A DNA stretch of 64,000 nt. Source: Herbinix sp. (lineage in GTDB: Bacteria; Bacillota; Clostridia; Lachnospirales; Lachnospiraceae). Below are positions 1-64,000 of the stretch, piece by piece. Both the position numbers and the translations under genes were made by a program. The DNA lies in contig JAQZBD010000001.1 in assembly GCA_029239235.1 (NCBI GenBank), positions 1 to 64,000 on the forward strand, given 5' to 3'. Each line of letters starts with the position of its first letter. Within the stretch, counting starts at the first letter, position 1. Under the pieces are notes generated by a model. That model saw only the letters and a program-made list of their open reading frames with translations. It did no database searches and was not told the DNA's origin.

Positions 1-650
1 TCAATATCCCATTGAATAGCATAATACCCGCATTCCTTTGCAGTATCCAGGACGACCTTATTGTAATCCCCATAGGGTGCGCGAAATAACGACATTTCAA
101 TACCGGTAAGCTCCATCACTTCATCATGCACTTTCATAATTTCTTGCGAGCCTTCCTCTTTGGTCAGTTCTGTCATATTTTTATGATTATCGCTGTGATT
201 TCCAATATCATGGCCAGCATCAACAATCTTTTTTACTGCTTTAGGATATTTTTTAACCCAATCACCGGTTACAAAAAAGGTTGCCTTAATTTGGTACTTA
301 TCCAGGATATCAAGAATTTTCTGTGTATCATCATTTTCATAGGCACAATCAAAGGTAAGTGCTACTTTTTTCTCGTCCGTTTTGACGCAATAGATTGGCA
401 TATCACTTTTTGCAATTGTTGTATTTGCTGTATTCGACACGGTTACTGCATTTGGCAGGACATTGACACCAAAGCCGATAATCGCGATTAGACTCAATAC
501 CATAATGCCTACCTTCATAAACAAAGCTGCAGTTGTAACCTGCTCTGTTCCAGGATTTTTATTTGCACTTAGCTCTCTTTTCATGTCAGGATCTAATTCT
601 TCAAGATTATAAAGATCATTTTTAGCATGCTTTTTTTCCTTGGATTCCAT
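1..650 (-). CDS. Polysaccharide deacetylase family protein (PdaB-like), C-terminus cut by window edge
   Basis: Read by hand on the minus strand from ATG at 650; N-terminal TM segment, then VALTFDCAYENDDTQKILDIL, ATFFVTG, GHDIGNHSDNHKNMTEL, FRAPYG motifs of the NodB domain. Absent from the ORF track because it runs off the edge. Confidence 0.85.
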   Translation of the reverse strand, partial: MESKEKKHAKNDLYNLEELDPDMKRELSANKNPGTEQVTTAALFMKVGIMVLSLIAIIGFGVNVLPNAVTVSNTANTTIAKSDMPIYCVKTDEKKVALTFDCAYENDDTQKILDILDKYQIKATFFVTGDWVKKYPKAVKKIVDAGHDIGNHSDNHKNMTELTKEEGSQEIMKVHDEVMELTGIEMSLFRAPYGDYNKVVLDTAKECGYYAIQWDI

Positions 651-733
651 AGCCTACCACCAATATGTTGTCTTACTATAATATATAAGCATGGCTAGGA
701 CTATATTCAAGTTTCTTGTATCTATTCTCGAAT

Positions 734-1894
734 TTACCTTAAGCTTTCCGCATATCGAATCAACCCCCGCTCCGAAAGAATCTCACTCGGATAAGGATAG
801 TTCTTTGATATTTTATCAAAATCAGACTTTATTTTATCAACTAAAGCATCATCTCTTTTTGAAAGCAGCGCATAAACATATTCTGTCCGAAGTACGGAAG
901 GGAATTTTTTCATCACCTTCATAAACTTTTTCTGCTCCTTGTCTAAGAAATGCTCCAGGATATCGCCCCTATTTTCTCCCACCAATTCACAATAGATTTG
1001 ATCTACTACTAGTAAATTACGATGCAAACCTACAATACCTGTATTCATATTAAGAAGCTCTTCTATCAAAGGTTCTGCTTCGCTAAACTTCATCTGATCC
1101 ATTAAGCGGCTGCAGGCCAGTACTCCTATGGAAGCCGTAATACTGTTTTCCATAGCTTCCTCCGACGGAACTACAAACCATTCGTCCGGCATATCCTTTA
1201 ATCGTATTCCGGAAGCTTGCTGCTCATTGACTTTCATTTGTATCCAAAAGGAACGCAAAGCCTCCCTGTTCTTTCCAAGAGCAAGTGTGTTGTAACCATC
1301 ATTATTCACCATTCCAAGCCGCATTGGAATACCATTCATAAGTCCAAATGCAACTCCTAACAATGCCAGCATCATTAATATTAAAGATAATAACCCGATA
1401 TTCTTAAAAATAAGTGCTGCCGCTCCAAATAAGAGTGTGGATATCAGATTGAGAATAGAGCCACCCAAATTGTAAAGAACATACCGGTAGTTTCCTTCCT
1501 TCATCTCCGGAGGAATAAGCAGACATTGACCACCTGTGCCCGCAAGAGATAATCTGCAAAATTTAATCCTATCATTCTCTTTTAACCACATGAAACTTCC
1601 AACTCGAAAGGAGGAAAATCGATAGCTCGTCATAAGTCCGAAAAGCAGATGTCCAGCTTCGTGGATGATAATCTGTAAAAAGATTGCCACATACATTCCA
1701 AGTAGAAGTAATGCGCCCTTTATCAATATGGTATTAATAGGTATCTCTTCTGACTCGGTATCGACATTTAAAATATACTTAGCTATAAGAACACCACACA
1801 CCGCTCCAATCAACATAAAAAATAGAATAGGAATAATTTGCTTACCCTTATTAGATTTCTTATTATTGGATTTCTTATTTTTAGAATCGCTCAT
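734..1894 (-). CDS. M50-family-like membrane zinc metalloprotease
   Basis: HEAGHLLFG motif, multiple TM segments. Confidence 0.7.
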   Translation of the reverse strand: MSDSKNKKSNNKKSNKGKQIIPILFFMLIGAVCGVLIAKYILNVDTESEEIPINTILIKGALLLLGMYVAIFLQIIIHEAGHLLFGLMTSYRFSSFRVGSFMWLKENDRIKFCRLSLAGTGGQCLLIPPEMKEGNYRYVLYNLGGSILNLISTLLFGAAALIFKNIGLLSLILMMLALLGVAFGLMNGIPMRLGMVNNDGYNTLALGKNREALRSFWIQMKVNEQQASGIRLKDMPDEWFVVPSEEAMENSITASIGVLACSRLMDQMKFSEAEPLIEELLNMNTGIVGLHRNLLVVDQIYCELVGENRGDILEHFLDKEQKKFMKVMKKFPSVLRTEYVYALLSKRDDALVDKIKSDFDKISKNYPYPSEILSERGLIRYAESLR

Positions 1895-2041
1895 GATGCT
1901 TGCCTTTCTGGTAAACGATTAGTAAACTTCCTCTAAGTATTTACACCTATTACTGCTTTTCGAAAATTGCAATTCGTCTGAGTACCTCAAATTAGTAGAC
2001 TTCCTGCAAGGTGGTACTAGCTTCTTTGTCTCACTTATGTG

Positions 2042-3193
2042 CTATTTCACCGTTATTTTATATGTAAATACTTTTTTTGTTCCATCCCCTAATTCTGCGG
2101 TTATAGAAATTTTAGTAGTTCCGTTCTTTTTCCCTGTTATTTTGCCTTTTGAATTTACAACAGCTATCTTTTTATTACTGGATGCATAGCTTATCTTAAC
2201 TTCATTATACATGCCGGTCACATTACTATTATATTCTTGAACTAATTTTAGAGAATCAGGCAGTGTGACCTTTATAGCTGCTGTCTTCCCCTTTTGAATC
2301 GTCTGTTTTGTTATTCCGGTTATAATGTCATTTAGATAATCCGAAGTTAAAACTCCACTAATCTCAAAGCTTTTAATTATAGTTCCGGTATATCCACCGA
2401 TACCAGTTATGATAACAGCGGCTGAACCCGGATTTCTGTTACCTATATATGAAACATTGTAGTCTACATTTTCCGACAAACCTAGCATTGCTACCGCCGG
2501 CTTTTTATCTGTTCCGTCGTAATAATAGCTTGTTTGAGATAAAGTAGCAGAATATGTATTGATATCTATTGAAGGATTGATACTTTCTTCTGGAGCAGAA
2601 GGCGATAACGCAGTCATTGACGGACTTGACACATAATAATAAAATTCCGCATCCTTAACCTGAACTAATCCGGAGGAAATAGGAATTCTGCCATAGGGAA
2701 CAGCATCCGATGGGTCGGCGCAGTAAAACATTTCACCGGTATAATCCGTAAGCAGAACCGCATGAGATCTCGGAGTGCGTATCTGATCATATAGAACGAT
2801 ACCCTCCGGATGCTGTTGTAATAGCATCAATGCTTCGTTTACCGGATCAGTTCCGAATGAAGCCTTATTTACGGTGATCCCTTCATAAGTGAATGTATAT
2901 TTCAACCCAACACCATTAACCCATGCCTGGCTCTTAACTTTATCTACCGTAATATCAGCCCATGCTGCATTACCCGATAGCATAGCTGCTCTTCTAACCA
3001 GCATTGTCGCTGCAACCAGCGTACATTGCAGGTCTCCATTTACTTGCTTGAGGAACAGATCCGGGTGATTGATTTCATCAAAGGTGACTGCACCTACTTC
3101 ATGTGTAACGTATTGATCCAGTACGGCTATATCTGGTACAGAAATAAATATGACTAAAATTAAAGCTATCATTTGTTTCTTTATTAACTTCAT
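2042..3193 (-). CDS. Secreted protein with peptidase C39-like domain and C-terminal Ig-like (BIG2) domain
   Basis: Signal-like N-terminus; DLQCTLVAATMLVRRAA with later SHAVLLTDYTGEMFYCADPSD (Cys/His arrangement); C-term VNSKGKITGKKNGTTKISITA is BIG2-like. Confidence 0.6.
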   Translation of the reverse strand: MKLIKKQMIALILVIFISVPDIAVLDQYVTHEVGAVTFDEINHPDLFLKQVNGDLQCTLVAATMLVRRAAMLSGNAAWADITVDKVKSQAWVNGVGLKYTFTYEGITVNKASFGTDPVNEALMLLQQHPEGIVLYDQIRTPRSHAVLLTDYTGEMFYCADPSDAVPYGRIPISSGLVQVKDAEFYYYVSSPSMTALSPSAPEESINPSIDINTYSATLSQTSYYYDGTDKKPAVAMLGLSENVDYNVSYIGNRNPGSAAVIITGIGGYTGTIIKSFEISGVLTSDYLNDIITGITKQTIQKGKTAAIKVTLPDSLKLVQEYNSNVTGMYNEVKISYASSNKKIAVVNSKGKITGKKNGTTKISITAELGDGTKKVFTYKITVK

Positions 3194-3354
3194 CCATTGT
3201 CCCCCTTGATCATTAGTAATCTAAAATCTTAGTAAATCATTTGTCTTTGAATTAGTTTAAATAATAGTTATTATTAATACAATAAGCCATATGTAAGCTC
3301 CCGTCAATACCATCCTATACTATAAGGTCTTATTCTTCAAAGTCAAAGGACTAT

Positions 3355-4062
3355 CTATATACTGCAATTCATCCAGGCTTCAACAATTGTTTTGTCGCAT
3401 TCTTCCATAAATGGATGCTCACTGTTCTCAGAAACAGTAAGCTGACAGTTGAATTTATCGCAAAAATCATCTATTATTTTACGACTCTGAAGATTATCCA
3501 TTGCCCCATATAAAATATGTGTTGGGGAAGTCCACTTGACTATAGGATGTTCTTTTACATAGGTATAATACAACCAAGACATTGTATCAATTGGTGTAGG
3601 GATTTTTCCTTGTGCTCTAAGATCTTCCTCGGATATGTGAAACCACAGAAACATCTGTTGAATAAGGTATTCCATATTTACAATGGGTGAATGAAACAGG
3701 CAATTTTCAAAATGCTTTTCGCGATATGCATGAAGACTAAAGAAGGCACCTAAACTGCACCCGAACAGTGATACTGTGTCCCAGTTTCTAAAGACATAAT
3801 CGCCAATATGTGTTAGGTCTGTGATTCCATTTATAATGTCGCATGAATCATCTTGATCAGCTCTCTCTCCATGTTCAGGAAGATCAAAACTTATGGTTTG
3901 ATAACCTTTACTTGCCGCAATTGCAGCAAAAGCTTCTGCACTTTCTTTATTTGACATCTTACCATGGACAAAGATGTACGCTTTGTTTGATTTTTCTCCC
4001 CATATAATCGTAGGGATGTATTCAATATATATTTTCTCTTTAATCATTTTCTCTTTAATCAT
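3355..4062 (-). CDS. Alpha/beta hydrolase
   Basis: IFVHGKMSNKESAEAFA, FGCSLGAFFSL nucleophile elbow, HILYGAMDN, SEHPFMEE. Confidence 0.65.
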   Translation of the reverse strand: MIKEKMIKEKIYIEYIPTIIWGEKSNKAYIFVHGKMSNKESAEAFAAIAASKGYQTISFDLPEHGERADQDDSCDIINGITDLTHIGDYVFRNWDTVSLFGCSLGAFFSLHAYREKHFENCLFHSPIVNMEYLIQQMFLWFHISEEDLRAQGKIPTPIDTMSWLYYTYVKEHPIVKWTSPTHILYGAMDNLQSRKIIDDFCDKFNCQLTVSENSEHPFMEECDKTIVEAWMNCSI

Positions 4063-4194
4063 TTTTCTTTAATCACTTTCTCTCCAACTCTGGTCTTTAA
4101 GGTTAAGTCTGGTAAATATATAGTTAGGCACCAAAATCTCATAGCACTCGTCAAATTGGACTTTGTCACTTTCTATTATGCTTAATTCTTGTAT

Positions 4195-5022
4195 TTAGCC
4201 AATATTAGCAAGAATTTCATGATAGCGCTTCGTTGCCAATTCACTTGGTTTATTTTTTTCACAGAAAGAGAGCTTTGCCAATTTAGGGACAACGCGCTCT
4301 ACAACAATCTTTTCGTCATTGAGTTTAGAATGCAATGCTTTAAAGGCTTCTAGGAAACGCTTATCTTCTTTCGCACGATTATAAAACGATAAAACATAAA
4401 CATACATAAAAAGGTTGTAATTGTTAAAGGGATATTCTACTTGCATAAACAATGTACCCATTCCGTAGTGACAAGGACCAATCGGCTTTCTGATTGTCCA
4501 ATGTTCCAATAAAAAATCTACCGCTTTATCAAGTTTCGGTTCTTTGTTGAGATAATCGCTGAAATGAAACGCGTTCAGTGCGGTAAGTGTAGGCATTGGG
4601 TTTGAATATTCTGTTTCAGAACCGCGCCCGAAAGAGAATTTATTGCAACGCCAACCGCCATCAGCATACTGCGTTTCAAGAAGATGCCAGAACGTTTTTT
4701 TAATTCTGTCATCTGAAACATAGCCCATATTGCAAAGCAAATAAGCAGCATTGGTAACATGGCAGGGAAGAATACCGCCGGTTGGATATAACTTAAAACG
4801 ACCGTCCTCTTCCCAAGTACTAAAAAATAATTCAGATACTTCTTTCAATACTGAATCTGACGGCTCTACACCTAATTCCAATAGCATTAGCGCACTGTTA
4901 TATGCCGAGAACGGAGAACCTTTTAACAAACGTTTGTCATGCGTTGTCCAATAATCATACCCATTATCATATCTGTGTGATAGTATCGCCTCAACATCTG
5001 ATAAATATTGTTTTTTAACCAT
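4195..5022 (-). CDS. Prenyltransferase/squalene-cyclase-repeat-like protein
   Basis: QYADGGWRCNKFSFG and repeated helical hairpins reminiscent of the prenyltransferase alpha-alpha barrel. Confidence 0.5.
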   Translation of the reverse strand: MVKKQYLSDVEAILSHRYDNGYDYWTTHDKRLLKGSPFSAYNSALMLLELGVEPSDSVLKEVSELFFSTWEEDGRFKLYPTGGILPCHVTNAAYLLCNMGYVSDDRIKKTFWHLLETQYADGGWRCNKFSFGRGSETEYSNPMPTLTALNAFHFSDYLNKEPKLDKAVDFLLEHWTIRKPIGPCHYGMGTLFMQVEYPFNNYNLFMYVYVLSFYNRAKEDKRFLEAFKALHSKLNDEKIVVERVVPKLAKLSFCEKNKPSELATKRYHEILANIG

Positions 5023-5092
5023 CATTTAGCCACCATCCGTTATAGATATCTCTTTATTCAAAACTAATTGAAAATTCATATTTGCCTATGTG

Positions 5093-5335
5093 CTAGGCTA
5101 TTGCAAATCCAAGAAAAACGAACGAGTGATATTCAGACCACTCTACATATCCTCTTACAGTAAAAGCAAGCGCTAAGATACCAAATATAAATAGAATCGT
5201 ACAAGGGATAGCAACAGCAACAAGTTTTCTTTTGACTGAATGATATTCGTTTGATAATTCTTGCAAATATCCATAATCAAATAACAATGGTTCTTGTTTT
5301 AAAACTTTATATTTATCCTGTGCTATAAACGATGG
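5093..5335 (-). pseudogene. Remnant of a membrane-anchored protein (possibly C-terminal part of an XRE-type regulator)
   Basis: Open frame extends upstream of the listed TTG start without ATG/SD to a stop; 2-TM-like C-terminal segment, apparently truncated at the C-terminus. Confidence 0.4.
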
Positions 5336-5418
5336 CTAATTTAATCATCTCCGTAAATTCAAATATCCGGGAAGGTTGACCATTGGGTATATCGCGTCAA
5401 TATGCTTCTTTACTAATA

Positions 5419-5886
5419 CTATTTCGATTTATTTGCTTCATAAATACTCACATAAACATCAACAGACATTTTGGAACATAACTCACCGATTAGTTCTAAT
5501 GGAATTTTGTCTATCCGTTTAAATCTGATACAACTTTTTCCCATATCAAGCTTACCTATATTCAACTCCTCATAAGATTTCTTAAACCAATCTAAAAGCG
5601 AACTGTCTGCATAAATACCCATATGATATAATGCAATATATCCTTTCTGATTTGCAAGTCCCATAAAGGGAAGTGGTTCCTTAGCATTAACATGGTAACC
5701 CAATGGATAGATTTCATGTGGCACTACATATCCAATCATGCCATATTGAATTATTTCTTTAAATCCCTGCGGCAGATTATTTAAAATAGTCGTTCTCAAG
5801 GATATTAAAGCAGTCTGACGCTCAATTGGCTGATATTTGATATAGTCTTCTGGTGTAATAATTGAATACTCCTTTTTATTTTGCAT
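5419..5886 (-). CDS. DUF1801-like protein
   Basis: ISLRTTILNNLPQGFKEIIQYGMIGYVVP... MGLANQKGYIALYHMG pattern. Confidence 0.6.
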   Translation of the reverse strand: MQNKKEYSIITPEDYIKYQPIERQTALISLRTTILNNLPQGFKEIIQYGMIGYVVPHEIYPLGYHVNAKEPLPFMGLANQKGYIALYHMGIYADSSLLDWFKKSYEELNIGKLDMGKSCIRFKRIDKIPLELIGELCSKMSVDVYVSIYEANKSK

Positions 5887-5939
5887 ACTCGCTCCTTAAC
5901 AGTCTTAATCAAAACTTCGAATATTTTAAACTGTGTTTA

Positions 5940-7814
5940 TCACTCATTCATTTTCCATATACTTGCCTCATAAGGCCGTAAAAATGCCGGCGAAACCTCT
6001 GCGTAATTCGATAATAATTGAATCCCCTCAGGATACTTTGTCCGTTTCTTGTTCTTGGATCCCAAATTTATTTCAATATATAGAGTTTCTGTTTCATCCT
6101 TACGATAATAGCTGAATAAATCTTTTTCTTTTTGATTGATAAATAACACATCTCCATAATAGATGACTCCATGCTCCTTCCGGAATGCTAACAATCTCTG
6201 ATAGAAACGAAGGATGGAATTCTCATCTTTAAGCTGGGTCTCTACATTGCAGTTCTTATAATCATCATCCATCCTAATCCATGGCTCCCCGGTGGAAAAA
6301 CCTGCATATTGTTGATTGGCCCATTGCATCGGTGTTCTGGCATGGTCTCTGGAACCGGCTAATATCTTAACAAATGCCTCTTCCTCTCCCATGGTCTTAC
6401 ATAACTCATCATAAAGATTCAAGGACTCCACATCACGAAGCTCCTCAATTGTACGAAAGTTTTGATTGATCATTCCAAGCTCTTGTCCCTGATAGATAAA
6501 TGGCGTGCCTCGCAAGGTAAGCTGAATTACCGCCAAAAGCTTACCCAGGACATTCCGATACTGTGGGTCTGAATTTATCTTAGATATCATTCGTGGATTA
6601 TCATGGTTCTCATAAAACAAAGAAGGCTGACAATGATTCCCGTAATTCTCCATCCAATGAATCATATAACTTTTTAAATAATTAAGGTCATATTGATAAT
6701 CATCAAAACGGGTATGCCCCGGTGTTTCCAGATGGTCAAAGGAGAACACCATGTCCAGCTCATTTCGATAATCCGCTGTCAATAGCTTACTCATTTCCAT
6801 TCCTGTTCCAGGCGTTTCACCAACCGAAAAAGCATTGTATGGAATAAACACTTTTTCTTTCATTTCCTGCAGATACTCATGGAGGCGAGGCCCGTAGAAG
6901 TAGTGTTCCACCCCATAATACCCCATAAGCTTACCAATACCTTCGTTTCCATCAGGCAAACCGCTGCGCTTAGAAATGTAATTAATGACATCCAGGCGGA
7001 ATCCATCTACACCTTTTTCCAGCCACCTTTTTACCATATCATGAATCTCATGCCGTAGGGTTTCATTTTCCCAGTTTAAATCCATTTGTTTCTTTGAAAA
7101 TAAATGAAGCGCATACTGCTGCCGTTCTTCTACATAATTCCAGGCACTACCGCTAAAAAATGATGTCCAGTTGTTTGGCTGATCCTTAAAAATATAATAA
7201 TCTCCGTACTTGGAATCCTGTTCATGTACCGCCTTCTGATACCATTCATGTTCATCCGAGGTATGATTAACGACCAGATCCATAATAAGCCTCATATTAC
7301 GGTTATGAACCTCTATTAATAATCGCTCGAAGTCCTCCATTGTCCCAAACTCAGCCATAATTTTATGATAATCTCTGATGTCGTATCCGTTATCATCATT
7401 GGGAGAATCATAAATTGGTGAGAGCCAGATCGCATCAATGCCCAGCTCTTTGATATAATCTAATTTACTTATGATGCCCTGCAGATCTCCAATGCCATCT
7501 CTATTGCTATCTTTAAAGCTTCTAGGGTAAATCTGATAAAATACTGCCTCCTTCCACCAAGCTTTTTGAATTTGTCCATCATCCAGCTTTACTGCTTCCT
7601 GTTCGGTGTTTAAAAGGGTAAGCAAAGTATCTACAAAACCTTCATCCATTTGTCTTTTTAAGAGCTTTGGTAACGTCTTAAGCCTCAGATTTCCTATGAT
7701 CAGATTAGTTACCACCTTTTTGCTGATATTCATTTGTAAGAGCACTCTATCAATAATGTCACGACCAATAGGATTTACATAAATATCTTTTATTCGATTT
7801 TCTTTTGTCAGCAT
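5940..7814 (-). CDS. GH13 alpha-glucosidase / oligo-1,6-glucosidase with ~85-aa N-terminal extension
   Basis: AVFYQIYPRSFKDSNRDGIGDLQGI, DLVVNHTSDEHEWY, GFRLDVINYISK, GETPG, ENHDNPR. Confidence 0.9.
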   Translation of the reverse strand: MLTKENRIKDIYVNPIGRDIIDRVLLQMNISKKVVTNLIIGNLRLKTLPKLLKRQMDEGFVDTLLTLLNTEQEAVKLDDGQIQKAWWKEAVFYQIYPRSFKDSNRDGIGDLQGIISKLDYIKELGIDAIWLSPIYDSPNDDNGYDIRDYHKIMAEFGTMEDFERLLIEVHNRNMRLIMDLVVNHTSDEHEWYQKAVHEQDSKYGDYYIFKDQPNNWTSFFSGSAWNYVEERQQYALHLFSKKQMDLNWENETLRHEIHDMVKRWLEKGVDGFRLDVINYISKRSGLPDGNEGIGKLMGYYGVEHYFYGPRLHEYLQEMKEKVFIPYNAFSVGETPGTGMEMSKLLTADYRNELDMVFSFDHLETPGHTRFDDYQYDLNYLKSYMIHWMENYGNHCQPSLFYENHDNPRMISKINSDPQYRNVLGKLLAVIQLTLRGTPFIYQGQELGMINQNFRTIEELRDVESLNLYDELCKTMGEEEAFVKILAGSRDHARTPMQWANQQYAGFSTGEPWIRMDDDYKNCNVETQLKDENSILRFYQRLLAFRKEHGVIYYGDVLFINQKEKDLFSYYRKDETETLYIEINLGSKNKKRTKYPEGIQLLSNYAEVSPAFLRPYEASIWKMNE

Positions 7815-7823
7815 AGAAGCATC

Positions 7824-9197
7824 TCACTCCTGTTCTTTATTAATTTCACCACGGGCTGCTAATTCTGAAATTATGCTATCATACATCTGCTGATCAATTT
7901 TGAACTTCTTAGCATATATCATATAACCGGAAACAATAAAAATGAGGGGTAAAATCAACATTGCCAGTTTCATAATAAGCAGCCCGGAATCGGTAACCTC
8001 CTCCGGTGTTGACGCAGCATTAATGCCAGAAACGATCAAGGTCACACCAACAATCCCATTCGCTATTGCTCCGCCAATCTTATTAATAAATGGTTGCACA
8101 GAGAAAGTGATACTTTCGTTACGCCGGCCAAGCTTCCACTGTCCATACTCAACCGTATCGGTCAGAAACATCAACATCAGAAGTTGAATGAAAGCTTCTC
8201 CTGCAAAAATAAGAATACCGGATAAACCAATTACTAGCATATTCATTGGTGAAAGGAAGAATACCAGATACCCTGCTACCACCAAAATAGTTGAAAAGGT
8301 ATATAACGTTTTCCTATCGTATTTCTTTGAGAATAGGGGAAATACCGATAAGGCTGCCAGCTGTGACACACCAAGAATTGCAGCAAATACAGAGTACATT
8401 CCCTCATTTCTAAAAGCATATTTAAAGAAATAGACCCCAAAAGCGGTGGTTGTACAATAACCTATCATAAATAATGCCATTGATATAGCCGTGAACAACA
8501 GCTGATCATTCTGGAACAATATACGGAACATTTCCTTTAATGAAGTGGACTCCTGTTTCACATTTATATTTTTATCCTCTTTCACACCAAATACCGTAAA
8601 CATAAGAAATGCCCAGGTAATCAATACAATTGCGATTCCTGTCATCTGCCAAGCCCTTTTATCTCCACCCAGAGCATTCGTAACAGGCAAGATAGCCACT
8701 ACAGTTGTAAATAATCCGATATTTGCACAAATTCTAGCGAAGGAACCGGTCTTCTCACGCTCCTTTTGATCAAGTGTCAAGGACGGAAGCATTGACCAAT
8801 AAGCGATATCATTGGCTCCATAGGTTAAATCCCAGAGAAGATAGATAACAACAAACATTGTTACATATCCTGCTCCCTTCAAACCAAAGTCAAAGAATAA
8901 TAACACCGTAAGAATACCCCCGACAATACCTCCTAATACAATCCACGGCTTAAACTTACCGAATCGTGAGCGGGTATTATCTACTAAAAAACCCATGATA
9001 GGATCATTTACTGCATCAAAAATACGAAGCATCGTCATTGCACCCGTCATCCACCACATAGTCGAATCCGGCAGATCCAGGATATCAGTCAAGAAAAACA
9101 GTAGATACATACTTACAATTGCATAGAGCATATCTCTGCCAATCGTACCAAGACCAAACATATAACGATTGTAATTTCTTTTTGTTTTTGTCATCAT
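7824..9197 (-). CDS. GPH/MFS-family sugar (glycoside) transporter
   Basis: 12-TM-like; NDPIMGFLVDNTRSRFGKFKPWI motif typical of glycoside-pentoside-hexuronide transporters. Confidence 0.85.
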   Translation of the reverse strand: MMTKTKRNYNRYMFGLGTIGRDMLYAIVSMYLLFFLTDILDLPDSTMWWMTGAMTMLRIFDAVNDPIMGFLVDNTRSRFGKFKPWIVLGGIVGGILTVLLFFDFGLKGAGYVTMFVVIYLLWDLTYGANDIAYWSMLPSLTLDQKEREKTGSFARICANIGLFTTVVAILPVTNALGGDKRAWQMTGIAIVLITWAFLMFTVFGVKEDKNINVKQESTSLKEMFRILFQNDQLLFTAISMALFMIGYCTTTAFGVYFFKYAFRNEGMYSVFAAILGVSQLAALSVFPLFSKKYDRKTLYTFSTILVVAGYLVFFLSPMNMLVIGLSGILIFAGEAFIQLLMLMFLTDTVEYGQWKLGRRNESITFSVQPFINKIGGAIANGIVGVTLIVSGINAASTPEEVTDSGLLIMKLAMLILPLIFIVSGYMIYAKKFKIDQQMYDSIISELAARGEINKEQE

Positions 9198-9640
9198 ACT
9201 TATCCCCCTATTTTACTGAAAGACCAACTCAATCAATTTATAAGAAGCAGGCCCTTCCCTAACAAATAAACAAATGATTTCCTTTATTCTCCTTCAAATC
9301 TTCTTTCGTATCAATTCATAATCTTTATTCTGTTTCATTATGATCTTTATTTATAGATACTCACTTCCTCTTATTTCTTAAAGCAATTTATATATATTAT
9401 ACTACCATATTTAACCATTACTCTCAAGGTTTTTACAATACGTTTCCTTTCTGTATTACCTACTTATTGATTTTAAATACGTGATTTTTTACTCGTGATA
9501 TTATACTCGTAAATTTATATACATTAATCCTTTCGATGGTTGAAAAACTATAGTTTTCTATCTATTTCTATTCCAGTATAAAAATAAAGCTTCCTGGCTT
9601 ATTAAATATTTCTATTTCTAACACCCCTAATTTTTTCATA

Positions 9641-9690
9641 AAAGAAAGCGAGACAAATGCTTAACATCAGCATCTATCCCGCTTTCTTTT
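9641..9690 (-). terminator. Intrinsic terminator downstream of GH78 gene
   Basis: Minus strand AAAGAAAGCGGGA ... TCTCGCTTTCTTTT stem with T tract. Confidence 0.7.
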
Positions 9691-9737
9691 TCTATTTTAC
9701 TATTTAACTTAATCGTTATCGGTACTCATAGTCCATC

Positions 9738-12644
9738 TTACACTCTTCTAATCTTCACCGGAACTGTCTTCAGCTTCTCATTAAGTAAGTCAAAGTCTAC
9801 CTCACCAAACATCATTCTAAGCATAAATGGATCTCCTGCCCTAAGTACATCCCCAATGCTATAGGGAAGCTCCATTCCCATCGTACCTTGTGAAGATGCA
9901 ATCAGTCTTGGCGCCATTTCATCTAAGATCGCCCTTGCCTCAGGAATGGAAATCAGTTCTCTTACAGGTGAGTCTAAATCATATGTGATCTCATAGGTTC
10001 TAGTGGTAGCATAATTAAAGGTATAGTTACCTGCTGTTAATGTAACCTTCACCTTATCCCCCGCCTGTTCTGCCTGTAAACCTTCGATACCTTTCACCGC
10101 AGCTAAGTCACAGTCCGGCAGATATGCAGTTGCTTCGGAGTCAAACGGTACCACAGCAGTTATAGTAAGGGTGCCATCATCTTCACGTTTCCAACCGCTT
10201 TCTATCACACCCATGGAAGACTTCACCTTTGCATGAGCATGGAACAGCTTTCCATAAATCTCCGGCTTTATCAGGAACTTCTTAAATCCTGGTGCTTCCT
10301 CTAACGGATTAATACCGCACATATTACGATACATCCATTCTACGATGGAACCGTAAGCGTAATGGTTCAAAGAGTTCATATCAGTACCGGAGATCTTGCC
10401 ATCCGGTAAAATGGAATTCCAACGTTCCCAAACGGTGGTTGCTCCCATCAACACCTCATACAGCCAACTTGGATAATCCTCCTGGAGGAAAATCTGATAT
10501 GCGCTGTCGCTGTCCCCATGATCAGAAAGGGAGCGGCATAAATATGGTGTACCGATAAAGCCGGTCTTTAAGTGCATATTACTTTTTCTCAGTAACGCCT
10601 GTAAATCTTTCACCACTCTGCTCTTTACCTCAGGCTCTACCAAATCAAATTGTAATGCTACCACATGTGCTGTTTGTGTAACAACTGTGGAGCGACCATT
10701 CTTTGAGAAGAATTCATCCTGAATTGCCTTCTTGATCTGCTCGGACAATTCCCCGTAATATTTCTCATCCTCAGTAATTCCAAGTACCTTGGCAGCCTTA
10801 GCAAGGATATTGGTTGAAAGTCTGTAGTAAGCAGATGCTAGCAATCCGTTATCCGTACCTCCTAAAACACCGCCGGGTACAGGACCATCCAGTGCCAGCC
10901 AGTCACCGAATTGGAAGCCTTCCAGCCAAAGCTTTCTGTCACCTCCCTTTACATCCTTACGACGAATCCAATCCACCCAGGTCTTCATGCTGACATACTG
11001 TCTTTCGAGGATAGTCTTATCTCCAAAGTGTAAATATACTTCCCACGGAACTACCGTAGCACAATCACTCCAAGCACAAGCACCGCCGCCTGCAAAGCTG
11101 GATTCTGAGCTACGAACCGTTGTAAAGGTTGGTATCGTGCTCGCTACCATACCATCTACTAACTTCTGCTCTTCATATAAATCCTGCATAAATTTAACAT
11201 AGAAGGCGTAAGTATCCATATTAAAGGAAGCAGTTCCCGCGAACACTTCTGTATCACCGGTCCAGCCCATTCTCTCATCACGCTGAGGGCAATCCGTAGG
11301 AACATCCAGGAAATTACCCTTCTGTCCCCACATAGCATTAAGGAAAAGACGGTTAACCAATGGGTCAGAGGTCTCAATGTGGCCGGTGGTCTCCAAATCA
11401 GAATAAACAACACATCCAACAAAATCATCTAAATTAATTGGCTCAGAGAATCCCTCCAGCTTAGCATAACGGAAACCATAGAAGGTTGTATGAGGCTCAA
11501 TCACACGCTCTGTTCCATCACAGATGTAAAGATACTCTGCCTTCGCTGTACGAAGATTGTCACGGTAGAAATTATCGTCCTGAAGAACCTCACCATGAGA
11601 AATCTTAATCTGGGTTCCCTTCTTCTCGCGAACCTTGATCCGTAACCAGCCTACCATGTTCTGTCCCATATCAAGTACCAGCTCGCCTGCCGGGGTATGA
11701 ATTAACTCAACTGGTTTGATGGTTTCCTTTACGATAACCGGAACAGATAACCGATCCACTACTTTTCCAAGAACTTTGGCATCATATTCTGCAACCTTAT
11801 CCCAGTTTTCATCATCACACTCCGTTGTTGACCAACCGGAGATCTCTTTGCCTGTATCATAAATCTCACCATCATAAATACCATCATCAACGATAGGGGA
11901 AGGTGCACATTTCCAGTCAATATCCGTGCCGATCACTTGTACACTGCCATCTTCCATAGTAAGACGTAATTCGCAAAGTAATGCAAAATCATGGCAATAA
12001 GGTTGATTTGCATCTCCAAAGGTACCAAAATGACCCTTTGCCCAGCCATTTGCTAACATTGCCCCAACAACGTTATCACCTTCCTTGATTACCTCTGTTA
12101 CATCATACGCCTGATACTGAACCCACTGATCATAGGTATTGCAATATGGGGTGAGACGCTCCTGTCCAACTCTGTCACCATTGATCTCCAGCTCATAAAG
12201 GCCCATACCGGTTACATAAGCTCTGGCTGACTTAATCTTGCCCTTAACAGAGAATGCTTTTCTCATATATGGATGAAGATTCTTATCTTCCCAGGTGGTA
12301 GTAATCCATTTTGCCTGCCAGCCATCTTCTCTTTTTCCTGTTTCAAACCAGTTTACCTCTGAGGTAGCTTCATCACCTGCATCGCCCCACACTTTTACTG
12401 TCCAGTAGTATCTTGTATATGGTGTCAATTCGATCGGGAGGTCAACTGCCAGGTTTGAAAGCTCTGCCTTCTTACCACTATCATAGAGAACCTCATTCAT
12501 ATTGGCATCTTTTGCTACTACAACCTGAGCTCCAGCCTGCTTCTTTGATACAGTATCTTCCGTAATCCAGGATACTGTTGCATGCACCATTCCATAACCC
12601 AGAGGGTTCACCATATGGTTTGTTTTACATGATGTAATCTTCAT
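9738..12644 (-). CDS. Alpha-L-rhamnosidase (GH78) with C-terminal helical accessory domain
   Basis: GH78 signatures: FLDVPTDCPQRDERMGWTGD, PSWLYEVLMGATTVWERWNSILPDGK, SLNHYAYGSIVEWMY. Confidence 0.92.
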   Translation of the reverse strand: MKITSCKTNHMVNPLGYGMVHATVSWITEDTVSKKQAGAQVVVAKDANMNEVLYDSGKKAELSNLAVDLPIELTPYTRYYWTVKVWGDAGDEATSEVNWFETGKREDGWQAKWITTTWEDKNLHPYMRKAFSVKGKIKSARAYVTGMGLYELEINGDRVGQERLTPYCNTYDQWVQYQAYDVTEVIKEGDNVVGAMLANGWAKGHFGTFGDANQPYCHDFALLCELRLTMEDGSVQVIGTDIDWKCAPSPIVDDGIYDGEIYDTGKEISGWSTTECDDENWDKVAEYDAKVLGKVVDRLSVPVIVKETIKPVELIHTPAGELVLDMGQNMVGWLRIKVREKKGTQIKISHGEVLQDDNFYRDNLRTAKAEYLYICDGTERVIEPHTTFYGFRYAKLEGFSEPINLDDFVGCVVYSDLETTGHIETSDPLVNRLFLNAMWGQKGNFLDVPTDCPQRDERMGWTGDTEVFAGTASFNMDTYAFYVKFMQDLYEEQKLVDGMVASTIPTFTTVRSSESSFAGGGACAWSDCATVVPWEVYLHFGDKTILERQYVSMKTWVDWIRRKDVKGGDRKLWLEGFQFGDWLALDGPVPGGVLGGTDNGLLASAYYRLSTNILAKAAKVLGITEDEKYYGELSEQIKKAIQDEFFSKNGRSTVVTQTAHVVALQFDLVEPEVKSRVVKDLQALLRKSNMHLKTGFIGTPYLCRSLSDHGDSDSAYQIFLQEDYPSWLYEVLMGATTVWERWNSILPDGKISGTDMNSLNHYAYGSIVEWMYRNMCGINPLEEAPGFKKFLIKPEIYGKLFHAHAKVKSSMGVIESGWKREDDGTLTITAVVPFDSEATAYLPDCDLAAVKGIEGLQAEQAGDKVKVTLTAGNYTFNYATTRTYEITYDLDSPVRELISIPEARAILDEMAPRLIASSQGTMGMELPYSIGDVLRAGDPFMLRMMFGEVDFDLLNEKLKTVPVKIRRV

Positions 12645-12885
12645 TTTCCTCTTCTCCTTTTCTATGTTCTTATCAATATTTATGTTACGATTTGCTCTTG
12701 ATAATAACGTTTACCCATCCTTACCTTTTCCCACAATAAGGACTTTGTATCAATTTACTTTATGCACAGATTATTTTAAAACATCAAAATATAACTAGCT
12801 AATTTATAGCATAAATTATATAATAATGCTTGTATTTAGGAAATATGGTAAGGTAACAACAAAAGTGTTGTGAGGTAAGATTATT

Positions 12886-13872
12886 ATGAATCAGGAATTA
12901 ATTAAACGTCTATGGATGCATACGGATAAAATAGATGAAGAGATTGAATTTAAACATAAGGATAAGTATTACGAGGAAAGAATCAAAAACCCGATGCCCC
13001 ATATTCCGCCTCTTTTACCGGCAGAATTATTTCTTTCCGATGCCTCCTCCCCGATCTTCATGTCGTTTCACCATGAAGAAGGTAATATGAACCGACATGC
13101 ACATGATTTCTTTGAATTAATCTATGTTTGTAAGGGATGTCCCATTGGTGTAATCAACGATCAGGAAATAGAGTTAAAGGAAGGCAATCTATGCATCATG
13201 AATCCAAATGCAGCGCATTTCTTCAAGCAATACTCCGAAACGACAGATCTGATTCTTAATATTGTGTTGCCGAAGGATTTATTTCAGAAGTCAATTTTCC
13301 GTATCCTGTTTAACGATCCGGTACTGAATGCTTTCTTTATACGCTATCGTTTGGAAAATGAGGATCAGCCCTCCTTCCTGTATTTACAGCATCTCGATAA
13401 GGATATTGATCACTTCATAGAAGTACTTGTGAAGGAATACCTGGACAAAATGCAGTATAGCCAGGTTATTATTGAGTCTTTATTAACCCTGATCTTCTCA
13501 TTTATTTTAAGGAATTATAAAGAAAAATCCAGTCATGGCAACAATACCATGACTGAAATTATTGATTACATCTATCTGAATTATCAAACAGTTACCATGA
13601 ATCATGTGGCAGAGCATTTTAATTACCACCCAAAATATCTGTCCACCTTAATTCATAGACAAACCGGACAAACCTTCCGTAGCCTGATTGTGAACATAAA
13701 GCTGCAGAATGCTCTGAATTATTTGCTTTATACCGACTATAGCATCGATCAAATCGTTGACTTGATTGGTTATAAGGATAAAAGCAGCTTCTATAGCCTG
13801 TTCAAGAAGGAATATCGTCTTAGTCCTGCAGAATATCGAAAACAATATTCGCTGCTACAGAGTAAGCTATAA
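12886..13872 (+). CDS. AraC-family transcriptional regulator with cupin N-domain
   Basis: N-term HAHDFFELIYVCKG; C-term two HTH motifs ...IDQIVDLIGYKDKSSFYSLFKKEYRLSPAEYRKQY; divergent from GH78. Confidence 0.88.
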   Translation: MNQELIKRLWMHTDKIDEEIEFKHKDKYYEERIKNPMPHIPPLLPAELFLSDASSPIFMSFHHEEGNMNRHAHDFFELIYVCKGCPIGVINDQEIELKEGNLCIMNPNAAHFFKQYSETTDLILNIVLPKDLFQKSIFRILFNDPVLNAFFIRYRLENEDQPSFLYLQHLDKDIDHFIEVLVKEYLDKMQYSQVIIESLLTLIFSFILRNYKEKSSHGNNTMTEIIDYIYLNYQTVTMNHVAEHFNYHPKYLSTLIHRQTGQTFRSLIVNIKLQNALNYLLYTDYSIDQIVDLIGYKDKSSFYSLFKKEYRLSPAEYRKQYSLLQSKL

Positions 13873-13953
13873 TTTTTATCAGTAGCTTACTCTTAGTTAT
13901 ATTGTTAACTTTACTTAATAAATTGTATAGATATTACACCTTTGGTTATTTAA

Positions 13954-14427
13954 TCAAGCATTCTTTTTTGCGAAAAACTTTTCCAAGGCGTCCCAGATAA
14001 TTGCATTATCATCGGTATCCTTTAATCCGGAGGTAGCAATAACACCAATCAAACTGCCGTTTCTGAGGCGGATTGGGAATGCACCGCCACAACGCGCAAA
14101 TTCACCCGGAATGATGGAGGGAGCATCCTGGGGCAATCCACGTTCATTTAGCTCCAGCGCTACTCTCATGCTACTCTTCCCAAAGGTCATTACCGTATTC
14201 TTTTTCGCCTTTAACCAACGTTCCTCTAGTCTACCTCTATCATTTGGGAAATAACGCATTACTGTAAAATCATTCACCGTTATCTCAAAGGCAACTGTTC
14301 CCGGATAATTTGTAGTTACCTCAAGTATCAGTTGTCCGATTTCTAAGGCATCATTGTGTGAAAATCCATCAAACTGGTATTCCTTCTCTTTTTCAATTAC
14401 TAATTGCAGAAATTCTTGATCATTCAT
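13954..14427 (-). CDS. UPF0303/DUF336 (GlcG/HbpS-like) family protein
   Basis: FARCGGAFPIRLRNGSLIGVIATSGLKDTDD. Confidence 0.7.
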   Translation of the reverse strand: MNDQEFLQLVIEKEKEYQFDGFSHNDALEIGQLILEVTTNYPGTVAFEITVNDFTVMRYFPNDRGRLEERWLKAKKNTVMTFGKSSMRVALELNERGLPQDAPSIIPGEFARCGGAFPIRLRNGSLIGVIATSGLKDTDDNAIIWDALEKFFAKKNA

Positions 14428-14555
14428 TGTAAATCCTCCCTATATGTGATGATTCTTTTGTAATTTTACTTCGATATCTTCTATTTTACTCTGGATAGGT
14501 TTTGATTTCAATCAAATAAGTTATCTCCCCATAGTACGTACTTTTCATCAAGCTT

Positions 14556-14870
14556 CTAATCCATATGAAAGACTTCAATTAAATCCATGCTTACTGGGGA
14601 ATTATCTTCATATGTCTCCATGATGTCAGCCATATAATCCCACCACTGTCTTACCACTGGGTTGAGATAAAGCTGATCTGCTTGGTTATGATCCTTCAGC
14701 TTTTGGGTAGCAAACAGTATGTTTGTCTCTGGGTCAAGATAGATGGAGTAGTCTGAAATACCTGCTTCTTCTAACACCTTGACCAGTTCCGGCCAAATCT
14801 CATCATGGCGCCTCTTATATTCTTCTTCATAACCAGGCTTTAGTTTCATTTTAAATGCGGAGCGTATCAT
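14556..14870 (-). CDS. rhaM: L-rhamnose mutarotase
   Basis: MIRSAFKMKLKPGYEEEYKRRHDEIWPELVKVLEEAGISDYSIYLDPETNILFA ... WWDYMADIME. Confidence 0.88.
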   Translation of the reverse strand: MIRSAFKMKLKPGYEEEYKRRHDEIWPELVKVLEEAGISDYSIYLDPETNILFATQKLKDHNQADQLYLNPVVRQWWDYMADIMETYEDNSPVSMDLIEVFHMD

Positions 14871-15106
14871 ATTATATTCTCCCTTCTATTTTCATATCTG
14901 GAAAGTTAGCTTCATGCATCTATGACCGTGCAATTCTGATTTATTAACATAATATGATGGTAGCTTCCTGTTTAAATCTACTAAACTTAATTATTAACTT
15001 TTCATTTTAAATCTCATTTATATAGGTTGCCTATGCGAAGGAATGATTTCCATTCAAATCTCCGCTTCTGCAAAAATCAAACCAATTATTTACACAGCGC
15101 TGCATT

Positions 15107-15928
15107 CTATTTTTGAGATGTTTTTACTGGTATGCAATGTTCTCCGACCCAACTTTTTAGGTCAGGATATTTTGCATTTAAGTAATCTACAAATTTAGAA
15201 GGATCCTCGCTGTTTGCAGCAAACATCTCATAATGACCGGGTACAGCCAGTCCAGGTTTGATCGTCCCTGCCAAATCAACCGCCTCCTGAAATGTCATAT
15301 TTCCAATACAACCGGCTTTATATCGAACCGCATCCCGTCCATTAATCGGAATAAATGCAACAGTAATTGGACTTAAATGCTTGATTTTTTCTGCCATACC
15401 ATCATAAATACAGGTATCCCCTGAATGATAAAAACTAACTTTCCCATTTCCGACTACATGTCCCATATATGGATATAGCCCAGTTTTAGGATCACGATCC
15501 AAAAATTCATGTGCTGCAGCGATTCCTGTTATACTCAAGCCTTTGCATATCATGGTTTTTTCATCCTCGCTTCCAATGAAACGAGACCTTGGTATCAATA
15601 ATTCATCACTGACTTTTTTGGCTATTGCTTCCGGAACAATAAATATAGCTTCTGGAGAGGCTTTTGCTATTCCAACCCAAGCTTCTCTGTCAATGTGATC
15701 AATATGATCATGCGAACCGATCACAATATCAGCATTTGTGATTTCCGAACTTTTAAATACTGGTTCCACTTGTCTGCCCTCCATTTCTGAAAGGAATGCA
15801 TCAACATAAATTATCTTGTCTGCAATTTTTATTACATAACCTAATTGTCCCAGCCACCAGAAAACCATTTCATTATTCGCACATTTTGTTTGATTAATCT
15901 CTTCAATTAGTTGATTACCTTTTTTCAT
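15107..15928 (-). CDS. MBL-fold metallohydrolase (UlaG-like)
   Basis: SHDHIDHIDREAW, FYHSGDT, PGHYEMF. Confidence 0.75.
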   Translation of the reverse strand: MKKGNQLIEEINQTKCANNEMVFWWLGQLGYVIKIADKIIYVDAFLSEMEGRQVEPVFKSSEITNADIVIGSHDHIDHIDREAWVGIAKASPEAIFIVPEAIAKKVSDELLIPRSRFIGSEDEKTMICKGLSITGIAAAHEFLDRDPKTGLYPYMGHVVGNGKVSFYHSGDTCIYDGMAEKIKHLSPITVAFIPINGRDAVRYKAGCIGNMTFQEAVDLAGTIKPGLAVPGHYEMFAANSEDPSKFVDYLNAKYPDLKSWVGEHCIPVKTSQK

Positions 15929-16132
15929 TTTATCCTCCAGTTACTTTTTCAAGTTTAATAAAAAAGAAAGTCGATAACAATTTCACTTAATATATAGATA
16001 AAGTATCATTCAACAAAACTTTTATCAACACCTATGTCAATTTATTTTAATTTTCAAATAACTCTTTTTAAATACTCATCGGTACTTTTCATATCCAAAG
16101 GGATAGTGCGATTACTATATAATAATAAAAAG

Positions 16133-16164
16133 AGCGAAGCTACGAATCACTTCATAACTTCGCT
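16133..16164 (-). terminator. Intrinsic terminator downstream of YitT gene
   Basis: Minus strand AGCGAAG...CTTCGCT followed by CTTTTTATTATTATA. Confidence 0.65.
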
Positions 16165-16204
16165 ACAGCGAATACTTTCTCCAGAAGAAAGTCTGGAACT
16201 TTTA

Positions 16205-17038
16205 TTACTCCTGGGGATATCCCCTACCAATTAACCCTGCAGATTGAGTTACATATACGAAGCTATCATCCTTAAGCTCCTTAATATATTCTTTCAACTG
16301 CATCAGCTCATGCTTATTAACAACGGTTTCTACAAGCATCTTTTTCTTTACATTAGAGGTATCCAGTCCTTGAATAAAGGTCACGCTTCTATGTAGGTTT
16401 TTACTTACGTAATCAGTAACCTCTAAGTACTTGTCAGACATGATTCTCACAATAAAATAGCGTTCTGTTCCCATAATCACCATATCCGTAACCTTACTGC
16501 AGATGAAATTACAGATCAAGGAATAAATGATCAAAGTAATATCACCATACAAGATAGAGGAAGCGATAATTATGGTATTTGAAATCATAAAAAAGGTTCC
16601 AACAGTCATACCCTTCTTCTCTTTTAGATAAATACCTACGATGGATTCCGGCCCGTTTGCTACGGATTGTCTTAGAATCAAGCCTGTTGCCACACCAAGA
16701 AGGCATCCGCCCGTTACTGTCGCAATGATTGGATCTGTGATAAAATCAGGAAGGATCTTATCTACAATACCAATGTAGAAGGTGAAAGTAAAATAACTGG
16801 CCGCTGCATAAAATACCTGCTTCCGATCATATGCAATCAAAGACCAAAGAAAGACCGGAATGCACAATACCACTAACACCAGCTGCATATTCAAACCGAA
16901 CATCCTGTTAAGGACTGTAGCAACACCCCCAAAACCTGTAGCTACTAAACCATTAGGCACCATGACCAGATTAAAGGCACAAGCAGCGATAAACTGCCCA
17001 ATCAAAATCCAGGCCAATCTCTTTACAACTTTTGTCAT
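16205..17038 (-). CDS. YitT family membrane protein (DUF161/DUF2179)
   Basis: N-term GLVATGFGGVATVLN, GLILRQSVANGPESI; C-term DUF2179-like region. Confidence 0.85.
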   Translation of the reverse strand: MTKVVKRLAWILIGQFIAACAFNLVMVPNGLVATGFGGVATVLNRMFGLNMQLVLVVLCIPVFLWSLIAYDRKQVFYAAASYFTFTFYIGIVDKILPDFITDPIIATVTGGCLLGVATGLILRQSVANGPESIVGIYLKEKKGMTVGTFFMISNTIIIASSILYGDITLIIYSLICNFICSKVTDMVIMGTERYFIVRIMSDKYLEVTDYVSKNLHRSVTFIQGLDTSNVKKKMLVETVVNKHELMQLKEYIKELKDDSFVYVTQSAGLIGRGYPQE

Positions 17039-17205
17039 AAAATAATTTTCTCCTTCGTTTATGCACATCTTACAATTTTATTATGCATTTTTGTACATAA
17101 TAACAACTTTTAAAACTTTAACATCACCGTAATAATCTGTCAACAAGATTTAATATGATGTATTTGTTGATGCTATACAGAATGAAGGATATATACCTAT
17201 TCATC

Positions 17206-17628
17206 CTATTGTAAATATTCCATTAGTTCGTCAATCCCTTTTCCAGACTTTGAATCCACAAAAAATATCTTGTCGCAGCCTGCCAGACGCAACCAGGCTT
17301 CGGCACGCCTCGGTATCCCTTCCGGATGCTCTATCTGAGTAACAATTCCAATGACCTCCCTATTAGCCATACAGGTAACATTCGGAGGTATCAAGGAATA
17401 ATCGTCCGCAGCACTGATTAATAAGCCTACGATTTCTGCTTCATAGGAATATAAGGCTAGAGCCCTTCCAAGATGCTTACTTTCTGCATATTCTCCAGGA
17501 GTATCAATAATTGATGTATAGAAATTCGTATACTGTGTCTTATGATACTTAATTTCCTCCCCTTTTAATGCCTGTGTCAAGGTCGTCTTACCTGCTCCGG
17601 TTCGTCCCATTAGTATAATTCGTTTCAT
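17206..17628 (-). CDS. EutP/PduV-like BMC-associated GTPase
   Basis: MKRIILMGRTGAGKTTLTQ Walker A; TQIEHPEGIPRRAEAWLRLAGCDKIFFVDSKSGKGIDEL typical of EutP/PduV. Confidence 0.88.
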   Translation of the reverse strand: MKRIILMGRTGAGKTTLTQALKGEEIKYHKTQYTNFYTSIIDTPGEYAESKHLGRALALYSYEAEIVGLLISAADDYSLIPPNVTCMANREVIGIVTQIEHPEGIPRRAEAWLRLAGCDKIFFVDSKSGKGIDELMEYLQ

Positions 17629-17738
17629 GTCAACCTCCGTCATTCCATGTACCAACAAAATTAATATCATATTTTAAAGCCAGTAATACCTTGCTATATC
17701 CCACGCCTCTTGAAAATCCACAATTATTATCTCCGCAT

Positions 17739-17776
17739 ATGTAAAAGGGCGCAGTATGACCCGCGCTCTTTTACAT
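17739..17776 (-). terminator. Hairpin between the EutS-like and EutP-like genes
   Basis: ATGTAAAAGGGCGC...GCGCTCTTTTACAT inverted repeat. Confidence 0.45.
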
Positions 17777-17817
17777 GTGATTTGATTTGAAATATTTTAA
17801 CAAATGTATTGGGAATA

Positions 17818-18195
17818 TCAAGTTTTTGTAATGCTGCATACTTCGAAGCTAAGCTTCTCTTCCACGTATTCAACAATTGACTGTAGCGCTGTTTCCACCT
17901 GTGATACAGTCCCGGTTATAATAACGGTGCCGCTGAAGCGGTCAACAAAACCAAGATCAACACCTGCGGACTTTATAGCAATATCACTCGCAATAATAGC
18001 AGTTTCACTCGGAGATATCGTCAGAATTCCAATTGCTGCACTATGATAATCCAGTTCTGGATTCAGTCCTAATTTTTTATATAATATTTGATCCGGGTTG
18101 GCGATCACATGTGCCAACGTAACCTGTTTACCAGGAACCAATTCCTGAACGATTCTCATCTTGCTATCACTCTGTAGTAAACTCTCTAAATCCAC
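17818..18195 (-). CDS. EutS/PduU-like circularly permuted BMC shell protein
   Basis: RIVQELVPGKQVTLAHVIANP...GAIGILTISPSETAIIASDIAIKSAGVDLGFVDRFSGTVIITG matches EutS pattern; GTG start with SD AAGGAG. Confidence 0.92.
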   Translation of the reverse strand: MDLESLLQSDSKMRIVQELVPGKQVTLAHVIANPDQILYKKLGLNPELDYHSAAIGILTISPSETAIIASDIAIKSAGVDLGFVDRFSGTVIITGTVSQVETALQSIVEYVEEKLSFEVCSITKT

Positions 18196-18304
18196 GATAT
18201 CACTCCTTGTACTGAGCAACCTTATAAATGTTGCTAATTATATATGATTCCAGCTATTTCTGAGCCTTTATCTACAACAATAAAATTGTTCCGATCCTGA
18301 GGCT

Positions 18305-18475
18305 CTTGATAGCTTTTTTGATTAACTTTCTTTATAGCTTTCTTTGTTTAGCTCATCTGATTTAGCTTTCTGATTTAGCTTTCCGTTTTAGCTTTCCTAA
18401 GTAACTCTCTTAGTTTAACTTTTCTGAGTATCTTTTTTTAGCTTTCTGCATCACTGTCTGCGTAGCTTTCTAATC
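18305..18475. repeat. Degenerate AGCTTTC-containing short repeat array
   Basis: tagctttc/tagctttt-type units recur about eight times at irregular ~15-25-nt spacing in the rhaD-eutS gap. Confidence 0.5.
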
Positions 18476-19303
18476 TTCTTTTTTATATAGGAATTTTTCA
18501 TCCAAAGTCAATTTGAAATCCTTTGCAAGACTTCTAAAATTATTATCAGAAATCGTCTGGTGCTTATCATGTCTCATGGACAATACCTTAATCAGAATAT
18601 CTGCCGATTTTTCAACGGTATGCATCAGACCAAAGGTCAGGTCAAAGTCTGCACCGGAGCAGAACATTCCGTGATGTGCCCAGATTGCAACATCATATTT
18701 CTCCATCAATCTGCTGGTTTCTATCGCGATATCTCTACCACCAGGTACCATCCAGCCAATAACACCAACACCTGCTGGGAATACCACTGGACATTCCGTA
18801 GCCATCTCCCAAAGCTCTCTGGTGAATACTTCATCTGATAAAGGAAGTACAAAGGTTAACGCAATCACATTGGTGGTATGAGCATGATAAATCACTCGAT
18901 GTACACCATTTGATACCCGCTTCTTCACTTCATGATTCATTAAATGAGTAGGAAGCTCACTCGTAGGTCTTCCGCCCTCCACAAGTCCCCAACGAATTCT
19001 GTAATTTTCACCAGTTTCATCAATTTCAATAATCGTGATACAGGTTTCAGGGTCAATTGCGATATTTCTAAAGTATTTTCCACCACCGGTTACCAAGAAA
19101 AACTCTCCTGCAAGTCCCGGTACACTGGTACCGATTGGAGTCCAATCACCAGGGCAGTTCAATCTGGAGCTAACTGCTTCTACTTCCTCCGGTTTAATAC
19201 GGTAGGATAAATTACCACCGTTTCTCTCATGCCAACCCTGAGCAAATCCATCGTCAGCCATTCGAATAAAATCTTTTACAAATTTGGTATCAAGAATCGT
19301 CAT
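18470..19303 (-). CDS. rhaD: Rhamnulose-1-phosphate aldolase
   Basis: DDGFAQGWHERNGGNLSYRI, GTSVPGLAGEFFLVTGGGKYFRN, VIYHAHTTNVIALTF, WAHHGMFCSGADFDLTFGLMHTVEKSADI. Confidence 0.9.
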   Translation of the reverse strand: MTILDTKFVKDFIRMADDGFAQGWHERNGGNLSYRIKPEEVEAVSSRLNCPGDWTPIGTSVPGLAGEFFLVTGGGKYFRNIAIDPETCITIIEIDETGENYRIRWGLVEGGRPTSELPTHLMNHEVKKRVSNGVHRVIYHAHTTNVIALTFVLPLSDEVFTRELWEMATECPVVFPAGVGVIGWMVPGGRDIAIETSRLMEKYDVAIWAHHGMFCSGADFDLTFGLMHTVEKSADILIKVLSMRHDKHQTISDNNFRSLAKDFKLTLDEKFLYKKED

Positions 19304-19453
19304 AGGCAAAACCTCCATTAAATAAATTTTAGTATTTCCTGGTCTTTACTAACTTAATTCTACCCTTATTTTTAATTTAAATAACGATTACTATACTCCG
19401 CTCATTTTACACCTTGGTGTATATAGCCAAATTGTGATAAATTTATCGATTTA

Positions 19454-20245
19454 TTATCCCCCGATTTGGCATTGTAAACCTGACTGACTTGCTGCTTCTA
19501 ACAATTGCTGCATATAGTCATTATCAGGAGGTACAACCTCAGCTAATTCATATTTTCTTCCAAGACCTTCATATTTATCCTGACCTAGACGGTGATATGG
19601 CAGAAGATGCAATTCTTTTACTCCTGGGAGACTCTTTGCAAATCTTGCAATCTCCATAATTTCTTCCTTGGTATGATTAAAGGTTGGAACAACTGGTACT
19701 CTAATAATTAAATTAGTTCCTGCTTCCGCTATTTTTCGGGCATTTTCCAAAATCAGCTCATTGGGCTGACTGGTGAACTGCTCATGCTTTTTGCTGTCCA
19801 TATGTTTAATGTCCATCAAAAAAGTATCTATATAAGGCAAATATCTCTGAATAATATCAAAGCTTGTAAACCCGGCAGTTTCTATTGCTGTGTTAATTCC
19901 ATAATCCTGACAGGCTTTTAATAACTCCACAGCAAAATCAGGCTGTAGCAAGGCTTCCCCACCGGATAAGGTAACTCCACCACCGGACCTGCGGTAATAA
20001 CCGTAGTCCTTTTTAATTTCTTCCATCATTTCCTCTACGGTAACATCCCGTCCAATGATTTTGTCTTTTCCCTGAACCTTCATCGTCTGGATTTCCTGCT
20101 GTTGTGATTCCGGATTGCAGCACCACTTGCAGCGAAGTCTGCACCCTTTTAGGAAAATGATGGTTCTGATTCCCGGACCATCATGGATGGAAAATCTCTG
20201 TATGTCAAATATACGGCCGGTAACGGCTTTTTTATCCATTTCCAT
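19454..20245 (-). CDS. Glycyl-radical enzyme activating enzyme (radical SAM)
   Basis: FSIHDGPGIRTIIFLKGCRLRCKWCCNPES (CX3CX2C), GGGVTLSGGEALLQ, downstream of the GRE. Confidence 0.93.
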   Translation of the reverse strand: MEMDKKAVTGRIFDIQRFSIHDGPGIRTIIFLKGCRLRCKWCCNPESQQQEIQTMKVQGKDKIIGRDVTVEEMMEEIKKDYGYYRRSGGGVTLSGGEALLQPDFAVELLKACQDYGINTAIETAGFTSFDIIQRYLPYIDTFLMDIKHMDSKKHEQFTSQPNELILENARKIAEAGTNLIIRVPVVPTFNHTKEEIMEIARFAKSLPGVKELHLLPYHRLGQDKYEGLGRKYELAEVVPPDNDYMQQLLEAASQSGLQCQIGG

Positions 20246-20271
20246 CACTGTTATACTCCTTTTATCCTGCT

Positions 20272-22794
20272 TTAATGCTGTTCTGTTCTAGCAATAATAT
20301 CTTCCTGTAAGGATCTTGACAGGGAAGTAAACAACGCACTGTAGCCTGCTACACGAACGACGAGAGTTTTATATTTCTCTGGATTCTTCTGTGCTTCGAG
20401 AAGAGTATCTCTACTAACTACATTGAACTGCATATGGCTGCCCTTCTGATCAAAGAAAGATCTAATGAGTGCAACGAAGTTCTCTAAACCCTTCACACCA
20501 CTTAAAGCAGAAGGATGGAATTTCTGATTAAATAAGGTTCCATTGGAAGCAATGTAGTGATCCAGTTTAGCTACGGAATTTGCAGCTGCGGTTGGTCCCA
20601 TGGTGTCCTTTCCTGAAGTAGGAGATACACCGTCAGCAACGGGTCTATTTGCTAATCTGCCATCCGGAGTTGCTCCGGTCTGTGCTCCTAAGGGTACATT
20701 TGCAGACACCGGATATAAGCCTGCCTGATATTGTCCGCCGCGAGGATTTCTAAAATTCTCTAAGGGTTTGGTATAGGTATACGCAACCTCTCTTGCAAAT
20801 AAATCCACCTCAGCAACATCATTACCATACTTCGGAAGCTCATTGATTGCCTCCAGAAGCTCGTCGTATTTCTTATGATCAGCTTCTGAAACACCGCTCT
20901 CAAGGGCGATCTTATATATCTCTGTAATTTCTTTTTCCGTTACCTTACGTCCTGCTGTAACCAGACTACGAACAACTTCCTTTGTAATCTTTTCTGCCAA
21001 GACAGTATCAACACCTTTGCCATAGTTCATCTCCAGTGCTTTTTTAAATTCACCTAAGGTTAGCTTTTTCTCTTCAAATACGAGTTTTTTAATTGCGTAA
21101 AGAGAGTCAGTCATATTTGCTATACCAAAGCCTTGAGGTCCAGTAAAGTTATAGACCGCTCCGCCCTCCTGCATACTCTTTCCTCTGCCGATACAATCTT
21201 CCACCATACTTGACTGGAAAGGAAGCGGGCATCGCTCTGCATGGGCTACATCGATGGCATTAATGGAATTCACCATTAAGCCAATTAAATAATTCATCTG
21301 CTTCTGATAAGCTTCAAAGAGCTCCTCAAAGCTGGTCATATTCTCTACTTCACCGGTCTTTGCACCCACCTGAACACCCTGATCCATACCGTTACTGAAA
21401 ACCAGCTCTAACGGTCTGCACATATTAAAGAATGCGGCGTCATGCCATCCATCGGTCTTACCGGATTTCTGAGGTTCAACACAACCAATGATATTATAAT
21501 CCCTTGCATCCGCTAAGGATAATCCTCGGTTTTGCAGGGATGGGATAACTACTTCGTCATTATAGTATGCCGGTAAGCCAATACCGGTACGTGTTAATTT
21601 TGCTGCCTTAATGAATAATTCGTGAGGTGTTCCATTCCAAATACGAACTGATAGGGATGGCTGTGGCAGCATTACATGCATGGAAGCTTCAATACACAGG
21701 AAAGATAAATCATTGGTTGCATCCATACCCTCTGCGTTCTGTCCTCCAACAATGAGATTCTGGAACAGGCTGTAGCCTGCAAAACCTTCTGCGGAAGCAG
21801 CATCACGTACCTTATTCAAGTCATTTAATTTAACCCAGATACAATCAATTAATTCCTGGGCAAATTCTCTGGTGATTTTTCCTGCTTTCAAATCTGCCTC
21901 ATAATAAGGATACATATATTGATCGAATCGTCCCGGTGAGATGGAATGTCCGCTGGACTCTACCTGTAAGAGCATTTGAACAAACCAGAAGGACTGGCAG
22001 GCTTCATAAAAGGAGGTTGCACCATATCTGGGTACCCTAGCACAGTTTTGCGCAATCTTTGCTAATTCAGCTTTGCGCACGGGATCATTGCTTTTCTTCG
22101 CTTCTTCCAATGCCAGCATTGCATAACGCTGCGAATAATTGATAACCGCCTTACAGCTAAGGATAACAGCCTCTAAAAATCTGCTGCGTTTGTTATAATC
22201 CATATCGGATACCTGAAGCTTAGCTAAAGCTTCCTGGGCTTCTCCGATTATTCCTTCGTAACCAACCGCAAGAATTTTAGCATAATTGACGGTTACATGC
22301 CCGATACCATTGTAAAAATAATTGCCTGGAGTAAAGATATTATGATCAATTGCCTGTTTTGCTTCCGGCGCCATATAGGAAGAAGCTAATTCGCTGGTAG
22401 TTTTTCCATTCCAATAGCAGTATACCTTATGTAAGGTCTCCTTTGCTTCTTCTGAAATTTCAAAGGGGTCTGCACTACGGGTTGCAACGGTCTCAAATTC
22501 CTGCTCTAACCATGCATAGGAATATTCCGGGAATACCTGACAGCTTCTAGGTGCAATCGTTGCACTACCTACGATTAATTCGTCTTCTCGTATTACAATC
22601 GGTATGAATTTTAAGATGTGCTCAAAGGATTTTGCACGTCTCGTAATAATCGGCTCTTTTTCTGTCTGCATATAACTTTCTGTCAAGAGTACAGCACGGT
22701 CAGCTTCAATCTGAGGCATTTTTGCAAATAATGCATCAACTAATCTCGTTATTCTAGGGCTTTTCTCTATTTCACCATTATAATACTTGTTCAT
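20272..22794 (-). CDS. Glycyl radical enzyme, B12-independent propanediol dehydratase-type
   Basis: GCVEPQKSGKTDGWHDAAFFN active-site Cys region; RVAGYSALFTSLSRSLQEDIIARTEQ glycyl-radical motif; BMC neighbourhood. Confidence 0.9.
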   Translation of the reverse strand: MNKYYNGEIEKSPRITRLVDALFAKMPQIEADRAVLLTESYMQTEKEPIITRRAKSFEHILKFIPIVIREDELIVGSATIAPRSCQVFPEYSYAWLEQEFETVATRSADPFEISEEAKETLHKVYCYWNGKTTSELASSYMAPEAKQAIDHNIFTPGNYFYNGIGHVTVNYAKILAVGYEGIIGEAQEALAKLQVSDMDYNKRSRFLEAVILSCKAVINYSQRYAMLALEEAKKSNDPVRKAELAKIAQNCARVPRYGATSFYEACQSFWFVQMLLQVESSGHSISPGRFDQYMYPYYEADLKAGKITREFAQELIDCIWVKLNDLNKVRDAASAEGFAGYSLFQNLIVGGQNAEGMDATNDLSFLCIEASMHVMLPQPSLSVRIWNGTPHELFIKAAKLTRTGIGLPAYYNDEVVIPSLQNRGLSLADARDYNIIGCVEPQKSGKTDGWHDAAFFNMCRPLELVFSNGMDQGVQVGAKTGEVENMTSFEELFEAYQKQMNYLIGLMVNSINAIDVAHAERCPLPFQSSMVEDCIGRGKSMQEGGAVYNFTGPQGFGIANMTDSLYAIKKLVFEEKKLTLGEFKKALEMNYGKGVDTVLAEKITKEVVRSLVTAGRKVTEKEITEIYKIALESGVSEADHKKYDELLEAINELPKYGNDVAEVDLFAREVAYTYTKPLENFRNPRGGQYQAGLYPVSANVPLGAQTGATPDGRLANRPVADGVSPTSGKDTMGPTAAANSVAKLDHYIASNGTLFNQKFHPSALSGVKGLENFVALIRSFFDQKGSHMQFNVVSRDTLLEAQKNPEKYKTLVVRVAGYSALFTSLSRSLQEDIIARTEQH

Positions 22795-22848
22795 AGCGAC
22801 CTCCACTTGCCTGCTTTATACATCAACCTGCAAAAACCAAGGCAATTA

Positions 22849-22896
22849 GTTTGAATTTATCTTAAACATATCGTTTGAATTTATTTTAGACATAGA
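22849..22896. repeat. Two direct ~24-nt repeats upstream of GRE gene
   Basis: gtttgaatttatcttaaacatatc / gtttgaatttattttagacatag. Confidence 0.6.
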
Positions 22897-23008
22897 ATTA
22901 AATTACATTTCTATCGCATTCTATGTACGTATTCTCATTTATAAAAACTTCTTTTATTTCATATATTTCGCATTTTATAAGCCTTGACGTCAAAGAATAA
23001 AACCTGGC

Positions 23009-23779
23009 TTAAGAATTAGCCTTAGTGATCAATTCCACATTCTTTGTTGCAAGAACTTCGTTCCATTTTTCATCCGGTACTTCGTCAGTGACGATAACAT
23101 CAACCTTATCAAGGTCACAGATTTTAATAAAGGATGTCTTTTCCAACTTAGAGCTGTCAACTGCTAAAATGGTAGTATTAGCAGATACTATCATTTGCTG
23201 TTTGATATAGGCTTCCAGTTCGGTAGAATCTGAGATTCCCCGCTCCAAATCCACTCCTTTGCAGGAGATGATAGCCTTATCTACATGATAATTACTAACT
23301 ACCTGCTCTGCCTGATGGCCCAACAGGGAAAGAGAACCTTCCCGGAGCAGTCCTCCAGTTGAAATTACTTTCCAACCGGTTATTTCTGATGTATCTAATA
23401 ATATTTCTACGGAATTCGTAATAATTGTGAGATTCTTTTTATTCTTTAGCTGCTTTGCAATATAACCACTGGTGGAACTTGAGTCAAGCATTATATGATC
23501 ACCGTCTTGAACTATGGACGCCACTATCTCAGCAATTGCCTGCTTTTTAAGTACATTGGAGGTTTTTCTTACGGTGAAGGGTTGATCTGTATAAGCATTT
23601 TCTGTTGCAATTGCCCCGCCATAGGTTTTCTTTGCAAAACCCTCCTGCTCTAACTTTTCAAGGTCACGACGAATGGTTTCCTCTGTAACATCGAAAGCCT
23701 TGCTTAAGTCACTTACCAGTACTCTATTTTCTTTTTGTAAAATAGCCAGTATTTTATTTCTTCTTTCAATCGCGAGCAT
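23009..23779 (-). CDS. DeoR-family transcriptional regulator
   Basis: MLAIERRNKILAILQKENRVLVSDLSKAFDVTEETIRRDLEKLEQEGFAKKTYGGA. Confidence 0.92.
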   Translation of the reverse strand: MLAIERRNKILAILQKENRVLVSDLSKAFDVTEETIRRDLEKLEQEGFAKKTYGGAIATENAYTDQPFTVRKTSNVLKKQAIAEIVASIVQDGDHIMLDSSSTSGYIAKQLKNKKNLTIITNSVEILLDTSEITGWKVISTGGLLREGSLSLLGHQAEQVVSNYHVDKAIISCKGVDLERGISDSTELEAYIKQQMIVSANTTILAVDSSKLEKTSFIKICDLDKVDVIVTDEVPDEKWNEVLATKNVELITKANS

Positions 23780-23895
23780 TTAATCCCTACTTTCCTTCTG
23801 ATAAAATATTAAAATTAATGAACTACATATCAAGAAACTAATAAAATGCAGATTAGTTTCTCTTTTCGTTTGCACTAATCTGCCTATGTTCTACC

Positions 23896-24444
23896 TTATA
23901 AAATATATTTACATAATTTATCATCCGGATTTGCAATTACTGTTGAATCCAGCAGCATGGCATGTTCACCAACCGCTTTTTTCGCTTTTTCTATGGCCGC
24001 TTCCACTGCCGCGATCTCACCAGTTAAGAACATGTAGGACTTCCCGCACATTCCTCTTGCCATTCTTAGTTCAATCAACTCAACCTCAGAGGTCTTAGCT
24101 GCTTCATCAGCCGCAACAATAATGGAAGGGGTTGAAAAGGTTTCAAGGATTCCAAGTGCATTAATCTTCTCTACTTTAGAGGTACCATAGAGCGCAGGAA
24201 AAATGCCCTCATGAGGATTACCAAGAATAAAGCTATCAATCAGATGTTGCCCACAGGTACTGCGTGCAGCCTCTACACTTGCATTTACCGCGCTTAAATC
24301 ACCGCAGAAAATAGCTATGTACTTTCCCGGACAGACGGTCTGTGCTTCGATAATATCAATCTCGGCTGTTTTCACCATCACATCAGCTGCATGAATTCCG
24401 GCAGATACAGTTTTATATTCAACCATTCCGATTGCTTTACTCAT
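23896..24444 (-). CDS. Tandem-BMC-domain shell protein (BMC-T), PduT-like
   Basis: Two BMC domains (IGMVEYKTVSAGIHAADVMVK; LGILETFSTPSIIVAADEAAK) and VCPGKY around the PduT cluster Cys position. Confidence 0.9.
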   Translation of the reverse strand: MSKAIGMVEYKTVSAGIHAADVMVKTAEIDIIEAQTVCPGKYIAIFCGDLSAVNASVEAARSTCGQHLIDSFILGNPHEGIFPALYGTSKVEKINALGILETFSTPSIIVAADEAAKTSEVELIELRMARGMCGKSYMFLTGEIAAVEAAIEKAKKAVGEHAMLLDSTVIANPDDKLCKYIL

Positions 24445-24611
24445 AGTGTCATTAACATCCTCTCATTTGAACTGTCTTATTGAGTCTTGTAGATCTATTT
24501 GTTCTTCACATTTATATCTTAACTTTTTTATAACAATAAATTTTTTATATCTTTCTTAGCATAATTAATATCTTAACATTTTTTATCTTAACATTTTTTT
24601 ATAATTTTCTA

Positions 24612-25943
24612 TTATTTTACTCGAATAATGATCTGGCTATCATTTACCTCAAGAACTACACCGGAAATTGAGGCATGAACCGGTAGAGATAGCTTTCCTT
24701 CCTCAGCTACAGCAATCACATCACCCTGCTGCACGGTATCATTTTTATGAACAACCGGAACTGCTTTTGCACCAATATGCATATTCAGTTTTATTCGAAC
24801 CTGCTTCGCAGAAACCTTTTCCTCTATCATCGGTGCGTCCACATTATACTCTGCTAAACCTAATCTGGTTATCATGCGTTCCATTGGAACAGCTCTGTAG
24901 CTGCGCATTTTATTCACAGGCTTTAGTGAAACTCCCTTAGGAATTGGAATGCCCTTACTGCGAAGGCCATTTTTATATTCTGTAATTAATTTTCTTGGTG
25001 CCAAGCCCTGAGGACAGGCATACATTTCGCAAACACCACAGGAACAGCAGAAGAGTGTGCTTAAGAAAGGCTCTAAATTCTGAGTTGTTCCGCTTGTTGC
25101 TGCTCTCATGAATAGGTGAGGCGTAATGGGGTGACCTAATTGGTTTCTAGGACATAAATCCGTACACATCTCACACTGGCAGCAAGAGGCCATTGCTTTT
25201 TTCATATCTATGGAAGTACTTCCAAGCTTTTGCATCACCACAGGATGATTCTTAGGAAATACAAGGATTGCATTTGTAGTCTTTGTGATTGAACTGAAGG
25301 TATTAACAACTCCACCAGTCATTGGTCCGCCCATAATGTAGGCAGGCTCTTTCACAGTCACACCACCGGCTAACTCTACCAGATCTTCCACTGACATTCC
25401 GATTGGAGCTAAAACAGTAATTGGATTCTTTACTGCTCCGGCAATGGTAAGATATTTCGCAGAAACTGGGGCTTTTTGATTGATGGCACAGTAGATATTA
25501 TAAATCGTCTCTACATTAAATACCACTACACCAACCTCAAGAGGAATACTTCCGGGAGGAACCACCTTTCCCAAGGTTTCATAGATCAGCTGTAATTCGT
25601 CACCCATTGGATACACTTCCTTCAGCTGGCTTAATCGAAGTCTTGGAAAGAAGGAAAGATAAGACTGGACTGCATTCACTGTCTGTTCATATGCTTCCTT
25701 TACGCCGATAACTACTTCCTGTACTTCAAGAGTTTCTGCAATCAATTGTAAAGTAGACATTATCTCATATGGATACTTCTGCAGTAATTGTCTATGAACT
25801 TTTAACAGCGGTTCACATTCTGCACAGTTTAACAAAATTGTGTCTGCTTTCTGATCCAGCTTGGCATAGCTGGGAAATCCTGCTCCACCTGCACCTGCCA
25901 CACCGCATTCTCTAACAATATGTTTTAATTCCTGAATATCCAT
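24612..25943 (-). CDS. PduS/RnfC-like SLBB iron-sulfur protein
   Basis: GAGGAGFPSYAKL; CCQCEMCTDLCPRNQ and CCSCGVCEMYACPQG cluster motifs; C-term biotinyl-like segment. Confidence 0.9.
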   Translation of the reverse strand: MDIQELKHIVRECGVAGAGGAGFPSYAKLDQKADTILLNCAECEPLLKVHRQLLQKYPYEIMSTLQLIAETLEVQEVVIGVKEAYEQTVNAVQSYLSFFPRLRLSQLKEVYPMGDELQLIYETLGKVVPPGSIPLEVGVVVFNVETIYNIYCAINQKAPVSAKYLTIAGAVKNPITVLAPIGMSVEDLVELAGGVTVKEPAYIMGGPMTGGVVNTFSSITKTTNAILVFPKNHPVVMQKLGSTSIDMKKAMASCCQCEMCTDLCPRNQLGHPITPHLFMRAATSGTTQNLEPFLSTLFCCSCGVCEMYACPQGLAPRKLITEYKNGLRSKGIPIPKGVSLKPVNKMRSYRAVPMERMITRLGLAEYNVDAPMIEEKVSAKQVRIKLNMHIGAKAVPVVHKNDTVQQGDVIAVAEEGKLSLPVHASISGVVLEVNDSQIIIRVK

Positions 25944-25968
25944 GTAAGTCTCCAATTTTTATAAAATG

Positions 25969-26232
25969 CTACAGTTCCGTTATCGTATCAACAATTCCGA
26001 CAATTGCTGCATCAATCGGTGAGTCTTTCATATTGCAGCCGACTCTGGCACCGCTGCCTAATACCACCAGGACATTTTCACCTACGCCTGCACCTACATT
26101 ATCAATTGCAATAAATCTTCCAGTACCTTTATCCATATTGTCTAAGGGTTCAACAATTAACAATTTGCAGCCGACAAGTCTATCATTCTTCCTTGTAGCA
26201 ACAACAGTCCCCACAACCTTGCCAATAATCAT
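25969..26232 (-). CDS. BMC-P vertex protein (EutN/CcmL family)
   Basis: MIIGKVVGTVVATRKNDRLVGCKLLIVEPL...AIDNVGAGVGENVLVVLGSGAR. Confidence 0.95.
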   Translation of the reverse strand: MIIGKVVGTVVATRKNDRLVGCKLLIVEPLDNMDKGTGRFIAIDNVGAGVGENVLVVLGSGARVGCNMKDSPIDAAIVGIVDTITEL

Positions 26233-26391
26233 ACTCTAACCTCCCTAATTTTCCCCATGGAAAAAATCATCCTTCTCTAAGTGAAAGATTTCTCCGGCCT
26301 ATAAGGCGGTCTCTTCCCTTAAAGAAGAATTTTCTACCCTAAGGCTTGGTGAGTCTAATGGAATAGAATACTTATTCCACGACTCACTTAT

Positions 26392-27051
26392 CTATAAAAT
26401 CGTTACAGTACTACCTGTAATTATGCTCGCTGCATTAGCCTCATCTGTATCAATGTGCATCTCCAAGGTATACGTTTCATCTACACGGATCGTCACATGG
26501 TTAAAGGTAGTTCCTCTGGCATTTTCTGCTTTAACAGAAACTACATCTCCATTTTTAACTCCTGCCGCTTTCGCGTCTGCCGGAGACATATGGATGTGTC
26601 TTTTAGCGATGATGCATCCTTCCTTCAAATACAAGGCACCTTTTGGTCCAACAATAGCAATTGGAGCGGAATCCTTGATATCTCCGGAATCTCTAATTGG
26701 TGTTTTCACACCTAATTTCAGTGCGTCCGTAGCAGAAATCTCAACCTGAGTTGCTTTACGAACTGGTCCTAATATTCTGACATTCTCAATTGCTCTAAGC
26801 TTAATACCTACAATCGTTACCTGCTCTTCAGCAGCATATTGTCCGCCCATCAGTTCTTTTTTCTTAGTGAGCGTATGTCCCTTACCAAAAAGTATCTCAA
26901 GATCTTCCTGGGTTACATGTAAATGTCTAGCAGATACACCAACGGGAACCACGAATCCTTCTTTTTTTTCAGGAGCGCTTTGTTTCATCGCATCCATAAC
27001 TAATTTCGTAACTAATTCAATTGTTTTTTCTTCCAAGAGATTCACCTGCAC
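26392..27051 (-). CDS. pduL: PduL-type phosphate propanoyltransferase with N-terminal encapsulation-peptide-like helix
   Basis: VPVGVSARHLHVTQEDLEILFGKGHTLTKKKEL, RHIHMSPADAKAAGVKNGDVVSV. Confidence 0.95.
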   Translation of the reverse strand: MQVNLLEEKTIELVTKLVMDAMKQSAPEKKEGFVVPVGVSARHLHVTQEDLEILFGKGHTLTKKKELMGGQYAAEEQVTIVGIKLRAIENVRILGPVRKATQVEISATDALKLGVKTPIRDSGDIKDSAPIAIVGPKGALYLKEGCIIAKRHIHMSPADAKAAGVKNGDVVSVKAENARGTTFNHVTIRVDETYTLEMHIDTDEANAASIITGSTVTIL

Positions 27052-27216
27052 TCTTTCAAAATTTTTTATCTCAGGCTGTCACACAACCACCCTTGTTTCC
27101 TTAGAAACGATAGTCATGCAACAGCCCTGATAAAAGAAACTACATATACATAGCAATTTTAGTGTATACAAGATGAATCAAAATGTTGACTCACTTGATA
27201 TGAATGTTAATTTAAA

Positions 27217-27771
27217 TTACTTTAAAGCTGGAAGAATCTTTTCAACATCGGTATGAGGTCTTGGGATTACGTGTGTAGCTACTAATTCGCCAAGCTTGGA
27301 TGCGGAGTTTGCACCTGATTCAACAGCTGCTTTAACTGCACCTACATCTCCTCTAACCATAACAGATACAAGTCCAGAACCGATTTTCTCTGTTCCTACT
27401 AAAGTTACGTTTGCAGCCTTTAACATAGCATCTGCTGCTTCAATTGCTGCTACTAAACCTCTTGTTTCAACCATTCCTAATGCTTCCTGAGCCATTTTCT
27501 TTTCCTCCTTGATAGCGTTCGCTATTTCGTTGTTAATAGTTTTGTTTGTAGTGTTTACTGCTTCATTACTTGCATCGTCCGTACTGTCTTTTGCGTCAAG
27601 TACTTCTTCTGTAACTTTCTTTGTTGCTGCTTTGGTTTTGGTTTTTACTTCATTACTTTCATTGGTTTTTACTTCATTATTAACTTCAACTTCTTGTACT
27701 GCTTCTTTTGTAACTTCATTTGCTGGTGTTTTTGAATTACTTTTGGCACCGCGCTTTTTTGAATCTGCCAT
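27217..27771 (-). CDS. BMC-H shell protein with 92-aa low-complexity N-terminal extension; internal start at 27495 gives a canonical 92-aa BMC-H
   Basis: C-term [30 protein letters not shown]...; internal SD AAGGAGG 8 nt before ATG at 27495-27493. Confidence 0.9.
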
Positions 27772-27848
27772 ATTGTCTCCATTCCGCCGCTAACCTGGCG
27801 GCATAAATTACCATGACATTTATATCGTGCGATCAGATAATTGTGATT

Positions 27849-28157
27849 CTAGTCTTCCATCAAATCCACTGGTTCATTTCCATACATTCTGCTAGCACTA
27901 AGCTTTACCATTCGCATGGTTTCTTCATGTGGATTTGGAATTACTGCATGTACACAAGCTTTCATCGACTTACTTGCAGCAACTTCCACTGCTTCTTTTA
28001 CAGCCGATACATCTCCTTGTATAATGATGGTAACAAGACGTCCGCCTAACTTTCTTTCCCAGGTAACGAATTCCACATCTGCTGTCTTGCACATGATGTC
28101 AAGAGCATCTACTGCGGCTGTTACACTTGGGATCTCAATAAATCCTAATGATTTCAT
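27849..28157 (-). CDS. BMC-H-type shell protein
   Basis: LGFIEIPSVTAAVDALDIMCKTADVEFVTWERKLGGRLVTIIIQGDVSAVKEAVE. Confidence 0.92.
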   Translation of the reverse strand: MKSLGFIEIPSVTAAVDALDIMCKTADVEFVTWERKLGGRLVTIIIQGDVSAVKEAVEVAASKSMKACVHAVIPNPHEETMRMVKLSASRMYGNEPVDLMED

Positions 28158-28349
28158 CTGTAACCCATACCTTTCGATTTATCTACCTTAACAGGTCTTC
28201 CGGAATTGTTTTATACAAGCGAATTACATATCCTCCAACTTGTTAACTGGGTTCTTTTGAAACTTACACCCGTGCCTTTCACTTTTTGATGATATATTCA
28301 AAAAGTGAACAGGCCTTAATAAATAGTTTGAAAATGCGTTTTTTCAAAC

Positions 28350-28625
28350 TTAGAACTTCGGAAGAATTTTCTCAACATCGGTATGAGGTCTAGGAATAAC
28401 ATGTGTTGCAACTAACTCACCTAATCTGGAAGCTGCTGATGCTCCTACCTCAGTAGCTGCTTTAACTGCACCTACATCACCGCGAACCAATACTGTTACA
28501 AGTCCTGATCCGATTTTCTCTGTTCCTACCAAAGTTACTTCTGCTGCTTTAACCATTGCATCAGCTGCTTCAATCGCTGCTGTAAGACCTCTAGTTTCAA
28601 CCATTCCTAATGCTTCTTGAGCCAT
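28350..28625 (-). CDS. BMC-H shell protein (PduA/EutM-like)
   Basis: [57 protein letters not shown]. Confidence 0.97.
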
Positions 28626-28771
28626 TTTACTAATCCTCCTGATTTGGGTGGAGGATTTCTCCTCCTGATTTTAGGTGGAGAGTTTCTCCGCCTGAGATTG
28701 TTTGGTATCAGGAGTATTTAGCCTCCTGACTGTGCTACCTTATCTAGTATTTATCCATTATAATATATTTC

Positions 28772-29089
28772 TTAGTTTTTATCCAGTCCACTAAGTGCAA
28801 GCATTTTCTCAACTGCCGGATCCGGTGCTGCGATAACATGAGTTGTAATAACTCCGGATATTTGATTTGCTGCTTCCTGTGCTGCTTCCACTGCTGCTCT
28901 AACATCAACAACGCTTCCGCGGAATTTTACAGTAACAATGAGTGGAACCGGAAGACTGTCAGCATTTGCAGGCTTATTACGGTCAAAGGCCTCAACAGTT
29001 ACGTTAGCTGCTTTGCATCCGGCATCGCATGCCATAAAAGCTGTAACAAGTCCGAAAACTTCAATTATGCCAACTGCATTTCCCATCAT
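28772..29089 (-). CDS. BMC-H-type shell protein
   Basis: AVGIIEVFGLVTAFMACDAGCKAANVTVEAFDRN...TVKFRGSVVDVRAAVEAAQEAA. Confidence 0.9.
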   Translation of the reverse strand: MMGNAVGIIEVFGLVTAFMACDAGCKAANVTVEAFDRNKPANADSLPVPLIVTVKFRGSVVDVRAAVEAAQEAANQISGVITTHVIAAPDPAVEKMLALSGLDKN

Positions 29090-29146
29090 TTACTCCATTC
29101 TAGCATAAACTTTCATTATGCTTTCCTTATCTATATGAATAACAAG

Positions 29147-30370
29147 TTATTCATTAATGACTGTTACTTTCAGACCTTCCATCTTCAAGTTAGTTACATA
29201 AGCGTCATTGATTTTATCTAAAGGATATTTATGAGTAATTAATTTATTCATTGGTAATCCGATTCCCTTTGCTCTCTTTAAGAAATCGAAGGTTGTAGCA
29301 TAATCTCTTAAGGTATATACCCATGAGCCAACTGTTGTAATCTCTTTTGCACAGATATCAAAGTGAGGATTAATTGTTGCATCTCCACCGTTGATGAAGA
29401 ATCCAAGTTCACATAAACCACCGCCGCTGCGGATGAATTTATAGATATTGGAATGTGCTGCAGGAGATCCTGTACACTGGAACGCGAAGTCAGCAAGTTT
29501 ACCGCCAAATGCGTCTTCCACTGCTGCTGCTAATGCTTCAATTCCCTTATGGTCTTTGAAGTTAACAGTCTTTGTTGCGCCCATTTCTTTTGCAAATTCA
29601 AGTCTTTTAGCTTCGCCGTCTACTGCTACGATATTCTCGATACCCATAGTACGGAGAACTGCGATACAGATTAAACCGATTGGTCCACAACCCTGAACTA
29701 CTACACGGCTGTTAAAACGTAAGATGTTAGTAGTTTTTGCTCTCTCTACTGCATGGATTAATACTGCACATGGCTCGATGAGGATTCTTGATTCAAGATC
29801 AAGATCACTAACATTGAAGATTGTTGATCCGCCGCGGATTACAATGTAATCAGCGAACCATCCATTTAAGTGTGTGCTGTCATCTGGTAAAAGACCATAT
29901 ACATCAGCACCACCAACGTTCTGCTTGTTTAAGTCGAACATTGTAATATCCGGATTATCCTTAAAGATCATACAGGAAACCACTTTATCACCAAGATTAA
30001 GATCTTTGCCTGCACTGTCTTTCTTTACGTTCTTACCCATTTTAACGATCTCGCCGGTTCCTTCATGTCCAAGAACTACAGGAATCAAACCGAATGGATC
30101 TCTTTTGTACTCATGAGCGTCAGTACCGCATACGCCACAGCCTTCTACCTTAACTAAGATATCGTCATCGCCAAGTTCCGGAATTGGATACTCTTGAAGC
30201 TCGATTTTCTCAAGATCAGTTAACATTGCTACACGGCTTGTCTTAGGAATTTCACCGTTTGACTTGTGGGAGCAATTACCGCTGCAACCTTCTTTTTTAG
30301 CAGGCGCCTGTCCAAGCTCTTGAAGTACTTGTTTTACTATATCTTCAATATTTGTTGAATTAATGTCCAT
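29147..30370 (-). CDS. BMC-associated zinc-dependent alcohol dehydrogenase with N-terminal encapsulation-like helix
   Basis: N-term IEDIVKQVLQELG; GCGVCGTDAHEYKRD, LGHEGTGEIV, VVVQGCGPIGLICIAVLR. Confidence 0.92.
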   Translation of the reverse strand: MDINSTNIEDIVKQVLQELGQAPAKKEGCSGNCSHKSNGEIPKTSRVAMLTDLEKIELQEYPIPELGDDDILVKVEGCGVCGTDAHEYKRDPFGLIPVVLGHEGTGEIVKMGKNVKKDSAGKDLNLGDKVVSCMIFKDNPDITMFDLNKQNVGGADVYGLLPDDSTHLNGWFADYIVIRGGSTIFNVSDLDLESRILIEPCAVLIHAVERAKTTNILRFNSRVVVQGCGPIGLICIAVLRTMGIENIVAVDGEAKRLEFAKEMGATKTVNFKDHKGIEALAAAVEDAFGGKLADFAFQCTGSPAAHSNIYKFIRSGGGLCELGFFINGGDATINPHFDICAKEITTVGSWVYTLRDYATTFDFLKRAKGIGLPMNKLITHKYPLDKINDAYVTNLKMEGLKVTVINE

Positions 30371-30392
30371 TATTTCCTCCTGTTTATTCGAA

Positions 30393-31790
30393 TTAACGAA
30401 TGCATAAGCTATCTGACATTACACATCTTCTAGCTTTCGTAAAACTTCTTGCTGAAGTAAGACCTTCGCCAGTTCTGCTTGCGATTGTGAAAGTACAGAA
30501 GCCTTCTCCGCCGAAGCCTAATGCTGCATAGGATGGAGCATTCTTTACGAAAATTGCTGTATCGATTGCTTTACCATATTTGGTTAGGTTATCAATATTC
30601 TTGGAGTGCATATGTGCGGAATGGCGATAGCCGTGCTCCAACCATACTGCCTTTTCAATTGCATCGTCGATATCTTTCGCTCTAACAATACCAAGGATTG
30701 GCATCATTAATTCTTCTGCAATGAGTGGATGTTCCTTTTCTCCTTCGAAGATGATGCAGCGTGTTCCCTTTGGTGCATCAACACCGATCATAGAAAGTAA
30801 GGTAACAGCATCTTTACCAACACATTTTCTATTAAGCTGACCTTTAATTACAACAGTATTTAAAAGTTTTTCTTGTTCTTCTGCATTAATCATGTAGCAG
30901 CCGTTCTCTTTTAAGAAGTAGATCAACTCATCCACGATGGTTTCGATTGCTACAACTTCCTTTTCTGCGATACAAGGAAGGTTATTGTCGAAGGTAGCTC
31001 CGTTTACGATATCCCTTGCTGCCTTCTGGATGTCTGCTGTATCATCAACAAGTACCGGAGGATTACCTGCACCGGCACCAATTCCTCTTTTACCGGAGGA
31101 AAGAACTGTTGTTACAACACCAGGACCACCAGTTGCAGCGATTAATTGAATCGCCTTATGCTTCAACATAATGTTGCTGGTTTCCAGAGTAGGCTTTTGA
31201 ACAGTTACTGCGATATTAGCAGGACCGCCAACCTCAAGGGATGCTTCATTTAACATGTTAACTGCATAGATCGAAGTCTTGATTGCCGCAGGATGAGGAT
31301 TAAATACTACTGTATTTCCTCCTGCAATCATACCAATGGTGTTACAGATAATAGTTTCACTTGGATTAGTACATGGAGTAATCGCACCGATTACACCGAA
31401 AGGTCCCATCTCTACTAAAGTCAGACCTCTATCACCAGACCAAGCTGTTGTTGTAATATCTTCAGTACCTGGAGTTTTGTCTGCCAAAAGCTGATGCTTT
31501 AAAATCTTATCTCCGACATTACCCATGCCTGTTTCTTCCACTGCCATCTTTGCAAAGATTTCAGCATTCTCTATTGTTTTCTTACGAATATTGCTTATAA
31601 TTTTTTCTCTGGCGTCCATCGGCAGCTTCTGCATGATCTTCTGAGCCTTGATAGAAGCTTCAATTGCTTCATTCATATCCTCGAAGACACCTAGTTCTTT
31701 ACTAGAAGCTGAAGTACTTGATGTTTCTGCCTGTAGTTTTCTGACTACTTCTTTAACGATATCCTGGAGTAAAGCTTCGTTCTCCATCAC
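30393..31790 (-). CDS. CoA-acylating propionaldehyde dehydrogenase (PduP-like), N-terminal encapsulation peptide
   Basis: LLQDIVKEVVRKL; GPFGVIGAITPCTNPSETIICN, NNLPCIAEKEVV, GFGGEGFCTFTIASRTGEGLTSARSFTKARRC. Confidence 0.94.
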   Translation of the reverse strand: MMENEALLQDIVKEVVRKLQAETSSTSASSKELGVFEDMNEAIEASIKAQKIMQKLPMDAREKIISNIRKKTIENAEIFAKMAVEETGMGNVGDKILKHQLLADKTPGTEDITTTAWSGDRGLTLVEMGPFGVIGAITPCTNPSETIICNTIGMIAGGNTVVFNPHPAAIKTSIYAVNMLNEASLEVGGPANIAVTVQKPTLETSNIMLKHKAIQLIAATGGPGVVTTVLSSGKRGIGAGAGNPPVLVDDTADIQKAARDIVNGATFDNNLPCIAEKEVVAIETIVDELIYFLKENGCYMINAEEQEKLLNTVVIKGQLNRKCVGKDAVTLLSMIGVDAPKGTRCIIFEGEKEHPLIAEELMMPILGIVRAKDIDDAIEKAVWLEHGYRHSAHMHSKNIDNLTKYGKAIDTAIFVKNAPSYAALGFGGEGFCTFTIASRTGEGLTSARSFTKARRCVMSDSLCIR

Positions 31791-31837
31791 TTTATTACCT
31801 CCTCATTGATGTCTTCTTCAAACTTTGAGAAGATGAA

Positions 31838-32638
31838 TTATTTTAAGCCTAACTGCTCGATAACTTTCTTAGCGATTTCAGAAACAATGTCATCTGCTTT
31901 TGTTTCTGTTGTTGCAGCATGATTACCACAGTTATGGCAGCTAGAACCACCTTTATTAACCTTAGCGCAAAGATCAGCAGGATGCTTTCCTGTCATACCA
32001 AACTGTCTACGAATCTCATATAATCTCTCTACCTGAGCGTCGGATAATTCCTGAGGTCCACCTAACTGCTTGGAGATGAATAATAACTGTGCGTAGAACT
32101 CAACTGATTCCATCTTGTGATAAGCTGCTAATAAGGAATCAGAGAAGGTTAATGCGCCATGATTCTCTAATAATACTGCATCATAGTACTGAACATACTT
32201 AGCAACTGCATCCGGAATCTCTTCGGTAGAAGGTGTGCCGTACTCAGCGATTGGTACGCAGCCAAGAGTGATAACTGCTTCTGGCATGATAGGCTGTGTC
32301 AACGGGATACCCGCAATAGCAAAGCCTGTTGCATACATTGGATGAGCATGTACTACTGAGTTAACGTCTGGTCTGTCTTTGTAAACACGCATATGCATTT
32401 TGATTTCTGATGAAGGCTTAAAATCGCCGTTTGCCTGAAGAACCTTACCATTCTTGTCAACCTTACAGATGTACTCTGGTGTCATAAAACCTTTGCTTAC
32501 GCCAGTAGGTGTACATAAGAATTCATTCTCATTTAACTTTACGGAAATGTTACCATCATTAGCAGCAACCATCCCTTTGTTATAAATTCTTCTACCTATC
32601 TCGCATATTTCTTTTTTGATTTCGTATTCTGACTTCAT
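31838..32638 (-). CDS. L-fuculose-1-phosphate aldolase-type class II aldolase with C-terminal encapsulation-peptide-like helix
   Basis: GMVAANDGNISVKL, HMRVYKDRPDVNSVVHAHPMYATGFA, LLENHGALTF; C-term DDIVSEIAKKVIEQLGLK; ATG at 32638 with AGGAGG upstream. Confidence 0.92.
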   Translation of the reverse strand: MKSEYEIKKEICEIGRRIYNKGMVAANDGNISVKLNENEFLCTPTGVSKGFMTPEYICKVDKNGKVLQANGDFKPSSEIKMHMRVYKDRPDVNSVVHAHPMYATGFAIAGIPLTQPIMPEAVITLGCVPIAEYGTPSTEEIPDAVAKYVQYYDAVLLENHGALTFSDSLLAAYHKMESVEFYAQLLFISKQLGGPQELSDAQVERLYEIRRQFGMTGKHPADLCAKVNKGGSSCHNCGNHAATTETKADDIVSEIAKKVIEQLGLK

Positions 32639-32705
32639 ACATGTCCTCCTATTATGTGTTACATAAAATTTGTTGTTTTGGTTTGATTTTTTTTGGTTTG
32701 TCTTT

Positions 32706-32734
32706 ATTCTAATACCTGTATATTCTTTTGTCAA
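32706..32734 (-). promoter_or_regulatory. Sigma-A-type promoter of BMC shell/cargo operon
   Basis: Minus strand TTGACA-17 nt-TAGAAT; -35 at 32734-32729, -10 at 32711-32706. Confidence 0.75.
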
Positions 32735-32815
32735 CATGTATTTGTTGTTTTTATGTTGTTTTTGTTTGTTTTTCTTTTGGTCTTGCTTGTATTTTTTTGG
32801 TAATACAAGAAAAAA

Positions 32816-32851
32816 GAAGGTATTTTAGATATAACACTCCAAAATACCTTC
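32816..32851. terminator. Bidirectional intrinsic terminator
   Basis: GAAGGTATTTT...AAAATACCTTC with T tracts on both strands. Confidence 0.8.
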
Positions 32852-33032
32852 TTTTCTTTCTCAATTAAACTATTTTATGGATGAATCAAGAATAAATCTT
32901 TATATTATTTGATCTATGGGATACCCCATAAACTCACTTCTTCTTATTATAACAATATGATTTGAGTAAGAAGAATCAATGCAATTATATAAGAATATGA
33001 TTAGAGCACAATTGCCTACATTAACCTAAAGC

Positions 33033-33172
33033 GGTGAAACTGGGTGCATCTATATCCATATGGGCGAAGACCGGGTCTCCCGTGATTGCCTGCACTTTGC
33101 AATCATGGGCATGTTTACAGAAGCAAGCTTCTGCGGCGAGCCCAGGTGGATATAGATGCACCCAGTTTCACC
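33033..33172. repeat. Long-stem structured intergenic element, copy A
   Basis: Perfect 26-bp arms GGTGAAACTGGGTGCATCTATATCCA / TGGATATAGATGCACCCAGTTTCACC around a conserved core. Confidence 0.9.
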
Positions 33173-33232
33173 TCACAGCCTAAATCTAACACATTTAACA
33201 CTCAAATCATATTAATATAGTACAAAGTCTTT

Positions 33233-33691
33233 TTATTTATCTCTAATTCCTTTCCGTTCATTCAAAATAATCTTATCCAGAACTGCTTTATACACTAAGA
33301 TTAATTGTGCATCGATATAGCAGAATTTGTTTGTAATATATTCGTAAGCCTTATAGACAAAGCAGACGCTTATACTTATTAAAGCTACCATAGTCAACAG
33401 CGGCTGCAAATCCTTTGCAATTAAAAAGACAGATGCTGATAAATAAAATAAAAATGCAAGAAAAAAATTCTTACTAATACGAAAAGCAAGAAGCATTGTA
33501 TCATTTAATCGATTATGCATTTTAGCTATTGACTTTATATCTCGACTTTGTAACTTTTCATACATATCCTCGTATATGGTTTTGCTGTTACTTATTTTCG
33601 TTTCCATATTCTTTTTTACATAAGAAGAGTATCGGCGATATTCAGCTTCCCCAAGCTCTTTTCTAATTAATTTTTTAAATACATTTGACAT
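33233..33691 (-). CDS. Hypothetical membrane protein
   Basis: ORF with two hydrophobic stretches; SD-like GGAGG upstream. Confidence 0.6.
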   Translation of the reverse strand: MSNVFKKLIRKELGEAEYRRYSSYVKKNMETKISNSKTIYEDMYEKLQSRDIKSIAKMHNRLNDTMLLAFRISKNFFLAFLFYLSASVFLIAKDLQPLLTMVALISISVCFVYKAYEYITNKFCYIDAQLILVYKAVLDKIILNERKGIRDK

Positions 33692-34132
33692 AAAATTCCT
33701 CCATTATACACCAATGAACTAAACCTAGCAAGAAATCCTTTTATTTGACTTTTATACCATAATACTTCTTTTTTGTCCAGTTCCTTATATATATTCGGCT
33801 TTCAAATTATATTTCATATATACTATTATTCTCAAACAGCTCAAAATAAACCTCAGCAAATATTGTTTCTATTTCCATCGTAACTATCTATTGAACGCTT
33901 GAATCAATTTTCTTTAACGATTCATTTCTTAAATTTATTTCAAATCAATATCTTCTGTTAGACAAATTTCAAAATAATTGACCGTAGATTTATTAACAAA
34001 TTGTTCATAATATATCCATACAATAATCATATATGTACTTTATAATCAAAAATAAGTTAAGAAGATTACTTCATTAACTGATGAAAGCACTACAATTTAA
34101 TATCGCTTACAAGATAATTTTTTTCATAAAAT

Positions 34133-34251
34133 AAGCCCGGCAGCTACCCTCCCCCCTCTACCGGGCTTCTCCTCTTTTATAAGCCCAGATTCAGGAGGAT
34201 TTCCTTTGTAATGTAAGATTAGTTAAGACAGTTTTCTGTCTTATTTTTTTT
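34133..34251 (+). ncRNA. Candidate small RNA: C-rich-loop hairpin ending in an intrinsic terminator
   Basis: AAGCCCGG-loop CAGCTACCCTCCCCCCTCTA-CCGGGCTT, then TAAGACAG TTTT CTGTCTTA TTTTTTTT; no plus-strand CDS upstream. Confidence 0.4.
34224..34251 (+). terminator. Intrinsic terminator
   Basis: Perfect 8-bp stem plus T8. Confidence 0.85.
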
Positions 34252-34361
34252 GCTTTAAAGATATATCATGATCAACTCCATTAATGAAATCAACTAAGAT
34301 AATTTACTATAATATATGGTTTTTACTATTTCAATGTTCATATCTAGTGAAACAATTGCAT

Positions 34362-34530
34362 TTACTGAGAATTAAAAAGCGTTTTCGCAAAACTGAAAAC
34401 ATATCACTGAAAGTGGAAAATGCGTTCACAGAGATCTAAAAATGCATTTACCAAGTATATAGCATACGTTTAGAGAACTGAAAAGACATTCACAGAGTAC
34501 TAAAAATACATTTACATAGAAGATAAAAGA
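34362..34530. repeat. Degenerate ~22-nt tandem repeats upstream of upp
   Basis: Units such as agagatctaaaaatgcatttac, agagaactgaaaagacattcac, agagtactaaaaatacatttac. Confidence 0.65.
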
Positions 34531-34662
34531 AGTTCTCTTGAAATAACAGAGAAAATAAGCAATTTTAATCTTTCCTTACGTATTATTTTATGTTATTATA
34601 TTCGATGGATATTTGGCGAAAATATAATTGTCATGTAGAAAACAAACTTAGGAGGTAGAACA

Positions 34663-35292
34663 ATGTCAACCGTAATAACCATGGAGCATCCGTTAATCCA
34701 ACACAAAATCGGAATTATGAGACGCAAAACTACATCAACAAAGGAGTTTCGTGATCTCGTTTCAGAAGTTGCTATGCTAATCTGTTATGAGGCTACCAGA
34801 AAACTTCCCCTTGCTGACATAGAAATAGAGACACCATTAGTGAATACAATTGCAAAAGAAATTGCCGGTAAGAAACTTTGTATCGTTCCAATTCTTCGTG
34901 CAGGTCTTCATATGGCTGATGGTATCTTAAATCTGATCCCCAGCGCAAAGGTTGGTCATATTGGTTTATATCGTAATGAAGAAACACTTGAGCCGGTAGA
35001 ATATTTCTGTAAGCTTCCATCCGATGCTGATGAACGTGAAATCTTTGTTGTTGATCCAATGCTGGCAACCGGAGGCTCTGCTGTAGCAGCAATTGATCTT
35101 CTTAAGAAAAGAGGTATCGGTAAGATTCATTTCCTTTGCCTGATTGCTGCACCAGAAGGTGTAGAACGCTTAACGAAGGCTCACCCTGATGTTGATATCT
35201 ATATTGGAAGTCTTGATGAAAGATTAAACGATAAAGGTTATATTTTACCAGGTCTTGGCGATGCGGGAGACAGAATCTACGGAACAAAATGA
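34663..35292 (+). CDS. upp: Uracil phosphoribosyltransferase
   Basis: [68 protein letters not shown]. Confidence 0.97.
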
Positions 35293-35380
35293 AAATAAGA
35301 TAATTTTTCAGATTGGTGTTATCAACACCGTTGCAAATAAAACGATGAGCCAACATACCGGTTCATGTATTGCGAATCAA

Positions 35381-35441
35381 AAAAACCCCAGGAATAGTTG
35401 GTTTGATTTTAAATCAAATCATCTGATCCTGGGGTTTTTTT
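35381..35441. terminator. Bidirectional intrinsic terminator between convergent upp and galM
   Basis: AAAAACCCCAGGA...TCCTGGGGTTTTTTT. Confidence 0.9.
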
Positions 35442-35446
35442 GTAGC

Positions 35447-36505
35447 TTATATCACGGAGAACTTATAAATCGTAACTGAGTCATATTCTTTTCCTGCTTT
35501 TAAAAGGCAGGATGGGAAGCTGCTGATATTGCAGGAATTAGGGAAGTACTGAGTTTCAAAGCAAACAGCATCTCTCTTATTATATACTGCTCCTGCTTTG
35601 CTATCTTCAACGGGAGTCAGGAAGTTTGCTGAATATAGCTGTATGCCCGGCATATCTGTAAATACCTCCAGCTTTCTTCCGCTCTTTTCATCAATCATCT
35701 CAGCAACCTTTTCTACATCAGTGCCGCTGATATCGAGTACATAGTTATGATCATAACCACCGGCAAATACAAGCGGTTCATAGTTAGAATCAATATCCTG
35801 ACCCAGTTTCTTGGCAACTCTGAAGTCCATTGGTGTTCCTGTTACATCTCTAAGTTCACCGGTAGGAATCAATTGCTTGTCCGTTGGAGTAAATTGATTT
35901 GCTTTAATCCAAACCTTATGATCAAGTACGGAACCAGCATTATGACCGGAAAGATTGAAATATGAATGGTTTGTTAAATTCACAATCGTATCACGATCAG
36001 ATACTGCTAAGTATTCAATTACTAATTCATTTGCTTCTGTTAGGCTATAAGTAACTGTAATATCCAGATTACCAGGGAAACCTTGCTCCATATGTGGGCT
36101 TAGTCTTGAAAACTCCACACTCGCAATATCATCATCTTCATAGCTTTCGGTCTCATAAACAAATTTATTATAACCTGTAAAACCACCATGCAGGTTATTA
36201 TCACCATCATTTTTATCTAATTCATATATCTTGCCATTTATTTCGAATTTTGCGCCGCCAATTCGATTCGCATGTCTGCCAATAAAGGAACCAAATCCCG
36301 GTGCATTTTTTTCATAGCCGGCAACCTTATCGTATCCCAAGTTAACATCTGCCATTGTTCCCTTAGAATCAGGAACAATAATACTCACAATATTTGCTCC
36401 ATAATTAGTTAAGGAAACCTTCATTCCATTTCCATTCGTCAAGGTGTATAGGGTTACTCCCTCACCTTGTGCTGTTTTACCAAATGATTTTTGTGTGATC
36501 TTCAT
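35447..36505 (-). CDS. galM: Aldose 1-epimerase
   Basis: GSFIGRHANRIGGAKFEINGK, LTNHSYFNLSGHNAGSVLDH. Confidence 0.92.
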   Translation of the reverse strand: MKITQKSFGKTAQGEGVTLYTLTNGNGMKVSLTNYGANIVSIIVPDSKGTMADVNLGYDKVAGYEKNAPGFGSFIGRHANRIGGAKFEINGKIYELDKNDGDNNLHGGFTGYNKFVYETESYEDDDIASVEFSRLSPHMEQGFPGNLDITVTYSLTEANELVIEYLAVSDRDTIVNLTNHSYFNLSGHNAGSVLDHKVWIKANQFTPTDKQLIPTGELRDVTGTPMDFRVAKKLGQDIDSNYEPLVFAGGYDHNYVLDISGTDVEKVAEMIDEKSGRKLEVFTDMPGIQLYSANFLTPVEDSKAGAVYNKRDAVCFETQYFPNSCNISSFPSCLLKAGKEYDSVTIYKFSVI

Positions 36506-36659
36506 CTTCTTACTCCTCGTCCTAAAGATATAAACACTCTTAGTTAATTATTATAACATATTGGCTAAAAATAGCAAATAGTTTATTCTCCGGGATATGA
36601 CAAATGTCCTCAAACCGAGTACAAGAATTTAAGAATTATAACCAATCTGTTTTCCTTGA

Positions 36660-36688
36660 TTGACACAAGAAAATGCCGATGCTATACT
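36660..36688 (+). promoter_or_regulatory. Sigma-A promoter of the riboswitch-controlled operon
   Basis: TTGACA-17 nt-TATACT. Confidence 0.85.
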
Positions 36689-36709
36689 AAAGATGTAATT
36701 ATATTAGGA

Positions 36710-36960
36710 ATAAGTGGTTAAGCTCACGTATCCTCATTTTTATTCGATGCGTCGCAGTTTAACATAATAGGGAAACAGGTTAAAAACCTGTACGGTCTCG
36801 CCGCTGTATTTGGGGAGCTCATTGAGGCAAGAATTATCTTGTTAAAATCACTGGATATTATTTTGAATGAAAGAATAATACCGGGAAGATGCGAAATGAG
36901 TGATGATCCAAGAGTCAGAAAACCTGCTTATTTCTGTACCAGTCATTCCACGAGGATTTG
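36710..36960 (+). promoter_or_regulatory. Cobalamin riboswitch
   Basis: Conserved elements in order: aatagGGAAacaGGT..., ggtctcgCCGCTGTat, ...CCGGGAAGatgcgaaatg, CCAAGAGTCAGAAAACCTGC (B12 box), closing ATCCTC/GAGGAT. Confidence 0.9.
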
Positions 36961-37083
36961 GATATGGGTACAATAAATGATTTAGCTGCATTTGCGGTAT
37001 GATTTTATTGTCCTTTTCCTCATTAATACGTGGGTAAAGGATTTTTTTATTGTATTTTTATTGCATTTATAAAGGAGGACACT

Positions 37084-37485
37084 ATGAAAAACAACAAATA
37101 TTTCAAACCGATACTTGCGGTTGTTGTATTAGCACTATTGATACTGATTATGGCCTTAGTCTATAACCAATTCAAACCTGAGACTTCAAAAGGTTCCAAA
37201 GAGGTTGTTGTAGAGGTTGTTATACCTGAGGAAGAAACAAAAGAATTTACGTTACATACAGACGCGGAATACTTAAGTCAGGCACTGGAGGAAGAGCAAT
37301 TAGTAAAAGGCTCCGCCGGTGAATATGGTTTATTCATTACAGAAGTGAATGGACGTGTTGCTGATGACTCAAAACAGGAATGGTGGTGCATCACAAAGAA
37401 CGGCGAAGATGTATTTACCGGTGTTGATGCCACTCCTATAGCAAATGGGGAACATTATGAAATCACTCTTACTATCGGCTACTAA
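37084..37485 (+). CDS. Membrane-anchored DUF4430 protein (transcobalamin C-terminal-like fold)
   Basis: N-terminal TM; YGLFITEVNGRVADDSKQEWWCITKNGEDVFTGVDATPIANGEHYEITLTIGY. Confidence 0.8.
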   Translation: MKNNKYFKPILAVVVLALLILIMALVYNQFKPETSKGSKEVVVEVVIPEEETKEFTLHTDAEYLSQALEEEQLVKGSAGEYGLFITEVNGRVADDSKQEWWCITKNGEDVFTGVDATPIANGEHYEITLTIGY

Positions 37486-37519
37486 AAAAGAAAAGGAATT
37501 TTCAGCAGGGGGTTCTCAG

Positions 37520-38011
37520 ATGAAGGTTAAGGATATCGCTTTGATTGGTATGATGAGCGCAATTATGCTTGCTGCTCAAGTCGGTTTAAGCTTTCTTCCT
37601 AACATTGAACTGGTATCCTTGCTCATTATACTATATACCTTAATCTTTGGCTGGAGAGCACTTTATATTATCTATGTATTTGTGGCAGTAGAAGGTATTT
37701 TATATGGCTTTGGCTTATGGTGGTTTTCTTACCTGTACATCTGGTTCGTGTTATATGTAATCACCAAGGTATTTCATAAGATCCAATCCCCATTTTATTG
37801 GGCTATAATCTCAGGAATCTACGGTTTAAGCTTTGGTGCACTATACTCCATTGTAGTTGTAATTACAAGCGGAATGAATGGAGGTTTAGCTAGTTGGGTG
37901 CAAGGAATTCCCTTTGATATTGCTCATGGCATTGGTAATTTTGCTGTTACTCTTATTTTATTTAAACCTCTCTATTTTATTTTAAGCAAATTAAACCGTC
38001 AAATAACATAA
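37520..38011 (+). CDS. ECF transporter S component (predicted cobalamin-related)
   Basis: ~6-TM small protein, MKVKDIALIGMMSAIMLAAQVGLSFLPNIELVSLL typical of ECF S components; cobalamin riboswitch upstream. Confidence 0.8.
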   Translation: MKVKDIALIGMMSAIMLAAQVGLSFLPNIELVSLLIILYTLIFGWRALYIIYVFVAVEGILYGFGLWWFSYLYIWFVLYVITKVFHKIQSPFYWAIISGIYGLSFGALYSIVVVITSGMNGGLASWVQGIPFDIAHGIGNFAVTLILFKPLYFILSKLNRQIT

Positions 38012-38046
38012 TTATTTAGAATAATTTGTAAAATTTCTCTTAAAAA

Positions 38047-38086
38047 AAAGGTTATCCTCAATGATTACTCATTAAGGATAACCTTT
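38047..38086 (-). terminator. Intrinsic terminator downstream of csp (possibly bidirectional)
   Basis: AAAGGTTATCCT...AGGATAACCTTT, T8 on minus strand. Confidence 0.85.
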
Positions 38087-38189
38087 AATCAACTGTTCTA
38101 CACAATACAGCACTATTTCTTTATAAACTCATTTCTATCGAAAACAAAATTTATAGTATAGAAAAGGTACACTGTAATCCCAACATTGA

Positions 38190-38390
38190 TTATAATTTTG
38201 TTACGTTAGTTGCCTGAGGACCCTTAGCTCCTTGAACTACTTCGAAAGCAACAGCTTGGCCTTCTTCTAAAGATTTGAAACCATCCATATTAAGACCACT
38301 GTAATGTACGAATACATCGTTACCCTGCTCATCAGAGATAAAACCGAATCCTTTTTGATTGTTGAACCACTTTACTGTACCTTTGTTCAT
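38190..38390 (-). CDS. Cold shock protein
   Basis: [33 protein letters not shown]. Confidence 0.97.
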
Positions 38391-38571
38391 GTAAAAATTC
38401 CTCCAAATATAAATATTATCTAGTCGCCGATAATCTCGCCAACATCCTAATTTTAACACTTATTTCTAGTCCTGTCAAATATTATTTGTCGACATAATGC
38501 TATATCGATAGTGTGTTTTTTCAAAACTGTTTGTACATTTATCATAAAATTATTTCTTCTATCAATTAATA

Positions 38572-38859
38572 TCATTTCCATACAAACCCAAATAATCGAA
38601 GGATAATTACTAAGTAAAGAAGGGCTGCCACCGGTAACCACAACACAAATTTCTTATGCTTAGTCTTATGATGGAAGACATACATACCAAGGAGCGATCC
38701 TATGCCTCCTCCCAGAAATGCTATGGCAAAAAGAGTTTTTTCAGGAATACGCCAAGCTCTTTGCTTTGCCTTTCTCTTATCAATACCCATAACAGCAAAT
38801 CCAAGAAGAGTCATAAAGCTAAGATAACCATAAATACTATCTATCATTATTTGTTCCAT
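38572..38859 (-). CDS. DUF1294 family membrane protein
   Basis: MGIDKRKAKQRAWRIPEKTLFAIAFLGGGIGSLLGMYVFHHKTKHKKF. Confidence 0.9.
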   Translation of the reverse strand: MEQIMIDSIYGYLSFMTLLGFAVMGIDKRKAKQRAWRIPEKTLFAIAFLGGGIGSLLGMYVFHHKTKHKKFVLWLPVAALLYLVIILRLFGFVWK

Positions 38860-40652
38860 ATATAATTCTGATCAATCGTAAGACCAATCTCTAATTCCTT
38901 TAACTGCTTATCTTCTACCAGATTAGGAGCCTCTGACATAAGACAGGAAGCATCCTTCACCTTAGGGAAGGCAATTACGTCACGGATACTGTCTTCCTTT
39001 GCCATAAGCATAATGAGACGATCCAATCCATAAGCAAGACCTGCATGAGGAGGTACCCCATATTTGAAAGCATTTAATAAGAAGCCGAACTGCTCGTAGG
39101 CTCTTTCTTTGGTGAAACCAAGAACCTCAAACATCTTTTCCTGTACATCATTCTGGTAGATTCTCACGGAACCACCACCAATTTCAGTACCATTTAAGGT
39201 GATGTCATAAGCCTTCGCTCTAACCTTACCCGGATCTGTATCAAGTAAATGAAGATCTTCGTCCATTGGCATTGTAAATGGATGATGCTTTGCAGTATAA
39301 CGATTTTCTTCCTTAGAATATTCCAACAGCGGGAATTCTGTGATCCAAAGGAACTTATATTCATCCTTAAGAAGAAGTCCCAGGTTCTTAGCTATCTCAA
39401 TACGAAGAGCACCAAGAGCTGCAAATACTACATCATCTTCATCTGCCGCAAATAATAGTAAGTCTCCCGGCTTGCCGCTCATCGCTTCCACGAGTGCTTT
39501 TAATTCTTCTTCGGTTAAGAATTTTGCAAAGGAGGATTTGTAGGAGCCATCTGCTTCAATCGCCAGGTAAGCCAGGCCCTTTGCACCGTAATCCTTCACA
39601 AAGCTTACAAGAGCATCAATCTTCTTACGAGGCATATCTCCCTGACCTTCGGCATTAATTCCACGAACGGAGCCGCCATTGCCAAGCGCTCCTGTAAATA
39701 CGCTGAATCCACAGTCCTTCACAACCTCGGATACATTCTTTAATTCAAATCCAAAACGAACGTCCGGCTTGTCCGAACCAAAACGCTCCATAGCCTCAGC
39801 ATAGGTCATTCTCTGAATTGGCAACGGAACATCAATTCCGATGGCCTCTTCAAACATCTTCTTCAGTAAACGTTCATTCACATCCAGAACATCTTCCACA
39901 TCCACAAAGGAAAGCTCCATGTCAATCTGAGTGAATTCCGGCTGTCTGTCAGCACGAAGATCCTCATCACGGAAGCATTTTACAATCTGGAAGTAACGGT
40001 CATAGCCGGATACCATTAATAATTGTTTAAAGATCTGAGGAGATTGAGGTAAGGCATAGAAATTACCGGGATGCACACGGCTAGGTACCAGATAATCTCT
40101 TGCTCCTTCCGGTGTGCTCTTGGTTAATACCGGTGTTTCTATCTCCAGGAAGCCTTCTTCCGCCAGGAACTGACGGGTAACTGTCGCCACCTTACTACGC
40201 AGTATCATATTCTTCTGTATATCCGGTCTTCTTAAATCCAAATAACGATACTTTAATCTTAAATCTTCCTTCGTCTTTGATTCCTCTTCAATTGGGAAAG
40301 GAGGTGTCTCTGCTTCAGACAGCACGCGAAGCTCTGTTGCTCTAATCTCAATGTCACCGGTAGCTAAATTCTCGTTGATTCCACCGGAACGAGCCTCCAC
40401 CTTACCAACAACTGCAATAACAAATTCACTTCTGATTTTTTCCGCTTTTGCAAAGTTTTCTGCTCCGCAATCGCTTTCTTCAAATATTATCTGTAAAAGA
40501 CCAGAACGATCTCTTAAATCGATGAAGATAATTCCGCCTTTATTTCTATATTTTTGCACCCATCCCATTACAGTAACGGTCTCGCCAACGTTTTTGTTGG
40601 TAACCTCTGTACATCTGTGGCTTCTCTGCAAGCCTTTCATTGCTTCTGCCAT
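38847..40652 (-). CDS. aspS: Aspartyl-tRNA synthetase
   Basis: RYFQIVKCFRDEDLRADRQPEFTQIDMELSF, GGGSVRIYQNDVQEKMFE, GLAYGLDRLIMLM. Confidence 0.97.
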   Translation of the reverse strand: MAEAMKGLQRSHRCTEVTNKNVGETVTVMGWVQKYRNKGGIIFIDLRDRSGLLQIIFEESDCGAENFAKAEKIRSEFVIAVVGKVEARSGGINENLATGDIEIRATELRVLSEAETPPFPIEEESKTKEDLRLKYRYLDLRRPDIQKNMILRSKVATVTRQFLAEEGFLEIETPVLTKSTPEGARDYLVPSRVHPGNFYALPQSPQIFKQLLMVSGYDRYFQIVKCFRDEDLRADRQPEFTQIDMELSFVDVEDVLDVNERLLKKMFEEAIGIDVPLPIQRMTYAEAMERFGSDKPDVRFGFELKNVSEVVKDCGFSVFTGALGNGGSVRGINAEGQGDMPRKKIDALVSFVKDYGAKGLAYLAIEADGSYKSSFAKFLTEEELKALVEAMSGKPGDLLLFAADEDDVVFAALGALRIEIAKNLGLLLKDEYKFLWITEFPLLEYSKEENRYTAKHHPFTMPMDEDLHLLDTDPGKVRAKAYDITLNGTEIGGGSVRIYQNDVQEKMFEVLGFTKERAYEQFGFLLNAFKYGVPPHAGLAYGLDRLIMLMAKEDSIRDVIAFPKVKDASCLMSEAPNLVEDKQLKELEIGLTIDQNYIWNK

Positions 40653-40782
40653 TTCTTTCAATCTCCTTCATCTCACAGCCTTTGACATCTAATGCCAAGA
40701 CCTTATTAACGCAACTATTTTAATGCATTTTTACCTGGATGTCTATAAGATTATGCTGAATCATATCTTTCAATAATTCACG

Positions 40783-41109
40783 CTAATCTACCACAAAATC
40801 AATGCATTTACGGTTGCAGGTAATTGGTTTTACATAATTCGTACCAACTCTGACATGCTCCGGGTGTACAATATATCCTTTTAAAGCTTCCTCATCTACG
40901 AATACGCTGTCCAATACCAACTCAGAATCTGAGGTTGAAAGCTGATTTAAATATACATTAATTGATACAATACCGGGTATTAAATCCTTTAAGCTCTCCA
41001 GTTCCTGCTTCATCTGTGCTGACTTAGCCTCTCGTTCCTCCGCAGAAAGATGTTCAGCAAAATTCCATGCCACAAAATGTCTTACCATAGTAATAGCCTC
41101 CTTATCCAT
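40783..41109 (-). CDS. Dabb (stress-responsive A/B barrel) domain protein
   Basis: VRHFVAWNF...ELESLKDLIPGIVSINV...YIVHPEHVRV. Confidence 0.85.
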   Translation of the reverse strand: MDKEAITMVRHFVAWNFAEHLSAEEREAKSAQMKQELESLKDLIPGIVSINVYLNQLSTSDSELVLDSVFVDEEALKGYIVHPEHVRVGTNYVKPITCNRKCIDFVVD

Positions 41110-41247
41110 ATTGATACTAATGAAAATAACCTAGCTTTTTTAATATTCTAATTTACTTTTACTTAGCGTTTTTTCGCTTCAACTTAATATTTTTTGCTTT
41201 TCTTTCATTATTTACATTTCATTTCTCTTATTTCCTCTGACAAGGAT

Positions 41248-42492
41248 TTATAAGAAAAATTCAGCTATTTTATCCAGTGCTACCTCTGTCTGTTCACCGG
41301 TTTCCATATTCTTAATATTAGCCTTATTATTACTTAACTCATCTGCACCGATAATGACTGTGTTCTTTGCTCCGATTTTATTCGCGTACTTCATCTGAGC
41401 CTTAACACTTCGATCCATATAATCTGTTTCAACGATTACGCCAGAACTACGAAGCTTTTGTACCAGTTTGAAAGCCTCCGCCTTAGCATCCTGTCCTAAG
41501 ATTCCTACGTAGAGTGCCACGGAAGGTTCCGCCTCCAGTTCAACTCCCTCTACAGCCAACTCGTTGATAATTCGCTCGATACCAAAGCCAAAGCCTACAG
41601 CCGGGATATCCTGCTTCTCATCAACCTCATGAATGAGATTATCATATCTTCCGCCGCCGCATAAAGTAAAGCCATCAGCATTTACGAATTCAAATACTGT
41701 TTTGGTATAGTAATCAAGACCTCTAACAATTCCGGTATCCACCTCGAAAGGAATTTCAAGCTCTGTTAACAAGCGCTGCAGCTCCTCGAAGTGATTTTTA
41801 CATTCTTCATCCAGATACTCTATGGTTCTGGGCGCATCCTTTACAATCACCTTACAGGATGGCACCTTACAGTCGATTACTCGCAGGGGGTTTTTCAGCA
41901 TACGTTCACGACAGGTCGGACATAACTCTGATTCATGCTGTTTTAAATAAGCCAGTAATGCTTCATTATAAGTCTTACGGCAATTACCGCAGCCGATACT
42001 GTTAATATGAAGCTTGGCACCCTTCATGCCTAATTCTTTCATGAATTCCGTCAGTAAGGTGATTAGCTCAACCTCAGCCAGGGGGCTTGCTGAACCAAAG
42101 AACTCGATACCAAACTGGTGATGCTGACGCAAACGTCCGCTTTGAGGATTCTCATATCGAAATGCCTGGGTAAAATAAAACAACTTTGTTGGCTGGGTTT
42201 CTGCAAATAAACCATTTTCCAGAAAGGCTCTTACAGCCCCCGCTGTACCCTCCGGCTTTAAGGTAATACTGCGATTTCCTTTATCGTCAAAGGTATACAT
42301 CTCCTTTTGAACAACGTCCGTAGTCTCACCTACACCTCTTTGAAAAAGAACTGTATGCTCAAATGCAGGGGTAATGATTTCTTTCACGTTATAAGCCTTA
42401 CATATTTTACGCGCAATACCTTCGATAATTGTTCGTTTATGCATATTGGAACCATACCAGTCCTGGGTTCCCTTCGGTCTTTGTGTAATCAT
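41248..42492 (-). CDS. hisS: Histidyl-tRNA synthetase
   Basis: [62 protein letters not shown]. Confidence 0.97.
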
Positions 42493-42544
42493 GTTCGTCC
42501 TCCGTTCTAACTAAACTATTCTATCGTTTTATCATAATACCTGT

Positions 42545-44062
42545 TTAATTCCATAAATCATTTCGAGCAATAAAATCCTGCTTTCTAGCTATCATTTCAT
42601 CAATGCGGTTGATGTAATCTGTTACACTTTTTACATTGTCCACCCGTTCCAGCCGATTCTCCTTATGGAAAACAAATTTAGACATCCCTCCTGCTCCAAG
42701 GGCTAGGATTGTCTGCTTTTCCTCCATAATTAATATATTATAAAGCCCTTCTTTACCGAATCTGGAATAGCCGATATTCTCAAGATTATCAGCCATATTC
42801 TTTTGCCGGTAAAGATAATAGGGTAGATAGCTGTTATCTTCTGCAAAATCCATTACATGCTCTAGCATCTTCGGCACTTCTGAGGCTTTCAGCTCCATGT
42901 AATTATCCTTCTCAAGATTCAATCTCGCCGCACGTTTAATCGCTAACGTATGAACTGTGAGACTTTCCGGATTCATTTCTTTAATCTGTCTTAAAGTATC
43001 CTCCACATCCTCCGGAGCTTCTCCCGGTAAGCCGATGATAATATCCATATTAATATTATGATGTCCGGTTTCACGTGCTATACGAAAAGCTTCTTTAATA
43101 TCTTCTATGGTATGACATCTTCCAATCAAATCCAAGGTTCTTTGCTGCATGCTTTGCGGATTAATACTAATTCGATCCACTCCCCATTTTTTTAATACCA
43201 AAAGCTTCTCAGGGGTAATGCTGTCAGGTCGTCCCGCTTCCACACAGAACTCTTTTACATGTGAAAAATCAAAATGCTCCTTCACTTTGCCAATGATTCG
43301 ATCCAGCTGCTCTGCACTTAGTGTTGTGGGTGTTCCACCACCAAAGTAAATGCAAGCCAGCTTCTTATCCGGGAAGCAGGTGGAAGCATATACCAGTTCC
43401 TTCTCTAACGCCTCCAGATAATCCTCTACTAAATTAGAAAAACGTGCTATAGAATATGAGGTAAAGGAACAATATAAACAGGTGGTCGGACAGAAGGGAA
43501 TACCAATGTAAAGGCTATAGCCCTTTTGATAATCCATCTCCTGAAGGAGTACCAGCTCCCTTTTTGCAATCTGTATGCTCATATCTACCTTTTCCCTGGA
43601 ACAAAGATATTCTTTATCCATATGAGCCCTAATGTCTTCCTCCGAAACCTCCTGCTCCAGCATCTCATAAACCAGCTTTGTTGGTCGAATCCCCGTAAGA
43701 ATCCCCCAAGGAAGCTCTCGTTCTACAAGCCGCGATAGTACTTGGTACAGACCACGCTTGATCGTATTCTTATACCCTGCCTTCGTCAACGAATTAAGGG
43801 AGCCGATTATTTTCGTCTCCTGCCAATCCAATTGATTCCCAACCCGCAGAAGGACATACTCTTCAAATAACTCAATCTCAACGGTAAGTCCTTTATCAAC
43901 TTGAACTCCAACATTCTCTTGCTGAGGAAGCAGATCTTCCTGCTGTTGTCCGATAAACTCCTCCGAAGAAAATACCTTGATAGTCTCCTCAGGATAAAAA
44001 GCTTTCACCAGTGGATAAAAATCGTTCTCGTAAGCCTTATCGGATAAAATAATATTAATCAT
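42545..44062 (-). CDS. hemZ: Coproporphyrinogen dehydrogenase HemZ-type radical SAM protein
   Basis: SLYIGIPFCPTTCLYCSFTSYS, IYFGGGTPTTLSAEQL. Confidence 0.88.
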   Translation of the reverse strand: MINIILSDKAYENDFYPLVKAFYPEETIKVFSSEEFIGQQQEDLLPQQENVGVQVDKGLTVEIELFEEYVLLRVGNQLDWQETKIIGSLNSLTKAGYKNTIKRGLYQVLSRLVERELPWGILTGIRPTKLVYEMLEQEVSEEDIRAHMDKEYLCSREKVDMSIQIAKRELVLLQEMDYQKGYSLYIGIPFCPTTCLYCSFTSYSIARFSNLVEDYLEALEKELVYASTCFPDKKLACIYFGGGTPTTLSAEQLDRIIGKVKEHFDFSHVKEFCVEAGRPDSITPEKLLVLKKWGVDRISINPQSMQQRTLDLIGRCHTIEDIKEAFRIARETGHHNINMDIIIGLPGEAPEDVEDTLRQIKEMNPESLTVHTLAIKRAARLNLEKDNYMELKASEVPKMLEHVMDFAEDNSYLPYYLYRQKNMADNLENIGYSRFGKEGLYNILIMEEKQTILALGAGGMSKFVFHKENRLERVDNVKSVTDYINRIDEMIARKQDFIARNDLWN

Positions 44063-44126
44063 ATCAATCTCACTTCCTACAAACTATATAAGATTCATAT
44101 GTCAAGAATCTCAATAATACTACAGC

Positions 44127-44246
44127 GATGAATCAGTGTGTATATGTATTCAGATGGCGCAGACCGGCATCTTGTGATTGCCTGCATTTGGCAAGCACAG
44201 GATGGTAAGGCAAGTCCAGATGAATGCATATACACACTGATTCATC
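44127..44246. repeat. Long-stem structured intergenic element, copy B
   Basis: 26-nt arms GATGAATCAGTGTGTATATGTATTCA / TGAATGCATATACACACTGATTCATC (25 WC pairs and one G-U). Confidence 0.9.
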
Positions 44247-44287
44247 TCACTACATAAACCTAAGTTAAACATGAATCCTATAACCCA

Positions 44288-44962
44288 CTAATCGAAAAGG
44301 CTTGAACTTCTATTGATATATATATTATTATCCCGCTCATGTCCTATCGTAGTTGGATCACCATGACCCGGATATACAATAACCTGATCTTCCAGTAACA
44401 TTAGTTTACTATTGATTGAGTTCACCAATACTTTTCCATTTCCGGTGGGCAGATCATATCTGCCGATATCCTCAAGAAAAAGTGTATCTCCGCTGAACAA
44501 AACACCATGACCGACAAAATAATAGCAGGCACCGCCAATTGTGTGCCCCGGTGTATGAATTACTTTAATAGTAAAGCCAGCCATGTGTAAAACTTCCTGA
44601 TCTTTTAATAGGACATCAGGTCTCAAGCTGCATTCTTTACGAAATTGGATTGAGGCATTCATTCCCGGATCCTCTAACAGTTTCGCTTCCTCTTCATGTG
44701 CATGAATCTGAGCTTTTGTCGCGGCTGCCAAATCAGCCGCCGCCATAATATGGTCAAAATGACCATGCGTGAGAAGGATACCCTTGCACACGAGGTCATT
44801 TGCCTTTAAATATTGTTCAATTTTATCCGCGCGATCCGCCGGATCAACTACAATAGCTTCCTTTGTATCTTCATTGCTGACAATATAGCAATTTGTTTGA
44901 ACCATGCCAAGTACTAATGCTTTAACTTTAATGTTACTCACTCCTATCTCCATCTCATTCAT
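44288..44962 (-). CDS. MBL-fold hydrolase (glyoxalase II-like)
   Basis: LLTHGHFDHIMAAADLA, HTPGHTIGGACYY, YPGHGDPTTIGHE. Confidence 0.9.
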   Translation of the reverse strand: MNEMEIGVSNIKVKALVLGMVQTNCYIVSNEDTKEAIVVDPADRADKIEQYLKANDLVCKGILLTHGHFDHIMAAADLAAATKAQIHAHEEEAKLLEDPGMNASIQFRKECSLRPDVLLKDQEVLHMAGFTIKVIHTPGHTIGGACYYFVGHGVLFSGDTLFLEDIGRYDLPTGNGKVLVNSINSKLMLLEDQVIVYPGHGDPTTIGHERDNNIYINRSSSLFD

Positions 44963-44997
44963 ATTACTAATTGTTTATGAAAACCATTTTTAATTTA

Positions 44998-47283
44998 TTA
45001 GCCTGCAGTTCGTTCAATATCAAGAATACTCTCCACATTTCGAACCTTTGCAATAATTTCATTAAGCTGATCTTTACTTTTAATTTCAAATCCAATGCTG
45101 ATGGTCGCCGTTCCCTGTTTACTGGTTCTCACATTCATAGAGGTTACATCGATCTTATTTTCAGTAAGCACCTTGGAAATATCAACCAGGACACCGGATC
45201 GATTATTTGCATAGATGGTGATCTCTGCACTGTATACTCCACCGGATACTTTATCATCAGCTACATTCCATTCAGCCGTGATTAATCGCGCACGGTCTTC
45301 TTCCGGCAAGTTCATGACATTGATACAGTCGGTACGATGGATGGATACGCCTCTTCCTCTGGTGACAAAGCCAACAATTTCATCTCCCGGAACAGGGCTG
45401 CAGCATTTTGAAAAGCGTACTGCAACATCATGGATTCCTTCGACAACAATTCCGCTCTTTGATTTTTTCTGAGGGAACTTTTCTTTAATCTCTGAGATTG
45501 TCTCCAGTACGTTTTCATCTGTAATTTCTTTCTTATGCTTCTTCTTATACTCTTCCAGAAGCTTATTAACAATCTGACCTTCTTTTAAGCCTCCATGACC
45601 AACCGCTGCCAAGACGGATTCCCAATCTCGAAAACCGTATTTCGCCATCACAATACTTGTATATTCGGATTTCATAACGTCGCTTGCGACAATACTTTTA
45701 GCCTTACAATATGCCAGGATTAATTCCTTACCCCTTGTAATATTCTCATCTTTTAGCTCTGTCTTGAACCATTGGTTAATCTTATTCTTCGCCTGAGTAC
45801 TCTTAACAATTCCCAGCCAGTCACGGCTTGGTCCCTTAGAGTTCTGCGAAGTAAGAATTTCAATGCGATCACCATTTTGAATGACATAATCGATGGGAAC
45901 TAATTTACCATTTACTCTCGCACCCACCATTTTATTGCCGACAGCACTATGAATACTATAAGCAAAATCAATTGGATTCGATCCGGTCGGTAAGGTCTTA
46001 ACATCCCCAGTCGGTGTAAATGCATATACACTGTCAGAGAAAAGGTCAAAATCATTTTTAATCAGACTAAGGAATTCTTTATTATCAGATAAATCCTTCT
46101 GCCATTCAAGCACTTGCCTCAGCCAGGTCAATTTTTCTTCTTCTGAATTTGCTGTGCCGCTCTTTCCGTCCTGACCTTCCTTATACTTCCAGTGGGCAGC
46201 AATACCGTATTCCGCGGTACGATGCATGTCAAAGGTACGTATCTGTATTTCAAAAGGTGTTCCTTGAGGCCCAATTAGAGTAGTGTGAAGAGATTGATAC
46301 ATATTAGGCTTTGGCATAGCGATATAATCTTTGAAGCGCCCTGGAATCGGCTTATACATCTCATGTATAACGCCTAAAACAGCATAACAATCCTTAACAG
46401 AGTCTACAATAACACGAACAGCAAATAAATCATAAATCTGGTCCAGCGTTTTATTCTGGTTCACCATCTTCTTATAAATACTAAAGAAGTGCTTTACGCG
46501 TCCATCAATTTTAGCTGATATACCCGCTTCATCAATATGCTCCAATACTTCCTCGACAATGTCATCAATGTAAACCTGGCGTTCACTTTTCTTTGTCGTT
46601 ATCTTTTCCGATAAATCCTTGTATACCTCAGGCTCCAGATATTTCAGCGATAAATCGTCAAGTTCTATCTTTATCTTACTAATACCAAGTCGCTGCGCAA
46701 TAGGTGCATAGATATCCATGGTCTCCCGGGCTTTTTCCTTTTGCTTCTCAGGAGCCATGTATTTTAACGTTCTCATATTATGCAACCGGTCAGCTAATTT
46801 AATCAAAATAACACGGATGTCCTTTGCCATAGCAAGGAACATCTTACGAAGATTCTCTGCCTGCAACTCGACCTTATCCATGTTTAACTGTGTCAGCTTG
46901 GTTACACCATCAACCAGTAATGCGATTTCCTCTGAGAACATGGAGGATATCTGTTCTGTTGTGAGAACTGTATCCTCGACCACGTCATGCAGAATACCGG
47001 CAATAATGGTTTCCTTATCAAGCTCCAATTCCGCGAGAATATTTGCCACACAAAGCGGATGAATGATATAAGGCTCGCCCGATTTTCGAAGCTGCTCCTT
47101 ATGTGCATCATTAGCTATATTATAGGCTTTCTCCACTAGAGAGATATCTGCGGAAGGGTGATAGCTTCTTATTTTATCAACTAATTCTTTATATAGAATT
47201 TCGGGCGCAGTAAAATCAGCAGGCACATTACTTGCTGCCATCAGGATTGTCTCATTTCCAGATATCGCTCTCTTTTCCTCCAT
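44998..47283 (-). CDS. relA: Bifunctional (p)ppGpp synthetase/hydrolase
   Basis: HD domain AGILHDVVEDT, synthetase and TGS regions, C-terminal ACT. Confidence 0.95.
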   Translation of the reverse strand: MEEKRAISGNETILMAASNVPADFTAPEILYKELVDKIRSYHPSADISLVEKAYNIANDAHKEQLRKSGEPYIIHPLCVANILAELELDKETIIAGILHDVVEDTVLTTEQISSMFSEEIALLVDGVTKLTQLNMDKVELQAENLRKMFLAMAKDIRVILIKLADRLHNMRTLKYMAPEKQKEKARETMDIYAPIAQRLGISKIKIELDDLSLKYLEPEVYKDLSEKITTKKSERQVYIDDIVEEVLEHIDEAGISAKIDGRVKHFFSIYKKMVNQNKTLDQIYDLFAVRVIVDSVKDCYAVLGVIHEMYKPIPGRFKDYIAMPKPNMYQSLHTTLIGPQGTPFEIQIRTFDMHRTAEYGIAAHWKYKEGQDGKSGTANSEEEKLTWLRQVLEWQKDLSDNKEFLSLIKNDFDLFSDSVYAFTPTGDVKTLPTGSNPIDFAYSIHSAVGNKMVGARVNGKLVPIDYVIQNGDRIEILTSQNSKGPSRDWLGIVKSTQAKNKINQWFKTELKDENITRGKELILAYCKAKSIVASDVMKSEYTSIVMAKYGFRDWESVLAAVGHGGLKEGQIVNKLLEEYKKKHKKEITDENVLETISEIKEKFPQKKSKSGIVVEGIHDVAVRFSKCCSPVPGDEIVGFVTRGRGVSIHRTDCINVMNLPEEDRARLITAEWNVADDKVSGGVYSAEITIYANNRSGVLVDISKVLTENKIDVTSMNVRTSKQGTATISIGFEIKSKDQLNEIIAKVRNVESILDIERTAG

Positions 47284-47391
47284 GATATTACCACCCCTTT
47301 ATAAAGTCTTCTATAAGGAACATATTGATGTTCCATTCATCTAGTCACAGGGCATAAACTATGCCTTTCGTTGTCTATTGAATCTATAGTA

Positions 47392-47928
47392 CTATTTGCC
47401 TTCGTATTGAAGAACTGCTTCTATGTCAAAGCCTTCCAGCTTCTTACGTCCTTCCAGCCCCTTTAATTCCATGAGGAATACAATTTTAATTACTTCACCG
47501 CCAAGTTCCTTCACTAGCTTTGTAATCGCTTCAATGGTCCCGCCGGTTGCAATCAGGTCATCAATAATAACCACTTTCTGACCTGGCTGAATCGCATCCT
47601 TATGAACTTCAATCGTACCCTTACCATATTCCAAGTCATAATCCATGGAGATCGTCTCACAAGGCAATTTACCCTTTTTACGAATCGGTACAAAGGCTTT
47701 GTTCAAGTTATATGCAATCGGTACACCAAAGATAAATCCTCTGGACTCAGGTCCAACAATAACATCAAAATCTAATTCTGTCAGATACGCCTGCATTTGG
47801 TCAATCGCCATTCTCAGACCGTCCTTATCTTGTAAAATACTTGTAACATCACGAAATACAATCCCTGGTTCCGGAAAATCCGGTATACTTCTTACATATT
47901 CTTCCAACTTTTTCATTTCATTATCCAT
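47392..47928 (-). CDS. apt: Adenine phosphoribosyltransferase
   Basis: SIPDFPEPGIVFRDVTSILQD, VGPESRGFIFG, VVIIDDLIATGGT. Confidence 0.96.
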   Translation of the reverse strand: MDNEMKKLEEYVRSIPDFPEPGIVFRDVTSILQDKDGLRMAIDQMQAYLTELDFDVIVGPESRGFIFGVPIAYNLNKAFVPIRKKGKLPCETISMDYDLEYGKGTIEVHKDAIQPGQKVVIIDDLIATGGTIEAITKLVKELGGEVIKIVFLMELKGLEGRKKLEGFDIEAVLQYEGK

Positions 47929-48183
47929 GCCTTTCTGATTTAACTCCATCCTAATATATAAATGATTGCTTAAAATTCTATTTTTATATCCAATTATTGC
48001 AAATTTTTTATTTATTATTAATTAATCATGCTTTAGATGCTTATTATATCACCATAACCTTAATTTCGTAAAGAATATTTCATGAGAATAATACATAATT
48101 TAGACAAAATAGGCCTTTTATCCATTAATTAACTATGTTTCCCAATATATGTATAATCATTTCAATTCATATTCAGCTTCCGT

Positions 48184-49941
48184 CTAACGATAATTTTGTA
48201 TCATTAACTGAAGAGTCTTAAAGCCATTATACTCGTTAATCTTAGGAAAATAGGTCACCGAAATTGTGGCATTCACTCCTCTGCCTGTTTTCATCTTCCT
48301 GGCTTCCTCTTCTCCATAGGTTTTACTAATATATGCAAAAAATTCATTTACGTCACCGAAGTAGACCGCATCCATTTCTCTTCCGTATTTGTTCTCAACT
48401 CTGAGTCGTAAACCGTTCCCACTCTTCCCTATTATAAAGGCAGATCGAATCTTTAAATCCTTTTCGGCAAAGAGCGGCTTCTCGTTACCTTTACCAAAGG
48501 GCTCCAGAACCTTAAGCTCATTTACAAGCTGCTCGTTGATAAACCCCAGTGGTAAATGGATATCAATCGTAACCTTGGGAACCAGCATGTCATCCGTGAG
48601 TAAGGTATTCTGATTTAAGGTCGTCCGTAAAAGCTCAACATTTTCGGGAAGCAGTGAAAGTCCTGCCGCCATGGGATGACCTCCCATCTTCAAGAACAAA
48701 TCCCGGCAGCCTGATAATTCCTCAAACATATTATAAACTTCAATCGAGCGCCCTGAGCCTTTTACTCCATGTTCCGCATCCGTTAATACGATAGCCGGCT
48801 TATTATATCGCTCACGCAGCCTGCCGGCAATAATACCTGCAATACTTTCATGACAATCACATAAATGCACTACCAATACCTTATGGTCTTTAATTTCGCT
48901 CTCTTCAATAATTGCAATCGCTTTCTCTACATTTTCAGCGGTCATATTCTTTCGGAGTTCATTTAAGCTTTTCACTTCACCGGCAAGACGAATCGCTGCT
49001 TCTTCATTATCTGAAAGTAATAATTCTAATCCCTTTTTCGCAGTATCCAGTCTACCGGAGGCATTCAGGCAGGGTCCAATGACAAAGCCTAAATGAAAAG
49101 CACTTAACTGTTCCTTATCAACAGCGCAAACCTCCATAAGAGCATTTAGTCCTCGGTTTTTTGTCCTTTTTAACAGCTCCAAGCCATGTTTTACAATTAC
49201 ACGGTTTTCACCGATCAGTTCCATAACATCGCAAACCGTTGCAATTGCCACATAGGATAGCAATTCCTCAGCAAACGCTTGATTGTCGCTCATTGTAAAG
49301 TCATTTAGCAGCGCCATCGATAATTTATAGGCAACTGCTGCACCGCACAGACCTTTAAAGGGATATTGGCAATCTGACCGCTTTGGATTAATCACCGCAT
49401 CTGCACTGGGAAGTATGGGATTTCCCTCTTCTAATTGCACCAGACTATGATGATCCGTAACGATTACGGTCATGCCAAAGGATTTCGCCTTTTCAATCTG
49501 CTCCAGCGCTGCTATTCCGTTATCACAGGTGATGATCGTATCTATTCCCGCTTCGTAGGCAGCTTCCACCATGTTGATATTAATCCCGTATCCGTCCTTG
49601 ATACGATCTGGAATCTCATAATCGACCCTGGCTCCCAGTCTTGTGAAGGTCTGATACAGTACATACGTCGCCACTACACCATCCACATCATAATCGCCGA
49701 TGATTCTGATTCGTTTCTCCTCTTGCAGCTTATTCTTAAGAATTGCACAAGCCTCGGGCAAATCTTTTAATAATAAGGGCTCTCCAAGCTGTTCTAACCC
49801 CGGATGCAGGAATTTTTGCATGTCCTCTACCTTTTCAAAGCCCTTATTAACCAAACAGCGGGCAATTACTTCGCTAATACCGCACTCCTGCATTATTAAT
49901 TGAAAATCTGCCTTTTTATTTTTTAATACCCAATTTTCCAT
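48184..49941 (-). CDS. recJ: Single-stranded-DNA-specific exonuclease RecJ
   Basis: IIGDYDVDGVVATYVLY, VTDHHS, GPCLNASGRLDTA, GGHPMAAGLSL. Confidence 0.95.
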   Translation of the reverse strand: MENWVLKNKKADFQLIMQECGISEVIARCLVNKGFEKVEDMQKFLHPGLEQLGEPLLLKDLPEACAILKNKLQEEKRIRIIGDYDVDGVVATYVLYQTFTRLGARVDYEIPDRIKDGYGININMVEAAYEAGIDTIITCDNGIAALEQIEKAKSFGMTVIVTDHHSLVQLEEGNPILPSADAVINPKRSDCQYPFKGLCGAAVAYKLSMALLNDFTMSDNQAFAEELLSYVAIATVCDVMELIGENRVIVKHGLELLKRTKNRGLNALMEVCAVDKEQLSAFHLGFVIGPCLNASGRLDTAKKGLELLLSDNEEAAIRLAGEVKSLNELRKNMTAENVEKAIAIIEESEIKDHKVLVVHLCDCHESIAGIIAGRLRERYNKPAIVLTDAEHGVKGSGRSIEVYNMFEELSGCRDLFLKMGGHPMAAGLSLLPENVELLRTTLNQNTLLTDDMLVPKVTIDIHLPLGFINEQLVNELKVLEPFGKGNEKPLFAEKDLKIRSAFIIGKSGNGLRLRVENKYGREMDAVYFGDVNEFFAYISKTYGEEEARKMKTGRGVNATISVTYFPKINEYNGFKTLQLMIQNYR

Positions 49942-49959
49942 GCAGCCTCCAATTTGTTT

Positions 49960-51381
49960 CTATTCCTCTGCTGCTTTAAGCATAATAGCACATTCCACAC
50001 GTTTTTTCTGAAGCTCACAGCCAATATCATAAGCATCATTAATATCACCATGGAATTTAAAGGAGTTTGCTGCACATCCGCCGCTGCAATAGAATTTTGC
50101 AAAACAATCCCGGCATTTATCTTTGGAATATACATTACAATGCTTAAAATCCTGCACCATGTCCGGTGTCTTCACACCTTCGAACACATTTCCCATCAGA
50201 TATTGTTCTTCTCCAACAAACTGATGACAGGGATACAGATCTCCCCATGGGGTCACTGCCAAATATTCTGTTCCTGAGCCACAGCCGGACAAGCGCTTCG
50301 CAACACATGGACCTCCGGAAAGATCTATCATAAAATGGAAGAAATTAAAATCCTTTCCTTCCTTTTTATACTCTAGCATCAGCTTTGCCAGCTTATCATA
50401 TTCCTCATATAGCTTTGGCAGATCTTCTTCCTTAATAGCATAGGGCTCTTCCGGCAATGCAACTACCGGCTCCACGGAAATCTGCTTAAAGCCCAGGTCA
50501 GCAAGATGCTTTACATCCTCACTAAAATCCAGATTATTATGAGTAAAGGTACCTCTCACATAATAATTGGTCTGATTTCTGCTTTCTGCAAGCTTTTTAA
50601 ATTTAGGAACTATGAGTTCATAGCTTCCCCTACCATTCCTGCTTGGGCGCATCTGATCGTTGATTTCCATACGTCCGTCGATACTGAGTACCACATTACT
50701 CATTTCCTGATTAGCAAATTCCATAATGTCATCATTCAGTAATACCCCATTTGTTGTCAGGGTGAAACGGAACTTCTTATTATGAGATTCTTCCAGCCCT
50801 CTACCGTATTTGACAAGATCCTTCACCACCTGGAAATTCATTAAAGGTTCCCCGCCGAAGAAATCCACTTCCAGATTTCTTCTTTTCCCTGAATTTGCAA
50901 TTAGAAAATCCAAGGCCTGTTTTCCAACTTCATAACTCATCAATTCTCGATGCCCTTTATATTCTCCCTCTTCTGCAAAGCAATATCTGCAGGCCAGGTT
51001 ACAATCATGGGCAATATGTAGACATAGAGCTTTCACTACTGTAGAACGTGATTTGAAATCCTTAATATAATTCTCATAGATATCCTGAGTAAATAAGGCA
51101 CCCTCTTGTTTCAGCTGTTCTACATCCTCAAGCACTTCATTAATCAAGTTAACCAGTGCATCTTTTTTATTCTCAAAACCTGTTATCTCTTCCTGTGAGA
51201 GAATTTCATCCAAAAGCTCTGCCTGACTATACTTTTCAAGCATTGCCGCTGCAATCTCTTCCCGCCCATTGTTTTCGTACATTCCGATGATATCATATGC
51301 CAAATCGTCAACTACATGAACCATTCCACTATTAACATCTAATACGATATTGTATCCATTATTTTTATACTGATGAACCAC
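49960..51381 (-). CDS. scfB: Thioether cross-link-forming SCIFF peptide maturase (radical SAM/SPASM)
   Basis: CNLACRYCFAEEGEYKGHRELMSYEVGKQALDFLI, FFGGEPLMNF, CRDCFAKFYCSGGCAAN; adjacent SCIFF precursor. Confidence 0.94.
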   Translation of the reverse strand: MVHQYKNNGYNIVLDVNSGMVHVVDDLAYDIIGMYENNGREEIAAAMLEKYSQAELLDEILSQEEITGFENKKDALVNLINEVLEDVEQLKQEGALFTQDIYENYIKDFKSRSTVVKALCLHIAHDCNLACRYCFAEEGEYKGHRELMSYEVGKQALDFLIANSGKRRNLEVDFFGGEPLMNFQVVKDLVKYGRGLEESHNKKFRFTLTTNGVLLNDDIMEFANQEMSNVVLSIDGRMEINDQMRPSRNGRGSYELIVPKFKKLAESRNQTNYYVRGTFTHNNLDFSEDVKHLADLGFKQISVEPVVALPEEPYAIKEEDLPKLYEEYDKLAKLMLEYKKEGKDFNFFHFMIDLSGGPCVAKRLSGCGSGTEYLAVTPWGDLYPCHQFVGEEQYLMGNVFEGVKTPDMVQDFKHCNVYSKDKCRDCFAKFYCSGGCAANSFKFHGDINDAYDIGCELQKKRVECAIMLKAAEE

Positions 51382-51467
51382 GGTTAATCCTCCTATTACC
51401 TAAACAAATGAATTGATTTTTCAACTCATATTTATATCCTGACTATTATCTTTCACAACGAATAGGA

Positions 51468-51530
51468 CTGTCTTAAAATATCTTCCGTAAATTATGTCTC
51501 GCACCGAAAAATATTTTAAGGCAGCCCCAT
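51468..51530. repeat. Imperfect inverted repeat in scfA-scfB gap
   Basis: GGACTGTCTTAAAATAT...ATATTTTAAGGCAGCC. Confidence 0.6.
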
Positions 51531-51771
51531 ACCACCGATTGAATCAATAAACTGATCCATTACTTACAAAATTGAGAGAACGAATTCATATTTCCGAATC
51601 CATTCTCTCGTAGAAGATGTTTTATCTTCTTAAGTTGTTTTATCTTCTTAATTAGATTTATCTTCTTTGTTCACCTTCATCATCTTCTTTAAAGATGTAA
51701 TTCCAAAACAGATCTATTGCCCTCTAACGATAAGGTTCAGAGAACAATTACGTATTCTATGTACGAATTAT

Positions 51772-51912
51772 CTATTTGTTCTCACAGCTCTGATTTCCAA
51801 CTGTACAAGATGTCTTGCAAGCTGACTGACAGGATGTCTGGCATTCTCCGCAACCGCCTGTTTTCATAGTATCCTTAAGGTTTTTTGTGTTTAAAGTTTT
51901 GATATGTTTCAT
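51772..51912 (-). CDS. scfA: SCIFF ranthipeptide precursor (six Cys in forty-five)
   Basis: Hand translation MKHIKTLNTKNLKDTMKTGGCGECQTSCQSACKTSCTVGNQSCENK (46 aa, six Cys); absent from ORF track. Confidence 0.96.
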   Translation of the reverse strand: MKHIKTLNTKNLKDTMKTGGCGECQTSCQSACKTSCTVGNQSCENK

Positions 51913-52209
51913 TCTTCTACCTCCTTAACATCAATTAACTTCTTGTAATTATATCATAAGTATTTTCATAAGAAAAGAGTTTTTTGTAATAAAGACACAT
52001 TTCAACCAATTTAGGGATTTTTTTCAAAAGATGATTCAGGTGTTATAAGTCAAAGATCAAAATTATATTTTTAGAAAGGCATATTGTAACAGCTAGGTAT
52101 AGTATGATATAATATATGATATCGTAATTAAAACTACTTGAATTTCATTTGAAGAATCTAAAATTTAAGATCTTTCAGAATTAACATAAGAAAGGATTGG
52201 TATAATACA

Positions 52210-53079
52210 ATGAACAAATATATCATTACTACCGATACGACATGTGATTTACCAGAGGATTATGTCCAACAGCATAACATCGGCGTACTTCCCCTTTATT
52301 ACAATATGAATGGAACCGTATACGGAGAAGGAAATGTCCTGGAACCAAAGACGTTTTATGATATTATGCGAGGAGGAGCAATGCCTACAACAATGGCAGT
52401 TAATCCTGATATAGCACGTAAAGTATTTACCCGCTTCCTTGATGAAGGCTATGATATACTGCACATCGCTTTTTCTTCTGCATTAAGCGGAAGCTGCTCC
52501 GTAGCCGGGACTGTTGCAAGAGAGCTATGTGACGAACGTGCGAATGCCAAAATTATTGTAATTGATTCTCTTTGTGCTTCCCTTGGTGAAGGTCTTCTGA
52601 TACACAAGGCTGTGATGTTACAAGAGGCTGGTAAGACTCTTGAAGAAACTGTGGAGTGGCTTGAGGCCAACAAATTAAATCTGTGCCACATGTTTACCGT
52701 AGACGATTTGCATCATTTGCATCGTGGCGGGCGTGTATCCAAGGCTACTGCCATTATCGGCACTCTAATCAATGTTAAGCCGGTTCTACATGTTGATAAT
52801 GAAGGACGACTGATTCCTTTGAACAATGTAAGAGGCAGAAAAAAAGCTTTAATATCTCTAGTTGATACCATGGGCGAGAAGATTAAGAATTATTCCGGCA
52901 CGAATGATATCATTTTCATTAGTCATGGTGATTGTCTTGAGGATGCACAATTTGTTGCAGATCAGATTAAAGAGCGCTTTGGTATTAATAACTTCTTGAT
53001 TAGCTATGTTAGTCCTACCATCGGAGCACATTCCGGACCTGGTACGGTAGCATTGTTCTTTATGGGAAGTCAAAGATAG
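52210..53079 (+). CDS. DegV family fatty-acid-binding protein
   Basis: IITTDTTCDLPEDY, AFSSALSGSCSVA, DSLCASLGEGLLI, HRGGRVSKATAIIGTLINVKP. Confidence 0.94.
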   Translation: MNKYIITTDTTCDLPEDYVQQHNIGVLPLYYNMNGTVYGEGNVLEPKTFYDIMRGGAMPTTMAVNPDIARKVFTRFLDEGYDILHIAFSSALSGSCSVAGTVARELCDERANAKIIVIDSLCASLGEGLLIHKAVMLQEAGKTLEETVEWLEANKLNLCHMFTVDDLHHLHRGGRVSKATAIIGTLINVKPVLHVDNEGRLIPLNNVRGRKKALISLVDTMGEKIKNYSGTNDIIFISHGDCLEDAQFVADQIKERFGINNFLISYVSPTIGAHSGPGTVALFFMGSQR

Positions 53080-53184
53080 TAAATCAATAGAATAAAGAAA
53101 CAGCAAATCATTTGATTAGTTCGTTCGTAATTTCTTTGGTATATACAAATTGAATTAAGGAAATAATTTAACTGTCATAAATTG

Positions 53185-53239
53185 AAAAGCTTGATCACTG
53201 GGATATGCATTCCTATCCTATAATGTGATCAAGCTTTTT
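53185..53239. terminator. Bidirectional terminator between degV and convergent small ORF
   Basis: AAAAGCTTGATCAC...GTGATCAAGCTTTTT. Confidence 0.85.
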
Positions 53240-53244
53240 ATTAG

Positions 53245-53457
53245 TTAACGATATGTGTCCCCCTTATGCAGATTGGAAACCACTTCTGTAACACGGTTTC
53301 TTGCTTCGTCCCCTGTTGATGAGCCTTCAATATAATCAACTAATTGCTTTTTACTGCTATCCGAAAGTCTCACAAAATTCGTCATTGCATCCATATCTAA
53401 TGCTAATCTCATCCCCAAGCCCACCGGTAACTGGTGCTCATTATCTATTAAACTCAC
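53245..53457 (-). CDS. Small conserved-looking hypothetical protein
   Basis: 70-aa ORF with SD-like sequence; LSDSSKKQLVDYIEGSSTGDEARNRV. Confidence 0.65.
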   Translation of the reverse strand: MSLIDNEHQLPVGLGMRLALDMDAMTNFVRLSDSSKKQLVDYIEGSSTGDEARNRVTEVVSNLHKGDTYR

Positions 53458-53712
53458 TCATCTCACACCCTTTCTATTAACACTTTAAAATCCATCTCTC
53501 GCTTTTTAACAATGATATATTAATAAAGCCTACTTTTATTGTCTCACCATTTACTGAATTTATGTGAATTTTTCTTTCCTCATTTTTCAATTTTCGCTAT
53601 AAAATGACTTTAATTATGATATTAAGGCCAAAATCTTCTTTACTCAACCTCGCTGAATGTATACGCATTTATTATATGGTTTGCCCGACAAATGCCTTTC
53701 TAAGACTAGCGC

Positions 53713-53835
53713 AGTGAATATGGGTGCATATATATCCATATGGGCGAAGACCGGGCCTCCCGTGATTGCCTGCACTCGGCAATCATGGGATGTTAAAGGC
53801 GAGCCCAGGTGGATATATATGCACCCATATTCACT
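53713..53835. repeat. Long-stem structured intergenic element, copy C
   Basis: Perfect 26-bp arms AGTGAATATGGGTGCATATATATCCA / TGGATATATATGCACCCATATTCACT. Confidence 0.92.
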
Positions 53836-53872
53836 TCACACCCTAAATCTCGTACATTTGACGCCAAAATCA

Positions 53873-54658
53873 TTATATAGTATATTCCAACTGCGGCTGG
53901 GAACTAGCCAAATGCAATTTTTCAAGAATAACACCGCGTATCGACAAAAACTCCGATCCTCCACGGTCACGAGGATGTGACAGTTTGATGTTCATTATTT
54001 CACTAATCTTACCTGGACGTGGTGTCATAATGACAATCCGGTCACTTAGATAAATCGCTTCATCCACATCGTGGGTCACAAGTATCATGGTTGCATCATT
54101 TTCTTTGCGAAGCTCCAATAGTTTATCCTGAATGTCTGCCCGGGTAAAGGAATCAAGCGCTCCCATCGGCTCATCGAGAAGCAGTGCCTTCGGCTTATTA
54201 ATCAGCGCACGTGCAATTGCTACTCGTTGTGCCATACCGCCGCTGATCTGATGGGGAAAGGCCTTCTCAAAGCCGTTTAATCCGATCAAATCAATATAGT
54301 GAACAACCTGACTTTTGTTTTGCCGGTAGACACGCCTTGCCTTCAAGCCTGTAGCAATATTTTGTTCCACTGTCAGCCAGGGGAATAATCCGCCTTGTTG
54401 AAAAACATACCCTCTTTGGGGATCTGGCTCCGTGATTTCCTGTCCGGCAAGTGTTAGTAGCCCGGTCTCCGGCAAATCAAGTCCGGCAATAAGACGCAGC
54501 AAGGTCGTTTTCCCGCATCCGGAGGAGCCGATGATTGACACAAATTCACCGCGTTTAACGGTAAGATTAATATCCTTTAGCGCTTCCACCGTATTGTCTT
54601 TATCATCTATATAGGTGCGGTTAACATTTTTGATTTCTATAATTGTATCATTCTCCAA
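53873..54658 (-). CDS. ABC transporter ATP-binding protein (nitrate/sulfonate/taurine family)
   Basis: [50 protein letters not shown]. Confidence 0.93.
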
Positions 54659-55712
54659 TTCTTTTCACCAAGCCTTTCTGCCACCTTAGCACATGACTCT
54701 GAATCAAGCTAATGACTTCCATAATCAGACTGAACAATACTGCCATTACAAGAATCGCCGCAAAAACCTTGTAATAAGCACTCCACACCTTTGACGTGTT
54801 GATGTAATAGCCAAGTCCGCCCGGCTGCCCCATCATTTCTGCCATAACAAGTGTTGTAAATGCAAAGCCATTTGCGTTCGAGATACCGGTAAAAATCTGT
54901 GGTATCGCATGAGGAATTGCCACATGGAATACCAGAAAGGGCGTCTTCGCCCCAAGAGTACGCGCAACCTCAAACTGCGACTTTTGAGTACTTTGAATGC
55001 CCTGGGCTGTCAATGATGCAATGGAAAACCATGCGCAGATTACAATCAAAAATGCTGCCGCTGAAAAGGGTGTAGGAAATAGCGTCAGCGCAAAGGGCAT
55101 CCAGGCTACTGCCGGTATTACACCGGTTATTTTCAAGACCGGATATACCCAATAATATACCTTCGGAAACCATCCAATAAGAATACCGGTACCTACACCG
55201 AATATTACTCCGAGCACAAAGCCAATGGTGAACAAACGAAGGGAATACAAGGTGTTTTGGCATATGTAATCACCTTCCATCATAAACGCCTCGATAATAC
55301 GGGCTGGCCCCGGGAAAAATGGTTGAGGAAGTAACAGCAGCTTGGTTCCCAATATATCCCAGACAGCCAGTGCAATACCAATTGCAAATCGAAACGGAGC
55401 GCGCTTGGCAAACTTTATCCTCCTGTCGACATCGAAGAATGAGTAGGCAGAAATACCGAGATACACCAGTATCAGCACCGCAAGAACAATACGGTAGGCA
55501 TCATTGATATCAATAATCAGGGAACCGTAGGCATATGCTGTTATCTTTACATCTGCAATCTGTCTGACAGACAAATTAGCAATGATTGCAACTGCTAAAC
55601 CTATCACCGTAAATGCTGTAATTAGTAAATACTTTTTATTAGTTATGCGTTTTTTACCGTTCCTCCCCTGGTTTAACAAGGGGGGAACGGTTGATTGTTT
55701 TATTATGCTCAA
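54648..55712 (-). CDS. ABC transporter permease (nitrate/sulfonate/taurine family)
   Basis: EVARTLGAKTPFLVFHVAIPHAIPQIFTGI EAA loop; N-terminal additional TM segments. Confidence 0.9.
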   Translation of the reverse strand: MSIIKQSTVPPLLNQGRNGKKRITNKKYLLITAFTVIGLAVAIIANLSVRQIADVKITAYAYGSLIIDINDAYRIVLAVLILVYLGISAYSFFDVDRRIKFAKRAPFRFAIGIALAVWDILGTKLLLLPQPFFPGPARIIEAFMMEGDYICQNTLYSLRLFTIGFVLGVIFGVGTGILIGWFPKVYYWVYPVLKITGVIPAVAWMPFALTLFPTPFSAAAFLIVICAWFSIASLTAQGIQSTQKSQFEVARTLGAKTPFLVFHVAIPHAIPQIFTGISNANGFAFTTLVMAEMMGQPGGLGYYINTSKVWSAYYKVFAAILVMAVLFSLIMEVISLIQSHVLRWQKGLVKRIGE

Positions 55713-55724
55713 GGCATCTGCCTC

Positions 55725-56855
55725 CTATTGACCTAATGTAAGGTCTATTTTTTGATATGCTTTTTTTACAAACTCTTCAGGATTCGTTTTCAGATATCCT
55801 ATGTTATACAGCTCAGTAGCAAAATAGAGTACATCGGACCCTACATCCTGCTTATTAACCTCATGGTCATGAGCGGATGGATAAGAATAATGCTTCACAA
55901 GCTCTACAGCAAGCTCTTGATCTTCAATTGCGGAATATTTGCCATCAATAATAAGCTGAACGGCTTCTTCGGCATTCTCAGAAATCCAGTTCTGTGCTTT
56001 ATGGTAAGCACGGAGTAATGCAGCTATTTTTTCAGGCTCCTCATTAAGCAGCTTTTCAGAAGCATAGAGGAAGCAGCAATACTTGCCTGCAAAGGTAGGA
56101 TCAGTGGAAAGATCAAAGATAACCTTGTAATTGCCGGTCTTTTCCTGAACTGAACCAAATGGATCCCATAACGCAGCTACATCGATATCTCCCTTGTTGA
56201 GCGCTTCCACTTCAAGATTACCATCGTCAAAAGGAAGGAACTCTACTTCGCCATCCTCTGGCTTTGCGGAAATTCCAGCCTTCTCAAGCCATACAGAAGC
56301 TACCTGGTGAGGAGTACCACCGATTTCATCCACACCAATTTTCAAGCCCTTAAGATCCTCGGCACTTTCAATGGTTGAATCCTTTCTAACAAGAAACTTA
56401 ATACAACCGTTGTGTAAACCGTCTACAACCTTAACCTTAACGTCATTCTCAATGGACGGGAAGAACTGAAAATCACCATTTACAATCGGGATTGTTCCGT
56501 TGTTCAGACCAATTTTACGTGTTTCAGCGTTAGCAGAGATGAGTGTCACATCAAATCCTTCTTCTGCAAAGAAGCCCTTTTCATATGCGATATAAATGGG
56601 AGCGGCACAAAGTGCTCCTTCCTTGCCGGGAATGTCAATTTTCCCATACTTGTATTCAACAGTTTCGGCTGCAGGCGCTTCAGTAGGTGCGGTTGTAGCT
56701 GCGGTTGCAGGCTCGGTTGTGGATACACTTTCGCTGCTATCCTCGTTGGTAGTGGTACTGCTCTCTTCAACCGGCTTACCGGCGCAAGCGGTGAGCAGCA
56801 GATTGAGGGTGAGTGCAAGCGCTATCAGGCTTGCAAATTTTCTTAGTTTTCTCAT
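55725..56855 (-). CDS. ABC transporter substrate-binding lipoprotein (NMT1/SsuA-like)
   Basis: LLLTACAG lipobox, Thr/Ala-rich linker, APIYIAYEKGFFAEEGFDVTLI. Confidence 0.92.
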   Translation of the reverse strand: MRKLRKFASLIALALTLNLLLTACAGKPVEESSTTTNEDSSESVSTTEPATAATTAPTEAPAAETVEYKYGKIDIPGKEGALCAAPIYIAYEKGFFAEEGFDVTLISANAETRKIGLNNGTIPIVNGDFQFFPSIENDVKVKVVDGLHNGCIKFLVRKDSTIESAEDLKGLKIGVDEIGGTPHQVASVWLEKAGISAKPEDGEVEFLPFDDGNLEVEALNKGDIDVAALWDPFGSVQEKTGNYKVIFDLSTDPTFAGKYCCFLYASEKLLNEEPEKIAALLRAYHKAQNWISENAEEAVQLIIDGKYSAIEDQELAVELVKHYSYPSAHDHEVNKQDVGSDVLYFATELYNIGYLKTNPEEFVKKAYQKIDLTLGQ

Positions 56856-56970
56856 GGTTAATAACTCCTCCTAAAATTTATTATGTTCCCGCTTTCAGCG
56901 TGTAACATTTATTATAAATATGTTTAATAGGTTTTAGGTCAAAAAAATAAGTTATTTATCTATTAAACTC

Positions 56971-57123
56971 TTAATTTGGATCGGCAATTAATTTTGCCAC
57001 ATCCTTATGCCTGGTCAATCTATGTATTCGATTCTTCCATATCAGCTTTACAGCTATAGCTTCCTCTCACCATTCATCGTCTGCAGCGACTTGGCACTGA
57101 GATTGATTTTGTTCTAATGCCAT
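56971..57123 (-). CDS. Candidate 50-residue selenoprotein (or nonsense-interrupted small gene) with in-frame UGA at codon 19
   Basis: SD AGGAGG 7 nt before ATG; MALEQNQSQCQVAADDEW-[UGA]-EEAIAVKLIWKNRIHRLTRHKDVAKLIADPN-TAA; SECIS-like hairpin just after UGA. Confidence 0.35.
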
Positions 57124-57261
57124 AAGCTTTCCTCCTTTTAACCTTTATATTTATTACCATTGTTACCACTAAAGACAGCACCTTGGAATTGCGCCTCATA
57201 AGCTAAACATTTGCCTTGAAGAAACAAGTTGAGGCAGCAAATTATTTCGTGGGTAATAAAA

Positions 57262-57304
57262 AACAGGAGACTAAAAACATAAAATATGTTTTTAACCTCC
57301 TGTT
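57262..57304 (-). terminator. Hairpin terminator downstream of L-serine dehydratase
   Basis: AACAGGAG ... CTCCTGTT with inner TAAAAACATA/TATGTTTTTA stem. Confidence 0.75.
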
Positions 57305-57435
57305 GTCCGGTCAGTTAAATTATTAATTTTTATATCAGATTTACGATTTATTAGTATTTTAGATAGGATAAAACAATATGTCTGATATGTCAAGTATGAT
57401 TTTAAAATTATTTAGCTTAAATTACATATGATTTT

Positions 57436-59013
57436 TCAAACTACTGCCCTGTTCTTCTTAAACTCCTCCTCACAGCGTTTGGCTGTAGGAGTTGTGCAGC
57501 ATCCTCCTTTCGAGGTACAGAGAAGCTCTGGTGGCATTCCTTTACCTACTAGGTCCAGTGCCTGAACCATCTCATCATAAGGAATTACTGCCTGAGAACC
57601 TGCAAGAGCGAGGTCAGCGTATACCACTGCCAAACTTGCTGCAGCAATAACCCGACTGAAGCAGGGTGCCTCATATCCACCAATCACGGGGTCGCAGGGC
57701 AGCCCGATAAAGGTCTGGAGAGCCAATGAAGCTGCATTTTCTATTTGATGCCCATTCCCTCCGCACATCTCAACAATAGCCGCTGCTCCCATAGCGCAGC
57801 ATACGCCGCACTCACCTCCACACCCGACTACTTCCCCGGTCGGACTGGTGTGAGTGTAGGAAATGGCTCCGATGCCTGCCGCTACAAAAAGTCCCCTTAA
57901 CAAATCATCCTCACTTAGACCATAAGCCTCTTTTACTGAAAGCATTGCAGAAAATAAATAACCTCCCCCGGTACCCATAGGGCCGGGAACGATAGGTACT
58001 CCAATTGTTTTTTGATTTACACCAATGGTACGCTTAATTACATTACCAATCACAGACCCACTCAAGACCCTTGAGCCCTTCTGGTAATCACTCCATAGCC
58101 CACTGTCCATGCGTTCAAACTCAGAAGCTTCCTTTTCTTCGTAGGTTTCATATGCCGCATTAATCTGTCTATGTAAGATATGTTTCAGTTCTTTCATATA
58201 CTCAATCACTTTTTCTTCCGGCCATAATGAGGAAGCCATTTCATATTCTACCGCTGCCTGGCTCATACTGATTTTACGTTCAGAAGCTATATGGCGCCAT
58301 TCCGACACAGTCTTAAAAAGCTGAGTCATTCTATTACGCTGAAATACAACGGGTAATACCGGATTCAAAAGCTCTATTCTTACATCTGCAAATTCAGCTT
58401 TAATACGAGCAATACCCGGAGGTTCAGAATATTTATAAAAGTTCAGAGTTCGTTCCTGATTTATTATTATTCCACTTTCCAGATATTCGCCGGTTATTTG
58501 TAGTAGGCTCTTCTCCTGCACAGCAGAAATCGCTGAGAATACTAATAAAACATAGGTTTCTCCAATCAAATTGACCTCAAAACCATCCAGTTTCTTAATA
58601 CACACCATACCACCGCCGGTAGAATCACCGACGAGCTCAACCGTTTTACCGCTGATACCTCTAAGCACGATTTTAATGGAATTCAAATGACTGCTTTCCT
58701 TCATCTGATCAAATATATAGCTGTATTTCAGCCCTTCATTTTGGGCTATATTAAATACCTGATTAATTCTCTCATCTTCCGGACCAAATCCTAGAACTCC
58801 CGAGAGCATCCCTTTATCTTCCTTCATAATACCAAAGGTACCTGCAAAGGAGCCTTCCGTATCCATGATAAATCTAGCTTCCACCGGCTGCTCACCAAGA
58901 AACGATCTGGCTAATAAACCAATTCTGCAGGGTGCTGCCGTATGAGAACTTGAACCAGGTTGCATAATTGGTCCAAAAACGTCATTAAAAAAATCAGGGT
59001 AATTCATCATCAT
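57436..59013 (-). CDS. L-serine ammonia-lyase, iron-sulfur type, single-chain
   Basis: N-term GPIMQPGSSSHTAAPCRIGLLAR (beta domain); GCGGECGVCCAMGAAAIVEMCGG and LPCDPVIGGYEAPC (alpha domain cluster Cys). Confidence 0.88.
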   Translation of the reverse strand: MMMNYPDFFNDVFGPIMQPGSSSHTAAPCRIGLLARSFLGEQPVEARFIMDTEGSFAGTFGIMKEDKGMLSGVLGFGPEDERINQVFNIAQNEGLKYSYIFDQMKESSHLNSIKIVLRGISGKTVELVGDSTGGGMVCIKKLDGFEVNLIGETYVLLVFSAISAVQEKSLLQITGEYLESGIIINQERTLNFYKYSEPPGIARIKAEFADVRIELLNPVLPVVFQRNRMTQLFKTVSEWRHIASERKISMSQAAVEYEMASSLWPEEKVIEYMKELKHILHRQINAAYETYEEKEASEFERMDSGLWSDYQKGSRVLSGSVIGNVIKRTIGVNQKTIGVPIVPGPMGTGGGYLFSAMLSVKEAYGLSEDDLLRGLFVAAGIGAISYTHTSPTGEVVGCGGECGVCCAMGAAAIVEMCGGNGHQIENAASLALQTFIGLPCDPVIGGYEAPCFSRVIAAASLAVVYADLALAGSQAVIPYDEMVQALDLVGKGMPPELLCTSKGGCCTTPTAKRCEEEFKKNRAVV

Positions 59014-59056
59014 ATGATCTACTCCTTAACAAACGTCACAGTTCTTTATCAAAGGA

Positions 59057-59102
59057 AAAAGCTGATATAACATTCCATACATATATGTTATATCAGCTTT
59101 TA
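59057..59102 (-). terminator. Intrinsic terminator downstream of pepF
   Basis: AAAAGCTGATATAACAT...ATGTTATATCAGCTTTT. Confidence 0.85.
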
Positions 59103-59183
59103 TGATTTGTCAAGAGTTCTTTACGCTCCCTACTATATTTTCTCAATCAAAATTTTCTAAATCAATTTCCTTATACATGCATG

Positions 59184-60947
59184 TCACTCCGCCAAGCTGA
59201 TAAATTCATCAATCATCTTTTCAACTGATCTCAGACTGTTTCTCCAGAATTCTGGATTTTCAATATCAATTTCTGCCTGACGTGCGGCATCTTCTACACT
59301 CATAATGGTTGTAGCATTCAGAAGCGCTTTGTATTTTGAAACAAATGCTTCCCCTTCTGCTTTATATTTTTCATAAAGTCCTCTTGCGAATAAGCCGCCA
59401 AAGGCATAAGGGAAATTGTAGAAATTATGGCTGTCAGAATAATAGTGTCCTTTTACTACCCACATGTAAGGATGCAGATAATCCTGATCCAGTCCTTCTC
59501 CATAGGCTTCCTTTTGAGCCCAAAGCATTAACTCCTTTAATTCATCTGCAAATAAAAAGCCTGACTTGCTCTGTTCGAAGACTGCTGTTTCAAACAAATA
59601 TCTGGAGTAGATATCACATATAATCTGTGTAAAGTCCTGGAGCTGACTTTCAATCAAAGTCATCTTTTCCTTGCCCTGAGCTTCTTCTATGACTGCATCC
59701 ATAATCAAGGCTTCATTAAAGGTTGAGGCCGTCTCCGCAACCGGCATACTATAATCCACATTGAGCGGCTGATGTTCCTGAATATTTAATCCGTGATATG
59801 CATGGCCAAGCTCATGAGCAAGTGTTACTACATCGCTTAAGGAACCTTCGAAATTAGATAAAATGATACTCTGCTTTGCAAAAGGCAGATTCTCACAGAA
59901 TGCTCCGCCAACCTTACCCTTTCTGGGATAGAAGTCAATCCAGGCATTGTCAAAGGCCTCCTCCACCATGTCAGCAAGATCTGCTGTAAATCCACGGAAG
60001 TGCTTGATCAAATAATCCTTTGACTCCTCCACGGTAAATCTTCTTCCGCTTTCTCCTAAAGGTGCAAATAACTCATACCAGGGCAGCCCATGCTCATGCC
60101 CTAACAGCTTTGCCTTATGCTTTAAATAACGGTGGAAGGCAGGAAGGAATTCCTTAATTGCCTCCAGCAGCGCATCCAAGGTTTCTCTTTTCATTTTGGA
60201 ATCGATTAAAGTCATTGATAACGGAGATTCATAGCCCCTGAGATCACATATGGTGGTAACCTGAGTTTTAATATTATTCAGAGAATAGCTGATAGCATCC
60301 TTAATCTTTTCCAAGGCTTTTACCTCTGCAATATATGCCTCCTTACGAACCTTTACATCAGCATCATAAGCTTTGTTTCGTACTTCCGAGAGGGTAATCA
60401 TACTATCTCGGTATTCGACTTCAAGAGTGGATGTCAAATAGCTTTGCATACTGCTCCAAGCGGAAGCTGCTGAGATATTAAGCTTTGCAATCACTTCTTC
60501 CACGTCGTCACTTAATAAATAATTAGCTTCCTCTTTCATCTCTGATAAAATGTAGTCATAGCCCTTTAACTTTGGATATTTCTCATAATACTTCTCGATA
60601 TTTGGAATTTTCGCAATAAACTTTTTGATAACTGCAGAAGGCTTAGTGGATAAGCTCAGGGTTTTTTCAAAATAATTGATTTCATTCACGGTAGCACTAT
60701 CCGAGGTATTTACTGCCTGCTTGGAATATAGATATCCGGCAAACTTAGAACCCATCAGCTGCAGCTGCTCAAGATACTCCACAGCTTGCAAGAGAGCTGC
60801 TTCTTCTTGCTTCTCAGATAATTCACTACTGAATCTGGATACTTCACTAATTAAAGCCTCTAGCTTTTTCTTATCATTCTTATATTCTTCATCCTCGAAA
60901 CCTCGATATAGAAAATCTAATGACCATTCCTTATTCATGTTATACAA
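59184..60947 (-). CDS. pepF: Oligoendopeptidase F family metallopeptidase (M3)
   Basis: LAHELGHAYHGLNIQEHQPLN; M3 architecture. Confidence 0.93.
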   Translation of the reverse strand: MYNMNKEWSLDFLYRGFEDEEYKNDKKKLEALISEVSRFSSELSEKQEEAALLQAVEYLEQLQLMGSKFAGYLYSKQAVNTSDSATVNEINYFEKTLSLSTKPSAVIKKFIAKIPNIEKYYEKYPKLKGYDYILSEMKEEANYLLSDDVEEVIAKLNISAASAWSSMQSYLTSTLEVEYRDSMITLSEVRNKAYDADVKVRKEAYIAEVKALEKIKDAISYSLNNIKTQVTTICDLRGYESPLSMTLIDSKMKRETLDALLEAIKEFLPAFHRYLKHKAKLLGHEHGLPWYELFAPLGESGRRFTVEESKDYLIKHFRGFTADLADMVEEAFDNAWIDFYPRKGKVGGAFCENLPFAKQSIILSNFEGSLSDVVTLAHELGHAYHGLNIQEHQPLNVDYSMPVAETASTFNEALIMDAVIEEAQGKEKMTLIESQLQDFTQIICDIYSRYLFETAVFEQSKSGFLFADELKELMLWAQKEAYGEGLDQDYLHPYMWVVKGHYYSDSHNFYNFPYAFGGLFARGLYEKYKAEGEAFVSKYKALLNATTIMSVEDAARQAEIDIENPEFWRNSLRSVEKMIDEFISLAE

Positions 60948-60978
60948 TTCCTTTCTAATTACATTTATTGTTCTAACT

Positions 60979-61066
60979 AATCATATTTGATTTAAGTATT
61001 CATCATATTTGATTTAGACATTATCATATTTGATTTAAACACTTATCATATTTAATTTTAATACTT
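60979..61066. repeat. Four ~22-nt tandem repeats
   Basis: (a/c)atcatatttgatttaa... repeated four times. Confidence 0.85.
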
Positions 61067-61090
61067 GATTGGTGACAAGAAGCTACTGTA

Positions 61091-61585
61091 CTAACCTACC
61101 TGACTATTCGCTTTTTCTAAGTTAAGCAAAAACTCCTTTCTATGCAGTCCTCCGGCATAGCCAACCAAGGAGCCGTTTGCACCTATTACTCGATGGCAGG
61201 GAATGAGGCACATAATCGGATTATTGTGATTTGCCATACCAACAGCTCTGGAGGCCTTTTCGTTTCCGACCTGCTCAGCAATCTGCTTATAGGTTCTAAC
61301 TTCACCATATGGAATACTGATTAACGCATTCCAAACCTTTTTTTGAAACTCCGTTCCTTCCGGTTTTAAAGGAATCGTAAAATTCTGACGTTTTCCGTCC
61401 AGATATTCACATAACTGGATTGCAGCAGCTTTAATCAAATCTGTTTCCCGGAACAAAAGGTTCGATTGCACATCTCCTTCATTTCCTGTTTCATCAACAC
61501 TAATAGAAACCTCTGTAATACTCTCATCTTTCTCTTTGAATACTATTTTTCCAAGTTTTGTTTCATATATGTATGCAAATTCCAT
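61091..61585 (-). CDS. ogt: Methylated-DNA--protein-cysteine methyltransferase
   Basis: FQKKVWNALISIPYGEVRTYKQIAE, NPIMCLIPCHRVIGANGSLVGYAGGLHRKEFLL. Confidence 0.95.
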   Translation of the reverse strand: MEFAYIYETKLGKIVFKEKDESITEVSISVDETGNEGDVQSNLLFRETDLIKAAAIQLCEYLDGKRQNFTIPLKPEGTEFQKKVWNALISIPYGEVRTYKQIAEQVGNEKASRAVGMANHNNPIMCLIPCHRVIGANGSLVGYAGGLHRKEFLLNLEKANSQVG

Positions 61586-61652
61586 ATAACCTCCGTTCTT
61601 TGATTTCTGATATGTTTTTTTATTATTAATTTGATAGATATTTTAAGAAATC

Positions 61653-61755
61653 GGGTGCTATAAGTCATTAAAAAGGTGCTATAAAGTCATCCTATCAAAA
61701 TTACGATAAATATATTTCACACCTATCATAACATAAAATCCGACTTATAGCACCC
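61653..61755. repeat. Inverted repeat with additional internal copy
   Basis: GGGTGCTATAAGTC (61653-61666), GGTGCTATAAAGTC (61675-61688), GACTTATAGCACCC (61742-61755). Confidence 0.85.
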
Positions 61756-61768
61756 ATAGATTATCACT

Positions 61769-62404
61769 TTATTCTTCTAACAATCTGACCATTACCTTTT
61801 TCAAATGAGACACTGTATCCATCATTACCTCAATAATGTGTCTTCGTCTAAAGTAATCCTCTTCATCGATAGATTCCTGTTCCCATTTCGTAATATCACG
61901 ATAACTGCCGTAATATACCACGTATTCTTCCAGCCTTTCTTCCAGCTCCCGAATCGCTAATATATTAGGGTATCGAAGCAAATATGCGACAAATTCCAAG
62001 CAGGTAAAAGTATTTTTCATCTCCAGCCGCTTTTTAATCAGTGACAGCACCGCATTTAAGGTATTGTATATCATTTCTTCTTTATGTTTATGAAAATACT
62101 CCACTTCCTTCTTAATCCGCTTATACTCGATCGCGCTTACCGGAAGCTTGCAGATTTTTACATAAATATCACTATTATTAATTAAATACCGATAGGGTTC
62201 TTCAACTACGAACCCCCCAGAAATCGGGGAATTGATATTATAACGTGCAAAGGAGTACATTTTATTTAAATCATGCTCAAAAGCAATCGACACATGGCTA
62301 TACTGATTTCTGGTAAAGAGGCGAATCAGTCGTCCCATGTTTGTATTCGTTACTAAAAAGGCTACATATATATAATGATTATTTGTTTTCTCTAATGACA
62401 GCAT
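61769..62404 (-). CDS. Permuted NlpC/P60 (YiiX/YebB)-like papain-fold protein
   Basis: NQYSHVSIAFEHDLNKMYSFAR and NTFTCLEFVAYLLR (His then Cys, permuted order). Confidence 0.65.
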   Translation of the reverse strand: MLSLEKTNNHYIYVAFLVTNTNMGRLIRLFTRNQYSHVSIAFEHDLNKMYSFARYNINSPISGGFVVEEPYRYLINNSDIYVKICKLPVSAIEYKRIKKEVEYFHKHKEEMIYNTLNAVLSLIKKRLEMKNTFTCLEFVAYLLRYPNILAIRELEERLEEYVVYYGSYRDITKWEQESIDEEDYFRRRHIIEVMMDTVSHLKKVMVRLLEE

Positions 62405-62644
62405 AGTTCCCCCTTATTTTGTAAAATTAATATGCTATCATTATATCAAGGATGGAGAACAAAAGAAAGACATTTCTGCAAGTAGCTTTTTGTAACTTAA
62501 GCACTAATATGGAAAAAGAGCTATCATACATTCTCTCCCAAAGCCTTAGATATGATATATTCAGGCTGCTGTTCACGAGTAATGTTTTATAGCTCTTCCA
62601 CCAACATTATTTAAACCAGAGAAAATTAGGGTTACTTATTCTTG

Positions 62645-63244
62645 TTATCCAAATACTTTCACTCTTGCCTCAAGCGGTGAGAATTCTTTCTCTCCTGCCG
62701 GAGCTAAGACCTTTCCAAAAGGCATCTGAGCCCAAAGCTTCCACTTATCAGGGATACCCCATTCAGCTTTCACCTGATCATCAATCAATGGATTGTAATG
62801 CTGTAAGGAGGCACCTAGCCCTGCTTCTTCCAGCGCAGTCCAGATCGTAAATTGTAACATACCCGAGGACTGGAGGGACCATACGGGGAAGTTATCCTTA
62901 TATAGTGCAAAATTCTCTTGTAAGCCTTCTACCACTGCCTGATCCTCAAAGAATAAGAGGGTTCCATAGCCATTCTTAAAAGCATTCAGTTTTTCTTCCG
63001 TAGCTGCAAAGCTCTCCACAGGTACTAACTTTCTTAAGCTTTCCTTTGTTATATCCCACAGCCTATCATGCTGTTCCTTTAATAAAATTGCTACTCTTGC
63101 ACTCTGTGAGTTAAAGGAGGCTGGAACATACTTAACTGCATGCTCAACGATATTTTGTATTTCTTGATCACTAATTGGTGATTCTTTTCCGATTGCGTAT
63201 ATTGATCTCCTGTTTTCAACTGCTTGATTAAAATTACTGTTCAT
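62645..63244 (-). CDS. Nitroreductase family protein
   Basis: NRRSIYAIGKESPISDQEIQNIVEHAVKYVPASFNSQSARVAIL ... LEEAGLGASLQHYNPLID. Confidence 0.92.
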   Translation of the reverse strand: MNSNFNQAVENRRSIYAIGKESPISDQEIQNIVEHAVKYVPASFNSQSARVAILLKEQHDRLWDITKESLRKLVPVESFAATEEKLNAFKNGYGTLLFFEDQAVVEGLQENFALYKDNFPVWSLQSSGMLQFTIWTALEEAGLGASLQHYNPLIDDQVKAEWGIPDKWKLWAQMPFGKVLAPAGEKEFSPLEARVKVFG

Positions 63245-63500
63245 AATGATACCATCCTTTCAACGATACTAATATAATGTTATTAACAACTAGAGTTATT
63301 ATTTATTTTTAAATGGGGTATTATGTAATATAGCTCCCATTCTTTTTTGTATTGCTTGCAATTTAATTTAACACTATTATTTTATATTGTCAATATGTTT
63401 CATTGACTTTTTCAAAATAATTGTATAAAATCTAATTGTAATCAAACAAGATGAGTTTATCCTATCTTTTATCTGACAAAAAACAAAGTGAGGTAATCCT

Positions 63501-64000
63501 ATGAGTAAAATAGAGAAATCAACAACGAACAAAGCCACCAAGAAAGATCAGCCGGCTGATTCTCTTGGTAGTAATAAAAAGGAATCAGTACCTGCTGCCA
63601 GCTCTAGCTATGATTTATTAAAGCTTGATAACCAGCTATGCTTCTCCCTGTATGTCTGTTCCAAGGAGATTATAAAAAAATACAAACCCCTCTTAGATCC
63701 CCATGGTCTTACGTACACCGGCTACATCATTCTCCTTGCACTCTGGGAGGAGGATAACGTGAATGTGAAGGAGCTTGGCAAGCGTCTTTATCTGGACTCC
63801 GGTACGCTTACCCCCATGTTAAAAAAGCTGGAATCCCAGGATTATATTAAGAGAACCCGCAGCTTAAATGATGAACGAAATGTATATATTGAATTAACTG
63901 AAAAGGGTAAGGAACTTCAAAAGGAAGCTATTCATATTCCGGAAAACCTGATCTGTAACCTGGACATTGAGGCTAAATATGCCAGCGGCTTATTACAAGG
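63501..64000 (+). CDS. MarR-family transcriptional regulator (truncated by window end)
   Basis: Hand translation from ATG 63501: LDNQLCFSLYVCSKEIIKKYKPLLDPHGLTYTGYIILLALWEEDNVNVKELGKRLYLDSGTLTPMLKKLESQDYIKRTRSLNDERNVYIELTEKG (OhrR-like). Confidence 0.92.
   Translation, partial: MSKIEKSTTNKATKKDQPADSLGSNKKESVPAASSSYDLLKLDNQLCFSLYVCSKEIIKKYKPLLDPHGLTYTGYIILLALWEEDNVNVKELGKRLYLDSGTLTPMLKKLESQDYIKRTRSLNDERNVYIELTEKGKELQKEAIHIPENLICNLDIEAKYASGLLQ

Follow-up and report, generated by a model that had tools for sequence, protein, structure and literature searches.

A putative MITE-like transposable repeat with a folded hairpin module in Herbinix and related Lachnospiraceae

The 64,000-nucleotide stretch of Herbinix sp. 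DNA analysed here (hereafter, the window) contains three intergenic long-stem hairpins, copies A, B and C (Table 1), which probably belong to a non-autonomous, MITE-like transposable repeat found in Lachnospiraceae of the Herbinix/Anaerocolumna type. The repeat carries a folded passenger module, which would most likely serve the element itself. The fold is spread by transposition and is not a fixed host RNA gene. The original prediction, which placed a structured 3'-UTR RNA, a MITE-like element and a processing or termination element side by side, is partly supported. It was correct in the positions of the three copies and of their 26-nt arms, in the compensation of all four arm differences between copies A and C (positions 1, 7, 8 and 18), in the single G.U in the arms of copy B, in the shared orientation of the copies, in the small insert of copy A and in their location downstream of minus-strand stop codons. 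The arms are as it described, but the repeat runs past them up to terminal inverted repeats (TIRs).

Table 1. Positions of the repeat copies, their parts and related sites. Coordinates without a contig handle are those of the window.
Feature	Position	Strand	Remarks
Copy A, whole element, left to right TIR	32999..33208	+	subtype A, long form; TIR boundaries GATTAGAG...CTCAAATC
Copy A, left arm	33033..33058	+	26 nt
Copy A, core	33059..33146	+	nearly invariant strands flanking the apical hairpin
Copy A, optional side hairpin	33118..33133	+	CAGAAGCAAGCTTCTG; mark of the 140-nt subtype
Copy A, right arm	33147..33172	+	26 nt
Copy B, whole element	44092..44277	+	subtype B; GATTC...GAATC ends seen in the sequence
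Copy B, left arm	44127..44152	+	
Copy B, right arm	44221..44246	+	single T.G wobble
Copy C, left target-site duplication	53671..53677	.	ATTATAT
Copy C, whole element	53678..53871	+	subtype A, short form
Copy C, left arm	53713..53738	+	
Copy C, right arm	53810..53835	+	
Copy C, right target-site duplication	53872..53878	.	ATTATAT; includes the TTA stop codon (53873-53875) of the minus-strand ORF 53873-54658
Empty site	49941..50030	.	orthologous intergenic region; element in G321 (C36:75848-75995), none in the window
Shared-site pair 1	L098 (G321:C2:128588) and G327:C178:8216		
Shared-site pair 2	L110 (G324:C27) and L114 (G301:C1:1714863)		
Members of the 70-105-bp class	L211 (G000:C86:1550-1654), L219, L220, L221		

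The genome of the window (G000; 4.97 Mb, 345 contigs) shows many relatives of copy A by blastn. Searched with a covariance model made from 28 of these relatives, it yielded about 62 distinct copies, so that the count of three stands for the window and not for the family. A congener (G321) contains about 60 copies, and the element is present in 12 of the 34 genomes of the genus, the ten besides these two with fewer copies each. A sample of 299 genomes of the family added just two more carriers, with one copy each. A pattern search of contigs found 74 stretches; the named carriers among the relatives are Herbinix sp. and Anaerocolumna sp., together with Clostridiales/Bacillota bins. A Holophagaceae stretch (L275) was rejected as an apparent chance match within G+C-rich coding sequence, and the viral contigs searched gave no match to the element. 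The unit is about 190-300 bp long and shows two subtypes. Subtype A, to which window copies A and C belong, has 123 or 140 nt between the arm ends, and subtype B contains some 30 copies besides copy B. About ten copies share the extra hairpin of copy A, and genomes G170 and G324 show an optional hairpin like it.

In the conserved layout, the outer inverted repeat is followed, after a spacer, by a variable stem of 20-26 bp, then by an internal loop and by an apical stem that is again variable. The internal loop is asymmetric and almost invariant, with GGCGNAGACCGG opposite AAGGCRAGYCC; in subtype B the loop strands are AGATGGCGCAGACCGGC and AAGGCAAGTCCAGATG, with one variable column, and across 25 B copies the core is nearly invariant while the arms and the apical stem vary. 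In other species the apical stem ranges from almost nothing up to a branched 150-nt form, and the core recurs with different stems in Anaerocolumna and G170. In a kink-turn, two helices are joined by a 3-nt bulge and the tandem G.A pairs that come after it; the strand G-N-A-G-A-C-C opposite G-G-C-R-A is similar to this arrangement, but not every type has A.G as the second sheared pair. Tandem units like CACAGCCTAAACC are found directly 3' of the right arm in L020 (G000:C258:2213), L128 (G321:C51:15724) and L009.

The folding of the element is real. Arm sequences are distinct in 153 of 154 copies, with a Watson-Crick share of the arm pairs of about 95-98%, and the fold of copy C has a z of -10.5, none of 200 shuffles being as good. 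In a set of 28 copies (27 A-type and window copy B), 99.2% of the cells pair against 91.7% after shuffling, and 20 pairs show double changes against 7.1 shuffled (0/500). The corresponding values for 25 B-type copies are 97.4% against 84.5%, and 32 pairs against 13.9 (0/500). The covariation is also above every register slide, and extends far beyond the three copies from which it had been proposed (covariance model from 28 copies, 500 shuffles). An existing Rfam family was also looked for and none matches: with the Rfam 15 covariance models the element gave only sub-threshold matches, mostly to eukaryotic miRNA hairpins. The only match in the window, away from the element, is a cobalamin riboswitch (RF00174, 36711-36930, + strand, 65 bits).

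Outside the hairpin lie TIRs of about 20 bp, with the consensus GATTCGAGTGTCAWAAGTC and up to 26 bp perfect, which are clearest in G303, G324 and some B copies and degenerate in many subtype-A copies. Direct repeats of 6-8 bp immediately outside GATTC...GAATC were found in 17 of 73 copies, against 1.9 expected from 300 shuffled pairings (maximum 6). Comparison of G321 with the genome of the window revealed empty sites, one of them inside the window; the one at G000:C312 was recognised by visual inspection. Most insertion sites differ from one species to another. Two sites are each occupied in two genomes, every copy being of the subtype of its own genome (shared-site pairs in Table 1), by either hotspot insertion or within-genome homogenisation. 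TIRs, target-site duplications, an empty site and unshared insertion sites together indicate a MITE-like transposable repeat with a structured module, and bear out the MITE-like option of the original prediction: the element shows the features of a MITE, namely TIRs, target-site duplications, short, non-coding and numerous dispersed copies, and empty sites. Two observations had been named beforehand as contrary to a plain novel structured RNA, transposition footprints and loss of covariation beyond the three copies; the footprints were found, but the covariation was not lost. Among the four transposase types searched in relatives (ISL3, IS256, DDE_Tnp_1 and IS1182), none has matching ends, and no autonomous partner was found among them; the genome of the window has no match to any of these types despite its many repeats. 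None of the unpaired TIR matches checked is accompanied by a second, well-matched TIR at the spacing expected of a transposon.

The hairpin is probably maintained in place after insertion, which is favoured by its retention despite poor TIR pairing and by the conserved core. Among 96 copies with near-random TIR pairing, 87 retain at least 15 of 16 matched inner-arm positions, and across 41 G321 copies the column conservation is 30-60% in the right terminal repeat and mostly at least 90% through the core. Low TIR pairing is partly inherited and not decay since insertion, because the TIRs of subtype A are inherently poorer. The invariant core amid varying stems, the tolerance of G.U on one strand described below and the survival of the hairpin with poorly matched ends make the module look functional.

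Three other explanations share parts of this evidence. According to one of them, the hairpin would belong to the 3'-UTR of the upstream gene as a regulatory or stabilising RNA, acting in processing, termination or mRNA protection, which was spread by transposition and then domesticated. Elements are often inserted beside stop codons: in G000 as well as in G321, where the gene to the right is antisense, its stop codon lies a median of 25 nt from the end of the model. In the tandem gene pairs of these two genomes, the + strand is antisense to the abutting gene in 69 cases and sense in 14. Both findings, and the retention of the core in situ, speak for such an RNA. However, the strand that tolerates wobbles is the one opposite the mRNA. 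Counting A.C on the + strand as G.U of the opposite strand, the arms show G.U against A.C on the + strand in a ratio of 83:22 (p = 2e-9), 49:21 after collapsing repeats of one state within a genome (p = 0.001) and 33:1 in the aligned B arms; a looser arm scan that includes the core region gives a weaker bias (215:113), and the conclusions here are based on the counts from the arms alone. The TIRs show no clear strand bias (26:18). Relative to the commonest pair of each column in the 28-copy pair table, the wobbles include C-to-T as well as A-to-G changes, which no single mutational bias explains. Since the folded strand is antisense to the usual neighbour gene, selection of the fold in the mRNA is argued against. 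In addition, the sites mostly differ between species, a canonical terminator is found at only one of the 69 tandem-gene copies by a simple scan that misses AT-rich ones, and no T run follows either arm end in the three window copies. The 3'-UTR RNA and the terminator on the neighbouring mRNA, both put forward in the original prediction, are therefore disfavoured, and the domesticated form of this explanation is unlikely. Equally unlikely is that a strand-specific recombinase or transposase acts on the folded single-stranded DNA, as happens at integron attC sites or IS200/IS605 ends. Integron attC sites follow stop codons and show a variable stem with a conserved shape in which the template strand folds; the present element resembles them in its one-strand wobble bias, in a folded strand that is the template strand of the neighbour gene just past the stop codon, and in stems that are strict in pairing and tolerant of sequence. 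Sites of the attC type are recognised by paired RYYYAAC / GTTRRRY core boxes, but these are absent from the hairpin base, which reads ACTAACGC / TCACAGCCTAAA by eye. The copies are also single and dispersed, without cassette arrays, and show instead TIRs and 6-8-bp target duplications, which are signs of double-strand DDE-type transposition.

The remaining explanation is a neutral palindrome, in which the arms would be matched solely via template-switch correction during replication and the fold would not be selected. The 60 compensated pair-type events divide into 39 of the transversional and 21 of the transitional kind (35% transitional), near the 2:1 ratio of random pair replacement, and mismatched intermediates are few; compensated differences occur in the TIRs too. 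In rRNA, 61% of the instantaneous compensatory changes are transitional, and template switching, for which the mechanism is documented, has been argued as a source of compensated stems (PMC8794818). The excess of transversions and the scarcity of mismatched intermediates suggest that template switching helps to match the arms, and we infer that it contributes to arm matching inside the palindrome. The earlier argument that compensation implies selection therefore holds in that the arms covary, but the transversional double changes point to DNA template switching as a co-cause. Template switching is not the whole cause: it would make the two sides of the internal loop alike, yet the loop remains asymmetric and almost invariant, and it does not predict the strand bias of the wobbles. 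Other genera, moreover, have the same pairing and core, and a purely neutral palindrome is very unlikely.

In the preferred reading, a transposable repeat with a module serving the element, the folded + strand, either as RNA or as single-stranded DNA, would present the internal loop to a putative protein, and this loop-recognising protein may help the element to spread or persist. Mutations in one arm would be re-matched largely through template switching in the palindrome, and mispaired copies would be removed. Host gene regulation is unnecessary to explain the element; the invariance of the core and the retention of the hairpin in poorly ended copies could nevertheless reflect a host function instead of element persistence. 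A more far-reaching version, which is rather unlikely, would make the module a new class of transposon-borne RNA or single-stranded DNA, in which the stems diversify per copy, the invariant loop is bound by a dedicated predicted protein and the action is opposite the gene that it follows.

Several known repeats resemble the element. Correia/NEMIS, RUP, BOX and ERIC are likewise short, palindromic, mobile intergenic repeats that can fold once transcribed. To our knowledge their copies share arm sequences, whereas the present arms differ per copy around an almost fixed loop, a comparison made by description. REPINs and the REP elements mobilised by RAYT are also dispersed, short, hairpin-forming repeats, presumably moved in trans, but REPs are 20-40 bp long with tag sequences at one end, whereas the present elements are about 200 bp long with TIRs and target duplications (PMC3116915, PMC3733652). 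In the Bacillus cereus group, bcr1 and its relatives are 100-400 bp long and, like the present element, intergenic, MITE-like, in tens of copies per genome, confined to one group and often in UTRs (PMC6542083, PMC3446304). TTTAT motifs and the B. cereus group are characteristic of the bcr elements, whereas the present elements show TIRs of about 20 bp with duplications of 6-8 bp, and arms that pair well and are distinct in each copy around an internal-loop core that is conserved; the two are set apart here by description.

Since the folded element is in this case a transposable repeat, covariation alone is no proof of a host RNA gene. The family, in which the strand bias can be measured and almost all of the roughly 150 copies differ in their arms, provides a rich bacterial data set to separate selection of the fold from template-switch correction. 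Should the core bind a protein, this would reveal a new factor for mobilisation or persistence in cellulose-degrading Lachnospiraceae.

The same terminal repeats are found in other arrangements. A second class of mobile repeats, 70-105 bp long, contains them with a short inner stem and without the core loop (Table 1). At window positions 52033-52051 (+ strand), upstream of the gene 52210-53079, a terminal repeat (GATTCAGGTGTTATAAGTC) stands alone with no hairpin beside it, and may be a solo end or the remnant of an element. In L218, from position 214 (G303:C31:44114), the same left terminal repeat is followed by a different long hairpin of roughly 130 bp, which suggests that these ends carry several unrelated interiors.
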